DNA of 64,000 nucleotides, taken from contig MGEH01000018.1 of NCBI GenBank assembly GCA_001791275.1, positions 1-64,000 on the forward strand. The letters are read 5' to 3'. Under the pieces are notes generated by a model. It saw only the letters and a program-made list of their open reading frames with translations, was not told where the DNA came from and ran no database searches. Positions 1 through 64,000 of the stretch are shown one piece after another (within the stretch, counting starts at the first letter, position 1; every line of letters begins with the position of its first letter). The stretch comes from Candidatus Uhrbacteria bacterium RIFCSPHIGHO2_12_FULL_60_25 (GTDB lineage Bacteria > Patescibacteriota > Patescibacteriia > 2-12-FULL-60-25). A program made the position numbers and the translations under genes.

Positions 1-255
1 TCCTATCTCATACCATTCACGTTCGACGATCTGACCACATCCGCTCAGCGTCATGTGTCCGCCCCGGACATCTCCGAGCAGACATTCCATCCCTTTCGTA
101 CATATCGTGACGCCATACGTCCCCGGGGCGGAGTAGTCCACGCCGGGCAGACGGATGGATCGCCTCCCGTTGAAATCCCACGCAAATGGATTTTTTGGCA
201 TCTATCCATTAAGTCTATTGAGCCTTTATTTATCATCCTGTACCCTCTGTGCATT

Positions 256-561
256 ATGCCGCTCACCCGCGAAGACGTTGCCGCGCTGGCGCACCTGGCG
301 CGCATCGGCTTGTCCGACGATGAAATTGCGCGCGCCGAGAAGGAATTGGAAAACGTCTTGAAGTACGTGGATCGTCTTCAGAAAGTTGATACGTCCGGCG
401 TCGAAGAAGCCGCTCCTCCGGCCGTTGCGGCCGCGTCGTTCCGTGAAGACGCGGTCATCGCGTGCGACGAGGTGGGGCGTCAGACGATCCTGTCGAATTT
501 TCCCGCGCGTCAGATCGATTTGTTAAAAGCTCCAGCTGTTTTTGACGCACCAAAGAAATGA
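256..561 (+). CDS. gatC: Aspartyl/glutamyl-tRNA amidotransferase subunit C
   Basis: MPLTREDVAALAHLARIGLSDDEIARAEKEL..., typical GatC; overlaps gatA start; internal ATG at 256 preferred over ORF start at 55. Confidence 0.93.
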   Translation: MPLTREDVAALAHLARIGLSDDEIARAEKELENVLKYVDRLQKVDTSGVEEAAPPAVAAASFREDAVIACDEVGRQTILSNFPARQIDLLKAPAVFDAPKK

Positions 562-1997
562 AGGCCTTGAATGAATTAAGTATTGCAGAAGCGCGTGAGC
601 GCCTTGACCAAGGTGCGGTGTCTTCCGTGGCGCTCACGGAAGCATGTCTCGGCCAGATCCAGTCGCTCGACGGTGCGCTGCACGCGTTCCTCGAGGTCTG
701 GCCGGACGAGGCCTTGCAAGAGGCCAAGCGGTCGGACGAACGGCGCAGTCGCGGACTCCGTCTTGGCGAATTCGACGGCATCCCGCTCGCGGTGAAGGAC
801 AACATGCTGGTCCAGGGCCGTCACTGCTCGGCAGGGTCAAAAATTCTTGAAAACTACGTCGCCACGAATGACGCGACGGTGGTCGCGAAGCTCAAAACAC
901 AGGGCGCCGTCTTCCTCGGCCGGACGAACATGGACGAGTTCGCCATGGGGTCGTCTACCGAGAACTCGGCCTATGGACCCACAAAACACCCGCGTGACCC
1001 GGCGCGGGTCCCGGGCGGTTCTTCCGGCGGGAGCGCGGTCGCCGTGGCGGCGAACATGTGCCTGGGCGCGCTCGGGTCAGACACCGGCGGGTCCATCCGG
1101 CAGCCGGCGTCGCTCTGCGGCATCGTCGGTTTGAAGCCAACGTACGGGCGCGTCTCACGCTCCGGTCTCATTGCTATGGCATCGTCGTTCGATCAGATCG
1201 GGCCTCTCGCGAAGAGCGTCGAAGACGCGGCGCGTCTTTTTGAAGCAATACAGGGAGCGGATGTATTAGACCAGACGACGGCGAATGTGGAGGCGTTTCA
1301 GGCGTCAGGTGCAGTCGTTAGGCGTCAGGGGTTGGAAGGAGTACGCGTTGGGATGCCGAGGCAGGCGTGGGGAAAGGGGATGACGGACGAGGTACGGACG
1401 CGCGTTCGTGCCGCCGTCGACGTGTTGACGTCGCTCGGTGCCGAGGTCGTGGACGTTGATCTCCCATATGCGGACGAAGCGCTTGCCGTGTACTACGTGC
1501 TCATGCCCTGCGAAGTCTCCGCGAACCTGGCGCGCTTTGACGGGATGCGATATGGAGTTCGCGCGCAGGCGTCCACGCTGCTTGAGACGTACTTGCAGTC
1601 GCGCGCGTCCGGTCTCGGCCGCGAAGTCCGTCGGCGCATCCTGCTCGGCACGTACGCCCTGTCGCGCGGGTACTATGACGCGTACTACCGTCAGGCAAAG
1701 AGAGTCCAAACGTTGATCCAGAATGCGTATGCGTCGGCGTTCGAGCACGTGGACGTGCTCGTGAGCCCCACGTCGCCATCAACGGCCTTCAAACTCGGCG
1801 AGAAGACGAGCGATCCGCTCGCCATGTATCTCGAGGACCTCTTTACGGTCGGCGCGAACGTTGCAGGATTGCCGGCCGTGTCCGTTCCGTGCGGAGATGC
1901 GTCCGGCCTCCCTGTCGGACTCCACCTCACAGGCCGGATGTTCGATGAAGCGACGCTCCTCGGAGTCGCGCGCGCGTACGAAGGCGCACGCGGGTAG
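558..1997 (+). CDS. gatA: Aspartyl/glutamyl-tRNA amidotransferase subunit A
   Basis: Amidase signature GGSSGGSAVAVAANMCLGALGSDTGGSIRQPA. Confidence 0.97.
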   Translation: MKALNELSIAEARERLDQGAVSSVALTEACLGQIQSLDGALHAFLEVWPDEALQEAKRSDERRSRGLRLGEFDGIPLAVKDNMLVQGRHCSAGSKILENYVATNDATVVAKLKTQGAVFLGRTNMDEFAMGSSTENSAYGPTKHPRDPARVPGGSSGGSAVAVAANMCLGALGSDTGGSIRQPASLCGIVGLKPTYGRVSRSGLIAMASSFDQIGPLAKSVEDAARLFEAIQGADVLDQTTANVEAFQASGAVVRRQGLEGVRVGMPRQAWGKGMTDEVRTRVRAAVDVLTSLGAEVVDVDLPYADEALAVYYVLMPCEVSANLARFDGMRYGVRAQASTLLETYLQSRASGLGREVRRRILLGTYALSRGYYDAYYRQAKRVQTLIQNAYASAFEHVDVLVSPTSPSTAFKLGEKTSDPLAMYLEDLFTVGANVAGLPAVSVPCGDASGLPVGLHLTGRMFDEATLLGVARAYEGARG

Positions 1998-2006
1998 ACA
2001 CATCCC

Positions 2007-2483
2007 ATGGAAGAGACTATTTTCAATCTCGAACCCGCCACGCGCGCGGCAACATCGTTGCCGCCCGTCGCCATTGCCGTGATCGCGGTCCTCATCCTCC
2101 TCATCCTGGCCGCGATGGTGATCGTGCTGCGCCGCTACCTTACGCAGCCGGAAATGCACGGGATGAGCCGTGAGGAGATCCGCGCGCGCTGGGAGGAGAT
2201 CGAGAAAATCGGCGCGTCGAGCGTGATGGGCGGGAAGATGGCCATTGTCGAAGCCGACAAGCTCCTCGATAGCTCGCTCAAATCCATGACCATCCCGGGA
2301 GAGACGCTGGGCGAACGTTTGAAATTCGCAAGCTACAAGTATCCGGAACTGCGCAAGGTCTGGTTCGCGCACAAACTGCGGAATCAGCTTGTTCACGAAG
2401 CGTCGTTCGAGATCAGCGTCTCACAGGCAAAAGCGGCGCTGCATGAGTACAAAAAGGCATTAAGGGTCATCCACGTGCTGTAA
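2007..2483 (+). CDS. Hypothetical protein with N-terminal transmembrane helix
   Basis: Intact ORF between gatA and lgt; hydrophobic AIAVIAVLILLILAAMVIVL. Confidence 0.75.
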   Translation: MEETIFNLEPATRAATSLPPVAIAVIAVLILLILAAMVIVLRRYLTQPEMHGMSREEIRARWEEIEKIGASSVMGGKMAIVEADKLLDSSLKSMTIPGETLGERLKFASYKYPELRKVWFAHKLRNQLVHEASFEISVSQAKAALHEYKKALRVIHVL

Positions 2484-3232
2484 TGATCCCCTGGATTGAA
2501 AGCCACACGTACGCAATCGGCCCCGTCGTCCTTCAGACGTGGGGGACCTTTGTCGCTGCCGGATTCCTCGTCGCGACGTACGTCGCAGCGCGTCGTGCAA
2601 CGTCTCGTGGTCTGGATCCGAAGCACGTGTGGGATGTGGCGTTCTGGATTTTTATCGCGGCCTTTGTCGGGTCTCGCGTGTTTCACGTCTTGTTCTACGA
2701 TCCCGCGTACTACGCGCAGCACCCGTTGGACGCCATTGATCCGCGAAAGCCGGGGTACGCCATCATGGGCGGGTTTCTGGCCGCCGCAGCGGTCTTTACA
2801 TTCTACGTCAGACGCAAGGGCCTCGACTGGATGCAGTACGCAGATACGCTCATATGGGGCGTGCCGTGGGGGTGTGGCATTGGACGCATCGGGTGCTTCC
2901 TCATTCATGACCATCCGGGAACGCTTACGTCCTTCGCGCTCGGCGTGAAGTATCCAGACGGACAGACGCGCCATGACCTCGGTCTCTACCTGTCCATCTT
3001 CGGGTTCCTCGTCGGCATCGCGTTTCTCCTGCTCGATCGTAAAAAACGTCAGATCGGTTTCTTTTTTGGCGCGTTCCTCGTCATCGACGGCGTCGGCCGC
3101 TTTCTATTGGATTTTCTTCGCATCGTTGATCGGCGCGTGTTCGGCCTCACGCCGACGCAGTGGGTTCTCCTTGGGACAGTCGCGATTGGTGTCTGGGTCC
3201 TCCGAGCCAGACGCGTCCTTCAGTCACCGTGA
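2483..3232 (+). CDS. lgt: Prolipoprotein diacylglyceryl transferase family protein
   Basis: Multi-TM protein with GRIG signature (GCGIGRIGCF) and Lgt-like N-terminus. Confidence 0.85.
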   Translation: MIPWIESHTYAIGPVVLQTWGTFVAAGFLVATYVAARRATSRGLDPKHVWDVAFWIFIAAFVGSRVFHVLFYDPAYYAQHPLDAIDPRKPGYAIMGGFLAAAAVFTFYVRRKGLDWMQYADTLIWGVPWGCGIGRIGCFLIHDHPGTLTSFALGVKYPDGQTRHDLGLYLSIFGFLVGIAFLLLDRKKRQIGFFFGAFLVIDGVGRFLLDFLRIVDRRVFGLTPTQWVLLGTVAIGVWVLRARRVLQSP

Positions 3233-3235
3233 TGC

Positions 3236-3241
3236 TATACT
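3236..3241 (+). promoter_or_regulatory. -10 box TATACT (extended TGc) 6 nt before trxB ATG
   Basis: TGcTATACT-aggttc-ATG. Confidence 0.5.
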
Positions 3242-3247
3242 AGGTTC

Positions 3248-4168
3248 ATGTACGACGCGGTCATTGTCGGTGGGGGGCCGGCGGGTTTGGCTGCGGCCGT
3301 GTACCTCGCACGACATAAATTGAACTTCATCATGCTCACCGGTGACATCGGTGGGCAGACGCTTTGGTCAAGCGACGTGGAGAATTATCTCGGCTTTCAT
3401 CTGATTGATGGCGTGAAGCTGGTCGGTGAGTTCAAGAAACATCTGGAGGATTACAAAGATGCGTTTGAATTGCATGAAGGGGAACCGGTCACGAATGTCG
3501 AACGCGCCGATAGAGGTTTTCGCGTCACGACCGAGAAAGGGTCGTATGACACAAAAACAGTCTTGATCGCAACGGGCGAGACGCACCGCCGGCTGAACGT
3601 CCCGGGCGAGAAGGAGCTGTATGGACACGGTGTCACGTATTGCGCAACGTGCGATGCGCCGCTCTTCAGCGGAAAGGATGTCGCGGTTATCGGTGGCGGG
3701 AATAGCGCCATGGACGCCGCGTTGTTCCTCGAAAAATACGCCTCGCACGTCACGCTCATGACCGTGAACAAGGAACTTGCGGGCGACGCGGTCATGAAGA
3801 AAAAATGTGAGACGAGCGCGAAGATTTCCGTCATTCCGAATGCGACCGTCACCGCCATCAAGGGTACGGATCAGAACAAGGTCACGGGAGTGGAATATCG
3901 TCTCGCCGAAGGAACAGCGCAGGTGAAAGAGACGGAAGGAGTCTTCATCGAGATCGGTCTTGTTCCCGTTTCCGGCTTCATCAGGATCGTCGAAAAAAAT
4001 AAGTGGGGTGAGATCGTCGTGGACAAGAAGAATGCCACGAACGTCCCAGGGATCTGGGCGGCGGGAGACGTGACGGACGTAACGGAAAAACAGATCGCCG
4101 TTGCCGTCGGGGAGGGGAGCAAGGCGTCGCTTGAGATCATTAAATGGCTTCAGTCGCAGGCGGCATGA
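3248..4168 (+). CDS. trxB: Thioredoxin reductase
   Basis: GGGPAGLAAAVYLAR FAD motif, CATCDAPLF redox motif, GGGNSAMDAALFL NAD(P) motif. Confidence 0.95.
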   Translation: MYDAVIVGGGPAGLAAAVYLARHKLNFIMLTGDIGGQTLWSSDVENYLGFHLIDGVKLVGEFKKHLEDYKDAFELHEGEPVTNVERADRGFRVTTEKGSYDTKTVLIATGETHRRLNVPGEKELYGHGVTYCATCDAPLFSGKDVAVIGGGNSAMDAALFLEKYASHVTLMTVNKELAGDAVMKKKCETSAKISVIPNATVTAIKGTDQNKVTGVEYRLAEGTAQVKETEGVFIEIGLVPVSGFIRIVEKNKWGEIVVDKKNATNVPGIWAAGDVTDVTEKQIAVAVGEGSKASLEIIKWLQSQAA

Positions 4169-4203
4169 CACGCCGCTGGCATGTGTGTTAGTGTGCCTGA
4201 ACT

Positions 4204-4902
4204 ATGCAAGGCCAATCCGACCCCCGCACCCCGTTTGTCATCGGCATCATCCTCCTCGGCGTCGTCCTCCTGGGCGGCATCGTGTGGGCTGTCGCCTACG
4301 CGCCGTCCGACTCATCGGACCGTGGGCGCACGGACGTGAATGTGTCATTCAACGATGAGAACGATCCCACGCTCGGACCGTCAGACGCCCCCGTCGTGTT
4401 ACGCATCTTCGGCGATTACCAGTGCCCGGCGTGTAAGGCCGCCGAACCGGGCGTCACGTACGTGAGGCGTACCTACGCAGACCGTCTCAAGATCGTGTGG
4501 AACGACTTTCCGCTGCAGTCTCTCCATCGGAACGCGCGGAATGCTGCGAATGCGGCTCGGTGTGCCGAGGAACAGGGGAAGTTCTGGGACATGCACGACG
4601 CGCTGTATGATTTTCAGTCCGACTGGTCTGAAAAATCCAATCCGCGAGATGACTTCCACGCGCTCGCCAGCCGCGTCCAACTCAACGTCGACGCGTTCGA
4701 TTCGTGCTACGACGATAAAAAGTATGACGCGAAGGTCTACGCGGACGTCCAAGAGGGGAATGCGAACAGCGTTGATTCAACACCGACGTTTTTCATCAAC
4801 AAACGGAAAATCACCGGTATCCTGACACCTGCGGAATGGGATAAGGAACTCCAGGCGGTTCTCGGTCCGCCATTGACGCCCGCAGCAACCTCCACAAAGT
4901 AA
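4204..4902 (+). CDS. DsbA-family thioredoxin-fold protein, membrane anchored
   Basis: N-terminal TM; FGDYQCPACKAAEPG CxxC motif. Confidence 0.9.
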   Translation: MQGQSDPRTPFVIGIILLGVVLLGGIVWAVAYAPSDSSDRGRTDVNVSFNDENDPTLGPSDAPVVLRIFGDYQCPACKAAEPGVTYVRRTYADRLKIVWNDFPLQSLHRNARNAANAARCAEEQGKFWDMHDALYDFQSDWSEKSNPRDDFHALASRVQLNVDAFDSCYDDKKYDAKVYADVQEGNANSVDSTPTFFINKRKITGILTPAEWDKELQAVLGPPLTPAATSTK

Positions 4903-4914
4903 AAAAAAAGAAAA

Positions 4915-4945
4915 GAGGCGCCACACGGAGTCCGTGGGGCGCCTC
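4915..4945 (-). terminator. Rho-independent terminator of the HAD-like gene
   Basis: GAGGCGCC...GGCGCCTC stem followed on minus strand by a T-rich tract. Confidence 0.7.
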
Positions 4946-5525
4946 ATGCGTTGAGCTTGCGAATTTCCTCGTAGAGTTCGTTCCAACCGGTGACCCGGTG
5001 AGCGAAACCGTCAAGGTCCACGTGTTCGTTGTTGTGTTCCGCGAAGAGGAAGCGCTTCTTCACCGCGTGGCGGAGGAGGCGCAGCTTTTCGGGGTCGTTG
5101 TCCACGAAAACGTCGAGTCCGCGCTGCTGGGCAGCTTCGGATTTGTCGATCTCGCACATGCCAATCCCGATGACTTCAACCTGCTTCAGTCCGATGCGAT
5201 TGCACCAACTGCGCGCAATTTTCACGTGTCGGCGGCTGCTTGAGCTGATCACGACGACTTCATGGCCGTCAGCCAGAAGCCGTTTGATCTTGCTCACGGC
5301 GCCCTGGACGGGCGTCATGACCTGGCGCGCGATGTGCGGCCGCCAGTAGACGTCGATTTTCAGATCACGGTACTGCCTGATCGTGAGACGGTTGCCGCCC
5401 CGTCCGACCGCCATGTTCCGGAGGAACATGCTGCGGGTGAGGCGCTTGCCGTAGTGGGGCGCTCGTTCTGCTTTCATCCTGGCGCTGTCCACAACAACGC
5501 CATGGAAATCGAGTCCGATTTTCAC
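4944..5525 (-). CDS. HAD-like hydrolase
   Basis: MKIGLDFHGVVVDSA (DxDG-like motif I), VVVISSSSRRH, FVDNDPEK; GTG start with AAGGAGG upstream. Confidence 0.75.
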   Translation of the reverse strand: MKIGLDFHGVVVDSARMKAERAPHYGKRLTRSMFLRNMAVGRGGNRLTIRQYRDLKIDVYWRPHIARQVMTPVQGAVSKIKRLLADGHEVVVISSSSRRHVKIARSWCNRIGLKQVEVIGIGMCEIDKSEAAQQRGLDVFVDNDPEKLRLLRHAVKKRFLFAEHNNEHVDLDGFAHRVTGWNELYEEIRKLNA

Positions 5526-5749
5526 GCGTTGCCTCCTTGTGAACCGCTACAGGGTGTGTACGCACGATAGCCCTCGGGTTGAGCGTTGAAAGGTACGGAA
5601 GCCGGACGCTCCCTGATGCGGGATATGTATCACGGGCCGTCAGATGCGTCCAGACACATGTCCAGACACATCCTTGATGCAAGCGCATCAATCGGCTACC
5701 ATTCTCGCGCTTCGACGAACCCCGCACTTCGCGAATGGCGGGGGAGCAC

Positions 5750-5838
<89 letters not shown>

Positions 5839-5840
5839 CA

Positions 5841-5870
5841 TGAAAAAACCGGCACATGCCGGTTTTTTCA
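5841..5870. terminator. Bidirectional terminator between tRNA-Ser and DsbA-like gene
   Basis: Perfect palindrome TGAAAAAACCGGCA-CA-TGCCGGTTTTTTCA. Confidence 0.85.
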
Positions 5871-5885
5871 TGTCTGCGCTCTGAC

Positions 5886-6659
5886 TTAGCTCTTCGCACC
5901 TTCCTGTTCCACGATCTGCTTGAACGTGGCGAGCGGAACCGCGCCTTCCACGATCTTGCCGTTCACGAACGTGCCTGGCGTACCGGTGACACCTGCTGCA
6001 CCGCCTTCCTGCGTCTGTGTGGCGATTTTGGCGGCGGTTTCGCCTTTGTCCAGACAGTTGTTGAACTTGGTAGTGTCGAGCCCGAGCTCTTTGGCCGTGT
6101 CCTTCCACTTTTGGACGGACATGGCGCCGGCCTGGTTCGCCTCAAAGATCTTGTCATGCATCTCCCAGAACTTGCCCTGGTTCCCGGCGCACTCGGACGC
6201 TTCGGCGGCTTTCTGCGCTTCCGGATGGAATGAGAGCGGGAAGTGGCGATACACGAGCCGGACGTCGTTCTTGTAATCCTGCAGGAGCTGGTTCACCGTC
6301 GCGACGTGACGCAAGCAGAACGGACACTCGAAGTCCGAGTACTCGATCAGCGTGACTTTGGCGTTTTTGTTGCCTCGGATGTAGTCCGTCTTGTCGTCCA
6401 CCTCTTTGACGGGTGCGGATGGGGGAGCGGGCGCGTCTGCCTGTGCGCTCGGTGTGGGGCTCGGGATGGCTGCCGCAATCGTTCCACCGTTTCCGGCAAG
6501 TGCACCGAGAGACTGGCCTTTCAGCATCATGGAGACGAGGACGATAAGCGCGAGGACGGAGACGGAACCTACGCCGGTCGTAAGACCGAGCAGGAACATG
6601 GTTTTCGGGCTGCCGGAGAGACCGCCAACGGGCTGTTCATCGTTTGAGAGGATACTCAT
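5886..6659 (-). CDS. DsbA-family thioredoxin-fold protein, membrane anchored
   Basis: IEYSDFECPFCLRHV CxxC motif, TM near N-terminus; start MSILSNDEQ preferred over ORF start at 6869. Confidence 0.9.
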   Translation of the reverse strand: MSILSNDEQPVGGLSGSPKTMFLLGLTTGVGSVSVLALIVLVSMMLKGQSLGALAGNGGTIAAAIPSPTPSAQADAPAPPSAPVKEVDDKTDYIRGNKNAKVTLIEYSDFECPFCLRHVATVNQLLQDYKNDVRLVYRHFPLSFHPEAQKAAEASECAGNQGKFWEMHDKIFEANQAGAMSVQKWKDTAKELGLDTTKFNNCLDKGETAAKIATQTQEGGAAGVTGTPGTFVNGKIVEGAVPLATFKQIVEQEGAKS

Positions 6660-7064
6660 AAGAGATGTTATAGAGAGTGAATCAAGAGTGTCCCGGTTCA
6701 CGGTCAGGTGCCCGGATTCTGTTGGATGAGGGGAAACGTTGGGGGTGACCGACATCCGTCGTACGTTTTGCATCGTGCGTCGTGACATCCGGACGACGGA
6801 CGACGAATTTCGACGTCGGGATGAGGCCGGTTTGTGTGTGCGGCGAAAGCGTGACTTTCGGTTCTGCATGGACGCACCCGCGCGCAGAACGCAGCTTCTC
6901 GGCCACGCTCATGTTCAGGATCTTGTATGGTCCTGCGTCACGTACGGTCCCGGCAAGGACCGGAGACACCGATCCCAGCGTGAGGACGGTCGTAAGAAGC
7001 GGTACAAGCAATCGCTTCGACATGGGGGACAGTGTGCACTGTCCGGTCGTTCATCGCAAGAGCG

Positions 7065-7093
7065 TCGACACGCGCGCGGACTCCGTCTATACT
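7065..7093 (+). promoter_or_regulatory. Putative sigma70 promoter of uvrA
   Basis: TCGACA-17 nt-TATACT. Confidence 0.6.
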
Positions 7094-7129
7094 ACCCCCT
7101 ACGACCCGGTCTGACGGGCGTCTTCATAT

Positions 7130-9685
7130 ATGCAAGACAAGATCGTCATCAAGGGCGCGCGCGAGCATAACCTCAAGAATATTTCGCTTGAGCTGCCGCG
7201 CAACAAGATGATCGTATTTACCGGCCTGTCCGGCTCCGGCAAGTCGAGTTTGGCGTTCGATACGATTTTCGCCGAAGGACAGCGGCGCTACGTCGAGTCG
7301 TTAAGTGCGTACGCCCGTCAATTTTTAGGCCAGATGGACAAGCCGGACGTGGATGAGATCGAAGGCCTGTCACCGGCTATCTCCATCGATCAGAAGGCGC
7401 ACAGCGCGAACCCGCGTTCCACGGTCGCCACGATCACGGAGATCTACGACTACATGCGCGTGCTCTACGCGCGCGTGGGCAAGCCGCACTGTCCGGTCTG
7501 CGGCAAGCCTATCCGCCGTCTCACGTCCGAGCAGATCGTGGACGCGATTTTGAAACGCACGGTCGAGATCCACACGAATCCGCAGGAGATCAAGAAGCGG
7601 AAAGGGGACTTCACGAACGAGATCGTCGTGCTCGCCCCGGCGGTCCGCGGGCGGAAAGGGGAGTACATGCAGCTCCTCCAGGATTTCTATCACGACGGAT
7701 TCCTCGAAGCGCGCGTGGATGGGACCGTCGTCTCGCTCCGGAGCCGCGTCCCGCTCCGTAAGTTTCAGCAGCACACGATCGAGCTCATTGTGGACCGCGT
7801 GCCGCTCGGCTGGCCGGTCGAACAGAACAAACAGCTCCGGTCGCGTCTCGCCGAAGCGGTCGAGATGGCGCTCGAGCGCGGCAATGACACGGTGAACGCC
7901 GTCTTGGACGACGAATCGGAGATGCTCATGAGCTCGCGTTTCTCCTGCCCGGACGACGGGTTCGCGTTCCCGGAGATCGAGCCCCGTCTCTTTTCATTCA
8001 ACTCGCCGTACGGCGCCTGTCCAACCTGTAACGGTCTCGGAACGAAAGAACTGTTTTCCGAAGAGGTCTGCCCGGCCTGCAACGGCGCACGCCTGCGCAC
8101 CGAGTCCATGCACGTGCTGGTCAACGGGAAGAACATCGTGGAGAGCGTCCGCGAGAACATCAGCGCGTCGCACGCCTTCTATACGGGTCTCGACCTGAAT
8201 GAGACGGATCAAGCGATCTCGGCGCCGATCCTGCGAGAGATCCTGGCGCGTCTGCAATTCCTGCTCGACGTCGGCCTCCATTACCTCACGCTCGACCGCA
8301 TCGCGGGGTCGCTCTCCGGCGGCGAAGCGCAGCGCATCCGTCTCGCGTCACAGATCGGATCCCGCCTGGTCGGGACGCTCTACATTCTCGACGAACCGAC
8401 GATCGGCCTGCATCAGCGCGACAACGTGAAGCTCATCGAGACGCTGGAGAAGCTGCGCGATCTCGGCAACACGATCATCGTCGTCGAACACGACGAGGAT
8501 ACGATTTCCGCGTCGGATTACCTGGTCGACATCGGTCCGGGTGCCGGCAGGCACGGCGGAGAGATCGTGGCGGCCGGGCCCATGCCGAAGGTCCTGCAGC
8601 ACAAGGGCAGCCTCACGTGCGCGTACCTGCGAGGGGACGCGTCCATTCCGATGCCGAAGAAGCGTCGTGCGGACGCGTCCACCTTTCTCGAGGTACGTGG
8701 TGCGCTGGAAAACAACTTGAAGAACATCAACGTCAAAATTCCTCTGAAGCGTTTTGTCTGCGTCACGGGCGTGTCCGGATCGGGGAAGTCAACGCTCATG
8801 ATCGACATCATCTACCGCGCACTGGCACGTGAATTGAACGGCGCTCTGGTCGAACCAGGCCGTCACAAGGCGATCCAAGGGATGAACTGGCTTGACAAAA
8901 TCGTTGACGTGGACCAGTCGCCGATCGGGCGCACGCCGCGATCCAATCCGGCCACGTACACGGGCATCTGGAACCACGTGCGGGACCTGTTCGCAATGAC
9001 TCCGGAGGCCAGAGTCCGCGCGTATACGAAAGGGCGGTTCAGTTTCAACGTCCAGGGCGGGCGGTGCGAGCACTGCGAGGGTAACGGGCAGATTGCGATC
9101 GAGATGCACTTCCTCCCGACAGTTTTCGTCCAATGCGACGTGTGCAAGGGGCGCCGCTTTGGCCGCGAGACGCTCGAAGTCAAATATCGCAACAAGAACA
9201 TCCACGAGGTCCTCACCATGACCGTGGAGGAAGCGAACGGGTTCTTCTCCGACATCCCGCCCATCCATGACAAGACGAAGATTCTCGAGGAAGTCGGGCT
9301 CGGGTACATCCAATTGGGTCAGTCCGCAACCACGCTGTCCGGCGGGGAAGCGCAACGCATCAAACTCGCGGCCGAGCTCGCCCGTCGCGATACGGGGAAG
9401 ACGTTCTACCTTTTCGACGAGCCGACCACGGGTCTGCACTTCGAAGACATTCGAAAATTTCTTGAGGTCCTCCACCGTCTCGTCAATCGCGGAAACTCCG
9501 TCGTGGTCATCGAACACAACCTGGATGTGATCAAGAATGCGGACTGGATCATTGATCTCGGTCCCGAAGGCGGAGACGATGGGGGTCGAGTCGTCGCGCA
9601 AGGAACGCCCGAAGACGTGGCTAAGAACAAGAATAGCTATACGGGGCAGTATTTGAGGAAGGCGCTCAAAATGAAATCCCAATGA
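7130..9685 (+). CDS. uvrA: Excinuclease ABC subunit A (shortened)
   Basis: [35 protein letters not shown]; two ABC signatures ([26 protein letters not shown]). Confidence 0.97.
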
Positions 9686-9699
9686 CCAGATATTAAAAG

Positions 9700-9729
9700 C
9701 CCCCGCTCCGTAGAAGCACGAAGCGGGGG
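9700..9729 (-). terminator. Terminator for the 862-aa gene
   Basis: CCCCCGCT...AGCGGGGG hairpin followed on minus strand by CTTTTAATAT. Confidence 0.7.
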
Positions 9730-9736
9730 ACGTCTG

Positions 9737-12325
9737 TCAGCGTTTTCGCGAACATGTTCGCCGTGTATTGATCAGGCGCACGAACGCGGCGCGCGAAGGC
9801 GCATGCAGGTTTTTCAGGAGCGTCTGTCCTGGGCGTTCGCCCATGTCGAGGAGCAGTTCCAGACGGAAGGCGATTTCCTGCGTGGGGCAGAACACACGGC
9901 TCCACGCCAGGCAGGGGTCGAGGGAGCGCGGATTCATGTGCAGCTCGTCGTATTCGATGGCCAAGCTCCGTCGCTCGTTGATCGTCTTGCGGAGCGCGTC
10001 GGGATGCAGGAAGAGCGCCATGCGCGAATCCGGGTCGCGCAGATTCCTCATCACGTCCTCCTGCCCCAGCCGGTACGACGCCAACAACCAGTACGCGAGC
10101 GCCAGCGGTCGAGCGTCGTCCGTGAGGAGTTCAGGATATTGTTGGAGGAACGTCTTCGCGTTTCCTGCTCTGAACCCGCTCACGCGCAACACGCCCAATG
10201 CTTCCTCGGTCGTGTGTTCCGATCGCGTCGGATCAGGATCAAGCGCATGCACGCCCACGGCGATGCGTTTTGCTTCAGCCGCCTGGTCCGGTGTGAGTCC
10301 TTCCCGCGTCTCCGTGAGCGTCCGCCTCTTGCCGTCGGTCGTCGGAAGATGCGAGTCCATGAGCGCATCGCGGTTGAACACGAGCGCGCGCGTGTTCTCA
10401 TTCAGGCGGCGCGTGAACGTGTCGCCTGAGATGCCGAGAACGGCCTTGAGCCGGATGAGCGAATGACAGAGCTGCGTCGGGTTCACGTGTTTCAGATCCG
10501 TGAATGCACGCAGGTGCAGCATGGCGTCGCGCCGGTTCCATCCGGCGAATTCAAAGGCCTGGATGGCCGTCGCGCATTCCGGCACGCTCCGTTTCGCGAT
10601 CGACGGGGGTGGGCTGTATTCATCCTCCGCACCCCGCTTCTTCGGCGGCGTTTCAGCAATTTTGTGCAGGATCCGTCGCGGGGAGACGTCAACGCGGATG
10701 CCGCGCGCTTCAAGGTTCGTGCGGCGGCGGACGAGCGCCGTGGCGCTCAGCCGCAGGGCTCGGTCCGCGCAGAGCACGAGCCGTTCCACGGCGCGTGGCG
10801 TGGGTGAGCCGAGCGCAGCGCGGATGCGCGCGCCGAGGACGTCCACGGGAACTTCCGTGATGGTCGGCGTGACCGATACGATGTAGGCGGCCACGTGCTT
10901 CTTTACACCGAAGTCGTGTACGAACATGCCGTGGAGTTCAAGGAGACGGTCAACGGCTTCTGGCGCGTACACCCGGCGGTGGGAGAGCAGGGCATCCAGT
11001 GCATGCGCGTTCCATCCGGCATCCAGAAGCCGTCCCAGAACAGCGAGGACTGCTTCTTCCGATCCGAGCCATGCGGTGAGCCAGTGGATGCGCATCATGC
11101 GCCGTTCATCGTCATAACCGAAGCCCTCGAGCTTGCGTGCGACATTGTTCATCGCCAGTGGCTTCGGAACATTTTCGTCCTCCAAGATGGACGTCGGTTC
11201 CTCGGTCGCATCCGCGTCCGGTGGTTCCGGGATGGGCTCGTCCGGTTCGTCCGGGATCGTGGCGGACAGGGTGTGCTGTGGTGATTGCCGCACGACGAGG
11301 ATGGCGGGGTTCGCATCCGGGTGTTCGCCGGATGCGATGAGTTCCGCACGGCGCAGGGCTGTGACGTCCGCGTCCTGTAGGAGAAGGGCAGGGGCTTTGA
11401 GAAGCAGTCGTTCCACGTCTGCCTGGGTTGGGAACGGGAGCGCGGCGCGGATTCGTTCCTCGAACGTCTCGAGCGATGCCTGCAGGATGGACGGTTTCTT
11501 CACGAGCATCACGATAACGCGCATGAGGGGCATGCCGAACGTCTCCGTGAGTACGCGCTGGATCTCCCTGATGCGTTCCGAACCGGCGAGTCGGAAATAG
11601 TTGTACGCGCCGAGTGCATCGCGCAGGTCGGCCTTCGTCCATCCGCTGTCGAGCAGGTCCGAAAGGAACGCGAGGCCAGCGTGGTACGATCCGAGGTCCT
11701 TGTAGAGGCGTTCGAGGTACCGCACGCACAGCGTCTCGTTGTACCGCAGGTCGCGCATGAGCTGTTCGAGCCGGTTCCGCGCCGTCTGTTCCGCCTGGAG
11801 CGCATGCCAGAGCGCCGGGTGGTCTAACTGGTACGTCGCTTCGGTGATGCCGCGCGCCACGCACTCGCTCACGATCACGGGATTGAGCGAGAAGTACGCC
11901 GGGAAGGCGTACAGGAACGTCCAGCGGCGCGCGTTGTCCGGAACGAGTTTGGCGGCGCTCTCGAGGAGCGCCGAGAACGTCTCGCCGTCAACGGTGAACG
12001 TCTTCGGCGAGCGGCGCATCATGCGCAGCACGTCCTGCCGGCTCAGTCCCTGGCAGAGGTTCAGGATGCGCGAGACGCGCGGTTCCACGTTTCCGATCGA
12101 GGACCGGTAGTCCGCGGGATTGTCGCGGAGAATCTCTTCCGCCAGATCGGGGCCGAACACGGCGGACATGGCGTCCACCATGGAGCAGGCTTCCTCGGCC
12201 GAGAGGGAGTTGAACGCGCCGATGCGGCGCAGCTGGATGATCAGATTGGGGTCCAGCCCCAGGCGCCGCCCAACGGCGACGTAGGCGTCGATGGGCGTTG
12301 CGGTATTCCGCGCATCGTCGTTCAT
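9737..12325 (-). CDS. Hypothetical 862-aa helical-repeat protein, mTERF-like motifs
   Basis: Intact ORF with AGAAAGGAA upstream; mTERF-like units such as LCQGLSRQDVLRMMRRSPKTFTVDGETFSALLESAAKL. Confidence 0.8.
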   Translation of the reverse strand: MNDDARNTATPIDAYVAVGRRLGLDPNLIIQLRRIGAFNSLSAEEACSMVDAMSAVFGPDLAEEILRDNPADYRSSIGNVEPRVSRILNLCQGLSRQDVLRMMRRSPKTFTVDGETFSALLESAAKLVPDNARRWTFLYAFPAYFSLNPVIVSECVARGITEATYQLDHPALWHALQAEQTARNRLEQLMRDLRYNETLCVRYLERLYKDLGSYHAGLAFLSDLLDSGWTKADLRDALGAYNYFRLAGSERIREIQRVLTETFGMPLMRVIVMLVKKPSILQASLETFEERIRAALPFPTQADVERLLLKAPALLLQDADVTALRRAELIASGEHPDANPAILVVRQSPQHTLSATIPDEPDEPIPEPPDADATEEPTSILEDENVPKPLAMNNVARKLEGFGYDDERRMMRIHWLTAWLGSEEAVLAVLGRLLDAGWNAHALDALLSHRRVYAPEAVDRLLELHGMFVHDFGVKKHVAAYIVSVTPTITEVPVDVLGARIRAALGSPTPRAVERLVLCADRALRLSATALVRRRTNLEARGIRVDVSPRRILHKIAETPPKKRGAEDEYSPPPSIAKRSVPECATAIQAFEFAGWNRRDAMLHLRAFTDLKHVNPTQLCHSLIRLKAVLGISGDTFTRRLNENTRALVFNRDALMDSHLPTTDGKRRTLTETREGLTPDQAAEAKRIAVGVHALDPDPTRSEHTTEEALGVLRVSGFRAGNAKTFLQQYPELLTDDARPLALAYWLLASYRLGQEDVMRNLRDPDSRMALFLHPDALRKTINERRSLAIEYDELHMNPRSLDPCLAWSRVFCPTQEIAFRLELLLDMGERPGQTLLKNLHAPSRAAFVRLINTRRTCSRKR

Positions 12326-12421
12326 GACGATTCCTTTCTGTATGGAGTTGGTTTTTCAAAGGGACGTTCCGGGCATTCAAACATGAAATGACGGTGCCGT
12401 CGAGATGTCTCATATAGAAAG

Positions 12422-12451
12422 GAGCCGACCGTCGAGGATGACGGACGGCTC
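12422..12451 (-). terminator. Terminator hairpin, shared family
   Basis: GAGCCGACCGTC-GAGGAT-GACGGACGGCTC; U-rich on minus strand; downstream of 203-aa gene. Confidence 0.65.
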
Positions 12452-12463
12452 GCAGATAAGAGC

Positions 12464-13075
12464 TCAATTGTCGTTGTCTTTGAACGTGCGCGAGTTTTTC
12501 ACTTGCTCGCGCAGTGCGTTGAAGTTCGAATCGAGCAACGTGGCCAGCTCACGCAGCATCATGACACGGGGCTTGCCCGCTGGCTGGCGCAACACCATAC
12601 GCGCGACGAACTCCGGACGGAACTTGCCCGCGGTGTACGCCATGATGGCGCCGATCACCGACACCTTGTTCTTGGAGGCGGGAATGCGCAGTCGCTTGAT
12701 GATCTCGTCGCGCTTGGCGGCATGTTTCTTCTCCCCGTCCGCCTTGGCCCGGAGGAGTTCCATGCGGATGCCGTCCTTCACGATCACCTCCGCTTCCCGT
12801 GCATCCCGCCGTCGGTCGGTTGTCTGTGTCGACTTCTTGGCTGATGCGGAGCTCTTCTTTTGGGATGGCACCACGAGTGGTCTGTTGACCATGCCGTTTT
12901 TCTCACTTCCGTTCGCGCTCCCGATGGCCGCATGTGAGTGGCCGTTGGCGGCCAGCACGTACAGTCGATTGAATCCGGCCTGATGCTTGCGGCTCAAGCA
13001 GCTGATCGCCGGGGCAAGCAGGGTGCGAATGGCCGTGAGCTCGTCGAGAGTCGTTGCGCCGTGTGTTCTGGGCAT
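12464..13075 (-). CDS. Hypothetical 203-aa protein homologous to the C-terminal half of the 581-aa neighbour
   Basis: Shares TAxxFRPxFxARxxxxxPAxxxxxxLxELATL with ORF 13267..15012. Confidence 0.75.
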   Translation of the reverse strand: MPRTHGATTLDELTAIRTLLAPAISCLSRKHQAGFNRLYVLAANGHSHAAIGSANGSEKNGMVNRPLVVPSQKKSSASAKKSTQTTDRRRDAREAEVIVKDGIRMELLRAKADGEKKHAAKRDEIIKRLRIPASKNKVSVIGAIMAYTAGKFRPEFVARMVLRQPAGKPRVMMLRELATLLDSNFNALREQVKNSRTFKDNDN

Positions 13076-13214
13076 GTTCGCTCCATGGATTTTGAAGTGC
13101 GATAATGGCGTTTTGTGTCGATATTCATGAGGTTCTTATCAAAGAGAACGCGTTGCGTCAACCAGGATGACAGGATGACAGGAGGGTGAGATCGCAGGTT
13201 TGCAGGGAACGAAA

Positions 13215-13243
13215 GAGCCGCACGTCGAGGGGACGTGCGGCTC
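13215..13243 (-). terminator. Terminator hairpin, shared family
   Basis: GAGCCGCACGTC-GAGGG-GACGTGCGGCTC followed on minus strand by TTTCGTT. Confidence 0.7.
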
Positions 13244-13266
13244 GGTGAGGCGCCGACGACTTAGGG

Positions 13267-15012
13267 TCAGTCGGTGAGCCTCGAGGCAATTTCCTTGGCT
13301 TCGGTGCGAAGCTTCTTCACGGGCATGGAGTAGAGCGTGGCAAGCTCCGTGAGCAAGGACTCGTGCTGGTCGGCCGGCAGATCCTTGAGAAGACGAGCGA
13401 TGAATCCGGGGCGGAACCGCGCCGCCGTGCCGGCGATCAGGCTGCCAAGCGTGCGCCTGCCGGGCCCATCGGGTTTCACACCGTACAGGGTCAGGATCGT
13501 GTCCTGCGCGGTTCTGTAGTCGAGCGGTCCCTTGTGCCTGGCGCGCAGGAGATTGAGTCGGTGTTCGTCCGTCTGCTTGAGCGGCACCACATGACCGTTG
13601 ATGTGCATGCCTATTGCACGCGAGAGATTGATCTTGCGCTTGGGCGCGGGCGCCGCTCTGGCAGCCGGAGTTGCGGGAGTCTCGCGCTTGGACGCGCGCG
13701 GTTGCTTGCCTTGTCCGGCCACGGGTTGCGCGGTGTCGGGCGCCGGCCCGACGGCCTCGGCGAGCGCGTCGACGGCCGCGCGCATGTGCTTGAGATGCGC
13801 ATGGACGTCTGCAGGCATCGCGCCGGATGTGCCAGCCAGGTCGCAGAGCCGGTCGAAGTCTGCGCGCAGTTCGCTGTTCAACGCGCCCAGAAAGGGCGCG
13901 AAGCGCTGGCGGATGCCGGCGATGGTCGCCGCGTTGTTCGGGGTCGGTTCGGTCACGTGTTCCTCCTGTGGGTTTGGATGCTCGGATGTGGGATTCGGAT
14001 GTGCGGACGTTTGGTCGACGACCGCCGAAGTACGTGCGGGGAGGTGACTCGTTTCGCGCACCTGCTGGTGCCAGATCGAGGCGATCTCGTCGCCGTGCAC
14101 GATGCTGAACGGCGCCTTGAGCATGACTTTGGCGAGCATTGCCGCGGCTTCAGCCATGTCCATCGGCTCGTTGTGCGTCTGCAAGCGGAAGAGGAGCGTC
14201 CGCATGCGGAAGTTCGACTCGTCCGACCAGTACACGTAGCGCTCCACATGTGAAGGGAGGGTGATGACCGACCCTTGCTGCATGAGCTTGAGGTAGCGGC
14301 GTTCGCCCCGCTCACGGAAGCGCAGGAAGTGCATGAGCGGGTAGCGCTCTTTGCGCGCTTCGTAACGCGCGCCTTCCCGCCGGATTGCGGAGAATGCGAG
14401 GAGCAGATAGAGGAGCGCGCCCGCTTCACGCAGGGCGACCTTCTCCGGATCCGCTCTCACGCCTTCTCTGATCACCGGTTCCTGCGAGTGCAGGTCCACC
14501 AGGTTGCTCCAGAGTTCGTTCCAGTGGGAGCCGAACAGCCGCGCGCAGATGCGCTGCACGAGTTTTGGTTCGTTCAGGCTTCGATTGCCCCGCTGGTCCG
14601 CCATCGTGACGGCCAGGATCCGACCCTTGCCGTTCAACAGAAGCGGCAGGATGTTCGTCAGATCTCGAATGGATGGTTCCACGGTTCCGCACAGATCGAG
14701 GTGGAACATGTCCAGACGGGCCTGGTTGTCGTTCGCTTTGTGGACCGCGGTCGGCAGGTCGGCGAGGGCGCGCACGTGATTGGCGAGCGGGTACGCATGG
14801 CGCAGTTTTCGCGCGCTGGCCGGGTCGTGTTCGACGAGCCAGCAGTGCGTCGGGGGGATGTGTAGCGACCGCCAGCGCTCGTACTCGAGCCCGGCGCCGC
14901 CCATGGTGGCGATCTGCGCGTGTACAAGTGACACGCAGTCCGCCAACAGCGTCAGGATTTGATCGATCACGCGCTGCTTGCTGGTAAGGCTAGCTGGGTC
15001 CATTGAAGTCAC
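13267..15012 (-). CDS. Hypothetical 581-aa protein, possible Rossmann/SAM-methyltransferase-like N-terminal domain
   Basis: Alternating strand pattern CWLVEHD...LDMFHLDLCGT...GRILAVTMADQRGNR; fold assignment by eye only. Confidence 0.7.
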   Translation of the reverse strand: MTSMDPASLTSKQRVIDQILTLLADCVSLVHAQIATMGGAGLEYERWRSLHIPPTHCWLVEHDPASARKLRHAYPLANHVRALADLPTAVHKANDNQARLDMFHLDLCGTVEPSIRDLTNILPLLLNGKGRILAVTMADQRGNRSLNEPKLVQRICARLFGSHWNELWSNLVDLHSQEPVIREGVRADPEKVALREAGALLYLLLAFSAIRREGARYEARKERYPLMHFLRFRERGERRYLKLMQQGSVITLPSHVERYVYWSDESNFRMRTLLFRLQTHNEPMDMAEAAAMLAKVMLKAPFSIVHGDEIASIWHQQVRETSHLPARTSAVVDQTSAHPNPTSEHPNPQEEHVTEPTPNNAATIAGIRQRFAPFLGALNSELRADFDRLCDLAGTSGAMPADVHAHLKHMRAAVDALAEAVGPAPDTAQPVAGQGKQPRASKRETPATPAARAAPAPKRKINLSRAIGMHINGHVVPLKQTDEHRLNLLRARHKGPLDYRTAQDTILTLYGVKPDGPGRRTLGSLIAGTAARFRPGFIARLLKDLPADQHESLLTELATLYSMPVKKLRTEAKEIASRLTD

Positions 15013-15074
15013 GCTTGGGTTGGGGTTGGGAGTTGGGGTGAAAAGTACGCCCCTGAAAGGCAGGGGAACGGATG

Positions 15075-15103
15075 AATCTATCAGGAATTGTCGGTTCGGT
15101 CAA
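15075..15103 (-). promoter_or_regulatory. Putative sigma70 promoter of the 581-aa gene
   Basis: Minus strand TTGACC-17 nt-TAGATT. Confidence 0.55.
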
Positions 15104-15186
15104 GAGCGGTCTTTCCGCGTATTCTTGGCTTAATGGAGTGACGGAATGCGTCTCCGGAGCCGCCCGTCGCAAGCCGTCTGTCTGAC

Positions 15187-15215
15187 TTGACAGTTTGCCT
15201 GATTTTCGATAGGGT
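15187..15215 (+). promoter_or_regulatory. Putative promoter of the HTH/GHKL operon
   Basis: TTGACA-17 nt-TAGGGT. Confidence 0.5.
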
Positions 15216-15293
15216 CACTTGAAACTTGGAACGCGTTTCCAAGCGGACATTCGACAACCCATCACTTCAACAACCTTCCCACATGGAGCGACC

Positions 15294-16445
15294 ATGGGAG
15301 CAAGTGACAACATCCTGAAGGGCATTCAAGAGGCGCGGGACGCCATGCTCAAGATATCGCCGCTCCAGAAGGAGCTGCGCCACCTCGTCCGCCAACGGTT
15401 GGACAAGGAGGGCTGGAACGTGGGTGAGGCCGCCCGATATGGCGGCACCTCATGGACCGACCTGAAGCGTTTTCTCGACGGCACGGGGGCTGTGGCGAGC
15501 GACAAGAAGCTCGCGGCATTCGGGAAGATTGCCAAGCGCGCAGATCTGGCGACGGAGATTGGGCGATACGTTCAACGTTTCTCGGCGACGCGGTTTCTCG
15601 TCATGTCGCTGTTCAGCAAGGACGTCATCAGGACGGCCTTTGACCTCATTGAGCAGTACGTTGCGAAGCAGCCGATCCGCATGGAGGACTATGCGAATGT
15701 GTTCGGCGAGTACGCGCCGATCGTGACCGGTGTGCTGGTGTACGCGTACGACGGCTGCAAGAAGCTCGAGGATCCGAAGGTGCAGGAGGCGGTCACTAAC
15801 GTCCTCCTCGCCGACGACTTTGAGCATCGGGTCACGCAGGCGCTCGAGACTCATACGCGCACGATCGTGGCGGAGCGAGAGCGACTGGATTCGCTCGTGG
15901 AGCAGCTGATGCCGATGTACGGCAACAGCAAGCAGCTGGCCAAGGCGCTGAAGATCTCGGAAGACATCTTCTACCGACCTAAGGACCGTGGATCCATGGC
16001 ACTTCTGACTCGCGTGAGAGCGGTCTGCGAACACGAGCTCGCGCGGCTGCACGCCGAAGGTGGGGCGCCGCGAACACAGATCGACGCGTCTGCGCAGGTA
16101 ACGGCGCGTATCGCGACTGCAGATCCGCCTGTCCTCACGCAACAGAATTTCGCGTTCATCGATCAGGTCCCCACCAAGGACGAGCTCGCTTTCACGCGCC
16201 AGACGCTCGTGCTGGCCCGGGTGATGCTCGAACGGCTGGTGCAGATTCGCGACGACAAGAAGCGGCTGCACATTCTGAACGACTTGAGCGGTTCCGTGGA
16301 GGATCTCGTGCTGGCAGCCAAGCTGTTCAGCTATGAGTATCCCAACGGCGTTCTACGCCTGTTCGACGCCGAACGTGAAGGCATGCAACTCTCGAAACAA
16401 CAAACCGACGGCGCCCCGCGCCGTTCAACGTTCAGGAGGAAATAA
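15294..16445 (+). CDS. Hypothetical protein with N-terminal HTH-like segment
   Basis: RLDKEGWNVGEAARYGGTSWTDLKRFLDG resembles a helix-turn-helix; stop overlaps next ATG (TAATG). Confidence 0.75.
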   Translation: MGASDNILKGIQEARDAMLKISPLQKELRHLVRQRLDKEGWNVGEAARYGGTSWTDLKRFLDGTGAVASDKKLAAFGKIAKRADLATEIGRYVQRFSATRFLVMSLFSKDVIRTAFDLIEQYVAKQPIRMEDYANVFGEYAPIVTGVLVYAYDGCKKLEDPKVQEAVTNVLLADDFEHRVTQALETHTRTIVAERERLDSLVEQLMPMYGNSKQLAKALKISEDIFYRPKDRGSMALLTRVRAVCEHELARLHAEGGAPRTQIDASAQVTARIATADPPVLTQQNFAFIDQVPTKDELAFTRQTLVLARVMLERLVQIRDDKKRLHILNDLSGSVEDLVLAAKLFSYEYPNGVLRLFDAEREGMQLSKQQTDGAPRRSTFRRK

Positions 16446-18430
16446 TGACTTCGAAGAATCCAGCCAGCATCCGGCCGATTACCCCGAGTCTCGGGGAGGG
16501 CAACCTCAAGCAGATGTTCAGCGGCAAGCCGTTCATCCACTGCCTTCTTGAGATGATCAAGAACTCACGCGACTATCGCGCGAAGCTCATTGCCGTGTTC
16601 TTCCAGGGCCGCGATCGGTTCGTGGCATTGGACAACGGAAGGGGCATGGGCGCCAAGAACCGTGACGGGTTCGCTTCGGTGAATCACACCACGGCCACCA
16701 GCCGTGATCAGTCGGGCCGCTTCGGGTCCGGCACCAAGCACATGCTGTACAGCCACGCCACGCAGGTGGAGGTGCTGACGGCGCCGGAGGAGGAGCCTGA
16801 CTGGGTGTATCGGTTCAGCTTCACCACCGAATCCTACGAGCGGATGGTTCTCCGTAAGGAGCAGTTCCTGCCCGAGCGGATGCCGAAGACGAGCCAGACA
16901 TGGCCGCATCCGTTTCCGTTCGGTACGCAGATCGTCTACACCCTGGCAGAGCCAACGAGCCGCGGCATTATGCGCGGCGAGAAGTTGGCGGCGGAGCTGG
17001 CGTCGCGGTTGCCGCTCAAGTTCCGTGACATCCTCACGGTGGACGGCGAACCGCTGCCAGAGAAGAAGCTCGTGGGCCGTCAGTTCGTCCTGAATGAGAA
17101 CCACTCCAAGCTCGGGCCGGTGAGCGTGGAGCTCTATCGGCCGGAGCGGCGACGTTCCGACGATGACCTCCGCATGGCGGTGGTCGAGGTCGGCGAAACG
17201 CCCATACGGAACGTGTTTCGCGTGATGGGCGACGTGAGCGACATGGTACCGGACGTGTTCCGGCTCGATGTGGTGTGCGGCACCATCACCGTTCCCGCGT
17301 TTCGCGACTATGCGAACGAGGACCGAAACACGTTCAGCCCCCGGATCGGCGACGATCCGCGGATCATGCCGTTCGTCCGTTTCCTCGAGCAGATCGCACC
17401 AAGCGTGCAGCAGGCGCTTGAGATCAAGCTGTCCGCGCAGAGCGAGGACGAAGCGGATCGCGCGGCCATGGACGAGCTGCGCGAGATGATCACCGGCGCC
17501 TACGGTCCGGAGCTCGTGGACCGCGATGGCCCCGGAATAGACCCTCCGGTCGACGGCCCCGTCGATCCGCCTATCGAGCCGGACCCCATCTCCCTCTCGC
17601 TCCGTCACGAGTTCGAGCCCGGTGAGGAGATCGACGTGAAGGTGCGACTCCACGGAGATGCAGCCGAGCACTACACGGCGAACGACCTCCAATGGCACAC
17701 CACGCGTGCGAATGCCACGAACATCCGCGTGCTGCCGGACGGCCTGCGCATGACCGCGAACCATTTGGGACGCGGGGTAATCAGCGTAGACATTCCGGGC
17801 ACGCCCTACGGTGCGTCCACCCAGTACGACGTGGTGGCGCAGCGCGTGTTCCGCCTGTCCAGTTCCAACGTCAGCACCAAGGTCAGCAAGAACGTGATGC
17901 TGCTCGGCGTGAACGTGGATCGCCTCAAAGGCAAGCTCGTGTGGAAACACACCGGCGTGGGTCGTCTGGATCCGAACGGCGCCAGGGCGGACTTCAAGTC
18001 CAACATTCCCGGCGTCGCCGAGGTTACGGCGTACGGTGCCGATGATCCGCGGGTGCAGGGCGTGTGCGTGATCAAGGTGAGGCCGGGCAAGGACGCGATC
18101 ATTCGCATCCGTAACCTCCGCTTCATGGAGAAGACGATGGCCTGCCACTCCGGCATGCCACCGGTCGCCATGAGCAAGGGCGGCAACGACAGCGACAGCG
18201 TTCACGTGCTGACGGTGGTCAGCCAGGCGCACGGCTACAAGGAGGCCCGCGAGCGCAGAGAGCTTCCGATGTTTCTCGCGCTCGCCACTGCGCTCGAGTA
18301 CGCCCGTTTCGAGCGGCTGGTCATCAATCCTGACGACGTGGTGGATCAGCGCGACGTCAGGACGGTGCAGGAAGACATCACCAGCACAGCCTGGGAGGTG
18401 TTCGAGGAGCTCGTTCGCTCCAAGAAGTGA
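16445..18430 (+). CDS. GHKL-superfamily ATPase (Hsp90/MORC/histidine-kinase-like), Ig-like C-terminal region
   Basis: N box LLEMIKNSRD, G1 box ALDNGRGMG, G2 box GRFGSGTKHML. Confidence 0.85.
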   Translation: MTSKNPASIRPITPSLGEGNLKQMFSGKPFIHCLLEMIKNSRDYRAKLIAVFFQGRDRFVALDNGRGMGAKNRDGFASVNHTTATSRDQSGRFGSGTKHMLYSHATQVEVLTAPEEEPDWVYRFSFTTESYERMVLRKEQFLPERMPKTSQTWPHPFPFGTQIVYTLAEPTSRGIMRGEKLAAELASRLPLKFRDILTVDGEPLPEKKLVGRQFVLNENHSKLGPVSVELYRPERRRSDDDLRMAVVEVGETPIRNVFRVMGDVSDMVPDVFRLDVVCGTITVPAFRDYANEDRNTFSPRIGDDPRIMPFVRFLEQIAPSVQQALEIKLSAQSEDEADRAAMDELREMITGAYGPELVDRDGPGIDPPVDGPVDPPIEPDPISLSLRHEFEPGEEIDVKVRLHGDAAEHYTANDLQWHTTRANATNIRVLPDGLRMTANHLGRGVISVDIPGTPYGASTQYDVVAQRVFRLSSSNVSTKVSKNVMLLGVNVDRLKGKLVWKHTGVGRLDPNGARADFKSNIPGVAEVTAYGADDPRVQGVCVIKVRPGKDAIIRIRNLRFMEKTMACHSGMPPVAMSKGGNDSDSVHVLTVVSQAHGYKEARERRELPMFLALATALEYARFERLVINPDDVVDQRDVRTVQEDITSTAWEVFEELVRSKK

Positions 18431-18441
18431 TGGCACTCTCA

Positions 18442-18478
18442 AAACGCCCGCATGCGTAACTCACGCATGCGGGCGTTT
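18442..18478 (+). terminator. Terminator after GHKL ATPase gene
   Basis: Perfect 16-bp stem AAACGCCCGCATGCGT-AACTC-ACGCATGCGGGCGTTT. Confidence 0.8.
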
Positions 18479-18506
18479 CTGTTGTTGATATAGTTCATAT
18501 AAACGA

Positions 18507-18538
18507 AAACCGGGACACGTGAGTGCGTATCCCGGTTT
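18507..18538 (-). terminator. Terminator of the coiled-coil gene
   Basis: AAACCGGGA...TCCCGGTTT inverted repeat just downstream of the minus-strand stop. Confidence 0.55.
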
Positions 18539-18545
18539 AAGGTCG

Positions 18546-20342
18546 TTACGCTCTTTTGGCTTTCGCCTTGGCCTTGGCCACGGACTTCGTTTCGAGATAG
18601 CGGGCGTTCTTCTTTTCCCTGAAGGTGGCGAACCCGGCGCGGATGGTAGTGGCATCCAACGCATGCTTCCCCATGAAACTGATCGCCTCGTCCGCATGCG
18701 CATAGGTCAGCTTGGAGATCCATGTCGTGCGGGCCTTGAAGTAGATCCAGCGGGAGCGGCTCGCCTGTTGCCGAGCGTTTGCTTCGCCGGTGCTCACCAG
18801 CTCGCGGTCCGCCTTATAGAGGGCGTGCAGGTACGGCAGGTAGTGCCGGTGCTCCTCCTCGGTGCAGCGCCCGAGTTCCACCAGCACCCGGAGCGCGTTC
18901 TTCATGTTCGTGCCGCTCAGGAAGTGCTTGTTCTGCACGGTGAGTACGTAGTACACGCACAGGACCATCTCCTTGAGCTCATCGAGCCGGCACGAGTCGA
19001 GCCGGTCGCTGTTTGGCGGCGCATCGTCCGCCACCTCGTCGCCGTCATCCGGGGCCTGTGAGATCGGACCCTCGGGATCATCGGCGTCCGGCGGGTTGGA
19101 CTGCGGCGACGATGCCGTCTCCGCGATCAGGAGGGTCGATCTCGGACCGCCGCTGAACTTGTCCAGCTCCTTTGAGACCTGGGCGATGTAACGATCAGCC
19201 AGCGCGAGCGTCTTGGCCAGATGCTCCGAATGTTTCGGTTTCGACTGGTGGATCTCGAGGAGGTCACGCGCCAGTCGGTCCAGGCGCTGTTGGCAGGTGC
19301 GGGTGGACCACTGCGGGTTCCTGAGGAGGGAAGTCGCGGTGCGGTACTGAACCTCGTTGATTCCTCCGTCGCTGTCCTGGAACGGACGGGGGACACCGGC
19401 ACCCAGGTCTTGCTCGCACTCCATGAGTTTGCGCGCGTGTTCGTGCATCTCACCACACAGGCGGCTTATGTCGCGACTGAACGTTTCCACCTCGGTGATG
19501 ATGGTGACGCCGAATTCATTCCAGGCGGCTTCGGCCACGCTGATCAGCTGCTTGCAGCCGGCAACGTGCTGTTGCGCCATCGGCAAACGCTCACGCATGT
19601 CGCGGCATGCTTCCGGACTCGCCTGGAATACCACCGCGCGATCGATGAACGGGTCATCTCCGCTATAGAGGAACGCTTGCGCATCCCTGAAGAGCGGGGA
19701 GTGGTCCGCCAGCTTGGCCTGCCACTCGCTCTGCGCGTGTTGCGCGCGCTTGATCCGATCGTTGAGACTCTGCTCGATGGCAGAGAGTTCGCTCACCGCG
19801 TCGATCAGCATGACGCAGGCCAGGCCCCAGTTGGTGTACTTCTCGCGTTTATACGAGCTATCGTCCCTGGAGACTACCCTGGACATTTCCACGACGGTAC
19901 TGGAAAGCTCTTCGGTGAGCGCATTCTTCTTTTCCAGCTCGGATGCCAGTTCCGAGACGGCCATCAGACCGTATAGGGTCTGTTCGATGGCCGAACGCAG
20001 CGCATGGACGTCCGCGTTCGCAGTCGCCTGGAGCAGCTCTTTCATGCGGAGCTCGCCAAAGACCTTCTCGTATAGCCGTTTGCCTTGCGGCCCCAGCATG
20101 GTGAGCGTTTCACGCGCCTGCTCCATCAGCGCATCGACGATCGTGAGGTGTTCCTTCAGGTCGAGGGTCATATGGACGACGGATCGTGCGCCATGGGCTG
20201 GCACGCGTCCTCTCTCGTTCCCGCGCTGTCTGACCTCTTCATGGATGTCTGTCAGAACTCCAAGGTGGAGTCGTGATGGGTCGACCAGGGAGAAACCGAA
20301 GTCGCCATCAGGCGTCGGAATGCGGATCAGGTACTTAGCCAT
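18546..20342 (-). CDS. Hypothetical ~598-aa largely helical protein
   Basis: Intact ORF; start MAKYLIRIPTPDG preferred; Glu/Lys/Leu-rich helical segments; basic Ala/Lys tail. Confidence 0.75.
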   Translation of the reverse strand: MAKYLIRIPTPDGDFGFSLVDPSRLHLGVLTDIHEEVRQRGNERGRVPAHGARSVVHMTLDLKEHLTIVDALMEQARETLTMLGPQGKRLYEKVFGELRMKELLQATANADVHALRSAIEQTLYGLMAVSELASELEKKNALTEELSSTVVEMSRVVSRDDSSYKREKYTNWGLACVMLIDAVSELSAIEQSLNDRIKRAQHAQSEWQAKLADHSPLFRDAQAFLYSGDDPFIDRAVVFQASPEACRDMRERLPMAQQHVAGCKQLISVAEAAWNEFGVTIITEVETFSRDISRLCGEMHEHARKLMECEQDLGAGVPRPFQDSDGGINEVQYRTATSLLRNPQWSTRTCQQRLDRLARDLLEIHQSKPKHSEHLAKTLALADRYIAQVSKELDKFSGGPRSTLLIAETASSPQSNPPDADDPEGPISQAPDDGDEVADDAPPNSDRLDSCRLDELKEMVLCVYYVLTVQNKHFLSGTNMKNALRVLVELGRCTEEEHRHYLPYLHALYKADRELVSTGEANARQQASRSRWIYFKARTTWISKLTYAHADEAISFMGKHALDATTIRAGFATFREKKNARYLETKSVAKAKAKAKRA

Positions 20343-20470
20343 GCTTTGCCTTTCAGAGTTGGGAATGTCCGCTCCACGTGTGATAGCCGCGTGGAAGTGA
20401 CTTAGGAAACCGTATTTTTCAGCATTTGTCAAGACGAAGAGGCGGCGGTCTGAATTGACGGGGTATGAAG

Positions 20471-20500
20471 AAACCGCACGTCGAGGATGATGTGCGGTTT
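20471..20500 (-). terminator. Terminator hairpin, shared family
   Basis: AAACCGCAC-GTCGAGGATGAT-GTGCGGTTT. Confidence 0.65.
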
Positions 20501-20532
20501 TCGATTCGTCGGTTGGTCTGCGTCCGCTCCGT

Positions 20533-21021
20533 TCAGCCTGAATCGGGACGGACCGGTTTCCTTCCCGTGAGCGAGTCGGAGAGCGTCATGACCGCCTTGA
20601 TCTTCTCGTCCGTTTCGTTGCGGATCAGGACCAGCGATTCGCGGAGGTGGTCCAGGATGTGGATGAGGCCCTCACCCAGACTGCCGAACTTGTGCATCTG
20701 TCCGTGACCTTCATCACGGTAGGTGACATAGGCCGTGCCGATGCGTTTGAACACGTAGCGCCTCGTCGGGAGATTCGGGTCGTACAGAAGATCGAAGTGC
20801 GCGTGTTGTCGCACGAGCGTCGCGATGCTGAACTCGCGGAGGCAGACCGATCGGTCGTCCGAGAATTCGAACGTTTGACCGATGCACATGAGGCCGAGGT
20901 GGTAGCCGTCGGACGAACCGATGACGTTGATTCGATCGGCTATTCGCTTGATCTCGTGATAAAGCCGCTCGAGCCGATACTCATATTCGTCGTGTGCCGG
21001 ATCCGTCAATTCGAACTGCAT
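20533..21021 (-). CDS. Hypothetical 162-aa protein
   Basis: Intact ORF with GGAGAAA-type RBS upstream. Confidence 0.7.
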   Translation of the reverse strand: MQFELTDPAHDEYEYRLERLYHEIKRIADRINVIGSSDGYHLGLMCIGQTFEFSDDRSVCLREFSIATLVRQHAHFDLLYDPNLPTRRYVFKRIGTAYVTYRDEGHGQMHKFGSLGEGLIHILDHLRESLVLIRNETDEKIKAVMTLSDSLTGRKPVRPDSG

Positions 21022-21065
21022 GAGTTTCTCCTTTTCTCAATGTGCAGCGACGATGTAACACGCAG

Positions 21066-21094
21066 CTGACAAAACGTCCAGGCTCGCGCATACT
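21066..21094 (+). promoter_or_regulatory. Putative promoter of uvrC
   Basis: CTGACA-17 nt-CATACT, 7 nt before ATG 21102. Confidence 0.5.
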
Positions 21095-21101
21095 TACGGC
21101 A

Positions 21102-22346
21102 ATGTTCCCGAAACACGTCAAACTGAAAAATAACGAATTGCCCGATGCGCCAGGCGTCTATTTGATGAAGGACGCGAACGGCGACGTCATCTACGTTGGC
21201 AAGGCGACGTCGCTCAAACGTCGGGTCTCGTCCTATTTCCAACGTCCGCACGATGTGCGCATACAGGAAATGGTCTCCTTGATTCGGAAGATAGACTATA
21301 TCGTCAAACCGACCGTGATTGAAGCGTTGATCCTCGAAGCCAATCTCATCAAGTACTACTGGCCGAAGTACAACATCTTGAGCAAGGACAATAAGAGCTT
21401 CTTGTATCTCGTCATCACGAAAGAGGAATATCCGCGGCCGCTCCTTGTCCGCGGGACGGAATTGGACGCGCACGCGTCACAAAAATACAAAGCCGTCTTC
21501 GGCCCCTACACCTCGCCGCGGTCTTTGCGCGCGGCATTGGACCTGATCCGTCGCGTGTTCTCATGGTCTTCCTGCACGCCCGGGATGAAGCGGCCGTGTT
21601 TCTACGTCCATCTGAAACAGTGCCCGGGCGTGTGCATCGGCGCGGCGGACAAGAAGACGTACAACAAAACCATCCGCGACCTGATCAAGTTCTTCGAGGG
21701 GAAGAAAGAGGGGATTATCAAGGACTATAAGAAGGAAATGAAGGCCGCATCCGCGTCGCGCCACTTCGAAGATGCTGCCGCGCTGCGCAATAAGATTTTC
21801 TTCCTCGAGCACATTCAGGACGTGGCGATCCTGAAACGTGAGGACGATAACGTGGACAAACTGAAAGAAGGGGAGGCGGTCGTGAATCTGTTCGGGCGTA
21901 TTGAAGGGTACGACGTCTCGACTATCTCCGGGACGTCCACCGTCGCCTCGATGGTCGTGTTCGAACATGGGGCGCCGGCCAAAGCCGAGTACCGGAAGTT
22001 TCGCATCCGGTCCGTGGTCGGGACGGACGATTTCGCGGCACTTCGAGAAGCACTCATGCGCCGCTTCCGGAACTTCTGGCGCAAGCCGGACCTGCTTTTG
22101 ATCGACGGGGGGATCGGTCATGTCCACGTCGCCCTATCCGTCCTGCACGCACTCGATCTCGCCATCCCGGTCGTAGGCATCGCCAAAGGTCCGGATCGAA
22201 AGAAAGACGAGCTTATTTGTGACAAGAATCATCTCGATTTGTGCCGCCTGTGCGATCAGTACAAACCTCTCTTGATCCAGGTCCGGGACGAGGCGCACCG
22301 GTTCGCGGTGACGTATCATCGGAAAGTGAGATCGATGAGGGAGTAA
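21102..22346 (+). CDS. uvrC: Excinuclease ABC subunit C, short form (no HhH)
   Basis: GIY-YIG PGVYLMKDANGDVIYVGKA; RNase H-like region GTSTVASMVVFEHG, LLLIDGG, RDEAHRFAVTYHRK. Confidence 0.93.
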   Translation: MFPKHVKLKNNELPDAPGVYLMKDANGDVIYVGKATSLKRRVSSYFQRPHDVRIQEMVSLIRKIDYIVKPTVIEALILEANLIKYYWPKYNILSKDNKSFLYLVITKEEYPRPLLVRGTELDAHASQKYKAVFGPYTSPRSLRAALDLIRRVFSWSSCTPGMKRPCFYVHLKQCPGVCIGAADKKTYNKTIRDLIKFFEGKKEGIIKDYKKEMKAASASRHFEDAAALRNKIFFLEHIQDVAILKREDDNVDKLKEGEAVVNLFGRIEGYDVSTISGTSTVASMVVFEHGAPAKAEYRKFRIRSVVGTDDFAALREALMRRFRNFWRKPDLLLIDGGIGHVHVALSVLHALDLAIPVVGIAKGPDRKKDELICDKNHLDLCRLCDQYKPLLIQVRDEAHRFAVTYHRKVRSMRE

Positions 22347-22392
22347 GTGGGATTTGAGTTGTACACATTGCAACAGAAATAGAACACTAAAT

Positions 22393-22416
22393 GCGCTGTA
22401 GTTAGCGCGTTTTTTA
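22393..22416 (+). terminator. Terminator of uvrC
   Basis: GCGCT-GTAGTT-AGCGC-GTTTTTTATT. Confidence 0.8.
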
Positions 22417-22430
22417 TTGTACGCAAACCT

Positions 22431-22459
22431 TTGACCTGAGAGACGTAGTGGCATAAAAT
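22431..22459 (+). promoter_or_regulatory. mraZ promoter
   Basis: TTGACC-17 nt-TAAAAT. Confidence 0.7.
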
Positions 22460-22481
22460 GGCAGCAAGTGGTGACAGGTGG
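22449..22481 (+). promoter_or_regulatory. MraZ operator: four TGG repeats with exact 10-bp period
   Basis: TGG at 22449, 22459, 22469 and 22479, overlapping the -10 and early transcribed region. Confidence 0.7.
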
Positions 22482-22513
22482 GGCAACCAACGCTGGAAGA
22501 GATTCCGGCCTTT

Positions 22514-22945
22514 ATGTTCATCGGCGAATTCCATCACACTCTCGATGACAAGGGCCGGGTGTCGGTCCCAGTGACTTTCCGCACCGATCTTGCCTCCGGG
22601 GCAATCGTTACGCGGGGGCTGGACCGTTCGCTCTTCCTGTATCCGAAAGATGAGTGGGAGCGGCTGGCTCAGAAGCTGGCCGCTCTCCCGCTCGGCCAAT
22701 CCGATACGCGCGCATTCGCCCGACTCATGCTTGCGGGCGCGATGCCGGTGGAGGTGGACGGCTCCGGCCGCGTCACCATCCCGCCGTACTTGAGGTCCTA
22801 CGCGGGCCTCTCGAAACGCGTCGTGATCACCGGTCTCTATGACCGGATGGAAATTTGGGATGAGGAAACCTGGAACGCGTACAGCGCCAGGACCGAAGCC
22901 GACGGAAACGCGATCGCGGAACGATTGGGGGATCGCGGCGTCTAA
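22514..22945 (+). CDS. mraZ: Transcriptional regulator MraZ
   Basis: MFIGEFHHTLDDKGRVSVPVTFR and VDGSGRVTIPPYLR, two SpoVT/AbrB-like repeats. Confidence 0.95.
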   Translation: MFIGEFHHTLDDKGRVSVPVTFRTDLASGAIVTRGLDRSLFLYPKDEWERLAQKLAALPLGQSDTRAFARLMLAGAMPVEVDGSGRVTIPPYLRSYAGLSKRVVITGLYDRMEIWDEETWNAYSARTEADGNAIAERLGDRGV

Positions 22946-22948
22946 TTT

Positions 22949-23854
22949 ATGACGACCTCCCACATCGCCGTCATGACCCGCGAGGTCATGGATCTGCTCC
23001 AGCCAAGGAGCGGCGGGCGTTACCTGGATGGGACGCTCGGCGGTGGCACGCATGCCGAGGAACTTCTGAAAGCGTCCGCACCGGATGGACGTGTCCTGTC
23101 ACTCGACGTGGACCTGAAAGCGATTGAGCGTGCGCAGACGCGTCTCGCCGCGTACGAAGGCCGCTGGAAGGTCGTCGAAGAGAACTTCCGTCACCTCGAC
23201 CGCGTGGCGACTGAACACGGGATGGTCCCACTCGACGGAATACTCCTTGACTTGGGTTTCTCGAGCGACGAGCTGGCAGACCCCACAAAAGGTCTGTCCT
23301 TCCTCAAAGACGGGCCGCTGGACATGCGGTTCGGGCCCAAGGCAAACGACGACGGTCTCACGGCGGCAGACATCGTGAATTCATGGACCGAGGACGAGAT
23401 CGAACGCATTTTGCGGATGTTCGGTGAGGAGCGGTATGCCCGACGCTATGCTCATGGCGTCATCCAGGCACGCCGCGCCTCACGGATCATCGGCACGCTC
23501 GACTTGGTGGCGGTGATCCAAAAGGCAACGCCCGGATCGCGACGGACCTTGAAGGATGGGGCCCGTCAGATCCACCCGGCGACACGCACGTTTCAGGCGC
23601 TCCGCATCGTCGTGAACGACGAGTTTGAGAGTCTGAAGCAGGCAATCGTCGCGTCCGCCAAGGTCCTCCGGCCAGGCGGACGGCTCGCGATCATCACGTT
23701 CCATTCGCTCGAGGACCGCATCGTGAAAGAGGCGTTCCATGGCGAGGGGTGGCGGGCAATCACAAAAAAGCCTCTGGTCCCGTCTGATGACGAGATACGC
23801 GTCAATCCGAGGTCGCGCAGTGCGAAGCTGCGAGTCGCGGAGAGGGTCGAGTAG
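22949..23854 (+). CDS. rsmH: 16S rRNA (cytosine1402-N4)-methyltransferase
   Basis: YLDGTLGGGTHAEELL, DGILLDLGFSSDEL, HSLEDRIVKEAF. Confidence 0.96.
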   Translation: MTTSHIAVMTREVMDLLQPRSGGRYLDGTLGGGTHAEELLKASAPDGRVLSLDVDLKAIERAQTRLAAYEGRWKVVEENFRHLDRVATEHGMVPLDGILLDLGFSSDELADPTKGLSFLKDGPLDMRFGPKANDDGLTAADIVNSWTEDEIERILRMFGEERYARRYAHGVIQARRASRIIGTLDLVAVIQKATPGSRRTLKDGARQIHPATRTFQALRIVVNDEFESLKQAIVASAKVLRPGGRLAIITFHSLEDRIVKEAFHGEGWRAITKKPLVPSDDEIRVNPRSRSAKLRVAERVE

Positions 23855-23906
23855 TTGAGTAGTCGAATAGTCGGTAGTAAACATCCCAACCAAAAAAAAA
23901 CAACCT

Positions 23907-24275
23907 ATGTCCCGAACGTACGTCCTCACCATGACGAGGCCGCATGAACGATTCGGCCTTTCGCAACCGATCGGCCGCCAGCTCGCTCTGCACGCCCAAT
24001 TGGGATGGAATTTGATCCTGTGGGCCGCGCTCTTTGCGTTTGCCATTACCTACGTCAGTTTCATGATCACGGCGTCGGCGAAAGGGTTTGAGCTTCGCGA
24101 TGTCGAGCGTCGCGTCGAACGTCTCCGCACCGAATCACGCGCGCTTGAAACGCAGGTCGCGTCCATTTCATCCGTCCAGCAGCTGACTGATCGCGCGCGG
24201 TCGCTCGGATTCGTGGCCGTGGACCGGATTGAGTCCCTGAACGCCGCCGGACATTCGTACGCGTTGGCGAGATAA
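23907..24275 (+). CDS. FtsL/septum formation initiator-like protein
   Basis: Single TM plus coiled coil VERRVERLRTESRALETQVA; position after rsmH. Confidence 0.75.
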   Translation: MSRTYVLTMTRPHERFGLSQPIGRQLALHAQLGWNLILWAALFAFAITYVSFMITASAKGFELRDVERRVERLRTESRALETQVASISSVQQLTDRARSLGFVAVDRIESLNAAGHSYALAR

Positions 24276-24290
24276 TGAGTCCTGACGTGG

Positions 24291-24296
24291 TATAAT
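24291..24296 (+). promoter_or_regulatory. -10 box TATAAT (TGg extended) 6 nt before ATG 24303
   Basis: TGgTATAAT-gtcccc-ATG. Confidence 0.6.
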
Positions 24297-24302
24297 GTCC
24301 CC

Positions 24303-24686
24303 ATGAATAACCGCGTGGGGGCGGTGGCGCACCTCCTTTTCATTGATCTCTTGGGGAGCATCGCCTGGTTCCCCGTGTGGTGGTACACGAAAGGGTTGTC
24401 ACTCATCGCGTCGAACGCGATTGCGGCATTGACGTATCGGTCGCAAAGCTATTCGTTCCGGATTTGGATCCGGAACTTTTTCGTCCCCATGTACGGACAG
24501 TTCGACATCTGGGGACGCATCATCTCCGTGCTCATGCGTTTCGTCGTATTGGTCGGCCGGTCCATCGCGATCACGGTCGAAGCCGTCATCTACGCTCTCG
24601 GGATCGTTCTCTGGGCGCTCGCACCGCCTCTCACGTTCCTGCTCGGTTCGCAGAGCGGCGTCCTTGGTGCGATCCTGACCCCGTAA
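24303..24686 (+). CDS. Hypothetical membrane protein
   Basis: 127 aa with several hydrophobic segments. Confidence 0.75.
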   Translation: MNNRVGAVAHLLFIDLLGSIAWFPVWWYTKGLSLIASNAIAALTYRSQSYSFRIWIRNFFVPMYGQFDIWGRIISVLMRFVVLVGRSIAITVEAVIYALGIVLWALAPPLTFLLGSQSGVLGAILTP

Positions 24687-24690
24687 CCCC

Positions 24691-27414
24691 ATGGCTGAAC
24701 CCGTCACACAACAGATCATCCTCTGCAGCACGTGTCAGGGCGACCCGCGCGCGTCTTTGACGTGCAAGGCGTGCGGCGGCTCCGGGCTCGGACTCCCGTC
24801 AGCCGACGGTCTTCTCACGTGGGGAGCGGTCGTGGACGACTTCGCGCTCGCGTTCAGGAAGATCAAGCTCCGGATAAACGTCTTTTTTCACCTGACGCTC
24901 ATCGTCCTCTCGCTCCTCACGCTCGCGGCGTTCGTGTGGCGGCTCATGCGCCTGGACAATCTCGCGGATGTCTCGACGCTCCGCTTCTGGTCCGCGGGAT
25001 ATCCGGAGGTCACGTTCTTCTGGTTCGGCCTGTTCCTCGACTGTTTCATCATCTTCCGTCTGGTCGAGTACACGCGCGACGTAAAACTTCTCCCGAATTG
25101 GGGGAAGAACAAAGCGCAACGTACCGTCTACGAAGCGGGCGCGGCCGAACGGTCGAAACACCGTTTCAACGTCAGTCTCTTTTTCACGGATGACGCGTGG
25201 CAGACGGTCGGGAACGCGTACCGGCTCGCGAAAGACCTGCACCTCGGCGAGGTGACGGTGACGCACCTGTTCGCGGCCGCCATTTCGTCGAACACCGGCG
25301 CCATCTTCATGACGCGGTTGGGCCTGCCGTTCGACAAGATCAAGGACCCACTCGCCCAGATGTGCCACACGGCTACGTCCGGTCCGCCGCCCATCCCGCT
25401 CTCGCGCGACGTGAAGCGCGCGCTCATCCTTGCATACGCGGATGCCCGTCGCGAGCACCGGAAATACGTCTCAACGATCGAGATATTCCTTCAAGCATTT
25501 CGGAATGAACCAAAACTCCAGGAGCTGCTCGACAGTCTCGGCTTCCCGCCAGACCACGTGGTCCACGTTGCCGAGTGGATCCGTCTGCAGGACAAGCTGC
25601 GCGAAGACCAGGAGCGGTTTGTGACGCTCGCCATGCTGAAACCGGCGACCGTCATGAACCGCGCGATGACGGCGAGGCAGACGCCGCTCCTGGACCGTTT
25701 CAGCGAAGACCTCACGCTCGCGGCGCGAAACGGGTACCTTCAGCCGCTCATCGGACGTTCGCAGGAAATGGAAGAACTGTTGCGCGCGATCGAGAGTGGT
25801 CGAAGATCCGTCGTTCTCGTCGGCGAACCCGGCGTCGGCAAGTCAGCCATCATCGAAGGGCTCGCGCGTCGCATGGTGGAAGAGGACATTCCGCCACAAC
25901 TGTTCGACCGCCGTCTCGTGTCCATCAACCTGCCGCAGCTCATTTCCGCGGGCGATCCCGGCCTCGCGGCCGAGCGATTGTTTGCGATCTTGAACGAAGT
26001 GGCGCTGTCCGGAAATATTATTTTGATCCTCCATGGGATCGAATCGCTCTCAGGCGGTTCGTCTCATGGACCGCTCGACCTTGCGGAGAGCTTGTCGACT
26101 GAGCTCGACAAGGGGTACTTCCTCGCCATCGGGACGACCACGCCGCACGCGTACACGCAGTACGTTGAACGCCGGTCGCTGGGCGCCAAGCTCACGCGCG
26201 TGAACATTGACGAGATGGGCCGGGATGACGCCATTCGCGTGCTCATGGCGAAGAGCGGGTCCATCGAATTCCAGAACAAGGCGTTCTTCTCTTTTGCCGC
26301 GATTGAGAAAGCGGTCACGTTGTCCGCGCGATACCTCCACGAACGTTCGCTTCCGGACAAGGCGCTCGATGTGATCCGCGAAGCTTCGGTTCTCGCGCGT
26401 AAACAGCGCGGAGAGCGGACGTTTGTGACGGCGGACGACGTTGCGGCGATCGTTCATGAGAAGTCACGCATCCCGGTCGAAGCGGTCTCGTCTGATGAGT
26501 CTGCGAAGCTCCTTAACCTTGAAAGCGAACTGCACAAGCGCGTGATCGGCCAGGATGCTGCAGTGGTCGCGGTCGCGCAAGCGATGCGGCGTGCGCGGGC
26601 GGAATTGCGCGAGGGGAAACGGCCCATTGCGAACTTCCTGTTCCTTGGTCCGACCGGCGTTGGGAAGACGGAACTTTCAAAGTCCCTCGCTGCGGTGTAT
26701 TTCGGGAGCGAGACCGCAATGGCGCGCGTGGATATGTCCGAGTATCAGGATGCCTCGTCTATCCACCGTATGATCGGGGCGCCCGGCGACCAGCGTGGGG
26801 GGCTTGTCACCGAAGCGGTTCGGCAGAATCCGTTCACGATCCTCCTGCTCGACGAAATCGAGAAGGCGCATCCAGAAATATTGAACTTGTTCCTGCAAGT
26901 TATGGATGACGGGCGCCTCACGGACGGCGTTGGTCGGACGATTGACTTTACGAACGTCGTCCTCATCGCAACGTCCAACGCCGGAACGCAGTTCATCCAG
27001 GACGAGGTCCGCAAAGGAACGCCGATGGAACAGGTGAAGACGACACTCATGGAGCAGGAACTGAAAGGCATCTTCCGTCCTGAATTCCTGAATCGCTTCG
27101 ACGCCATCATCGTGTTCAAACCTCTCACGCAGGACGACGTGTCGCAGATCGCTTGGCTCATGGTGAACAAGATCGGTGAGCGTCTCGCCGAGAAGGGGAT
27201 GAAGTTTCGTGCCGAGGACGCGGCCGTCGAGCAGCTGGCGACGCTCGGGTTTGATCCGTTGTTCGGTGCGCGACCCCTCCGTCGCGTGATCCAGGATCGC
27301 GTGGACAACCAGCTCGCCGATCTGATCCTCCGGAAAGCCGTCCAGCGACGCGATACGATCGTGCTCCAGGCGGATCTGTCGTTGCTGGTCGAGCCTGCGC
27401 CGCCGCTTTCGTGA
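24691..27414 (+). CDS. Membrane-anchored ClpC-like AAA+ ATPase with N-terminal zinc-ribbon
   Basis: CSTCQGDPRASLTCKACGG; TM segments; Walker A GEPGVGKSA and GPTGVGKTE; Clp D2 motifs. Confidence 0.88.
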   Translation: MAEPVTQQIILCSTCQGDPRASLTCKACGGSGLGLPSADGLLTWGAVVDDFALAFRKIKLRINVFFHLTLIVLSLLTLAAFVWRLMRLDNLADVSTLRFWSAGYPEVTFFWFGLFLDCFIIFRLVEYTRDVKLLPNWGKNKAQRTVYEAGAAERSKHRFNVSLFFTDDAWQTVGNAYRLAKDLHLGEVTVTHLFAAAISSNTGAIFMTRLGLPFDKIKDPLAQMCHTATSGPPPIPLSRDVKRALILAYADARREHRKYVSTIEIFLQAFRNEPKLQELLDSLGFPPDHVVHVAEWIRLQDKLREDQERFVTLAMLKPATVMNRAMTARQTPLLDRFSEDLTLAARNGYLQPLIGRSQEMEELLRAIESGRRSVVLVGEPGVGKSAIIEGLARRMVEEDIPPQLFDRRLVSINLPQLISAGDPGLAAERLFAILNEVALSGNIILILHGIESLSGGSSHGPLDLAESLSTELDKGYFLAIGTTTPHAYTQYVERRSLGAKLTRVNIDEMGRDDAIRVLMAKSGSIEFQNKAFFSFAAIEKAVTLSARYLHERSLPDKALDVIREASVLARKQRGERTFVTADDVAAIVHEKSRIPVEAVSSDESAKLLNLESELHKRVIGQDAAVVAVAQAMRRARAELREGKRPIANFLFLGPTGVGKTELSKSLAAVYFGSETAMARVDMSEYQDASSIHRMIGAPGDQRGGLVTEAVRQNPFTILLLDEIEKAHPEILNLFLQVMDDGRLTDGVGRTIDFTNVVLIATSNAGTQFIQDEVRKGTPMEQVKTTLMEQELKGIFRPEFLNRFDAIIVFKPLTQDDVSQIAWLMVNKIGERLAEKGMKFRAEDAAVEQLATLGFDPLFGARPLRRVIQDRVDNQLADLILRKAVQRRDTIVLQADLSLLVEPAPPLS

Positions 27415-28508
27415 GTATGGAGCTATCGTCCGCATTGCCTCTCCTCGTTCTTCTCGCGGTCGGCTTGTCCGCGGCGCTGACCCCGCTCGTACGGCGTTTC
27501 GCGTTCTCGTTCGATGTCGTGGACCGCCCGTCCGGAGGCAGGAAGATCCACAAGACGCTGACGGCGCTCTGGGGAGGTCTCGCGACCGGCGCGAGTCTGG
27601 TCATCTGTTTTCTGTTCCTCTTTCAATTCGTGGACGGAAAGGAACTTCGCGACGTGCAGCTTTGGGGCTTCATCATCGCGATTCTTCTCCTGATGGCGGG
27701 AGGAATGATTGACGATTATTTTGACATCAAGCCGTGGCAGCAGTTCCTGTTTCCGCTTTTCGCGTCCGTCATTATCGTCGCGTCGGGGAGCGGAATCGTG
27801 CAGGTGACGAACCCGTTCGGTCCGGGCGCGCTGTCGCTCGTGTGGGCGCAACCGGTCTTTTCGTGGATGGGTCTCTCGATCCCGTTCGCGTTCCCGACGG
27901 ATCTCGTGACGGTCGCGTGGCTGTTGACCGTGACCTACGCGCTGAAATTCTTGGACGGACTGGACGGGCTCGCCGCTGGGATGACTGTGATCGGCGCTGC
28001 GCTCATCGCCGCGCTCGCCTCGACCGACGCGTACTTCCAGCCGCTCATCGCGCTCATGGCACTCATGGTTGCAGGCGTCTACCTGGGTTTTCTGCCATGG
28101 AACCGACAGGGGTCCGTATTTCTCGGTGAAGCGGGGAGTACGATCGCGGGGTTCAGTCTCGGCGTGCTCGCGATTATTTCGGGCGCGAAGGTTGCGACTG
28201 CCGCGACAGCACTTGCCGTCCCGCTCGTTGATATCGCACTCGTCGTGATACGACGCGTACTGCGCGGCACATCGCCGTTCAAGGGCGACGACACGCACCT
28301 CCACTTCCAACTCTTGAAAGCCGGGCTCTCATCACAAAACGCCGTGCGTCTCATTTGGGGAATCGCGCTCGTGTTCGGTCTCCTGGCGTTCACCCTGCAG
28401 ACGCGGGGGAAGCTGTTCCTGTTGGCTGGTCTCGCCGTACTCACGCTCGTTATTTCCTATTTGGCCGTGACGAGGAAAAAATCCTCTTCAATGTCATCCC
28501 GAGCGTAG
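27411..28508 (+). CDS. MraY/WecA/TagO-family polyprenyl-phosphate glycosyl-1-phosphate transferase
   Basis: MAGGMIDDYFDIKPWQQ, ALKFLDGLDGLAAG, GDDTHLHFQLLKAGLS; multi-TM. Confidence 0.88.
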   Translation: MSMELSSALPLLVLLAVGLSAALTPLVRRFAFSFDVVDRPSGGRKIHKTLTALWGGLATGASLVICFLFLFQFVDGKELRDVQLWGFIIAILLLMAGGMIDDYFDIKPWQQFLFPLFASVIIVASGSGIVQVTNPFGPGALSLVWAQPVFSWMGLSIPFAFPTDLVTVAWLLTVTYALKFLDGLDGLAAGMTVIGAALIAALASTDAYFQPLIALMALMVAGVYLGFLPWNRQGSVFLGEAGSTIAGFSLGVLAIISGAKVATAATALAVPLVDIALVVIRRVLRGTSPFKGDDTHLHFQLLKAGLSSQNAVRLIWGIALVFGLLAFTLQTRGKLFLLAGLAVLTLVISYLAVTRKKSSSMSSRA

Positions 28509-28607
28509 CGAAGCGTAGCCGAGGGACAGTTTTCGTTACCTCGCGATACGGAAAACTGTCCCCTTCGGCTGCGCTCAGGGCGGGCTCTCGGCTACGCTCG
28601 GGATGAC
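28493..28607. repeat. Palindromic repeat, GTCATCCCGAGC family (copy C)
   Basis: GTCATCCCGAGCGTAGC...GCTACGCTCGGGATGAC; provides last codons and stop of the upstream CDS. Confidence 0.85.
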
Positions 28608-28618
28608 ACTTTATTGAT

Positions 28619-29089
28619 ATGCGCAACACCCTTCGTAACATCCTCTTCGTCCTGCTCATCGGCGGGGCGGTGGCGCTGTTCGCCTCGGACCGGGAGACGA
28701 ATGTCTCGGGACAACCGACGCTCCCGACACGTGACATCGTCGTGAACGGACATCGTCTCATCGTCGTCGAGATCGCGGACGATGACATCGAACGCGAACG
28801 CGGCCTGTCGTTTCGTGAGCGTCTCGGCCCAGATCATGGGATGTTGTTCGCGTACGACGCGTCGGAACGGCTGCGGTTCTGGATGCATGGGATGAAATTT
28901 CCGCTGGATCTGATATTCATCCGCGACGGCCGCGTAGTCTCCGTCGCGGCCGACGTCCCGATCACGACGGCAGGCGTCCCAACGGTCGTGTGGCCGGAGG
29001 AAGAAGCGGACCAGGTTCTCGAATTGAATGCGGGTGATGCGAAACGGTTTGACATACGCGTCGGAACCGAGATTGAAATGCAACCTTGA
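28619..29089 (+). CDS. DUF192 family protein, exported/anchored
   Basis: RERGLSFRERLGPDHGMLFAYDASERLRFWMHGMKFPLDLIFI. Confidence 0.88.
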   Translation: MRNTLRNILFVLLIGGAVALFASDRETNVSGQPTLPTRDIVVNGHRLIVVEIADDDIERERGLSFRERLGPDHGMLFAYDASERLRFWMHGMKFPLDLIFIRDGRVVSVAADVPITTAGVPTVVWPEEEADQVLELNAGDAKRFDIRVGTEIEMQP

Positions 29090-29146
29090 CACATCTGGTC
29101 CGAAACGTATCAATGGGTCGCAGGACATTCATAGGGAGGAGAAGTC

Positions 29147-29716
29147 ATGCCGGATCTGCTGCTGGTCGCTGTCTTCATTCTGTACGTCAAGATCGGGCAC
29201 GTCATCGGCCGGGTGTCATGGAGCGTGTGGTACGAAGACGAACGGACAAAGGTCGTCCCGTTCATTCTGTTCCCGTACAGCCATACGATGAGCGAGATCG
29301 GCGGATCGTCCTCCGGCCCCACGATCGTGAGCCGTTGCGGCTCGGACGGCGCCAGGCGCGCGTACACCGCGCTCGTCACGGTCATCTGGCCGCTCAAGCT
29401 CGCATGGAATTCCGTCATCGTCGCGATCTGCGGCGCGCTGTACGTGTTGGCCAAAGCGGCGGAGGCCCTGATCGCGCGTGACGTGCGCAGACGGCTGCGC
29501 GCCATCGCGATCGTTCCGTCGCCGCTGCCCGCGGTTACGCGCGCTCCGGTTCCCCCGTCCTGCGAGGTTCTGTCCAGAACGCCCGAGGAGGAGATCGTCC
29601 AGCTCATGGTCGAGCGGAAGCGCATCGTCCGCCGCATCCGCGAACTCCAGCTCCTGCTCACCAAGAAGCACGGGAGTGGGAAATTCCGCGTTTCGAATCC
29701 GAACGAGGAGAACTGA
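29147..29716 (+). CDS. Hypothetical protein
   Basis: Intact ORF with GGAGGAGAAG upstream and terminator downstream. Confidence 0.65.
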   Translation: MPDLLLVAVFILYVKIGHVIGRVSWSVWYEDERTKVVPFILFPYSHTMSEIGGSSSGPTIVSRCGSDGARRAYTALVTVIWPLKLAWNSVIVAICGALYVLAKAAEALIARDVRRRLRAIAIVPSPLPAVTRAPVPPSCEVLSRTPEEEIVQLMVERKRIVRRIRELQLLLTKKHGSGKFRVSNPNEEN

Positions 29717-29733
29717 TGTCCGTCCCACTGAAC

Positions 29734-29765
29734 GCCGCCCCACACTCTCGGGGCGGCTTTCTTTT
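29734..29765 (+). terminator. Rho-independent terminator
   Basis: GCCGCCCC-ACACTCTC-GGGGCGGC-TTTCTTTT. Confidence 0.8.
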
Positions 29766-29798
29766 CAATGGATGAGCCATCATGTTAGCGTATGTCTC

Positions 29799-31109
29799 AT
29801 GCCGGACATCGCGAACATCAAACGTGCGCATTGCGTGGGCATCGGAGGCATCCACGTGTCCGCGGTCGCGCGGCTTTTGAAATCGCGCGGCGTCACGGTC
29901 TCGGGGAGTGATGCGGTGGCGGGCGATGAGACGTCGCTCCTTGAGAAGCAGGAGTTCGCGGTCACGATCGGGCACGCGGCGACGAACGTCCCCGCGGACG
30001 CGGACGTCGTGATCTACAGCCACGCGGTGCCGGAGGACAACGCGGAGCTCGCAGAAGCGAAAAAGCGCGGCATCCCCGTCTATCATACGCACGCTTTTCT
30101 TGGTGAATTGTTCAAGGACGCGAAACAGATCGTGGTCACTGGCACGCACGGGAAGAGCACGACGACCGCGATGATCGGGACGATCCTCATCGCAGGCGGC
30201 GAGAATCCGACGGTCGTCGTTGGGACGAAGGTCCCGGGTTTTTCAGACGGTAACCTGCGCATCGGTCGTGATGATCTCCTGGTTGTCGAAGGCGACGAGT
30301 ACCAGCGTCACGTGTTGTCCTATGTGCCGACGGTGCTCGTCCTGAATAACATGGAGCTGGACCATACCGATATTTTCCCGACCATGGACGAGTATGCCGC
30401 GATGTTCGGAGAAGCGATCGGGCGCGTGAAGGATGGCGGTGCAGTCATCTGGAACGCGGAGGACCGGGGTCTCGCTGAGCTGGTCGCTGCGCGGAAAGCG
30501 GCATGCGGAAAGCGGAATGTAGGTCTTGTGGCCGTGCGAAGAACGGATGTTCCATTGCGGGTCCCGGGCGAAATGAATCAACGGAACGCCGCGATGGCGT
30601 CAGCCGCAGTACAGGCATGGAAACCGGACATTGATCCGTCCATCGCGGCGAAGGCATTGGCGGACTTTCCGGGCGTTTGGCGTAGGTTCGAGCGCGTCGG
30701 TGAATTTAACGGCGCGACGGTCATTTCCGATTACGGTCACCACCCGACCGAAGTCCGTGAGACGTTGAAGGCGGCGAAGCTCGCTTTTCCAGCCAAGCGG
30801 GTCGTCCTTTGCTTTCAACCGCACCAGCGTAACCGGACAAAACATCTGTTCAATGATTTTGTCGAAGTCTTGAAAGACGCCGACGTCCTCGTCCTGGTTG
30901 AAATCTACGACGTCCCGGGTCGTGAAGAGGAAGAAGATCGGGATGTGACGAGTGAAAAACTATTACAGGCGATCGGCAAGGGATCGTACGCCGCGACGTT
31001 GGATGACGCTGAGGCTCAATTGCGAAAGATCGTAACGCCGAATGACGTCGTACTCGTGATGGGCGCAGGAACGATTGATCAGGTCGCGCGGAAATTGGTC
31101 AAAACATGA
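29799..31109 (+). CDS. murC: UDP-N-acetylmuramate--L-alanine ligase
   Basis: HCVGIGGIHVSAVARLL, VTGTHGKSTTTAMIG, DYGHHPTEVRETL. Confidence 0.94.
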   Translation: MPDIANIKRAHCVGIGGIHVSAVARLLKSRGVTVSGSDAVAGDETSLLEKQEFAVTIGHAATNVPADADVVIYSHAVPEDNAELAEAKKRGIPVYHTHAFLGELFKDAKQIVVTGTHGKSTTTAMIGTILIAGGENPTVVVGTKVPGFSDGNLRIGRDDLLVVEGDEYQRHVLSYVPTVLVLNNMELDHTDIFPTMDEYAAMFGEAIGRVKDGGAVIWNAEDRGLAELVAARKAACGKRNVGLVAVRRTDVPLRVPGEMNQRNAAMASAAVQAWKPDIDPSIAAKALADFPGVWRRFERVGEFNGATVISDYGHHPTEVRETLKAAKLAFPAKRVVLCFQPHQRNRTKHLFNDFVEVLKDADVLVLVEIYDVPGREEEEDRDVTSEKLLQAIGKGSYAATLDDAEAQLRKIVTPNDVVLVMGAGTIDQVARKLVKT

Positions 31110-32113
31110 AAGCTCTCACTCCTGAACAGATCGCCAACGTCGTTGAACGACTCCCGACGGTCATTCGAGACGAGCCCATGTCCAAACACACGAACTTCCG
31201 TATCGGAGGTCCGGCGCGGTTGTACGTCGTCGCGAACGACACTGACGCGTTGGTGAACGTGGTTCGGGTCGCACGAGACGCAGGCGTACCGTGGACCGTC
31301 TTTGGCGGAGGATCGAACATCTTGGTCTCGGATGACGCGTACGAGGGCCTTATGATTCAAGCCGCTCTGCGTGGCATGAACGTCGAAGGAGCGTCAGTGA
31401 CGTGTGAACCGGGCGTTATCACGGCGTTCGCGGCGCGGATGTCCGCCGACGCAGGTTTGACCGGCTTTGAGTGGGCGGTAGGCGTGCCAGGGACGATCGG
31501 CGGCGCCGTTTACGGCAACGCCGGATGTTTCGGCGGGGAGATGAAGGACGTCATCGAATCGGTCGACGCGTATCGCGTCGCGGACGATCAGCGGCTCACG
31601 TACACGAAAGTTGATTGTCGTTTCGGATATCGTGAAAGTCGTTTCAAACACGAGCCTCATCTGATCCTCGGGTGCACCTTGCGTTTAGCGGTCGGGGAGA
31701 AGGACGCCGCTCGTCGTCGCATGGTCGAGATTATCGCGCTTCGCAAAGCCAAGCAGCCGCTCGAACAATCGAGCGCAGGGTGTGTGTTCAAGAATTTTGA
31801 ATTTTCAGACGAGTCGGCGCTGGAGATTTTGCGACGCACCCTTCGGCTTCGCTCAGGGCAGGCTGTGGAGGTGCCCGCGGAGATGCTGGCCGCGAAGCGT
31901 CTTTCGGCAGGATGGCTCGTGGATCAGGTCGGAATGTTGGGGAAGACCGTGGGCGGCGTCGCGGTCTCCGATAAACACGGCAACTTCGTGGTGAATGCCG
32001 GTGGCGGCCGCGCACAAGACGTCATCGCCCTCATGAGCGTCATCAAGATGAAGGTCCGCGATGAACTTGGTATCTTCTTGGAAGACGAGGTACAGTTGGT
32101 TGGGTTTGAATAA
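31106..32113 (+). CDS. murB: UDP-N-acetylenolpyruvoylglucosamine reductase
   Basis: HTNFRIGGPARLYVV, GGGSNILVSDD, GVPGTIGGAVYGNAGCFGGE. Confidence 0.95.
   Translation: MKALTPEQIANVVERLPTVIRDEPMSKHTNFRIGGPARLYVVANDTDALVNVVRVARDAGVPWTVFGGGSNILVSDDAYEGLMIQAALRGMNVEGASVTCEPGVITAFAARMSADAGLTGFEWAVGVPGTIGGAVYGNAGCFGGEMKDVIESVDAYRVADDQRLTYTKVDCRFGYRESRFKHEPHLILGCTLRLAVGEKDAARRRMVEIIALRKAKQPLEQSSAGCVFKNFEFSDESALEILRRTLRLRSGQAVEVPAEMLAAKRLSAGWLVDQVGMLGKTVGGVAVSDKHGNFVVNAGGGRAQDVIALMSVIKMKVRDELGIFLEDEVQLVGFE
31838..31867 (+). repeat. In-frame repeat-derived insert inside murB
   Basis: ACCCTTCGGCTTCGCTCAGGGCAGGCTGTG, translated TLRLRSGQAV; same motif in repeat copies C and D. Confidence 0.65.
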
Positions 32114-32124
32114 CTCACCTAAGC

Positions 32125-32283
32125 GTCATTCCGAGCGTAGCGAAGGCCGTCAGACGGCCGAAGCGGAGCCGAGAGCCTGCCTTGAGCGCAGCCGAAGGGA
32201 ACCACTGTCGTAATTTCGCGATACGTTTACATGACGAAAGCGGTTCCTCCGCTCGGCCGTCGGACGGCCTCGGTCGGTATGAC
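32125..32283. repeat. Repeat of the GTCATCCCGAGC family (copy D)
   Basis: GTCATTCCGAGCGTAGCGAAGGCC... and inverted 3' end ...GGTCGGTATGAC; shares CGCGATACG core with copy C. Confidence 0.75.
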
Positions 32284-32293
32284 ATGTAGAGAT

Positions 32294-32617
32294 ATGACCA
32301 TCACCATTGAACCAAAAGGGATTGAGCTGACAGACGCCATACGAACGTACGCGGAAGAAAAGTTTATGTCACTCACGAAATACGTCGAGGGGATTGAGAA
32401 GATGGACATTGATATCGGCATGGAGTCGCACCACCATGTGAATGGAAAGGTCTACATGTGTTCGGCGCACGTCTTCCTGCGCAATAAGGATTTCTACGTG
32501 AAGAAGGAAGCCGAAGAGCTCTACAAAGCGATTGATAAGGTCAAAGACCATCTTCGGAACGAGCTCGCGGAATACAAGGATCGGCATCTGAAGAAGCACC
32601 GGTCGGACAACGCGTAG
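32294..32617 (+). CDS. hpf: Ribosome hibernation-promoting factor/RaiA family
   Basis: MTITIEPKGIELTDAIRTYAEEKFMSLTKYVEGIEKMDIDI. Confidence 0.9.
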   Translation: MTITIEPKGIELTDAIRTYAEEKFMSLTKYVEGIEKMDIDIGMESHHHVNGKVYMCSAHVFLRNKDFYVKKEAEELYKAIDKVKDHLRNELAEYKDRHLKKHRSDNA

Positions 32618-32665
32618 GCGGATTGCGGGAAACGTCTCGTTGCGTTAACATCCGCGCACGTCATT

Positions 32666-35371
32666 ATGTCGTTGTTGAAGGTACTTTTCGGTGATGCGAA
32701 CGAGCGCGAGGTGAAAAGGCTCCAGCCGCTGGTAGACCGGATCAATGCCCTTGAGAAGCAATTCGAAGGGTTGTCTCTTGACGCGCTGAAGACGGCGGCC
32801 GGTGAGATCCGGGAGCGTCTCGCGAAGGGGGAGGGCATGGACGACGTCCTCCCGGACGCGTTCGGGCTCGCGCGTGAAGCGACGAAACGGACGTTGAAAC
32901 AGCGCCAGTATAACGTCCAGCTCACGGGTGGCCTTGCGCTCCACAGGGGGATGATCGCGGAAATGCGCACAGGAGAAGGAAAGACGCTCACGGCCGTCGC
33001 GCCCATCGTCTTAAACGCACTGACCGGTAAGGGAGTCCATTTGGTCACCGTGAACGACTACCTGGCGCGCCGCGACGCAGTGTGGATGGGACAGGCGTAC
33101 CACGCGCTCGGGCTTTCGGTCGGCTGTATCCAGCATGAGAGCGGGTTTTTATACGATCCTACGTTTAAGCGTGAGCCGGAACATGATGAAGAGCGCGACG
33201 CGACCGGATCATTCCGCGTGGACATGGACTACCTACGGCCATGTTCCCGCCGCGAGGCCTACGCAGCCGACATCACCTACGGCACGAACAACGAGTTCGG
33301 GTTTGACTACCTGCGCGACAATATGGTCGGTCGTGTGGAAGAGATGGTGCAGCGCGAGCTCCACTACGCCATTGTGGACGAAGTGGACTCTATCTTAATC
33401 GACGAAGCGCGCACGCCGCTCATCATTTCAGGTCCGGCCGCGGAACCGGCCGAACTGTACTACCGGTTCGCCGACCTCGTCCCGCGTCTGAACGAGAACG
33501 AAGACTACAAGGTGGACGAGAAGCATCGTGCGGCGACATTGACCGAGTCGGGGATCACGAAGATGGAGGGGTGGTTGAACGTCGAGAACCTCTACACCAC
33601 GACCGGGATGCGCATGGTCCATCACCTCGAGCAGGCGCTGCGCGCGCACGCGCTCTACAAGAAGGACCGCGACTACGTGGTGAAGGACGGCGAGGTCATC
33701 ATCGTGGACGAGTTCACGGGCCGTCTCATGATCGGACGCCGGTACTCCGAAGGGCTCCATCAGGCCATTGAGGCGAAAGAGCGCGTCAACATCCAGCGCG
33801 AATCCATCACGCTCGCCACGATCACGTTCCAGAACTACTTCCGCCTGTACGAGAAGCTCGCTGGCATGACCGGCACGGCCGCGACCGAGGCCGAAGAATT
33901 TCACAAGATTTACAAACTCGAAGTCCTCACGATTCCGACGAACAAGACGGCGCAACGGTCAGACCTTCCTGACCGCGTGTACAAGACGGAGATCGGAAAA
34001 TTCCGCGCCGTTGTGGACGAGATCAAGGTCCGGCACGCGAAAGGACAGCCCATGCTGGTCGGCACCGTGTCCATTGAGAAGAACGAGCTCCTCTCGTCTT
34101 TTCTGCACGAAGCAGGCGTCCCGCACGAAGTCCTGAACGCGAAGAACCACGAACGCGAGGGCGCGATCATCGCGCAGGCCGGGCGCAAGGGCGCGGTCAC
34201 GATCGCCACGAACATGGCCGGCCGCGGCGTGGACATCATTCTGGGCGGCAACCCGCCGGATCAGAAGGAGGCCGACGACGTCCGCGCGGTGGGAGGTCTC
34301 CACGTGATCGGCACGGAACGCCACGAGTCCCGCCGCATCGACAACCAGCTGCGCGGCCGCGCCGCGCGTCAGGGCGACCAAGGATCCACGCAATTTTTTA
34401 TCTCGACCGAAGACGACCTCATGCGCATCTTCGGGAGCGACCGGATGAAGAAGATGATGGATGCGCTCAAAGTCCCGGATGACATGCCGATCGAACACAA
34501 GATCCTGTCCAAATCCATCGAGAGCGCCCAGCACCGCGTGGAAGGACACAACTTCGACATCCGCAAACACCTTCTCGAGTACGACGACGTGCTGAACAAG
34601 CACCGGAGCGTCGTCTACCGCAAGCGCCGCGACGTCCTGGAGCTGTCGAAACGGCCCACGGTCGAAGGCGAACGGCCGCTGAAGGCCAAAGTCCTCGAGG
34701 CCATCGAAGGCGAAGCCGAGCAGCTCGTGATGTTCCATACGGGCGCGGAAGAACCGACCGCGTGGGACCTGGATGCGCTGACGAACGCGGTGAAAACCAT
34801 GCTCCCTCCGACGCTCGACGTTTCGAACCGATTGACCGTCGCCCGCACGGAGATCGAAGGTAAGATGGACCTCGCGGGCCGTCGTACGGCCCTCATCGAA
34901 ACGATCATGGGGTTGGTCAAAGAAGCCTACACGGGGATCGAAGAAAATGTTGGCGACTCGGCCATGATGGCCGAGATCGAGAAAGCCGTGTTTATTCGCT
35001 CGATCGATGATGCGTGGATTGATCACCTGGAGAACATTGACCACTTGCGACACGGGATTGGTCTCCAAGGCTATGGCCAGCGCGATCCGCTTGTCGAATA
35101 CAAACGAGAAGCCTATCGTCTCTTTAACGAACTCATGGCCACGATCGGCCGCGCAGTGACGGCGACGATTCTGCGCGTCCAGGTATCAAAAGAAGCCATG
35201 GAACAGGAACTCCAGCGCCAGCAGCGCCCCATGGTCCTGTCCGGTCCCACGATCGAGGCGACGTCCGGTAGCGTTCAGAACGCCGCGAAGGGCATGTTCG
35301 ACAACGTGGGCCGCAACGAACTCTGCCCGTGCGGATCAGGGAAGAAGTTCAAGAAGTGCCATGGGGCATAA
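32666..35371 (+). CDS. secA: Protein translocase subunit SecA
   Basis: MRTGEGKTLTA Walker A; VDEVDSILIDEARTPLIISG; C-terminal zinc motif NELCPCGSGKKFKKCHG. Confidence 0.98.
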   Translation: MSLLKVLFGDANEREVKRLQPLVDRINALEKQFEGLSLDALKTAAGEIRERLAKGEGMDDVLPDAFGLAREATKRTLKQRQYNVQLTGGLALHRGMIAEMRTGEGKTLTAVAPIVLNALTGKGVHLVTVNDYLARRDAVWMGQAYHALGLSVGCIQHESGFLYDPTFKREPEHDEERDATGSFRVDMDYLRPCSRREAYAADITYGTNNEFGFDYLRDNMVGRVEEMVQRELHYAIVDEVDSILIDEARTPLIISGPAAEPAELYYRFADLVPRLNENEDYKVDEKHRAATLTESGITKMEGWLNVENLYTTTGMRMVHHLEQALRAHALYKKDRDYVVKDGEVIIVDEFTGRLMIGRRYSEGLHQAIEAKERVNIQRESITLATITFQNYFRLYEKLAGMTGTAATEAEEFHKIYKLEVLTIPTNKTAQRSDLPDRVYKTEIGKFRAVVDEIKVRHAKGQPMLVGTVSIEKNELLSSFLHEAGVPHEVLNAKNHEREGAIIAQAGRKGAVTIATNMAGRGVDIILGGNPPDQKEADDVRAVGGLHVIGTERHESRRIDNQLRGRAARQGDQGSTQFFISTEDDLMRIFGSDRMKKMMDALKVPDDMPIEHKILSKSIESAQHRVEGHNFDIRKHLLEYDDVLNKHRSVVYRKRRDVLELSKRPTVEGERPLKAKVLEAIEGEAEQLVMFHTGAEEPTAWDLDALTNAVKTMLPPTLDVSNRLTVARTEIEGKMDLAGRRTALIETIMGLVKEAYTGIEENVGDSAMMAEIEKAVFIRSIDDAWIDHLENIDHLRHGIGLQGYGQRDPLVEYKREAYRLFNELMATIGRAVTATILRVQVSKEAMEQELQRQQRPMVLSGPTIEATSGSVQNAAKGMFDNVGRNELCPCGSGKKFKKCHGA

Positions 35372-35785
35372 GTGTCTAAACTTATGCGAAAACAGTACAA
35401 GCGAAAGAAGTGGAACGTGTACGAGACTCTTCGGACACGAGTCAAAAAGACGCGACTTGGTTTGCAAAAAGGCGATGTCATTTCCCTCGCCGATTTGGCA
35501 AAGGAGTATGGTTTATACATTCGTGTTGGGATCGGCACTTTGCACTGGAGAAAGGCAAGATCACCCGTTAAGCGTCACCCCTCGCGAGCCTCAACCCTCC
35601 TCGTGTCATCCCGAGCGAAGCGAAGCGGAGTCGAGGGACCCCTTTTCCGTAACAACTGCGGGGCCAGATTGATCCATTTCTGGTTGAAGGAAGCAATGAG
35701 CTTCTCCTTTTTGTCCCTTCGCCACCTCTTTAATTGTTTTTCACGCGCGATGGCCTCTCCGGGTTCGATGAATGTCTCAAAATAG
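35372..35785 (+). CDS. Hypothetical basic protein; 3' part runs into mobile element, possibly truncated
   Basis: MSKLMRKQYKRKKWNVYETLRTRVKKTRLGLQKGDV... then element-derived sequence after about 35604. Confidence 0.35.
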   Translation: MSKLMRKQYKRKKWNVYETLRTRVKKTRLGLQKGDVISLADLAKEYGLYIRVGIGTLHWRKARSPVKRHPSRASTLLVSSRAKRSGVEGPLFRNNCGARLIHFWLKEAMSFSFLSLRHLFNCFSRAMASPGSMNVSK

Positions 35786-35913
35786 ATAAGTCGATGGCAT
35801 TGGTACTGACAGGTGAATGATCGTGGATCAACGTCGGTTATATGTTCAACCACCCGACTGCACAGATCGTTCGTGATCCCGATGTAGAGCGTGCCGCTGT
35901 CGCTTGCCATCAT
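35575..35913 (-). CDS. GIY-YIG nuclease-domain protein inside inverted-repeat element (start uncertain, ORF open to 36102)
   Basis: GFFVYMMASDSGTLYIGITNDLCSRVVEHITD...AIAREKQLKRWRRDKKEKLI. Confidence 0.8.
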   Translation of the reverse strand: MMASDSGTLYIGITNDLCSRVVEHITDVDPRSFTCQYQCHRLIYFETFIEPGEAIAREKQLKRWRRDKKEKLIASFNQKWINLAPQLLRKRGPSTPLRFARDDTRRVEAREG

Positions 35914-36045
35914 GTACACGAAGAAACCGCGTTCGTTCCGTTCTGCCCAGGTGAGGAGTGAACCGATGCGCGACGCTGTTCCGGCAGGAATGAGGCATAA
36001 CGGGAAAGGGGTCCATCGACTCCGCTTCGCTACGCTCGGGATGAC
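35605..36045 (-). mobile_element. Inverted-repeat element encoding GIY-YIG protein (copy A)
   Basis: ~45-bp terminal inverted repeats GTCATCCCGAGCGAAGCGAAGCGGAGTCGAGGGACCCCTTTTCCGT with about 3 mismatches between ends. Confidence 0.75.
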
Positions 36046-36212
36046 CCCTGGGGCGTGGTGCTCCTCGAGGAAGCCTGTGTTTTGTCGTGAGGTCATATCC
36101 ATTCAGTCTCAAACATAAAACCACACGTCAAGTGTGGATAAACAGGGTCATTGTGTTAGGATTGCCGTCAAACGGCCTATGTCCACGTTCGAGAGGAAGA
36201 GAATTGTCTGAT

Positions 36213-36218
36213 ATGCTG
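36213..36218 (+). promoter_or_regulatory. -10 box TATGCT (TGa extended) 6 nt before ATG 36224/36225
   Basis: TGaTATGCT-gttccc-ATG. Confidence 0.5.
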
Positions 36219-36223
36219 TTCCC

Positions 36224-36730
36224 ATGACCGCGCACCGTCTCCGTACGGAATCCGCCTCCTATCTCCGAAACTTTATCTTCGGCGTGGAGGACAGTCTTGT
36301 CTCAACCGTCGGACTCCTGTCCGGTATCGCGATCGCGAACGTAGACCGAAAGACCATCATCCTGACGGGCATTGTTCTGATCTTCGTGGAAGCGTTCTCC
36401 ATGGCGGCCGGCAGTTTCCTGTCCGAGTCGTCGGCCATCGGTTTTATTAAACAGAAAGACACGTCCATCCGTCTCCCGCTCCGGGACGGGATCATAATGT
36501 TCTTCGCGTACTTCATCGCGGGATTTGTTCCGCTCGCGTCGTACTTCGTCCTGCCCGTCACGAACGCGTTCCCCGCATCGGTGAGCCTGTCACTCCTCGC
36601 GCTCTTCGGACTCGGCGCCTGGGGAGGGACTCTCACGCGTATCGGCGTCATACGGAGCGGGCTCCGCATGTTCGTGATCGGAGGGATCGCGATCGCGGTC
36701 GGCATTGGCGCGGGTTATTTTGTGGCATAA
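36224..36730 (+). CDS. VIT1/CCC1-family membrane transporter-like protein
   Basis: NFIFGVEDSLVSTVGLLSGIA and EAFSMAAGSFLSESS typical of VIT family. Confidence 0.88.
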   Translation: MTAHRLRTESASYLRNFIFGVEDSLVSTVGLLSGIAIANVDRKTIILTGIVLIFVEAFSMAAGSFLSESSAIGFIKQKDTSIRLPLRDGIIMFFAYFIAGFVPLASYFVLPVTNAFPASVSLSLLALFGLGAWGGTLTRIGVIRSGLRMFVIGGIAIAVGIGAGYFVA

Positions 36731-36883
36731 AACGCAGCCTCGCTTTGGCACACGACGGGCAATCGAGGAGGAAAGAGTCTTCCCGATCGCGCACATTCAT
36801 GTGCCGGAGTGAGGGGAGGAGCCGCGACGAGTATCGCGCTCCTCCTTGGCCCGTCTGACGGGCCGAGAATCTCAAGGTACTGC

Positions 36884-37429
36884 TTACGGCATCGCCGGAT
36901 GCCGCATGTCGCTCGCGAGGTTCACCGCGCAGCGGTGGAGCCACTCGCGGATCGCGCCCGCATCCTTGAACCGGTCGCGCATCCATCGCTCAGCCGTGCG
37001 ATCCACTTGGCTCTGCGACATCGATTCAATCATCTCCTCCGGGAGGAGATACTGCGGGAGCTGGAGCCCCACGGCGAGCTTCACCCAGGGTTCGAATTCA
37101 GCGTCCTCGAGCGTTACGTCTTCTCCCGTGGGTGGGAAGAGGATGTGGCCGGCCGGGAGTTGCTTCGACCACCACGCGTCGTACCGTTCGAGATGCGACC
37201 GGGTCATGACGACCCATACGTCGTACCCCGCGGCGAGCGCGCGCTCGAGAATTCCGGTCGAGTATATCGGCTGGTCGCCGTGCGGTCCGAACGGACACAC
37301 GGGGGTTTCGCCGCGCCTGCACCACTGAAGTTCGTACAGCTCGCCGGCCTTGCACACCATGGTGAACTGGTCGATCATCACCACGGGTACCTTCAACTGA
37401 GCAAGACCCATCGCTGCTGGGCCCATCAT
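36884..37429 (-). CDS. Hypothetical protein
   Basis: Intact ORF overlapping 37426..37620 by 4 bp (ATGA). Confidence 0.6.
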   Translation of the reverse strand: MMGPAAMGLAQLKVPVVMIDQFTMVCKAGELYELQWCRRGETPVCPFGPHGDQPIYSTGILERALAAGYDVWVVMTRSHLERYDAWWSKQLPAGHILFPPTGEDVTLEDAEFEPWVKLAVGLQLPQYLLPEEMIESMSQSQVDRTAERWMRDRFKDAGAIREWLHRCAVNLASDMRHPAMP

Positions 37430-37620
37430 GACTTACTCCTTCTGTTCTGTCGCCGGGCGAAGAACGTGGCCGTGAGCGAGAGCATCTTCTGCTGCTCCGC
37501 GATCGACAACCTGTCGAACGCCCGTCTGCGATCGTGCACGGTCTCCAATGTGGAGAGGACGAAGGCGATCGCCATCATGACCGCAAGGATAACGAAGACG
37601 ATCATCTGGTCGAAATCCAT
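37426..37620 (-). CDS. Small hypothetical membrane protein
   Basis: MDFDQMIVFVILAVMMAIAFVLSTLE; ATGA overlap with downstream gene. Confidence 0.6.
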   Translation of the reverse strand: MDFDQMIVFVILAVMMAIAFVLSTLETVHDRRRAFDRLSIAEQQKMLSLTATFFARRQNRRSKS

Positions 37621-37688
37621 GTGCGTTTCCTTTCGTGTAATCCTCTATGGATTCCCGTTCCCGTATGGAACAGGCGTCCAATTGAGGA

Positions 37689-37720
37689 CTGTAGGGGCGA
37701 CGCGAGTGTCGCCCCTACAG
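37689..37720. repeat. Palindromic intergenic repeat (GTAGGGGCGAC type)
   Basis: CTGTAGGGGCGAC-GCGAGT-GTCGCCCCTACAG. Confidence 0.75.
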
Positions 37721-37739
37721 GAGAACTCAAGGTACGAAC

Positions 37740-37955
37740 CTACTTGCACATCTTGGCGACGTGGAAGTTGGCGCGGTAGCAGCCGTTCTCGCACCAGGGC
37801 GGGCAGCTGTCGGTTTCGATCCACTCCACGTCGCTCACGCGACCGCTGAAGGCGTGGGCCGTCTCCTTCCCGACGACCACCGCCGCCTTTTCGGTGCTTG
37901 GGAAGAAGTGGAACACCGCCATGACCGCAATCGCGATTACCATCAGGTATTTCAT
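37740..37955 (-). CDS. Small exported Cys-containing protein
   Basis: Signal-like MKYLMVIAIAVMAVFHFF then DSCPPWCENGCYRANFHVAKMCK. Confidence 0.6.
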   Translation of the reverse strand: MKYLMVIAIAVMAVFHFFPSTEKAAVVVGKETAHAFSGRVSDVEWIETDSCPPWCENGCYRANFHVAKMCK

Positions 37956-38159
37956 GACTGACTCCAGTTTGTTATTGCAGCCCTCGGGATGAGCGCTGCG
38001 AGCTGGAAAAGACGACATCCGCGTCCAAGAGGACGATGACGTCATCCGTTCTAGCTCTTGGATTGTCCAAGAATCGCTCCTCCCGCAAGGCGGGATGACT
38101 GGTCAGACTGGTGCGCCGTTTCTTGCAAAGGTGAATCCGTCGAACGGACTCGCCTTTAC

Positions 38160-38313
38160 AAAAAAATACCGGTTTCTTCTGGAGAGAATCCGGCTATTAC
38201 AAACCACCATTCGGTGGGACGGTTTTACGACCATAACCGTCATGGGTCGCTCTCTCCTCACTCTTCGGTTGAAAAGATCTGCCTGCTACGACTTGGGCAT
38301 TTCATCTTTATGC
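38160..38313 (-). ncRNA. Candidate ~150-nt small RNA with own promoter and terminator
   Basis: Minus strand TTGACA-17-TATTAT at 38348..38320; several hairpins; terminator CCGG-TTCT-CTCC-AGAA...CCGG followed by T7. Confidence 0.5.
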
Positions 38314-38319
38314 AGAATA

Positions 38320-38348
38320 TAATAGCATGAATTGAAGAATTTGTCAAG
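38320..38348 (-). promoter_or_regulatory. Near-consensus sigma70 promoter
   Basis: TTGACA-17 nt-TATTAT on minus strand. Confidence 0.8.
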
Positions 38349-38477
38349 AGTGCTTGTCAGGGACGATTTGGCTAAAATAGGGCTCAAAACGCGTCGCTTT
38401 GTTAAGCGAAATGGTGATAAACGGCCATTCCTTGTCAGAATGATGTGCTGCAAGCTACACTCCTCGCGCTATTTTCT

Positions 38478-40514
38478 ATGAAGAAACCGGTCCAGACCCT
38501 CACGACTCGCAAGGCCCTGATCAGACGTACCATCCTGCTTTTTGCCGTCTTTGCCTTGGCCGGATTCGTGTCGTATCCGAAAGGAGCAGACTGGGTTGTT
38601 GATCGGGTCAATCAAGCTTCCGGCTGGAAACTCCAATACGTTCATTTTCCGCTCGTCCTCGGTCTCGATCTCCAGGGCGGAACGCATTTGGAATACATCG
38701 CAGACTTGTCTAATGTTCCTGAAGCGGAAAAGCGCGATTCCATGAATGGTGTGCGTGATGTGATTGAACGGCGTGTGAACGCGATGGGCGTGTCCGAACC
38801 GCTCGTGCAGATCACGAAAGCGGGGAATGACTGGCGCCTCTCGGTCGAACTCGCGGGGATCCGCGACATCCAACAGGCCATCAAGATGATCGGGGAGACG
38901 CCGACTCTGGATTTCCGCGAAGAGAACGAGGATGCGGACAAGCCGCTAACGGAGGAAGAACGCAAGCAGATCGACGAGAAGAATGCCGAGCAGAAGAAAA
39001 AAGCGGAGGACGCGTACGCGCGCGTGAAAAACGGCGCGTCGTTTGAAGACATAGCGAAGCAGGAATCCGACGATGAGACGTCCAAGGCAAAGGGCGGCGA
39101 TCTCGGGTTTTTGATCGGTCAGGGCGCGTATCGCGGTCTGCTCGAACGTCTCAAACCAGTCGCGGTCGGGAGCGTCTTCGAGGGCGTGGTGGACGACGGC
39201 GCGAATTACTACGTCGCGAAAGTTGAAGAACGCAAACCGGCGGGTCAGGAAATTCGCGCGTCACATATCTTGATTCAATGGGCCGGCTCGTCTGGCAGCT
39301 CGTCTACGTCCACGAAGGAACAGGCAAAGGCGCGAATCGAGGAACTGAAAAAGACGGTCACGGCGGAAAACTTCGATGAGATGGTTCAAAAGTTTTCACA
39401 GGAGCCGGGGGCGAATCAGTCGAAAGGCGATCTGGACTGGTTTGCAAAGGGCGTTATGGTCCCGGAATTTGAAGAAACTGCGTTCAAGCTCGCGAAAGAT
39501 CAGATTTCGGACGTGCTCGAAACGCAGTTCGGGTTCCACCTCATTAAGAAGACGGATGAGCGGCCGCTCGACGATATTCGCGTTCGCGTCGTTATCTACA
39601 AGAAGACGCAACCGTCGGATATCCGGAATACCGAACCGTGGAAACGCACGCATCTCACGGGCAAGCAGTTGCAGCGCGCACAGCTTGAGTTCGACCAGCG
39701 GACGGGCGCCTCGCAAGTTAGCCTCCAGTTCGACGACGAAGGCGCAAAGTTATTCGCCGACCTCACGAAGAAAAACGTCGGCAAACCCATCGCCATCTTC
39801 CTCGACGACCAGCCGATCTCCATCCCAACCGTGCAGCAGGAAATTACGGGCGGAAACGCGGTTATTAACGGCAGCTTCACGATCGCAGAGGCGAAACTGC
39901 TCGCGCAGCGTCTTCAGGCCGGTGCGCTCCCAGTCCCGATCAGCATCATCGCGCAGCAGAGCGTCGGTCCGACGCTAGGGTCTGAATCCGTCGCCGCCTC
40001 GCTCCGCGCCGGACTCATCGGGTTCCTCTTCGTTGCGTTCTTCATGCTCATGTTTTACCGGTTGCCAGGACTCATCTCCGTGCTCGCCCTCGCGTTCTAC
40101 GCGGCGTTGCTGCTCGCGCTCTTCAAGCTCATCCCCGTCACCATGACGCTCTCGGGCATCGCAGGGTTCATCTTGTCGCTCGGCATGGCGGTAGACGCGA
40201 ACGTCCTCATCTTCGAGCGCCTCAAGGAAGAATTCCGCGAAGGGAAGACGACCTCGCATGCGATCGATGAAGCATTCAAGCGCGCCTGGACATCCATCCG
40301 AGACGGGAATGCAACGACGCTTATTTCCTGCGCCGTGCTGTACGGGTTTTCGTCCTCGATCATCAAAGGGTTCGCGCTCACGCTTGCGATCGGCGTGGTT
40401 ATGAGCATGTTCACGGCGATCGTGGTGACGAAGACGCTGTTGAAACTGGTCGCTGCACCGAGTCTGGTCGAAAAGATGCCGTGGTTATTCTTGAAGAAAA
40501 AAAGCGACTCCTAG
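38478..40514 (+). CDS. secD: Protein translocase subunit SecD with inserted parvulin-type PPIase domain(s)
   Basis: LGLDLQGGTHLEY; RASHILIQ...FSQEPGANQSKGDLDWFAKGVMVPEFEETAFKL...GFHLIKK parvulin; GMAVDANVLIFERLKEE. Confidence 0.95.
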   Translation: MKKPVQTLTTRKALIRRTILLFAVFALAGFVSYPKGADWVVDRVNQASGWKLQYVHFPLVLGLDLQGGTHLEYIADLSNVPEAEKRDSMNGVRDVIERRVNAMGVSEPLVQITKAGNDWRLSVELAGIRDIQQAIKMIGETPTLDFREENEDADKPLTEEERKQIDEKNAEQKKKAEDAYARVKNGASFEDIAKQESDDETSKAKGGDLGFLIGQGAYRGLLERLKPVAVGSVFEGVVDDGANYYVAKVEERKPAGQEIRASHILIQWAGSSGSSSTSTKEQAKARIEELKKTVTAENFDEMVQKFSQEPGANQSKGDLDWFAKGVMVPEFEETAFKLAKDQISDVLETQFGFHLIKKTDERPLDDIRVRVVIYKKTQPSDIRNTEPWKRTHLTGKQLQRAQLEFDQRTGASQVSLQFDDEGAKLFADLTKKNVGKPIAIFLDDQPISIPTVQQEITGGNAVINGSFTIAEAKLLAQRLQAGALPVPISIIAQQSVGPTLGSESVAASLRAGLIGFLFVAFFMLMFYRLPGLISVLALAFYAALLLALFKLIPVTMTLSGIAGFILSLGMAVDANVLIFERLKEEFREGKTTSHAIDEAFKRAWTSIRDGNATTLISCAVLYGFSSSIIKGFALTLAIGVVMSMFTAIVVTKTLLKLVAAPSLVEKMPWLFLKKKSDS

Positions 40515-40520
40515 CCAACT

Positions 40521-40551
40521 TGTACGGGCGAGGCATTGCCTCGCCCGTACA
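40521..40551. repeat. Palindromic intergenic repeat between secD and secF
   Basis: TGTACGGGCGAGGCA-T-TGCCTCGCCCGTACA. Confidence 0.75.
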
Positions 40552-40578
40552 GGAAGATCAAACACACCTCTACTCCAT

Positions 40579-41463
40579 ATGAACATCGTCAAGCTCCGCA
40601 CCGTCTGGTACGCCTTCTCCGGCACGCTGATCATCGCGTCCATCTTTGCGGTGGCCACGTTCGGATTGAAACAGGGGATTGATTTCACCGGCGGATCGCT
40701 CATGACGCTGCGTTTTGAGAAACGTCCCACGTCTCTCGAAGTCGAACGGGCGATGACTACGCTCGATCTCGGTTCCGTCGTCATCCAGCCTGTCGGCGAC
40801 AACGAGATGAACATCCGCACAAAAACGCTCGATGAGAAAGGCCACGGGGACCTCCTCGCGGCCGTCCAAGAAACGTTCGGAAAGGCCGAGGAATTGCGCT
40901 ACGACTCGATCGGTCCTTCGATCGGCGCCGAACTGCGCGACAAGAGTTGGAAAGCGCTTCTGATCGTCTTCGGATCCATCCTCGCATATATCGCCTATAC
41001 CTTCCGGAAAGTGTCGACTCCGGTCCAGAGCTGGAAGTACGGCCTCATCACCGTGTTCACAGCGTTCCACGACGTGATCATTCCGATCGGGCTCTTCGCC
41101 ATTTTGGGGAAATACTTCAACGTTGAAATCGGAACGCCATTCATCGCCGCCATCCTCACAATCATGGGGTACTCGATCAACGATACAATCGTCGTCTTGG
41201 ACCGTGTGCGCGAAAACCTGCACCGCATGGGCGGCGATTTTGAACACATCGTGAGCACGTCCCTGAAGCAAACGTATCTCCGGTCGTTCAACACGTCCAT
41301 CACCACGCTCTTCTCGCTCGTGGCCATCTACTTCTTCGGCGGAGAATCCATCCGCGACTTTGCGCTTGCGCTCATCGTCGGGATCGTGACGGGGACGTAC
41401 TCGTCTATATTTATCGCAAGCCCGCTCCTCGTCACGTGGCACAGACTCACGCAAAGACGTTAG
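40579..41463 (+). CDS. secF: Protein translocase subunit SecF
   Basis: GIDFTGGSLMTLRF; GYSINDTIVVLDRVREN. Confidence 0.96.
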   Translation: MNIVKLRTVWYAFSGTLIIASIFAVATFGLKQGIDFTGGSLMTLRFEKRPTSLEVERAMTTLDLGSVVIQPVGDNEMNIRTKTLDEKGHGDLLAAVQETFGKAEELRYDSIGPSIGAELRDKSWKALLIVFGSILAYIAYTFRKVSTPVQSWKYGLITVFTAFHDVIIPIGLFAILGKYFNVEIGTPFIAAILTIMGYSINDTIVVLDRVRENLHRMGGDFEHIVSTSLKQTYLRSFNTSITTLFSLVAIYFFGGESIRDFALALIVGIVTGTYSSIFIASPLLVTWHRLTQRR

Positions 41464-41503
41464 GCGTGTCATTGGCTCATAGAACCGGAAATGCTATCTT
41501 TTG

Positions 41504-42844
41504 ATGGTCATGGAGGATTTCCTGAACGTCTTCAATATCAACCTCGCCGCGTGGGTGGCGGAGGTCGGCGATAACCCTCTCCAAGCCATGTGGGCGCTCT
41601 TCGCGAGCTGGGGTTGGATCATTCTGCTCTGGGCCCTCCTCTACATCGCGCGCGGGATGTGGCTCTTCAAAAAACAGTCGAAATACGCCATGGCGCGCAC
41701 GTGGGTCCTCCTCGCCGTCGACGTGCCGAAAGCGACGGAACAGACGGTGAAGGCCGTGGAGAACATGTTCGCGCACCTTGCGGGTGCGCACTCGCCGCCC
41801 ACGTTCATGGAAAAGTGGTGGAACGGCCAGCTCCAGGATACGATTTCCTGCGAAATCATCTCCATCGAAGGCCACATCCAGTACCTGCTCCGGACCACGC
41901 GGAAGCTCCGGGACCTCGTCGAAGCGTCACTCTACGCCCAGTACCCGGACGCGGAGATCACGGAAGTTGAGGACTATACGCTGAAAATTCCGACGAATTA
42001 CCCGAATGAGCAGTACGAGTGCTTCGGCCTTGAAATGATGCCGGCGAGGGGGTACGCCTACGACGTCTACCCGCTCAAAACGTACATGGATTTCGAGCAC
42101 CAGCTCACGGGTGAGTTCAAGGATCCGCTCGCCGTGCTCCTCGAGGCGTTCGGACGGCTCGGTCCCGGCGAGCAGGCGTGGTACCAGATCATCCTGACGC
42201 CGATCGCGCAGAACGACTACGTCGCGAAAGCGGTGAAAGAGATCAAGAAGATCACGGGGCAGAAAGCCGAGGTCAAACCGACGATGCTCGATAAAGCCCT
42301 CGATCTGCCGATGCAGGGTTTGGGATTGGTTGGCGACGTCATGTTCGGGGCGGCGGAAGGCGCGCCGAAGAAGCCGGAGAACGCGCTCAATTCGCGAATG
42401 TGGAACCTGACTCCCGGAGAGAGAAAAGTCGTCGAATCCATCGAAAAGAAGATGTCGAAAATCGTCTTTGGTGTTAAGATACGATTCCTCTACGTCGCAA
42501 AAAAGGAGGTGTTCGTTAAATCAAAGATCCTGCAGTCGTTCATCGGCGCCATCAAGCAGTACAATACGAACGATATGGGGTCGCTCAAACTGGAAACGAA
42601 GCGCGTCGGCGTCAGTTCGGCCCTTCTCTTCTTCAAGGCGAGGCGGAACAGCGTCCGCAAGGAGCGCCTGATCCGCGCCTACCGGGCCCGCACGGATTGG
42701 GCGGGCCTAAAACGGTTCCACCTGGCAACGGACGAGATCGCCTCTCTCTGGCACCTGCCGGTCTCGCTCTTCGTGAAGGCGCCGCAAGTGAAGAAGACGG
42801 AATCAAAGAAATCCGAACCGCCGATCAATCTCCCGTTCGCCTAG
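41504..42844 (+). CDS. Membrane-anchored hypothetical protein, partner of VirD4/TraG-like ATPase
   Basis: N-terminal TM WGWIILLWALLYIARGMWLF; adjacent to ATPase gene; ATG 41504 or 41510. Confidence 0.75.
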   Translation: MVMEDFLNVFNINLAAWVAEVGDNPLQAMWALFASWGWIILLWALLYIARGMWLFKKQSKYAMARTWVLLAVDVPKATEQTVKAVENMFAHLAGAHSPPTFMEKWWNGQLQDTISCEIISIEGHIQYLLRTTRKLRDLVEASLYAQYPDAEITEVEDYTLKIPTNYPNEQYECFGLEMMPARGYAYDVYPLKTYMDFEHQLTGEFKDPLAVLLEAFGRLGPGEQAWYQIILTPIAQNDYVAKAVKEIKKITGQKAEVKPTMLDKALDLPMQGLGLVGDVMFGAAEGAPKKPENALNSRMWNLTPGERKVVESIEKKMSKIVFGVKIRFLYVAKKEVFVKSKILQSFIGAIKQYNTNDMGSLKLETKRVGVSSALLFFKARRNSVRKERLIRAYRARTDWAGLKRFHLATDEIASLWHLPVSLFVKAPQVKKTESKKSEPPINLPFA

Positions 42845-42882
42845 CATCGTCGTACCTTGGTCCGTTGTTCCTTCCCTCCACA

Positions 42883-45297
42883 ATGCCCATCCCATACGAC
42901 CACGATCACGAGAACGAGGTGACGCTGTTCGCGGAAACGAATTTCCGAAACCAGCGTCGTCGTTTCGGTATCAAGACGGATGACCGTCGTCGGCACATGT
43001 ATATCCTGGGTAAAACCGGCATGGGCAAGACGACGCTGCTCGAAAACATGGTGCTGTCGGATATCTATGCAGGGCACGGCGTTGCGTATGTGGATCCGCA
43101 CGGCGATACGGCGGAAAAGATTCTTGATTACATCCCTTCGAATCGCATTAATGACGTGGTGTACTTCAATCCAGCGGACATGCAGTATCCGGTCGGTTTC
43201 AATATTCTTGAGACGGCGAACGACGAACAGAAGCATTTGGTCGCATCCGGGCTCATGGGCGTGTTTAAGAAGATCTGGCCGGACGTGTGGAGCCCCCGCA
43301 TGGAGTACATCCTGCTGAATTGCGTCCTGGCGCTTCTGGATTATCCGGGCGCCACGCTCCTCGGCATCAATCGTCTCCTCGTCGACAAAGAGTACCGTAG
43401 CCGCGTGATCGCGAAGATCCGGAACCCCATCGTGAAGACGTTCTGGGTGGCGGAATTCACGTCCTGGTCGGAGAAGTATGCGACCGAAGCCATCGCGCCG
43501 GTGCAAAACAAAGTCGGTCAATTCTTGTCCGCATCGATCATCCGCAATATCGTGGCGCAGGTGAAATCGTCGATTAATCCGAGACAGGTCATGGATGAAG
43601 GGAAGATTTTCATCGTGAACCTGTCCAAAGGAAAAATTGGCGAGGACAACATGCGCCTCCTGGGCGGCATGATCGTGACGAAGATCCAACTCGCGGCCAT
43701 GGAGCGCGTGGATATCAAGCATGAGGTCGACCGTCGCGACTTTTATCTCTACGTGGACGAATTTCAGAACTTTGCCACGCAGTCCTTCGCGAACATCTTG
43801 TCCGAGGCACGTAAGTACCGCCTGAATCTCACCGTGGCCCACCAGTATATCGAGCAGCTCGAAGAAGAGGTGCGTGATGCCGTATTCGGCAACGTGGGAT
43901 CGCTGCTCATCATGCGCGTGGGCGCGCAGGACGCCACGTTCATGGAGACGGAATTTGCACCGACATACCTGCCGGAAGACCTCACCAACCTGGCGAAGTA
44001 CCAGATGTACTTAAAGCTCATGGTTGATGGCGTCGCGACCGCGCCATTTTCTGCCAACACGCTCCCCCCCATCGGGAAGCCGACGGGATCGGAGGACAAG
44101 GTCATCGCGGTCTCTCGCGAACGCTACGCCGAACCGCGGGCCGTGATCGAAGAAAAGGTCCTCCGGTGGAGCGGGATGGAGGCTGGGCCTCCGACGGCGT
44201 CGCTCGAAGAGGCGGTGCTTGGGGGCGCGCCCTCCGCCGGAGCCGTCGCCTACCCAAAAATCCTGACGGCCGACGAGCGCGAAGCTCGCGAAGCGCTCGG
44301 CGGCCTCCCAGCCGGCTTGAAACCCGGCACGCCGGAGTATGCGAAAGCCGGCATTGCCGCGCTCGAGGGAGAGGCGGCGGTTGCGGAGACGGAAGAATAC
44401 CTTCGCATCTCGCCCGAGCGTCTGGCCGCGATCCGTCCGGCGGGCGCGAAGAAGGAAAAGCCGAAGTTCAAACACACCTGCACGCGTTGCGGGAAAACGT
44501 GGGACATGCCGGTCCAGCTCGACCCGGCCCGGCCCATGTACTGCGCCGAATGCCTCCCGATCATTCGTGAGGAGCGCAAGTTCAAAACGAATATCGTTAA
44601 AACGGCCGTGCGCAGCGGTCCTCCGGCAGACATGGGCGCGCACGTGGTGGAAGAAGAAGACACGGTGAGCCGGCGCGCATCGCCGTTGCACGAAGTCATG
44701 AAAGCGGCAGAAGAGGGGAGGCCCGCAAGACCGTCCGCGCCGCCACGACAATTCCCGCCCAGACCGTCTGCGCCGCCCAAATCGCCTTCTCCTACTCCGC
44801 CAAACCGTCCGCGTCTCGTCGTCACCAATGCGGAGTCGCTCACGGACCTCGTTGATGACGCGAGGGACGAAAATCGTTCGTTCCTGCTTGATGACGTCGC
44901 CCGATCCAAAGGCAGGCCGGTTGAAACGCGGAAACAGGCGGTGACGCCGTCTGCGCCGCGCATCACGCAACAGCCTCGCGAGCCGCGACGACGCGAGGAC
45001 CGTCGCCCTCCTCGCGGGCCGCGGCCCGATCATTCCGGTCCGCCGAAGAACGCATTCCCGGACCTGGACCTGGGTTCGCCGCCGAAGCCCCCGCACACGC
45101 CGAAGAAATCCATCGAGGACCTGTTTCGTGACGCGGAGGAACGGACCGACCGGGACATCGTCGGAAAAGTACAGATGAATGAACCCGATCCTTCGGCAAG
45201 CTCAGGACCCGCCGTCGTCTTTCGTAATGATAGTTCACCGCAGTCGAGCGGCCCGAAACCGGTTCAGCCCGGTCAGCGCGTTCGCTTCGACGAGTAG
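42883..45297 (+). CDS. VirD4/TraG/TraD-like type IV secretion-type DNA-translocation ATPase
   Basis: MYILGKTGMGKTTLLENM Walker A, FYLYVDEFQNF Walker B, C-terminal CTRCGKTW...MYCAECL zinc motif. Confidence 0.85.
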   Translation: MPIPYDHDHENEVTLFAETNFRNQRRRFGIKTDDRRRHMYILGKTGMGKTTLLENMVLSDIYAGHGVAYVDPHGDTAEKILDYIPSNRINDVVYFNPADMQYPVGFNILETANDEQKHLVASGLMGVFKKIWPDVWSPRMEYILLNCVLALLDYPGATLLGINRLLVDKEYRSRVIAKIRNPIVKTFWVAEFTSWSEKYATEAIAPVQNKVGQFLSASIIRNIVAQVKSSINPRQVMDEGKIFIVNLSKGKIGEDNMRLLGGMIVTKIQLAAMERVDIKHEVDRRDFYLYVDEFQNFATQSFANILSEARKYRLNLTVAHQYIEQLEEEVRDAVFGNVGSLLIMRVGAQDATFMETEFAPTYLPEDLTNLAKYQMYLKLMVDGVATAPFSANTLPPIGKPTGSEDKVIAVSRERYAEPRAVIEEKVLRWSGMEAGPPTASLEEAVLGGAPSAGAVAYPKILTADEREAREALGGLPAGLKPGTPEYAKAGIAALEGEAAVAETEEYLRISPERLAAIRPAGAKKEKPKFKHTCTRCGKTWDMPVQLDPARPMYCAECLPIIREERKFKTNIVKTAVRSGPPADMGAHVVEEEDTVSRRASPLHEVMKAAEEGRPARPSAPPRQFPPRPSAPPKSPSPTPPNRPRLVVTNAESLTDLVDDARDENRSFLLDDVARSKGRPVETRKQAVTPSAPRITQQPREPRRREDRRPPRGPRPDHSGPPKNAFPDLDLGSPPKPPHTPKKSIEDLFRDAEERTDRDIVGKVQMNEPDPSASSGPAVVFRNDSSPQSSGPKPVQPGQRVRFDE

Positions 45298-45309
45298 GCC
45301 GCTCCATGT

Positions 45310-45315
45310 CATACT
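45310..45315 (+). promoter_or_regulatory. -10 box CATACT 6 nt before ATG 45322
   Basis: TCGACG-17-CATACT-acgcct-ATG. Confidence 0.45.
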
Positions 45316-45321
45316 ACGCCT

Positions 45322-46005
45322 ATGCCTGAACGCATTTCGTACGTCACGGATGACGGCGTCACGGTCGTCGGCGACTGGGTGACCGCGCCCACGACGATCG
45401 GGGCCGTGATCCTCCTCCACATGATGCCGGTTCTCCGCCAGTCATGGGCGTCATTTCAACGCGCATTGGCGCAACGCGGTCTCGCGTCGCTCGCCATTGA
45501 TCTGCGCGGTCACGGGGAGAGCGTGAAGGGTCCGGACGGTAAACCGCTCGACTTCAAGAAGTTCACGGATGGGGAACACGCGTCCACAATCCACGACGTG
45601 CGGGGCGCGTACGCGTGGTTGCGGTCACGGGGAATCGATCGTGACCGGATCGCGGTCGCCGGCGCGTCCATCGGCGCGAATCTCGCGCTCCAGTTTTTGT
45701 CCGAAGAGCCTCAAGTTCCCGCCGCGGTGCTTTTGAGCCCGGGTGAGTCGTACCACGGCGTCGAAACCGCTGATGCGGCAGATTACGTGCTCCCGCACCA
45801 GGGCGTATGGATGGCCGCGTCCGGGGGCGACGACGCGTACAGCGCCGCGTCCGCCGACAAGCTCATGGGGGCGCTCCAGGTCGAACAGAAAGTTCATGAG
45901 AAACTGCTCGGCGCGGGTCACGGCACGAAAATGTTTGAGACGCATCCGGAGCTGTCGGACAAGCTCGCGGACTGGCTCCGTGATCGCGTCCTTGCGGTGA
46001 AATAA
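45322..46005 (+). CDS. Alpha/beta hydrolase
   Basis: SLAIDLRGHGESV, nucleophile elbow AGASIGAN, catalytic His GAGHGTKMF. Confidence 0.88.
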   Translation: MPERISYVTDDGVTVVGDWVTAPTTIGAVILLHMMPVLRQSWASFQRALAQRGLASLAIDLRGHGESVKGPDGKPLDFKKFTDGEHASTIHDVRGAYAWLRSRGIDRDRIAVAGASIGANLALQFLSEEPQVPAAVLLSPGESYHGVETADAADYVLPHQGVWMAASGGDDAYSAASADKLMGALQVEQKVHEKLLGAGHGTKMFETHPELSDKLADWLRDRVLAVK

Positions 46006-46033
46006 CCGGGAACCGGGAACTGGGAACCGGGAA
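46006..46033 (+). repeat. GGGAACC heptad repeat
   Basis: CCGGGAACCGGGAACTGGGAACCGGGAA. Confidence 0.8.
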
Positions 46034-46043
46034 TATTTAACGT

Positions 46044-46847
46044 ATGAATGATTTGTTGCAGGGCATTGTACTTGGCCTGTTGCAGGGCGTGACCGAATTT
46101 TTTCCCGTCTCGTCCTCCGGGCATCTGATCCTCGTTCCGTGGCTCTTCGGGTGGAGGGACCAGGGGCTCGCGTTCGATACCGTCCTCCACCTGGGGACGC
46201 TCGTTGCCGTGCTGTGGGCATTCCGAAAAGACGTCACGCGCATCGTCAGAGGCGCGTTTGTCCAGAACGACGCGGCGGCAAAACGACTCTTCCTGCAAAT
46301 CATCGCGGCGAGCATCCCCGGGATCGTGCTGGGTGGTCTCTTCGGTTCTGCGATCGAAAGTGCGCTGCGCGGACCGTTGCCCGTGGCAATTGATCTTGCT
46401 TTTTGGGGCATCGTCCTCTTTGCGGCCGACCGGTCGTCTGCGGGGAAGAAGGACGCGGTCCGCGCGGTTGACCGATTGAATTGGCGGCAAACGCTCACGG
46501 TCGGCCTTGCGCAGGCGATTGCACTGTTACCCGGAACGTCACGATCCGGTATAACGATGACCGGGGGGCTCCTGTCCGGTCTGGACCGCGGGACGGCCGT
46601 CCAGTTCTCGTTCCTCGTGAGCATTCCCACGATTGCCGCCGCAGGCGGATACGGCCTCCTGAAGCTTCTGCGCGGCGATGCGACGGCGAGCGTTGGACCC
46701 GGGCTCCTCGCCGGGTTCCTGGTCGCGGCCGTGTCCGGCGCGTGGGCGATCCGATTCCTTCGTTCGTATGTGTCGAAACACTCATTCAACGCATTCGTCA
46801 TCTACCGCCTCGCGCTCGCGCTCGTTGTCGTGGCGGCATTACGGTAG
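46044..46847 (+). CDS. uppP: Undecaprenyl-diphosphatase
   Basis: GLLQGVTEFFPVSSSGHLIL and LLPGTSRSGITMTGGLLSGLDR. Confidence 0.96.
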   Translation: MNDLLQGIVLGLLQGVTEFFPVSSSGHLILVPWLFGWRDQGLAFDTVLHLGTLVAVLWAFRKDVTRIVRGAFVQNDAAAKRLFLQIIAASIPGIVLGGLFGSAIESALRGPLPVAIDLAFWGIVLFAADRSSAGKKDAVRAVDRLNWRQTLTVGLAQAIALLPGTSRSGITMTGGLLSGLDRGTAVQFSFLVSIPTIAAAGGYGLLKLLRGDATASVGPGLLAGFLVAAVSGAWAIRFLRSYVSKHSFNAFVIYRLALALVVVAALR

Positions 46848-47976
46848 CGCCGCGTTCGTCGCGTTCGCGTTCGCCTTGCCTGCGACCGCCGCGAACGTCC
46901 CGGTGCTGCACGCGAGTTCAACGACCCCAAGCGTGGACACGTCCAATGTCGCGTCCCTGCTCGTGATTGACGTCGCGAGCGGCAAGACGCTGTATAAATT
47001 GAATCCGGACAAACAGTGGTCCGCCGCGAGCCTCACGAAGCTCATGACGTCTTATCTCTTTTCGTCCGGCCGCCGGAACTGGGCCTCGAAAGGCAACATC
47101 GTGAAGTCAGACGAAGTGGGAGGCGGTCGCCTCGGCGTTCCGTCCGGCAGCACGATGACGTTTCGCGACCTGCTCTATTCCGCAGTCATCGGGAGCGCGA
47201 ACAACGCGGCGAACGCGATGGCGCGACAGTCCGGGTACGGGTCCAAGGGTTTCATCAGGGAGATGAACCGTCGAACGGGTCTCCTCGGCATGACGAACAC
47301 CGCGTACGTTGACGCGTCCGGGATGAGCCCGAAAAATGTCTCAACCGCCTACGATGTCGCGTTGGCATTGGACGCCGCGGGAGCAAACGATGAAATACAG
47401 AAGGCGATGGTATCACCGACGTATCGGTTCACGGTCGCGACGCCCAAGAAAGTGACGAAGACGATCAAGAATACCAACCGTCTCCTGTTCGAGGAACCGG
47501 ACGTTCTCGTCACGGCGGGAAAAACTGGGTATCTCGAAGAGTCCATGTACAACTACGCGGTCAGCGTACGTCCCAAGTCCGGGGATGGTGGCGAGCTCGC
47601 GATCGTCGTGTTCGGCGCACCCGCGCGCGCGGATTCCGTTGATACCGCGACCGTGCTCGCGAAGTGGGCGTGGGAGTCGTTTGCATGGTCCGGCACCTCC
47701 ACGGTCCCGATTCGTTTCAATCGCAATCTCGGTCCTGGCATCCGCGGGGCGGACGTGAAAGCACTCCAGAAATGGTTAAATGGCAACGGGACGGTCATCG
47801 CCGCATCCGGTCCGGGGTCTCCAGGCCGTGAGACGGAAAAATACGGTCCGCTCACGCAGGTGGCCGTGAAAAAGTTCCAGGACGCGCATAAGGCGGACAT
47901 TCTCGTGCCGCAGGGGCGTGAGAAGGGGAGTGGCGTCGTTGATTTTCAGACGCGGGCGTATTTGAATACGCACTGA
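46825..47976 (+). CDS. D-alanyl-D-alanine carboxypeptidase (S11) with peptidoglycan-binding C-terminus (TTG start likely)
   Basis: SAASLTKLMTSYL (SxxK), GSANNAANAMA (SxN), TAGKTGYLEE (KTG); C-terminal RGADVKALQKWLN. Confidence 0.85.
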   Translation: MSWRHYGSAAFVAFAFALPATAANVPVLHASSTTPSVDTSNVASLLVIDVASGKTLYKLNPDKQWSAASLTKLMTSYLFSSGRRNWASKGNIVKSDEVGGGRLGVPSGSTMTFRDLLYSAVIGSANNAANAMARQSGYGSKGFIREMNRRTGLLGMTNTAYVDASGMSPKNVSTAYDVALALDAAGANDEIQKAMVSPTYRFTVATPKKVTKTIKNTNRLLFEEPDVLVTAGKTGYLEESMYNYAVSVRPKSGDGGELAIVVFGAPARADSVDTATVLAKWAWESFAWSGTSTVPIRFNRNLGPGIRGADVKALQKWLNGNGTVIAASGPGSPGRETEKYGPLTQVAVKKFQDAHKADILVPQGREKGSGVVDFQTRAYLNTH

Positions 47977-48045
47977 CATGAAGTCGTCTGTCTTGGTAGC
48001 CACATACACCACGCCAAATAAGTCGGTAACCATCTAAAAAATACT

Positions 48046-48663
48046 ATGAAATACGACATATTAGCATCGACAGATGCAGTAAATAATACGATGAAAGCTC
48101 TTACGGAGTGCGGCTTTATGCCCGAATCGCTTTCTTCCCTGGATGAAACGCTTTCAAGGATCAAAGAGCTGATCCCGGCCGGAGCGTCAGTTATGAACGG
48201 TTCTTCGCGGACGTTGGAAGAGATCGGTTTCGTCAAATATTTAAAAGAGCAAGCGCACGGCTGGAATAATCTTCATGAGGCCATACTTGCGGAAAAAGAC
48301 CAGGCCAAACAAGCGGCATTACGCAAACAGTCTGTTCTCTCCGATTTCTATCTTGGTAGTGCGCATGCTATTGCCGAGACCGGAGAAATTGTAATCGCAT
48401 CGAATTCCGGGAGTCAGCTCCCTCATATCGCTTTTACCTCGCCGAACATTATCCTCGTCGTCGGCACTCAAAAAATCACACCGGATGTCGATACTGCGAT
48501 CGCCAGGCTCAAAGAGTATGTCTTCCCGCTGGAAGATGCCCGAATGAAGGAAGCGGGCATGGGCGGCAGTTTTATCTCCAAAGTTCTCATTTTGTCCCGC
48601 GAGCAGTCATTTATGGGACGAAAATTCCACGTCCTGTTTGTGAATGAAAAATTAGGATTCTAA
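48046..48663 (+). CDS. LUD (LutC/DUF162) domain protein
   Basis: GASVMNGSSRTLEEIGF...SDFYLGSAHAIAETGEIVIASNSGSQLPHIAF...ILVVGTQKI. Confidence 0.85.
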   Translation: MKYDILASTDAVNNTMKALTECGFMPESLSSLDETLSRIKELIPAGASVMNGSSRTLEEIGFVKYLKEQAHGWNNLHEAILAEKDQAKQAALRKQSVLSDFYLGSAHAIAETGEIVIASNSGSQLPHIAFTSPNIILVVGTQKITPDVDTAIARLKEYVFPLEDARMKEAGMGGSFISKVLILSREQSFMGRKFHVLFVNEKLGF

Positions 48664-48712
48664 TTTTTGGATTAACTTTTGATGTGGCCGTCTATATTAT
48701 TGGCGAACGAAT

Positions 48713-49825
48713 ATGACGAGAATTTGGAACAAGCATAAACAGTCAAATGCCCCTCTTAAAAGGAAAGTCTTGGTCGGCATGTCCGGAGGCGTGGACTCGT
48801 CGGTCGCCGCGGCGTTGCTTGTGAACGCCGGCTACCGCGTCGTCGGCGGGTTCATCAAGAACTGGTCAGACTCGAAAGACGTCTGGTCCGGGGAGTGTGA
48901 GTGGCGCGGCGAGCGTCGCGATGCGATCCGTGTCGCCGCGAAACTCGGCATTCCATTGCTCACGTTCGACTTTGAAGACCAGTATCGGAAACAGGTCGTC
49001 GCGCCGCTCTTCGAAGGGTATGCGCGCGGCGTGACGCCCAATCCGGACGTGCTCTGCAACCAGTTCATTAAGTTCGGACTGTTTTATCATGAGATGAAGC
49101 GACTCAAACTCGATTTTGTCGCCACGGGGCACTACGCGCAGGTCAAACAGGACCGGAAAGGCGTCGCGCATCTCCTTCGCGGCCGCGATCCGGAAAAAGA
49201 CCAGAGTTATTTCTTGCATCGCGTGGACCAGACCGCGCTCCGTCACGCGCTGTTCCCGGTCGGAGACAAGAAGAAAGCGGACGTCCGCCGACTGGCGCGC
49301 TCCTTCGGTCTTCCTACGGCGGAGAAGGAAGAGAGCATGGGCATCTGCTTCATCGGCAAACAGGACATGACGGCGTTCCTGCGTACGCGCATTCCGTCCA
49401 AACCGGGCGACGTGGTTGATCCGAACGGTCGCGTGATCGGCGCGCACAAAGGTCTCGACAGCGTCACGATCGGCCAGCGCCACGGCTTCTCGGTCTCACA
49501 GCCGGGCGGTCCATGGTACGCGGCGGTCAAAGACCAGTCCGTGAACTGCCTCATGGTCGTGCCGGGACGCGAGCATCCGGCGCTGTACTCGTCCACGGCC
49601 ACGGTCGGCGATCTGCATTGGGTCACGGGAGTGTCAGCGATTGGGCTGCGCGGTCTGCAGTGTGCGGTTCGCTATCGGCAGGAAGCGGTGCCAATCTCGG
49701 TCAGCGACGCTGGACGCGGACGTATCAGTCTCCATTTCAAAAAGCCCGTCTTTGCCGTGGCTCCTGGACAATCCGCGGTCGTTTATAAAGGGAGGGAGTG
49801 TTTTGGGGGAGGCGTGATCGTGTAG
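48713..49825 (+). CDS. mnmA: tRNA-specific 2-thiouridylase
   Basis: VLVGMSGGVDSSVAAALL; NPDVLCNQFIKFG; DQSYFLHRV; STGICFIGK-like MGICFIGK. Confidence 0.95.
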   Translation: MTRIWNKHKQSNAPLKRKVLVGMSGGVDSSVAAALLVNAGYRVVGGFIKNWSDSKDVWSGECEWRGERRDAIRVAAKLGIPLLTFDFEDQYRKQVVAPLFEGYARGVTPNPDVLCNQFIKFGLFYHEMKRLKLDFVATGHYAQVKQDRKGVAHLLRGRDPEKDQSYFLHRVDQTALRHALFPVGDKKKADVRRLARSFGLPTAEKEESMGICFIGKQDMTAFLRTRIPSKPGDVVDPNGRVIGAHKGLDSVTIGQRHGFSVSQPGGPWYAAVKDQSVNCLMVVPGREHPALYSSTATVGDLHWVTGVSAIGLRGLQCAVRYRQEAVPISVSDAGRGRISLHFKKPVFAVAPGQSAVVYKGRECFGGGVIV

Positions 49826-49842
49826 GGTCAGCGCCCCCTCAT

Positions 49843-50079
49843 GTCATCCCGACCGAGGCGCGTCCGACGCGCCGAGTGGAGGGACCCCTTTTCCGTTACA
49901 CCTCATACCATCCGGAACAAGGTCACGCATCGACTCACTCCTCACCTGGTCAGAAAGAAATGAGCGGGCACTTCTACATGAACATTGATCGCTTCCTTCA
50001 AACCGAAATGGAACGAGCTGGCCCGGAGTTGTCACGGAAAAGGGGTCCCTCGACTCCGCTTCGCTACGCTCGGGATGAC
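49843..50079 (+). mobile_element. Internally deleted derivative of element A (MITE-like copy B)
   Basis: Both ends align to copy A (minus): CACTCCTCACCTGG.CAGAA and GCTTCCTTCAA.C.GAAATGGA; GIY-YIG core absent. Confidence 0.75.
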
Positions 50080-50144
50080 CCTTGAAGAGACGCTCCGCTC
50101 GTGATGACACAAAGGGGCGCATCCGTTACCCTGTCCGCCATCCT

Positions 50145-50939
50145 ATGCCCCGCTTGCCGCGGCTCGAGTGGATCTCTGTCATCTACCTGGCGGTGTTCGT
50201 CCTCGCCGTTTTGTCGCCCAGTCTGGTCCGGCGCGACGTGTTTGGGATTCCGGAAGAACACGCGGAGGAGATTCTGATTTTTCTCTTCGGTCTCGTCGGA
50301 CTCATGACGTTCTCGTTGTACGATCGCGTGGTCGAGTGGCGTGAGAAGGAACGCGACGAGGCGCGTGATGACCGGGACAAGGCGAAGAAAGAACTCGTGG
50401 CGTCGTATGAGTACATCGGCGCGGTGAATCGTCAGAATGACGCGATGAAGCGTCTTGCGAACGAGGCTGCGACCACGCTCACGGGCGGGGAGCGCGTGAG
50501 TAAAGAGTTGTTTCAGTCGCTCGCGATGAATGCCGCAACATTGGTCCGGGGAGAACACGCTGCCATACGGTTTGTTGCTCTCGATAGATTGCGGACTCTG
50601 CGAGAGTTCCTTGTTGATCCGCTGAATCAACTTCGCGTCCCGAATAAGGATCTTAAGCTCGCGCATGATGAGGGGCGGACGCACTGTTACGTCCGAAGCG
50701 AAGACGGCCACGAGACGCTCGTGATTCCGTCGGATCGGAACGACCTCACATGCAAAGCGTTCATCCTCGTCCAGACGAGTCCGGGCGACGTGCCGGACGT
50801 GGACGCCGGTCTCCTCAAGGTCTATGCCAACCAGGCGGAGGTGCTGTATCGTGTGTTGAACGGGAACCGGGAACAGGAAACCGGGAACGGGTCAGATACG
50901 GTTCCCAGTTCCCGGATCCCGGTTCCCGATTCCGTATGA
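50145..50939 (+). CDS. Hypothetical protein with N-terminal TMs and coiled coil
   Basis: Hydrophobic ISVIYLAVFVLAVLSPSLV; helical VEWREKERDEARDDRDKAKKEL; C-term from GGGAACC repeat. Confidence 0.7.
   Translation: MPRLPRLEWISVIYLAVFVLAVLSPSLVRRDVFGIPEEHAEEILIFLFGLVGLMTFSLYDRVVEWREKERDEARDDRDKAKKELVASYEYIGAVNRQNDAMKRLANEAATTLTGGERVSKELFQSLAMNAATLVRGEHAAIRFVALDRLRTLREFLVDPLNQLRVPNKDLKLAHDEGRTHCYVRSEDGHETLVIPSDRNDLTCKAFILVQTSPGDVPDVDAGLLKVYANQAEVLYRVLNGNREQETGNGSDTVPSSRIPVPDSV
50861..50930 (+). repeat. GGGAACC-type palindromic repeat, left of alaS
   Basis: CGGGAACCGGGAACAGGAAACCGGGAACGGGTCAGATACGGTTCCCAGTTCCCGGATCCCGGTTCCCG. Confidence 0.85.
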
Positions 50940-52825
50940 CCGCTTCAGAGTTACGACAACGGTTTCTTGATTTCTTCAAGGAGAAGGGACACGCGATCAT
51001 CCCTTCAGCGTCTTTGATACCGGAAAACGATCCGAGCGTCCTGTTCACGACGGCCGGGATGCAGCCGCTCGTCCCGTACCTTCAGGGCCAGCCGCATCCG
51101 ATGGGGAAGCGCATCGCCAACGTCCAGAAGTGCCTTCGCACGGACGACATTGACGAAGTCGGCGATAACCGGCATCTCACGTTCTTCGAGATGCTGGGCA
51201 ACTGGTCGCTTGGCGACTATTTCAAACAGGAAGCCATCGGCTGGTCGTTCGAGTTTCTGACGGACACAAAATGGTGCGGCATCGATCCATTGATGCTCTA
51301 CGTCACGGTCTTCGAGGGCGACAAGGACGCGCCGCGCGACGACGATTCCATCGGCATCTGGCAGGCGCTCTTCGAGGTGAACGGCATCGCGGCCGAGGTC
51401 GGCGTGGCGGGGAAGGACGAACCGGCGAAAGGAACGCATGGTCCGCGCGTGTACCCGTATCCCAAGGCGAAGAACTGGTGGCCAGGCGCGACCGCAAAAG
51501 GTCTCTGCGGACCGGATACGGAAATGTTCTACGACACGGGCCGGAAACACGACCCGACGTTCGGAAAGGTATGCCACCCGAACTGCGACTGCGGTCGCTT
51601 CGTTGAAATCTGGAACGACGTATTCATGCAGTTCAAGCGCGAGACGGACGGCGGGCCGCTCACAAGTCTTCCGATCAAGAACGTGGATACGGGCATGGGG
51701 CTCGAGCGCATGGCCGCGATGCTACAGGGGGTCGAGACGGTCTTCGATACGGAGACGTTCCAGGTGATGTTCAACGCGCTCGAGGAACTGTCCGGGAAAA
51801 AGTACGCGTCTCGGGGCGCTGAACGGTCTTTTCGCATCATCGCCGACCACCTGCGCGCGGCGACGTTCGCGATCGGAGATGGCGCCGTCCCATCAAACGT
51901 CCAACAGGGCTATGTGGTCCGCCGCCTCATCCGTCGCGCGATTCGCGAAGGCCGCAAGATCGGAATCAAAGGACCGTTCGCGTCACGTGTCGCGTCCGTC
52001 GTGATCGGTGAGTTCGGGTCATTTTACTCGGAGCTTGAGTCCAAGCGAGCGCAGATCGTTTCCGAGATGGACAAAGAAGAAGCGAAGTTCGAGGAGACGC
52101 TTGAGAAAGGTCTCAAAGAACTGGAACGGATGTTGAAGGAGGGCGACGTCACCGGAGAAAAGGCGTTCGTGCTCTACTCGACCTACGGGTTTCCGCTCGA
52201 ACTGACGGAAGAACTGGTCCGCGAGCGGGGACAGAGCGTCAATCGCTCTCGTTTCCAGGCTGAATTCATGAAGCACCAGGAACTGTCGCGCACGTCCGCG
52301 GCGGGGATGTTCAAGGGTGGTCTTCAAGACACATCGGATGAATGTACCCGTCTCCACACGGCCACGCACCTGCTTCATCGCGCTCTGAAAAACGTCCTCG
52401 GCGAGCACGTCGAACAAAAAGGTTCGAACATCACGCGCGAACGTCTTCGCTTTGATTTCACGCACTCGGCAAAGGTCACGAAAGAACAGCTAAAAGAAGT
52501 CGAAGACATCGTGAACGACGCGATTCGTCGCGACCTTCCGGTCACGTACAAGATCATGGATATGGACGAGGCAAAGAAAGCCGGCGCCATCGGTCTCTTT
52601 GAAGACAGGTACGCGCAGGTCGGCGGAAAGATCAACGTCTACGTTGTCGGCGATGACAAGACAGATTATTTCAGCAAGGAAATTTGCGGCGGCCCGCACG
52701 TCGGAAAGACAGGGGAGCTTGGGTCATTCAAGATCCAGAAAGAAGAAGCGTGCTCCGCAGGGATCAGACGGATCAAGGCGACAGTAACCGGGAACCTGGA
52801 ACAGGGAACCGGGAACGGGTCATGA
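50936..52825 (+). CDS. alaS: Alanine--tRNA ligase, C-terminally short
   Basis: MTASELRQRFLDFFKEKGHAIIPSASLIPENDPSVLFTTAGMQPLVPYL; editing motif HTATHLLHRAL; CGGPHVG. Confidence 0.96.
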   Translation: MTASELRQRFLDFFKEKGHAIIPSASLIPENDPSVLFTTAGMQPLVPYLQGQPHPMGKRIANVQKCLRTDDIDEVGDNRHLTFFEMLGNWSLGDYFKQEAIGWSFEFLTDTKWCGIDPLMLYVTVFEGDKDAPRDDDSIGIWQALFEVNGIAAEVGVAGKDEPAKGTHGPRVYPYPKAKNWWPGATAKGLCGPDTEMFYDTGRKHDPTFGKVCHPNCDCGRFVEIWNDVFMQFKRETDGGPLTSLPIKNVDTGMGLERMAAMLQGVETVFDTETFQVMFNALEELSGKKYASRGAERSFRIIADHLRAATFAIGDGAVPSNVQQGYVVRRLIRRAIREGRKIGIKGPFASRVASVVIGEFGSFYSELESKRAQIVSEMDKEEAKFEETLEKGLKELERMLKEGDVTGEKAFVLYSTYGFPLELTEELVRERGQSVNRSRFQAEFMKHQELSRTSAAGMFKGGLQDTSDECTRLHTATHLLHRALKNVLGEHVEQKGSNITRERLRFDFTHSAKVTKEQLKEVEDIVNDAIRRDLPVTYKIMDMDEAKKAGAIGLFEDRYAQVGGKINVYVVGDDKTDYFSKEICGGPHVGKTGELGSFKIQKEEACSAGIRRIKATVTGNLEQGTGNGS

Positions 52826-52857
52826 ACGGTTCCCAGTTCCCGGATCCCGGTTCCCGA
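52785..52857 (+). repeat. GGGAACC-type palindromic repeat, right end of alaS
   Basis: ACCGGGAACCTGGAACAGGGAACCGGGAACGGGTCATGAACGGTTCCCAGTTCCCGGATCCCGGTTCCCGA. Confidence 0.85.
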
Positions 52858-52878
52858 AGAATAACCCGAAGAATAACG

Positions 52879-52908
52879 TTGACCATTTTTGCCAGAACCT
52901 GCTAAACT
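52879..52908 (+). promoter_or_regulatory. Putative promoter of infA/ribosomal operon
   Basis: TTGACC-18 nt-TAAACT. Confidence 0.6.
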
Positions 52909-52973
52909 GCGCCCATTATCATGTGGACATGTCATCGATTCCGCTAATTCTTGCGAAAAATCATCCCATTTGA

Positions 52974-53228
52974 ATGGCGCGATACAGCCGCAATAACACA
53001 CAAGGACCCGCTTCTCCCAGCAAGGACTTCCTTGTGGTGAAAGGGATCGTGCAAGAGAACCTGCCGGCCGCTTCGTTCCGGGTCAAACTCGAGAACGGGC
53101 AGATGATTTTGTGTCATATGGCAGGAAAATTGAGGAAACACCGCATTCGGCTCACCCCCGGGGATGAGGTCCAGATCGAGATCAGCCCCTATGATTTGAC
53201 AAAAGGACGGATTATCTATAGATTCTAG
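52974..53228 (+). CDS. infA: Translation initiation factor IF-1
   Basis: [62 protein letters not shown]. Confidence 0.95.
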
Positions 53229-53240
53229 TCCCTTTAAGGT

Positions 53241-53357
53241 ATGAAAGTACGCTCGTCCGTGAAGGCCATGTGCCGCGATTGCAAGGTTGTCCGGCGTAAA
53301 GGCCGGGTCGTGGTCATCTGCTCGAAGAGTCCGAAGCATAAGCAGCGTCAAGGTTAG
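53241..53357 (+). CDS. rpmJ: Ribosomal protein L36 (absent from supplied ORF track)
   Basis: My translation [38 protein letters not shown]. Confidence 0.95.
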
Positions 53358-53403
53358 ACTCACATCACTTCTTAACCCCGGCTGAACGGTCCCCCTCACA
53401 CCT

Positions 53404-53790
53404 ATGGCACGCATTGCGGGAGTCACCCTCCCGGCCAACAAGCGCATTGATATTGCGCTCCAATACATCTACGGCGTCGGTATCACCACCGCGATGAAAA
53501 TCATCGCGGAAAGCGGCGTGCCCGCGAACGTACGCGTGAAAGATCTCACGGAGACGCAGGCGAACAAGCTGCGCGACATCGTCGAAAAGAAGTTCAAGGT
53601 CGAGGGAGAACTGAAGCGCGAAGTGCTCGGCAACATCAAACGTCTGAAAGAGATCGGCAGCTACCGCGGCACGCGGCACATCCGGAACCTCCCGGTGCGA
53701 GGACAGCGCACGCGCACGAACACGCGCACCGTGCGCGGCAACGTCCGCAAAACGATGGGTTCTGGCAAACGGTCACTCGAAAAGACATAA
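53404..53790 (+). CDS. rpsM: Ribosomal protein S13
   Basis: [40 protein letters not shown]. Confidence 0.97.
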
Positions 53791-53793
53791 TCT

Positions 53794-54255
53794 ATGACGA
53801 AAGACGTCCAGAATCTGAAAGAGACCGCCGCGTCAGACGCGGCGGAGGGTTCGGCGTCCAAGAAGAAAGCGGCGCCGAAGGCGAAGAAGTCGAAGAAAGC
53901 GAAGCGTCAGGTTTCGACCGGCCGCGCCTACGTCCAGTCTACCTACAACAACACCATTGTGACGCTCACGGATCCGGACGGGAACGTCCTTGCCTGGGCG
54001 AGCGCCGGAAACGCCGGATTCCGCGGACCGAAAAAGGCCACGCCGTACGCGGCGTCGGTCATCGTGCGGAACGCCGTGGAGCGCGCAAACGATTACGGAT
54101 TGAAGGAAGTTCACGTGTTCGTGAAGGGCGTGGGTCAGGGGCGCGAGAGCGCGATCCGCGCGTTCAACGCGAACGGCGTGAACGTGCTGTCCATCAAGGA
54201 CGTCACGCCCATCCCGCATAACGGCTGCCGTCCGCCCCGGCCGCGCCGCGTATAA
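53794..54255 (+). CDS. rpsK: Ribosomal protein S11
   Basis: [33 protein letters not shown]...[15 protein letters not shown]. Confidence 0.97.
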
Positions 54256-54256
54256 T
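54251..54256 (+). promoter_or_regulatory. Perfect -10 TATAAT 6 nt before rpsD ATG
   Basis: TATAAT-cattct-ATG at the rpsK 3' end. Confidence 0.5.
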
Positions 54257-54262
54257 CATTCT

Positions 54263-54865
54263 ATGCCGCGCATCAGCTGCAAGATCTGCCGACGCGAAGG
54301 GATGTCCCTCTGCGGACGGGAGAAGTGCGCGTACAAGCGGCGTCCGTACGCGCCGGGCGTGCACGGCCCGACCGGCCGCAGCCGTCCGACCGACTACGGC
54401 AAGCAGCTCCGCGAGAAGCAGAAGGCGAAACGGCTATATGGGATGGGCGAGCGCCAGTTCCGAAACCTGTTCGAGGCCGCAACGAAGAAGCGGGGGAACA
54501 CGGGGGAGATGCTCGTCGTCGCGCTCGAGACACGCCTGGACAACGCGGTGTTCCGCGCCGGATTCGCGAAGAACCGCGCGGCCGCGCGCCAGCTCGTGAG
54601 CCACGCGCATTTCGACGTGAACGGACACAAGGTGAACATCCCGTCCTACGTGGTCCGCTCCGGCGACATCATCCGCGTGCGCGACACGAAGCGGAACAAA
54701 GGGCCGTGGAAGAACCTCTCGGAATCCATGAAGACATACCAACCCGTGTCCTGGATCGCCGTGGATGCGAAAGAAATGGCGGCGAAGATCACCGGCAAAC
54801 CGACGGGTGAGGAATTGAAACAGCCATTCGACCCTCGCATGATCGTCGAATTCTATTCACGTTAA
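54263..54865 (+). CDS. rpsD: Ribosomal protein S4
   Basis: RLYGMGERQFRNLFEAATKKRGNTGEMLVVALETRLDNAVFRAGFA. Confidence 0.97.
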   Translation: MPRISCKICRREGMSLCGREKCAYKRRPYAPGVHGPTGRSRPTDYGKQLREKQKAKRLYGMGERQFRNLFEAATKKRGNTGEMLVVALETRLDNAVFRAGFAKNRAAARQLVSHAHFDVNGHKVNIPSYVVRSGDIIRVRDTKRNKGPWKNLSESMKTYQPVSWIAVDAKEMAAKITGKPTGEELKQPFDPRMIVEFYSR

Positions 54866-54885
54866 GTCCTTTATTTTTTATTCCT

Positions 54886-55584
54886 ATGGAATCGCTCCTC
54901 CTGCCTTCCAAGATCCGTTACGCCAAAGGCGAACGCGCGCATGAAGGCGTCATCACCGTCGAACCGTGCTCGCCAGGGTACGGCACGACCATCGGGAACG
55001 CGCTCCGCCGCGTCTTGCTTTCGTCGTTGCCGGGCGCGGCCGTGACAGCCGTGAAAATCAAGGGCGTGGACCACGAGTTTTCCACGATCCCGCACGTGAA
55101 GGAAGACGTGCTCGAAGTGATCATGAACCTGAAAGGGCTCCGCATCAAACTGCACGGCGATGAGCCCGTGAAGCTGTTTTTGACCACAAAAGGCGAGAAG
55201 ACCGTCACCGCCGGAAACTTTGAACGGGACGCACAGGTGGACATCGTGAATCCGGACGCCGTCATCGCCACGCTGACCGACAAGAGCGCCACGCTCGAGA
55301 TGGAAGTCACGATCGGTCCGGGCCGCGGCTACCGCAGCACCGAGGAACGCGCGAAGGAAAAACTCGAACTCGGCAACATTGCGATCGACGCGCTGTACAG
55401 CCCGGTCTTGAACGTCTCCTACAAAGTGGAAGCTACGCGCGTGGGCGAGAAAACGGACTTCGATAAGCTCGTGCTCCGCGTCGAAACCGACGGGACGATT
55501 GACGCGAAGGACGCCGTGCAGCAGGCCGTTGCGATTCTTCTTGATCACTTCAACCTGCTCACGACCATCGAAGAGGAATCCTGA
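54886..55584 (+). CDS. rpoA: RNA polymerase subunit alpha, N-terminal domain only
   Basis: VEPCSPGYGTTIGNALRRVLLSSLPGAAVTAVKIKGVDHEFSTI; ends at 232 aa. Confidence 0.96.
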   Translation: MESLLLPSKIRYAKGERAHEGVITVEPCSPGYGTTIGNALRRVLLSSLPGAAVTAVKIKGVDHEFSTIPHVKEDVLEVIMNLKGLRIKLHGDEPVKLFLTTKGEKTVTAGNFERDAQVDIVNPDAVIATLTDKSATLEMEVTIGPGRGYRSTEERAKEKLELGNIAIDALYSPVLNVSYKVEATRVGEKTDFDKLVLRVETDGTIDAKDAVQQAVAILLDHFNLLTTIEEES

Positions 55585-55585
55585 T

Positions 55586-55939
55586 ATGCGTCATCGCCGG
55601 AAACAGGTCACGCTCGACCGTAAACGCGGACCGCGCAAAGCGCTCCTCCGAGGTCTTGCGACGTCCGTGATTCTGTACGAGAACGTCAACACGACCCTGG
55701 CCAAGGCCAAGGCCGTGAAGCCGATCGTGGAACGGCTCATCACCGTCGGCCGCGTGAAATCGTTGAACTCGCGTCGCCAGCTCATGAAGACGCTCACGAT
55801 CGAGTCTGCCGTCAATAAAATTCTTGTCGAACTGGGACCGCGGTACGCCGAACGGAAGGGCGGGTACACGCGCATCATCAAGCTCGGCGCCCGCAAAGGC
55901 GACGGGGCCGAGATCGCACAGATTCAGCTCGTCAAATAG
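55586..55939 (+). CDS. rplQ: Ribosomal protein L17
   Basis: MRHRRKQVTLDRKRGPRKALLRGLATSVILYE. Confidence 0.96.
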   Translation: MRHRRKQVTLDRKRGPRKALLRGLATSVILYENVNTTLAKAKAVKPIVERLITVGRVKSLNSRRQLMKTLTIESAVNKILVELGPRYAERKGGYTRIIKLGARKGDGAEIAQIQLVK

Positions 55940-55941
55940 CT

Positions 55942-56325
55942 ATGCCATTCACGAAGAAACTGCGCGGCATGCCGCAGGTCACGCGCGCCACCCACACGAT
56001 CGACGCGACCGGCCAGGTAGTCGGTCGTTTGGCCACTCGTGTGGCAGGACTCCTCATTGGAAAGCACAAGCCAGGGTACGTTCCTCACATCGATCAAGGT
56101 GATTTCGTGAAGGTCACGAATATCGACAAAATCAACTTTACGGGAAAAAAGTGGGAACAGAAGGTGCACTTCAGCACGTCGAACCGTCCGGGTGGCTTGA
56201 AGCGTATGCCAGTCTCAAGACTTCGCACCGTGCGTCCAGGCGAGATCCTCCATCATGCCGTGAAGTACATGCTTCCTAAGAACCGTACGCAGAAGGCTCG
56301 CTTAAAGCGCATGAAAATTTCATAA
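55942..56325 (+). CDS. rplM: Ribosomal protein L13
   Basis: THTIDATGQVVGRLATRVAGLLIGKHKPGYVPHIDQGDFV. Confidence 0.96.
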   Translation: MPFTKKLRGMPQVTRATHTIDATGQVVGRLATRVAGLLIGKHKPGYVPHIDQGDFVKVTNIDKINFTGKKWEQKVHFSTSNRPGGLKRMPVSRLRTVRPGEILHHAVKYMLPKNRTQKARLKRMKIS

Positions 56326-56885
56326 TGACTATGTCTCCCACGAAAAAGACTGCGGATAAGAAAGAGACCACAAAGAAACCGGTGAAGAAACCGGTCGCTG
56401 CGGCGAAGAAAGTCGTCGCGAAGAAAGTCGAACCAAAGGAGACCGACGCGCAGCTTGAGAAGCAGGAAGCGAAAGCGGCGGAGGCCGCGGTCGGCGGGTC
56501 GTTCATCGCATCGGTCGGCCGTCGGAAGACGTCCATCGCGCGCGTCCGGCTCCTGAAGAACGGAAAGGGCCTCATCACGGTGAACGGCAAGCCGTACGAC
56601 AAATACTTCACCGTCTACGAGCTGCGAAAACAGATCACCGAACCACTCGAGGCCGTGGGTCAGGCGACGGCTGTTGACGTGAGCGCGAAGGTGCATGGCG
56701 GCGGGATCCGCGGCCAGGCCGAAGCGATCCGTCTCGGCATCGCGCGCTGTCTCTTGGAACTGAACCCCACGTTTCGGAAGGCGTTGAAGAAAGAGGGCTA
56801 CCTCACGCGCGACTCACGCAAGAAAGAACGCAAAAAGTTCGGTTTGAAGCGCGCCCGCCGAGCGCCGCAGTGGAGCAAGCGGTAA
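56325..56885 (+). CDS. rpsI: Ribosomal protein S9 with Lys-rich N-terminal extension
   Basis: ASVGRRKTSIARVRLLKNGKG...VSAKVHGGGIRGQAEAIRLGIARCLLE...RAPQWSKR. Confidence 0.96.
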   Translation: MTMSPTKKTADKKETTKKPVKKPVAAAKKVVAKKVEPKETDAQLEKQEAKAAEAAVGGSFIASVGRRKTSIARVRLLKNGKGLITVNGKPYDKYFTVYELRKQITEPLEAVGQATAVDVSAKVHGGGIRGQAEAIRLGIARCLLELNPTFRKALKKEGYLTRDSRKKERKKFGLKRARRAPQWSKR

Positions 56886-56890
56886 ACGAC

Positions 56891-56918
56891 AAACGTTCCG
56901 GTGGCCACCGGAACGTTT
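56891..56918 (+). terminator. Terminator after rpsI
   Basis: AAACGTTCCGGTGG-CCACCGGAACGTTT perfect palindrome. Confidence 0.8.
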
Positions 56919-56937
56919 TCGTAATATCCTACAATGC

Positions 56938-58413
56938 ATGTCCGACGGCCGTACGATCGCCAAGAACGCCGCGTGGTTGCTCGTCGCCACCACGGGGCAG
57001 AAGCTCCTCGCATTCGTCTCGTTTACCGTGGCGGCACGTCTCGTTGGCCCGTTCGTGATCGGCGAGTATTTCTACGCAGTCGCGGTGACGAGCACGTTCG
57101 TGATCATCGCGGACTTGGGACTCACTCCGGTCGTGATCCGCGCAATTGCGGCAGGCGCAGAGGAGGGGAGACGGCTCTTGTCCGCCGCGCTCCGGCTCAA
57201 GGTCATCCTGATTCCGGTCGCGATCCTCGCGTCGCTCGCGTTCGTCATATTCGGTCGCGCGAGCCAGACCATCGTGATCACGACGGCGATCGCGACGCTT
57301 GTGATGAGCGCGGATGCTCTGTCGCTGCTCTTTTATGGCGCCCTTCGCGGACGGCAACGCCTCCAATTTGAAGCAGCAGGCATGTTCGTCGGACAGGTCC
57401 TGACCGCGTCCGTCGCGATCACTGCCGCGATTCTCGGGTGGGGCGCTCCTGGGCTTGCGCTGGCGCTCCTGGCCGCGAGTTCTTGGAACGCATGGTGGGC
57501 GTGGACGCAGGGTCGCGGCCAACAGGTCACGCCGCTCAAACCGCACTGGGGAGACGCGGCCATGCTCGTGAAGCAGGCAGTGCCGTTCGCGCTCGCCGGA
57601 ATCTTCGTGAAAGTCTACTCGTACCTGGACAGCATCATGCTGAAGGCGTTCCACGGCGAGGCGGCCGTGGGGACGTATTCGGTCGCCTACAAAGTCACAT
57701 ACGCCCTCCAGTTCCTCCCGCTCGTGTTCATCGCGGCGCTTTTTCCCGCGCTCTCGGCCGTGCACGCGAGCGGGGACAAGGCGGCCCTGAAGAGAATATT
57801 TGCAGGGTCTCTGCGGCTCATGGCGATCGCCGGCGCCGGTCTCGCCGCGGGACTGTCTGCGCTTGCTCCGAGGTTCATCCCGCTCGTGTATGGCAATCAA
57901 TTTCTCGGATCCGTCGCGCCTCTCGGGATTCTGCCCTGGGTCCTCCTCCCGATTTTTCTTGATTTCCCGATCGGATCGCTCCTGAACGCCACGCACCGCG
58001 CGCACTGGAAGACCACGGCCATGGGCGCGACCATGGTCGTGAACGCCATCATGAACGCGTTGCTCGTTCCGTCATACGGTCCGGTCGGCGCGTCATGGGC
58101 CGGCGTGGTGAGTTTCTGGTTTCTCATGCTCGTCGGGACGTTCATGGTGTGGAACGATCTCCCGTCGCCTGGCTGGTTTGCGTCCCTTCTCGGCCGGGCG
58201 CTTTTTGTCGCCGGAGGCACGTGGTACGCGATTCTGAACGTGGGCGCGATCATGCCGTTCGCGCTCGACGTGCTCTTTGGCGTCGCGATCGCGGGGACAT
58301 TGCTCCTCGTCACCCAGCTCCTCACGTTTGATGACGTCCGGGTCGGCTACGGGTGGCTCTTGCGGCGTGTGAAAGGTCCGGATCCGACCGAAGAGGCGGG
58401 GAATCAAATTTGA
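56938..58413 (+). CDS. Wzx-like polysaccharide flippase
   Basis: Multi-TM; GEYFYAVAVTSTFVIIADLGLTPVVIR typical of polysaccharide biosynthesis flippases. Confidence 0.85.
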   Translation: MSDGRTIAKNAAWLLVATTGQKLLAFVSFTVAARLVGPFVIGEYFYAVAVTSTFVIIADLGLTPVVIRAIAAGAEEGRRLLSAALRLKVILIPVAILASLAFVIFGRASQTIVITTAIATLVMSADALSLLFYGALRGRQRLQFEAAGMFVGQVLTASVAITAAILGWGAPGLALALLAASSWNAWWAWTQGRGQQVTPLKPHWGDAAMLVKQAVPFALAGIFVKVYSYLDSIMLKAFHGEAAVGTYSVAYKVTYALQFLPLVFIAALFPALSAVHASGDKAALKRIFAGSLRLMAIAGAGLAAGLSALAPRFIPLVYGNQFLGSVAPLGILPWVLLPIFLDFPIGSLLNATHRAHWKTTAMGATMVVNAIMNALLVPSYGPVGASWAGVVSFWFLMLVGTFMVWNDLPSPGWFASLLGRALFVAGGTWYAILNVGAIMPFALDVLFGVAIAGTLLLVTQLLTFDDVRVGYGWLLRRVKGPDPTEEAGNQI

Positions 58414-58437
58414 TGATCACGGAGTCACGTCCGGATC

Positions 58438-58503
58438 GGGTAGGGGCGACGCGGTGCGTCGCCCCGGGATCGATCGGGGCGACCCAACGGGTCGCCCCTA
58501 CCC
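58438..58503. repeat. Palindromic intergenic repeat (GTAGGGGCGAC type, compound)
   Basis: GGGTAGGGGCGACGCGGTGCGTCGCCCCGGGATCGATCGGGGCGACCCAACGGGTCGCCCCTACCC. Confidence 0.75.
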
Positions 58504-58577
58504 GAAAACTGACGATCGCGTCTCCTTGCCTAGCCGTATTTGATGCGTTTTTTGAGGTTCTGGGATAAGCTACGGTC

Positions 58578-59651
58578 GTGAAACAATCGGTTCTGGTTAC
58601 GCTTGATTACCCGCCTGAAATGGGCGGTGTTGCGCGTTATCTGGGCGAACTTGTCCGTACGGCTGGAGACATGACGGTCGTTGTCAATACAACGCATGAA
58701 GTCACTGGTCCTGGGCATGTGGAGTCTCGCGAACTCGTGCGAACGGCGTGGCCGCACTGGTGGCCGATGGTGCGTGTCTGCCGCGAATTTGGCAGCGCCG
58801 CGTCATTCGTCCTCGTGAGCCACGTCCTTCCGGTCGGGACCGCGGCCATGATCGCGAAATGGACGGGTGGCGTTCCATACGTCGTCTTATGTCACGGACT
58901 GGACGTGCGGCTTGCCGCAGGTCACCGCCGACGGACGTTCGTGTTTCGGCAGGTGTGCACAAACGCGAAACTCGTGGTCGCGAACAGCGAGGCAACGGCA
59001 AAAGACATACGGGCGCTCGTGCCGGGTCTGCGCGTTCTCGTTCTCACGCCCGGGGTGCGTCCGGCCGCAACCATGTCACGGTCAGACGCGAGGCAGCGGC
59101 TTGGCGTTTCGGCAGACGAGGAAGTCGTGCTTGCCGTCGCGCGTCTGATTCCTCGCAAAGGTGTGGACGTCCTCTTGGACGCGACAGACCGACTCCCAAA
59201 TCGCGAGAAGCTCACGGTCGCGGTAGTCGGCGACGGCCCGGAACGCGCAAAGCTCGAACAGATGGCGGAGCACCTGAAGCATCGCGTTCGCTTTGTTCCG
59301 CGCGCGACGGACGAGGACGTCGCTGCGTGGTACGCAGCGGCTGACGTGTTCTGCTTGCCGCTGCGCGAACACGCGAACGATGTGGAGGGATTCGGGATCG
59401 CGTACCTCGAAGCGGCGGCACATGGCCTCCCGGTCATCGCAGGCAGGAGCGGGGGAGCGAAGGAAGCGGTTGTGGACGGGAAGACGGGCATGCTCGTCAG
59501 GCCGAACGATCCGGATGACGTCGCACGTGCACTCGCCAGTCTGTTTGAAGACCCCGTACGACGGGGGCGCATGGGAGAAGCGGGGAGAGCACGAGCACTG
59601 TCTGACTTCCGGTGGGAAGATCGCTGGAAGCGTCTCATGGACAACATATGA
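58578..59651 (+). CDS. Glycosyltransferase family 4 (GTG start)
   Basis: VLAVARLIPRKGVDVLLDA; EGFGIAYLEAAAHGLPVIAGRSGG. Confidence 0.92.
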   Translation: MKQSVLVTLDYPPEMGGVARYLGELVRTAGDMTVVVNTTHEVTGPGHVESRELVRTAWPHWWPMVRVCREFGSAASFVLVSHVLPVGTAAMIAKWTGGVPYVVLCHGLDVRLAAGHRRRTFVFRQVCTNAKLVVANSEATAKDIRALVPGLRVLVLTPGVRPAATMSRSDARQRLGVSADEEVVLAVARLIPRKGVDVLLDATDRLPNREKLTVAVVGDGPERAKLEQMAEHLKHRVRFVPRATDEDVAAWYAAADVFCLPLREHANDVEGFGIAYLEAAAHGLPVIAGRSGGAKEAVVDGKTGMLVRPNDPDDVARALASLFEDPVRRGRMGEAGRARALSDFRWEDRWKRLMDNI

Positions 59652-60340
59652 AGCTCGTCTCGGTCGTGATCCCGGTATGGAACCACGCGAAAGAACTTGA
59701 GCAGTGCCTCGAGTCGTTGTCGAAGCAGACATATGCGCCGCTTGAGATCATCGTGGTGGACGATGGCTCGACTGATAGGCCGGTAACCGGGAACCGGGAA
59801 CCGGGAACCGTTAGACTCATACGGCTTGAAGAGCGGCGCGGGGCGGCGGGGGCGCGGAATGAAGGCGCGAGACTTGCGACCGGTGATTACCTGATCTTCG
59901 TCGACGCAGACGCGATCCTCGTCTCGCACGCGATCGAACGCATGGTCGCGACGCTTGAGTCACATCCGGACGCTTCGTTCGTCTACTCCTCCTTCCGCTT
60001 CGGATGGAAGCGCTTCCCGAGTCGCGCGTTCGACGCCGACGCGCTCCGTCGCGGTCCGTACATACATACGACCGCGCTCATGCGACGCTCTGCGTTCCCG
60101 GGTTTTGACGAGTCGCTGAAGAAATTCCAGGATTGGGATCTTTGGCTCACGATCGTGGAGCGCGGTGGAAAGGGGATCTGGATTCCGGAAGAGTTGTTCA
60201 CATTGTCCATCGGACGAAAGGGGATGAGCGTGTGGTTGCCGTCATTCGTCCATCGTCTTCCCTGGGCGATCACGGAAGAGATGAAGAACTATCGGCATTG
60301 GGAAGGTGTTGTCAAAAAGAAGCATGGAATTGAAAGCTAA
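59648..60340 (+). CDS. Glycosyltransferase family 2
   Basis: VSVVIPVWNHAKELEQCLESLSKQTYAPLEIIVVDDGSTD; overlaps previous gene by 4 bp. Confidence 0.92.
   Translation: MKLVSVVIPVWNHAKELEQCLESLSKQTYAPLEIIVVDDGSTDRPVTGNREPGTVRLIRLEERRGAAGARNEGARLATGDYLIFVDADAILVSHAIERMVATLESHPDASFVYSSFRFGWKRFPSRAFDADALRRGPYIHTTALMRRSAFPGFDESLKKFQDWDLWLTIVERGGKGIWIPEELFTLSIGRKGMSVWLPSFVHRLPWAITEEMKNYRHWEGVVKKKHGIES
59780..59810 (+). repeat. GGGAACC heptad repeat inside GT2 CDS
   Basis: CCGGTAACCGGGAACCGGGAACCGGGAACCG, encodes PVTGNREPGT. Confidence 0.85.
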
Positions 60341-60420
60341 GTTTATACGTTTGTCAGTTTCTTATTAGAACAACTTACAAACTTAACAACTTAGCTGGTA
60401 TCTACAATATCTCTTCATTC

Positions 60421-62757
60421 ATGAAAGACTTGCGAATCATCATCGTGTCCTGGAATGTCGAGCAGTTGCTTGCGCGGTGTTTGCGATCCTTGCCGGGCGC
60501 CTGTTCCGGTCTCGAATGGGATTGCGTGGTGGTGGACAACGCGTCAAAAGACGGGAGTATCGCGGTCGCGACCGGGATTCCGAATATTCACGTGATCGCG
60601 AATCAAAACAACCGCGGGTTTGCGAAGGCGTGCAATCAAGGGCTTGTCGGGTCTGACGCGAGATACGTGCTGCTCCTGAATCCGGACACTGAGTGTCCGC
60701 CTGGATCGCTCGCGAGTCTTGTCCGCGAGGCCGACGTGCGGCCGACGTGCGGGATTGCGGGTCCGCGTCTTGTAGACGGTTATGGCGCTGACCAGGCAAG
60801 CGTTCGTCGGTTTCCAACGGTTTGGGATCAAGCAGGGATCATGTTGAAGTTGCACCACGTCGTTCCTGCCTTGTTTCGTCGTTACTTCGCGAACGACTGG
60901 CCGATTGACCGCGCGGCGAGCGTGGATCAGGTGATGGGATCGTGTTTTCTCATTCGTCGTGACGTCGTGGAGCAGATCGGCGGACTCGATGAACGATATT
61001 TCATCTGGTTTGAAGAGGTTGATTATTGCAAACAGGCGAAAGAACACGGTTGGGACGTCTGTTATGTTCCAACGGTCAGGATCACGCACCACGGCGGGCA
61101 ATCGTTCTGCCAGGTGTTCAGCGTGAAGAAACAACGGTATTTCAATGATAGCCTGGTGAAATATTTTAAGAAGTGGCAGCCGGGATGGCGAGCAGCGCTT
61201 TTAGCGGTCTTGCGACCGCTGTCGCTCGCGCTCGCAAGTGCGTCGTCCTTGAGCCCATGGGCGATCTGGGCGGGCGTCGTCTTTTTGATCGAAGTGGTCT
61301 CCCTTGCGACGATCTTTCATCCAAAAGCGAATTCAGCCGCGACGATCTTCGTCGCGCTCGTCGTAGGTCTGCTCGCTTGGAAGCGGCCCACGCTTGCGCT
61401 TGCCGCGCTCCTCATGGAGCTCATGATCGGGTCAAAGGGATATTTGCTGCAATTAGGCGCGTGGCCGGATGCCATTTCGCTCCGCATCGTCCTGTTCGCC
61501 GTCTTCATGGCGGGATGGGCGTTGAACGTCACGCAGACGAAGTCGTGGTCGCGTTTGACGCTATTATTTCGTGGACGAGTCGAATGGCTTTTGTTGTTTA
61601 TCGTCGTTGGCTACGCGACGTTGCGAGGAATGGCGCTCGGTAATCAATACGTCGCGGTTGACGGGAACGCGTGGGGGTTTCTCCTGCTCATCATTCCGGT
61701 ATTGGACATTGCGTCACGCATGAGTGAGCGGTTGCGACGGGACGTCCTTCCCGTCCTGTTCGTCGCGCCTGTGTGGCTAGCGGTCAAAACGATCGGACTC
61801 GAGTATCTGTTCTCGCATGGGTTCTCGACCATCGCTGATCCGGTCTACCTCTGGGTGCGACGGACCGGAGTCGGGGAAGTGACGTACATCACGGGTAATG
61901 CGTTCCGGATTTTCATGCAGTCGTACATCTTCGCGCTCCCTGTACTTTTCTTTTGTGCATCCAAGTATTTTGCGACGCACGAGAAGGGGGATAGCGCCGG
62001 GAACCGGGAACCGGGAACCGGGAACCGATTTTTGCATCGAGTGACAGACCTGCTCGCGATCGCTGCACTTGTCGTGCTCGGCATTAGTCTGTCTCGCAGC
62101 ATGTGGATTGGAGCGGCAGCGGGAATGGTCACGTTGCTCATGCTCGTCCTGTCGGGGCTACCCGTCCCTCGGCTATCGCTCGGGACGTCGCCCGTACACG
62201 AGATATTTAAAGGGATCGGGCGACTCATCGTCGTCGGCATCTTCGCTGCGCTCGTCATTGTCGCGACGCTCGCATTCCCGATTCCGCGCGTTGATGTTGC
62301 GTCTCTCGCGACTCTGTTTGGGTCGCGTGTCTCGACCGAGGACGCGGCAGCGGCGAGTCGCTGGAAACTCCTGCCCGTGGTTTTGGACAAGATCATGGAA
62401 CGTCCCTTTCTCGGATCAGGGTTCGGAGCGACTGTGACGTATCAGACGTCTGACCCGCGCATCGTCTCTCAAACCGGCGGGATGTACACGACGTATGCGC
62501 TCGAGTGGGGGTGGCTCGAGCACTGGGTGAAATTCGGCGTCTTCGGATTCGCACTGATGATCGTGCTCGTCTGGCGCGTCGGTCGTCGTGTCGCGCGGTT
62601 GGCTGAACCGCGTTGGATCGTCGCTGCGGGCGTGGCGACCGTGGTCGGACTCGCCGTGACGCACGTGTTCACGCCGTATTTGAATCATCCGTTGGGGTTT
62701 GGAGTTTTGTTTGTGCTTGAGGGACTCGTTCAGACGTCGCGATGCAATCTTGACTGA
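60421..62757 (+). CDS. Fusion: glycosyltransferase family 2 plus O-antigen ligase-like membrane domain
   Basis: N-terminal IIIVSWNVEQLLARCLRSL...VVVDNASKDGS; multi-TM C-terminal half with SRSMWIGAAAG and GSGFGATVTY. Confidence 0.85.
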   Translation: MKDLRIIIVSWNVEQLLARCLRSLPGACSGLEWDCVVVDNASKDGSIAVATGIPNIHVIANQNNRGFAKACNQGLVGSDARYVLLLNPDTECPPGSLASLVREADVRPTCGIAGPRLVDGYGADQASVRRFPTVWDQAGIMLKLHHVVPALFRRYFANDWPIDRAASVDQVMGSCFLIRRDVVEQIGGLDERYFIWFEEVDYCKQAKEHGWDVCYVPTVRITHHGGQSFCQVFSVKKQRYFNDSLVKYFKKWQPGWRAALLAVLRPLSLALASASSLSPWAIWAGVVFLIEVVSLATIFHPKANSAATIFVALVVGLLAWKRPTLALAALLMELMIGSKGYLLQLGAWPDAISLRIVLFAVFMAGWALNVTQTKSWSRLTLLFRGRVEWLLLFIVVGYATLRGMALGNQYVAVDGNAWGFLLLIIPVLDIASRMSERLRRDVLPVLFVAPVWLAVKTIGLEYLFSHGFSTIADPVYLWVRRTGVGEVTYITGNAFRIFMQSYIFALPVLFFCASKYFATHEKGDSAGNREPGTGNRFLHRVTDLLAIAALVVLGISLSRSMWIGAAAGMVTLLMLVLSGLPVPRLSLGTSPVHEIFKGIGRLIVVGIFAALVIVATLAFPIPRVDVASLATLFGSRVSTEDAAAASRWKLLPVVLDKIMERPFLGSGFGATVTYQTSDPRIVSQTGGMYTTYALEWGWLEHWVKFGVFGFALMIVLVWRVGRRVARLAEPRWIVAAGVATVVGLAVTHVFTPYLNHPLGFGVLFVLEGLVQTSRCNLD
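61997..62028 (+). repeat. GGGAACC heptad repeat inside GT2-ligase CDS
   Basis: (CCGGGAA)4, encodes AGNREPGTGNR. Confidence 0.85.
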
Positions 62758-62787
62758 GACGAACGCGCGCGGTATGAATGTGGCATC

Positions 62788-62804
62788 TTAATACTAAGTA
62801 TTAA
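62788..62804 (+). promoter_or_regulatory. Candidate operator for RHH antitoxin
   Basis: Palindrome TTAATAC-TAA-GTATTAA upstream of the antitoxin ATG. Confidence 0.45.
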
Positions 62805-62814
62805 TAATAAGGTT

Positions 62815-63039
62815 ATGCGCACCTCGTCGCTTGTGACTGTTTCTCTTCCGCCGTCCATGGTGAAAGCCTCGGAACGGGTTGCGAAGCGTCACCACATGAC
62901 CCGTTCTGAATTGATGCGGACGGCATTGCGTTATTTCTTGGAAGAACAGACGGCGCTTGAAGCAATCAGGGTGTACGAGCAGGAACGGCGTGACGGCAAG
63001 CTGAAAACGTTAAAGTCTCTCGCCGCACTCGCGCAGTAG
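62815..63039 (+). CDS. Ribbon-helix-helix (CopG-like) antitoxin
   Basis: SSLVTVSLPPSMVKASERVAKRHHMTRSELMRTALRYFLEE. Confidence 0.85.
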   Translation: MRTSSLVTVSLPPSMVKASERVAKRHHMTRSELMRTALRYFLEEQTALEAIRVYEQERRDGKLKTLKSLAALAQ

Positions 63040-63040
63040 T

Positions 63041-63316
63041 ATGACCGATCGGAGGATCACGAGAATATTGTATTCCTCTCATTTTGAGCGAGCGTTGAGA
63101 GCGGTTCGTGATGAGCACCACATGATCATCGACGAGCGTGAAAAAATGTTTCGTTCAAACTGTTTTCATCCCCTCCTGAAGACTCATAAGTTGAGAGGTA
63201 AACTGCAGAAATACTGGTCATTTTCTATTACGCACTCGCACCGCATCATGTTTGAATTTCTTGATTCGCATTCCGTCGCTTTTATCGACATCGGGGATCA
63301 TGCGATATACAAATAG
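63041..63316 (+). CDS. RelE/ParE-superfamily toxin
   Basis: HPLLKTHKLRGKLQKYWSFSITHSHRIMFEF...AFIDIGDHAIYK; directly downstream of antitoxin. Confidence 0.82.
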   Translation: MTDRRITRILYSSHFERALRAVRDEHHMIIDEREKMFRSNCFHPLLKTHKLRGKLQKYWSFSITHSHRIMFEFLDSHSVAFIDIGDHAIYK

Positions 63317-63340
63317 GCGGCTGACTTCAGTGATGAGGTA

Positions 63341-64000
63341 TTATGCAACACGTCGATCTTCCCAGCCGGTAAAACCCTTGACGAACGCCGCACCAGAAAC
63401 AGACGCGCGTCCCTCGATTTGAATCTCGTCTAAAACCAACGCCGTGCCTTCCCCGCACGCCACGGCGGGTTGCTTTTCAAACACGAAGCACTGCCCCGGC
63501 TTGAAGGCATCGTCTCCGGCGATGACGGACGCTTTGTGGATCTTGAGACGTTTCCCGCCCACTAGGGTCCAGCAGCCAGGCCACGGGTTATACGCACGAA
63601 TGAGACGCTCGATGTCGGTCGCCGGTCGTGTCCAGTCGATTTTTCCGTCGTCACGTGTGAGTATCTTGCATGTCGTCGCTGATGCGTGATCCTGTTCAAC
63701 AGGGGAGACGCGGCCATCTAGAAAGTCTGCCAGCGTTTTCGGAAGCGCCTCGGTGCCAAGGACCGCGAGACGGTCGTGGAGTGATGATCCCGTCTCATCG
63801 GGCGCGATTTGCGTCTCGACCGTCGAGAGGATAGGGCCGTGATCCATCTCCGCGTCAATTTTCATGATCGTAACGCCGCTTTTCGCGTCTCCGGCCGCGA
63901 TCGCGGCCTGGATGGGGGATGGACCGCGCCAGCGCGGCAGGAGCGAGCCGTGGACGTTGACGACGCCTTCCTTCGGCAGATCGAGCAACCACTGCGGCAG
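63341..64000 (-). CDS. fmt: Methionyl-tRNA formyltransferase, 5' end beyond window
   Basis: VVNVHGSLLPRWRGPSPIQAAIAAGDAKSGVTIMKID (HxSLLPRxRG...PI). Confidence 0.93.
   Translation of the reverse strand: MPQWLLDLPKEGVVNVHGSLLPRWRGPSPIQAAIAAGDAKSGVTIMKIDAEMDHGPILSTVETQIAPDETGSSLHDRLAVLGTEALPKTLADFLDGRVSPVEQDHASATTCKILTRDDGKIDWTRPATDIERLIRAYNPWPGCWTLVGGKRLKIHKASVIAGDDAFKPGQCFVFEKQPAVACGEGTALVLDEIQIEGRASVSGAAFVKGFTGWEDRRVA

Follow-up and report, generated by a model that had tools for sequence, protein, structure and literature searches.

The window, i.e., the whole stretch of DNA that was analysed, covers positions 1 to 64,000 of a contig 75.9 kb long, from a patescibacterial genome of 979 kb. 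Seven ORFs are situated in it between uvrA (7130-9685, plus strand) and uvrC (plus strand, from an ATG near 21102 to 22346), with three on the minus strand followed by two on the plus strand and two more on the minus strand (Table 1). Gene calls were mechanical, and the flanking housekeeping genes were named by sequence, not all of them by profile. The plus-strand genes, designated A and B, are coupled by a 1-base overlap in TAATG at 16443-16447, preceded by AGGAGG. Terminator-like hairpins were found at 18 sites, compared with 8.6 +/- 3.1 in shuffled sequences. This layout, including the strands, the coupled plus-strand pair and the terminators, had been described in the original prediction and was borne out, the protein sizes agreeing to within a residue or two.

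Table 1. Genes and terminator-like hairpins between uvrA and uvrC (positions in the window)
Feature	Coordinates	Strand	Basis
Strong terminator-like hairpin	9700-9729	-	Hairpin scan
P0001, 862 aa; native flank, outside the module	9737..12325	-	Homologues beside uvrC in 3/3 genus-mates
P0002, 203 aa; stand-alone copy of the D C-terminal domain	12464..13075	-	Similarity to P0003
Strong terminator-like hairpin of D	13215..13243	-	Hairpin scan
D (P0003), 581 aa; methyltransferase-like (predicted)	13267..15012	-	AlphaFold2, Foldseek, conserved motifs
A (P0004), 383 aa from ATG 15294 (408 aa from TTG 15219); HTH-like candidate	15294..16445	+	Relatives in G034, G028, G250
B (P0005), 661 aa; GHKL ATPase	16445..18430	+	Pfam HATPase_c_3, ATP motifs
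Strong terminator-like hairpin of A-B, 16 pairs	18442..18478	+	Hairpin scan
Strong terminator-like hairpin of C	18507..18538	-	Hairpin scan
C (P0006), 598 aa from ATG (628 aa from TTG 20432)	18546..20342	-	Relatives in other genomes
P0007, 162 aa; orphan, module membership unsupported	20533..21021	-	1/41 family genomes

The suggestion that all seven genes form one system did not survive comparison with other genomes. A relative of P0001 is situated between uvrA and uvrC in the genus-mates G002 and G003 and adjoins uvrC in G001. Between this gene and uvrC there are 78 bp in G001, 165 bp in G002, about 2 kb in G003, where the gap contains a FecR-domain gene, and 8.7 kb in the window. B was not found in any of these three genus-mates. 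From these gaps and from the absence of B it follows that the insert occupies approximately 12.4-21.05 kb and that P0001 lies outside it; P0001 is a resident gene of the genus, not a member of the module. The 862-aa P0001 had been called a helical-repeat protein; it is indeed helical, but its mTERF-like character is indicated by a sub-threshold score only (21.5 bits against a Pfam cut-off of 23.1), and its homologues give no mTERF match. P0002 matches residues 482-574 of P0003 (E 2.5e-7), in the helical C-terminal domain of D, and a similar stand-alone protein was found in G029. P0002 is this domain encoded by a separate gene, and it is no constant member of the module. P0007 is an orphan, having no relative in the other genomes of the family (1/41, the one being the window's own).

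B can be assigned by its sequence to the GHKL ATPase superfamily, as was originally proposed. P0005 scores 34.1 bits against Pfam HATPase_c_3 (cut-off 25, E 3.3e-8) and has intact ATP motifs, namely an N-box with E36 and N40, D63xGxG and a second glycine box, G91xxGxGxK98. DxGxG is present in 18/18 B proteins compared, and in the B proteins of G186 and G247 the N-box Glu is replaced by Gln. The MORC signature GhXhhpXXRhl is lacking in all 18 proteins, and for this reason the identification of B as a prokaryotic MORC was set aside. The ExxxH motif of paraMORC2 is not conserved among B proteins and is absent from the tested region of P0005, and the search for a paraMORC3-like RE-fold nuclease revealed neither a conserved E-D-ExK in B nor a nuclease family match. 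Sub-threshold matches to a C-terminal beta-domain were obtained for two B relatives; the structure model of P0005, in which an S5-fold domain after the GHKL part was sought, had a mean pLDDT of 35 and was unusable.

In genome samples containing one genome per species, in which several loci stop at contig ends, 21 patescibacterial loci were found where A is immediately upstream of B and in the same orientation. Of the 21 loci readable 3' of B, 18 have a convergent C directly adjacent there, counting G245, where C was assigned by position alone. The exceptions are G286, with C co-directional after B, G247, with C on the far side of A, and G085, where B is followed by another gene. P0005 relatives in G034 and G028 have the same neighbours, i.e., an upstream A relative and a convergent C relative, the module of G028 being read across two contigs that break inside B; relatives of P0006 are known from G034, G028, G250, G321 and G091. 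Relatives of D in G010, G027, L057 (a Doudnabacteria contig, apparently the same record as G628), G286 and G058 adjoin another GHKL ATPase, type 2 B, with its own A and C, and this protein is homologous to type 1 B (profile-profile B1-B2 E 7e-12). Profile searches detected type-1-like B in 15/363 genomes of the class, the two weakest of them (G221 and G314) being doubtful, and type-2 B in 3/380 genomes of the phylum; B occurs in 3/41 genomes of the family. D or its methyltransferase-like part is placed inside the cassette in the window and in G010, G027, L057, G286, G058, G718, G186 and G247. In G032 it lies at a contig end, with the upstream side unseen, in G034 only its C-terminal half is present, and about half of the modules have no D.

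The module consists of A, B and C, with D as an optional member, and A-B-C(-D) is very probably one functional unit. The earlier idea of a cassette of several components for defence or DNA maintenance is supported in part, by the recurrence of A, B, C and often D elsewhere in matched types and by the position of one copy where a relative has a type I restriction-modification system, but it does not extend to all seven genes. In relatives, the A-B-C-D genes are neither scattered and unlinked nor all of housekeeping families. It is extremely improbable that unrelated orphans became adjacent here by chance: P0001, P0002 and P0007, which are not constant members, would agree with such an origin, but for A-B-C it is contradicted by the linkage, the shared polarity and the matching of types seen across many genomes.

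The matching of types also bears on the mode of spread. Of two genomes in one genus, G027 has A, B and C of type 2 and G034 has all three of type 1, a switch that departs from the species tree; since the two genomes carry different matched A-B-C types, the module moves as a unit. Similarity matrices correlate between A and B (rho 0.27, p 0.005), B and C (rho 0.45) and A and C (rho 0.48), the last two values being reached in 0/2000 permutations, and shared descent contributes to all these correlations. Profile comparison shows homology between types 1 and 2 of A (E 1.6e-6). For A types 3 and 4, any relationship to type 1 is marginal, and the C types are weakly alike (C1-C3 E 7e-5), so that the assignments of A types 3 and 4 and of C are partly positional. 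The unit itself is well supported, and we take it to be portable between patescibacterial chromosomes and exchanged whole.

The HTH protein of the original prediction may be recognised in A, in part: the HTH is weak in P0004 itself, but HTH_31 exceeds the cut-off in the relative L059 at the same position, and A is a candidate HTH-like DNA-binding protein. C, convergent to B, is helical and coiled-coil-like. A simple heptad test supported coiled coils for many C proteins and gave 0.45 for P0006, just above the best shuffle (0.43).

The possible SAM/Rossmann protein proposed earlier corresponds to D, for which a confident class-I methyltransferase-like model was obtained. In the AlphaFold2 model (six sequences), most of residues 10-300 have a pLDDT near 90, and the N-terminal half contains alternating strands and helices and a long antiparallel hairpin, in keeping with the Rossmann-like topology and strand 6-7 hairpin of class-I enzymes. 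The best PDB matches of this domain in Foldseek are nearly all class-I SAM methyltransferases, many with probability 1.00, including PmtA (9ko3) and PKMT1 (5dnk); the likeness is at the level of fold, with 11-16% identity, from which no substrate can be inferred. No reliable match came from searching PDB sequences with profiles of D and B. Thus, the N-terminal domain of D has a modelled class-I SAM-methyltransferase-like fold, and its function is a predicted one. The conserved residues include GGxGxE, E61, DxxHxDLCG and the FRMRT region. GGxGxE is found in the 8 type-1 D proteins and is lost in G186 and G247, where DLCG is replaced by DFEG; these two copies may be inactive or different. Neither [DNS]PP[YFW] (DPPY) nor PCQ was found in 10 D proteins, which rules D out as a canonical DNA methyltransferase.

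The module is named in no database searched. PADLOC-DB 2.0.0 gave no match for the seven window proteins or two B relatives, so the module was rejected as a known defence system, and NCBIfam gave no match above cut-off for the window proteins. Among the module genes scanned, Pfam, NCBIfam and PADLOC recognised neither a nuclease nor a helicase nor any other effector; a diverged nuclease may be present. Pattern-seeded scans of IMG/VR with D and both B types, as well as tblastn with P0005 and P0003 against phage records and with P0005 against plasmid records, revealed no relatives, and phage or plasmid cargo was rejected as an identity of the module. Scans of genome contigs, which used short-pattern seeds and were non-exhaustive, gave no match with P0005 alone and matched only Patescibacteria with D, including Candidatus Uhrbacteria and Candidatus Doudnabacteria. 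No description of the A-B-C-D combination was found in the literature searched, which included few subscription papers. Weak matches to DUF7147, SASP, Death, V-SNARE, Spectrin_4 and Dynactin were attributed to chance or helical composition, and those of a neighbouring gene in L083 to JetC/LmuB (<=17.2 bits) were left unused.

A selfish or addictive element of no benefit to the cell, resembling a toxin-antitoxin system or serving the maintenance of a mobile element now decayed, would explain the patchy, unit-wise spread and the unrelated cargo genes P0007 and P0002 alongside. We consider this decidedly improbable: no integrase, transposase or toxin family was recognised among the module genes of the window, and no pair of repeats stood out at the boundaries of the insert.

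In G010, the module is situated between fusA and tuf, and in G027 the same interval contains HsdM, HsdS and HsdR, a complete type I restriction-modification system. An ADP-ribosylglycohydrolase is found in this interval in both G010 and G015 and a Bro-N protein in G009. Since fusA is not within 1.5 kb of tuf in 8/10 relatives, this is a variable interval offering no clean empty-site comparison; its use by both the module and a restriction-modification system is suggestive of defence.

Restriction by a nuclease not seen so far is the main rival explanation. B would form DNA loops from one site to another, the cut would be made by a diverged nuclease within A or C or by one belonging to the host, and D would protect the host DNA. 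The same model was proposed for MORC/paraMORC loci (PMC2292703), and both the shared fusA-tuf slot and the methyltransferase-like D beside a GHKL ATPase would suit it. Nevertheless, it seems unlikely, considering that no nuclease was found by Pfam or PADLOC in the module genes scanned, that B has no conserved E-D-ExK and that D, being optional, has neither DPPY nor PCQ.

The next rival is a chromosome-organisation or regulatory device acting in nucleoid compaction or in the control of competence or attachment, not in immunity. A gene read as trigger factor adjoins the module or lies close to it in seven genomes, which represent several families, and a DNA-binding partner is present with no effector, as such a device would have it. 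The trigger-factor neighbourhood could be another slot, or could reflect long vertical retention rather than mobility. However, the module is absent from most genomes, occupies many different loci, and has its types swapped within one genus (G027 and G034), which makes a housekeeping device of this kind quite unlikely.

Several known systems are comparable with the module. GHKL ATPases accompanied by methylases are typical of restriction-modification loci (Iyer, Abhiman and Aravind 2008, PMC2292703). Like prokaryotic MORC and paraMORC systems, the module has a GHKL ATPase with intact motifs, is patchy and is exchanged between lineages, and a methyltransferase-like neighbour is likewise found at some of its loci. 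Unlike them, it has no MORC signature and no recognised SFII helicase or nuclease, and it has constant HTH-like and convergent coiled-coil partners. The GHKL-Shedu protein VcSduA, an active phage defence (PMC12137116), shares with B a GHKL ATPase (N-terminal in VcSduA) in an anti-phage setting, but it is a single protein with a PD-(D/E)xK nuclease domain, and none such was recognised in the module. A restriction enzyme family, BbrUII/HgiDII (NCBIfam NF050001), weakly matches the GHKL part of P0005 at 15.9 bits, far below its cut-off of 550 bits, and the alignment ends after the ATPase domain. The number of defence systems recognised per genome is small in Patescibacteria, which were suggested to carry ones missed by current tools (PMC12259885).

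In our opinion, with a probability of about 0.5, A-B-C(-D) is an uncharacterised GHKL-ATPase genome-defence module directed against foreign DNA and exchanged as a unit. Its context, i.e., recurrence, patchiness, the shared fusA-tuf slot, the GHKL precedents and the methyltransferase fold of D, inclines us slightly toward a role in defence. This reading is weakened by the lack of an effector, by the lack of PADLOC, phage and plasmid matches and by a D that is optional and has no canonical motifs; both defence and exchange are weakened by the weak likeness of C types, the trigger-factor proximity and the altered motifs of B and D in G186 and G247. On balance, the module probably protects the cell from foreign DNA and, as a defence, is undescribed.

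The mechanism of such a defence, ATP-driven DNA clamping, is speculative and is regarded by us as less probable than the defensive role itself. A similar proposal was made for MORC and paraMORC proteins at restriction-modification loci (PMC2292703). A, as an HTH-like protein, would bind DNA and recruit B; B would close with ATP, as other GHKL dimers do, and entrap or loop the DNA; and C, a long helical protein expressed from its own convergent unit, would bridge or complete the A-B-DNA complex. D might modify a host target, thereby providing a self mark or a control signal, and some versions of the module do without D. It is likewise speculative that D marks self and that DNA is entrapped with no nuclease involved. 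In its full form, a nuclease-free immunity of Patescibacteria, in which an HTH-loaded GHKL clamp and a coiled-coil partner silence foreign DNA and a non-canonical methyltransferase distinguishes self from non-self, is doubtful.

The role of MORC-type DNA compaction in bacteria is poorly understood. If the nuclease-free action were true, the module would link bacterial defence to such compaction, being in effect its bacterial counterpart. In any case, it is a recurrent defence candidate whose genes, types and boundaries are defined, and it can be synthesised and tested in laboratory strains.

The interval between fusA and tuf is a variable spot within the family (loci L110, L026, L111 and L114), being occupied by type I restriction-modification genes in G027 (L110), by ADP-ribosylglycohydrolases in G010 and G015 and by a Bro-N protein in G009, and shrinking to just ~0.6 kb in G013. 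In G010, it also holds the cassette of HTH-like (A), GHKL ATPase (B), convergent helical/coiled-coil (C) and predicted methyltransferase-like (D) genes.

The N-box Glu of B is replaced by Gln in the modules of G186 (L060) and G247 (L091), and the first SAM-binding motif of D is gone from both. Because of these substitutions and losses, the two modules may, judging from their sequences, be catalytically altered or inactive versions.

Seven genomes, belonging to several families, carry the A-B module next to or close to a putative trigger factor gene; the opposite flank is often occupied by a membrane pyrophosphatase. Similar sugar-transferase and glycosyltransferase genes adjoin the module in the unrelated G034 (L007) and G286 (L058).

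The terminator hairpins of P0003 (D of the island) and the 162-aa orphan P0007 have in common the exact 13-mer CCGCACGTCGAGG, whose only two exact copies in the whole window are both inside the island; a similar 13-mer is found 3' of P0002, the stand-alone copy of D's C-terminal domain.

Across the whole genus, a neighbour of uvrC is a fast-evolving mTERF-like helical protein, and the score of P0001 against Pfam mTERF was slightly under the Pfam cut-off. In the genus-mate G001, a WYL domain-containing PIF1-like helicase is also encoded close to uvrC.

Positions of the features considered
Feature	Locus	Position	Remark
CCGCACGTCGAGG	window	13218-13230	P0003 terminator hairpin
CCGCACGTCGAGG	window	20474-20486	P0007 terminator hairpin
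Similar 13-mer	window	12425-12437	
mTERF-like protein (P0001)	window	9737-12325	between uvrA and uvrC
mTERF-like protein	L029	6207-8939	adjoins uvrC
mTERF-like protein	L030 (G001)	6790-9057	adjoins uvrC
mTERF-like protein	L033	6449-7960	adjoins uvrC
PIF1-like helicase	L030	10159-11733	
Type I R-M genes	L110	G027:C8:42000-54750	fusA-tuf interval
Trigger-factor-like gene	L060, L086, L087, L088, L089, L090, L091		at/near A-B module

Follow-up and report, generated by a model that had tools for sequence, protein, structure and literature searches.

Genes A, B and C of the 64,000-nucleotide window (the whole stretch of Candidatus Uhrbacteria DNA analysed here) may form the core of an exchangeable conflict or defence cassette of ABY1 Patescibacteria, acting on DNA and most likely on foreign DNA (phage, plasmid or mobile element); we give this reading about an even chance. 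The host bacterium is tiny and probably parasitic. A preliminary description of the locus proposed a two-gene operon; the pairing of a helix-turn-helix (HTH) protein with a GHKL ATPase holds and is conserved, but the unit is bigger, since C and often a methyltransferase-like gene travel along. The features of the locus are as follows.

12326..21041, no strand: insert missing at the same site in the relatives examined (synteny)
12464..13075, minus strand: 203-aa protein with a domain also present in the C-terminal half of the 581-aa protein (hhalign P=95)
13267..15012, minus strand: 581-aa protein, divergent from A; Rossmann/methyltransferase-like in its N-terminal half
15187..15215, plus strand: promoter-like TTGACA-17-TAGGGT (pattern match, weak -10)
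15294..16445, plus strand: gene A, 383 aa with two XRE/lambda-repressor-like HTH domains, then a helical C-terminal domain (ORF, model, homologues)
15345..15578, plus strand: first HTH domain of A, residues 18-95 (pLDDT ~80-94; Z ~5.8)
15849..16058, plus strand: second HTH-like domain of A, residues 186-255, containing GNSKQLAKALKISEDIFYR (Z ~6; moderate model confidence)
16434..16447, plus strand: AGGAGG Shine-Dalgarno, then TAATG stop/start overlap of A and B (sequence)
16445..18430, plus strand: gene B, 661 aa, a GHKL ATPase that also has a transducer-like region, a pair of Ig-like domains and a C-terminal domain
16466..17434, plus strand: GHKL and transducer-like region of B, residues 8-330 (E36/N40, D63xGxG, G91-K98)
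17582..18082, plus strand: two Ig-like beta domains of B, about residues 380-546 (profile E=2e-11; all-beta in model)
18092..18418, plus strand: C-terminal domain of B, beta hairpins then helices (conserved columns)
18442..18478, plus strand: intrinsic terminator-like hairpin 3' of B, 16-bp stem
18507..18538, minus strand: terminator-like hairpin after C, 13-bp stem
18546..20342, minus strand: gene C, about 598 aa from the ATG at 20342, in an ORF that opens at a TTG at 20432; convergent with B
20533..21021, minus strand: 162-aa protein, last gene of the insert (ORF only)

In all 18 of the readable homologous loci, A immediately precedes B in the same orientation; this constant order and orientation shows that the pairing is not due to chance. 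The ORF of A lies where it was first placed and encodes 383 aa, the 384 originally given having included the stop codon. The TAATG overlap is present at 16443-16447, with the TAA of A at 16443-16445 and the ATG of B at 16445-16447; judged from the sequence, A and B are translationally coupled through it. The AGGAGG (16434-16439) is directly 5' of the junction, so B could be translated independently or via re-initiation. The overlap itself is not conserved: across homologous loci the junction varies between a 22-nt overlap and gaps of ~118 nt. A promoter had been proposed upstream of the pair, and the TTGACA-17-TAGGGT sequence is there, with 78 bases between the end of the box and the start codon of A. 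The pattern TTGACA-N17-TANNNT occurs three times in 64 kb against 0.1 expected from shuffles; because the -10 hexamer agrees at 3 of 6 positions only, a promoter before A is plausible and not more. A 625-aa open frame runs antisense to B (16565-18442, minus strand); this and the long antisense ORFs elsewhere are probably artefacts of GC-rich DNA.

B has the N, G1 and G2 boxes in a Bergerat fold that define the GHKL superfamily, according to Pfam (HATPase_c_3, E=3e-8, 34.1 bits against a cutoff of 25), motifs and fold. The three boxes originally read from the sequence are real and are kept by homologues as E36..N40, D63-N-G-x-G-M and G91-R-F-G-S-G-T-K98. B of the window retains E36, N40, D63, the glycines and K98, and its ATP-binding motifs are intact. 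Gln replaces the catalytic Glu in three homologues of family f46 and Gly replaces the adenine-binding Asp in three homologues; ATP hydrolysis is consequently not universal, and ATP binding may be more important than hydrolysis in parts of the family.

Structure prediction, which had been suggested for both proteins, supports the GHKL and HTH folds. The AlphaFold model of B (16-row alignment) has a mean pLDDT of 80.5 and a pTM of 0.47, at which the placement of domains relative to each other is not to be read from the model. It comprises the GHKL and transducer-like part up to about residue 330, a proline-rich linker of low confidence (355-377), two beta domains and a helical end. GyrB/ParE and Hsp90 rank first in Foldseek; in VIA-align, TRAP1/Hsp90, SMCHD1 and MORC2 are tied at Z 15-16 over residues 8-330, the part that the fold search mainly tests. 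By sequence profile, the N-terminal part is nearest to MORC2/MORC3 (1e-10), followed by MutL. These Pfam, profile and fold matches place B in the clamp-forming GHKL group. Further along the protein, residues 383-537 match tandem Ig-like chains (profile E=2e-11), and relatives share an x-N-x-x-H-P motif in the C-terminal domain.

The model of A is weaker than that of B (6-row alignment, pLDDT 63.5), with residues 2-93 well predicted. An HTH near the N-terminus and a second possible one had been noted from the sequence, and both fall in segments that align, at the modest scores of Z 5-6, to the five-helix XRE/lambda-repressor-like fold: residues 18-95 to C.Esp1396I, HipB and lambda repressor (VIA-align, Z ~5.8), and residues 186-255 to POU-specific/XRE folds (VIA-align, Z ~6). 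The matches of the N-terminal domain thus include HipB and restriction-modification controller proteins. Foldseek gives no match to A below E=0.001, and A of the window has no Pfam HTH match. A helical C-terminal domain of about 85 residues is common to relatives. A diverges fast between families: profiles of f1 and f213 match with P=93, those of f1 and f46 with only 30-52 percent. A of f58 has no profile match to the other A groups and, by eye, appears to share only the layout of two HTH-like segments and a helical end.

C contains a long helical or coiled-coil region and a predicted winged-helix-like end. Its homologues adjoin B in five genomes (G034, G028, G091, G600 and G666), and C converges on B in loci of the f1, f10 and f58 types; C of f1 and C of f58 give a profile match of P=63 only. 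The f46 cassettes located between tig and rny carry a C-type gene that matches C (P=96, E=3e-9) but is placed elsewhere in the cassette.

The F family from the tig-rny cassettes matches the 581-aa protein over its N-terminal half (P=90, E=1.6e-6), and homologues of the 581-aa protein adjoin modules with a second ATPase type, B' (see below). Its assignment as a methyltransferase is weak, the best PDB match having E=0.36, and no target-recognition domain was seen. The 162-aa protein has no family match. No nuclease, effector or toxin was recognised in the proteins scanned against curated libraries, and Rfam gave no match at 9-23 kb of the window.

The module is patchily distributed. Among 96 relatives, 5 carry a B homologue; so do 3 of 41 family members and 15 of 380 class genomes. 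G034 and three genomes from the tig-rny survey (G748, G732, G733) bring the total to 19, and B and B' modules together are found in about two dozen relatives. Named contigs with relatives of B belong to a Ca. Uhrbacteria genome (the nearest named) and a Patescibacteria MAG. We take the whole set of B-bearing genomes to belong to class ABY1, where Uhrbacteria are placed. Apart from the window genome and G085, a phylum-wide profile search hit short GHKL-motif stretches scoring 17-35 bits, which are presumably MutL and similar proteins. No relatives were found in three scans of viral contigs, in GenBank phages queried with B of the window or in PLSDB plasmids queried with an f58-type B. The B tree largely follows host families, which points mainly to inheritance with loss plus local exchange of cassettes rather than to rampant transfer. 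What looked like an A-B fusion of 1107 aa in L071 proved to be a frame artefact, A lying in another frame.

In the window genome, the module lies in an insert of ~8.7 kb before uvrC. The block of 203-aa, 581-aa, A, B, C and 162-aa genes is found at this site only in this genome. G001, G002 and G004 have their homologue of the 862-aa mTERF-like gene directly next to uvrC; uvrA takes that position in G005, and G003 has two unrelated ORFs at the site. Each end of the insert was searched by itself; no flanking direct repeats and no integrase were found.

The gene next to the insert (9737-12325, minus strand) codes for the 862 aa with mTERF-like repeats (Pfam mTERF E=1.3e-4, just under the cutoff), and relatives keep it between uvrA and uvrC. 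It is from the organelles of eukaryotes that mTERF proteins are chiefly known.

Exchange is also apparent in the tig-rny slot. In family f46 the slot is empty, with tig and rny adjacent, in G734, G745, G671 and G731; it holds an A/B/C/D/F/H cassette in G597, G748, G699, G622 and G733, and the same cassette, with no F gene detected, in G732. Other cargo occupies it in G676, G742, G695, G585 and G651, including fusions of SNF2 helicase and methyltransferase with DndB-like or HNH-repeat genes (G676, G742 and others). The ties of this cargo to defence are weak: DndB is below the Pfam cutoff, and the mad2 match covers the methyltransferase domain only. One accessory gene domain is common to the alternative cargo and an A-B cassette (P=98). 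Genus g66 has an f1-type B beside rny in G666 and an f46-type B beside tig in the congener G085; in family f16 the slot holds B' in G055 and B in G544. The tig-rny copies sit a few kb from dnaA/dnaN. In the window genome, tig and rny are on different contigs; the tig match (G000:C31:546-1886) crosses two stop codons near a contig end, as a frameshift, a pseudogene or an assembly error would each produce.

Several loci illustrate the variable cargo of this interval near dnaA/dnaN in the ABY1 family (L067, L097, L106, L109, L064, L071). Two proteins of 1061 and 1090 aa (L103:6559-9744, L105:5914-9186), which contain SNF2-helicase and methyltransferase regions and lie beside a DndB-like or HNH-repeat neighbour, possibly represent a separate uncharacterised system. 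At L100:12938-14756 the slot carries an HTH-type 256-aa protein beside a 265-aa protein of ParB-like appearance, in which Pfam finds no ParB match; a different type of clamp may have replaced B there.

The second ATPase type, B', is present in G010, G027, G032, G055 and G058. In G010 it is a 504-aa GHKL protein accompanied by a homologue of the 581-aa protein; it was masked by an antisense ORF, as gene maps from greedy ORF picking may miss genes. B' matches the B profile across the GHKL and transducer regions (P=91.5) and is without Ig-like domains; its C-terminal end, read by eye, is similar to that of B. All five loci have a same-strand ORF directly upstream and one convergent ORF, as in the layout of B; a homologue of the 581-aa protein is present at three of the loci. 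The protein upstream of B' in G032 matches the A profile (3e-9) and the B' ATPase of G055 matches the pooled B profile (9e-9); these two matches tie the B and B' types together. An ADP-ribosylglycohydrolase gene (Pfam 4e-29) adjoins the B'-type module of G010 (L092:8907-9887).

The pairing had been described as matching no known family. This holds in that the GHKL domain of B, a generic one, is all that curated libraries recognise in A and B, and that the comparators T4 RIIA-RIIB and Response_reg_2/HEF_HK give no match for the pair, with the qualification that the unit is the larger cassette. Up to E=1, the PADLOC 2023 system models have no hit to the window's A, B or C, and no characterised two-gene system with the same partner was found among the comparators and curated libraries.

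The closest comparators are MORC-like proteins. In the consulted part of Iyer et al. 2008 (PMC2292703), MORC/paraMORC1-5 proteins resemble B in having an N-terminal GHKL domain with intact boxes and a transducer/S5-like region; they also resemble the module in their sporadic distribution and their neighbours acting on DNA, and the weakly methyltransferase-like neighbour may be a further resemblance. In contrast, Pfam recognises no SFII helicase or nuclease among the neighbours of B in the window, and the Ig-like domains and the HTH and C partners do not figure in that part of the description. The S5 motif GhXhhpXXRhl, given there as unifying MORC proteins, is missing in 18 of 18 B sequences by pattern search. 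Residues 8-330 of B align to MORC2/3/4 modules of GHKL followed by S5-like transducer (Z ~15); a GHKL-S5 layout with no MORC motif in 18 copies makes B a GHKL-S5-type protein outside the MORC family proper. Among eukaryotic proteins, MORC2 is closest to B by profile (1e-10) and tied by fold (Z ~15), and SMCHD1 is also a GHKL protein. No CW zinc finger, coiled-coil insert or SMC hinge is recognised in B (for the hinge, no Pfam match), and B, unlike these proteins, lies in a bacterial operon with an HTH partner.

Further systems were compared. VcSduA, a GHKL-Shedu protein from an anti-phage locus tested in phage defence (PMC12137116), shares the GHKL ATPase with B, but has a PD-(D/E)xK nuclease (DUF4263), which Pfam does not find in B, and B sits in a multi-gene cassette. 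The Response_reg_2/HEF_HK pair (PMC8011034) likewise combines an HATPase_c_3 protein and a regulator in a conserved pairing; its partner is receiver-like whereas that of B is an HTH protein, and neither PF19191 nor PF19192 is matched by Pfam in A or B. T4 RIIA-RIIB also has a GHKL protein gene beside a partner gene, and RIIA-like proteins share the GHKL structure. It was rejected, as RIIB matches no A group (hhalign, single sequence) and RIIA is weakly like B in the GHKL part only (P=45). The MZA system was rejected as well (MzaB 10.7 bits against a cutoff of 850). For Hsp90, the fold match of B is limited to residues 8-330 and there is no Hsp90 Pfam match. On the tests run, the cassette cannot be filed as MORC, MZA, RIIAB or an HEF_HK pair, and B bears no sign of a Shedu nuclease.

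The defence reading is drawn from context: patchiness, exchange at the slot and the helicase-methyltransferase and DndB-like genes found there. That most paraMORC/MORC genes elsewhere sit in restriction-modification operons (PMC2292703) and that a GHKL-Shedu protein is a tested phage defence (PMC12137116) also speak for it. Counting against it are that no nuclease, effector or toxin and no PADLOC model was recognised, that the alternative cargo is weakly tied to defence and that several homologues have altered ATPase residues. In such a system, A would bind DNA via its paired HTH domains and recruit or load B, which would dimerise upon ATP binding, like its GHKL relatives, and form a clamp that the transducer region shuts. 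Contacts with substrate or partner could be made by the Ig-like arms and the C-terminal domain of B; C, long, helical and DNA-binding-like, might bridge or sense, and the methyltransferase-like partner might mark self DNA or modulate the response. Since no nuclease was recognised, the outcome could be topological trapping, compaction or silencing rather than cutting, as for MORC2, shown to be a DNA clamp that compacts DNA (PMC12216690); silencing or compaction would be as likely as cleavage. The most far-reaching form of this proposal is nuclease-free bacterial immunity or silencing: a MORC/SMCHD1-like GHKL clamp, loaded on foreign DNA by HTH proteins, would shut that DNA down by trapping or compacting it, while ATPase types (B, B') and accessory genes are swapped in a hotspot of ultra-small bacteria. 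We think this specific version improbable.

A chromosomal role near the origin would be the main rival of the defence role. B and its partners would then be an SMCHD1/MORC-like organiser of the cell's own nucleoid near the replication origin, exchanged incidentally. The fold of B is similar to those of SMCHD1 and MORC, and B combines GHKL, Ig-like and C-terminal domains. Proximity of the tig-rny slot to dnaA/dnaN could suit a chromosome function, and a B tree that mostly tracks host families means that much of the history may be vertical, which is compatible with housekeeping. However, a core nucleoid factor should be less dispensable than a gene found in only 15 of 380 class genomes, missing from congeners and leaving empty sites; the window copy is not at tig-rny, and no hinge domain is recognised. 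On balance an organiser seems unlikely.

It is also doubtful that the cassette is a regulated restriction-modification-like (paraMORC) system, with a nuclease hidden in C, the C-terminal domain of B or the 581- and 203-aa proteins and the 581-aa/F protein as methyltransferase. Prokaryotic MORC/paraMORC (GHKL-S5) genes are mostly found in restriction-modification operons (PMC2292703), and a weak BbrUII/HgiDII match, the methyltransferase-like gene within the cassette and the SNF2-methyltransferase cassettes in the same tig-rny slot fit this reading; but no protein scanned matches a nuclease family, and the methyltransferase assignment and missing target-recognition domain weigh against it. A chaperone or regulatory pair, in which A represses its own operon and B serves A or C as an Hsp90-like chaperone or works on either as a ligand sensor, is very unlikely: Hsp90/TRAP1 ties with MORC by fold and A has repressor-type HTH folds, including those of restriction-modification controllers, but MORC and MutL rank above Hsp90 by sequence profile, B has no recognised Hsp90 C-terminal domain and DNA-binding-like partners dominate the cassette.

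Patescibacteria carry few known defence systems per genome (PMC12259885). In ABY1 members of the group, the tig-rny interval is a variable gene slot whose cargo is almost wholly unannotated. In eukaryotes, MORC and SMCHD1 silence DNA, whereas their prokaryotic relatives are known chiefly from restriction-modification operons. With a MORC/MutL-like ATPase, HTH and coiled-coil partners and no recognised nuclease, the defence module proposed here would allow one to test if GHKL ATPases of the clamp type can on their own control foreign DNA in bacteria.
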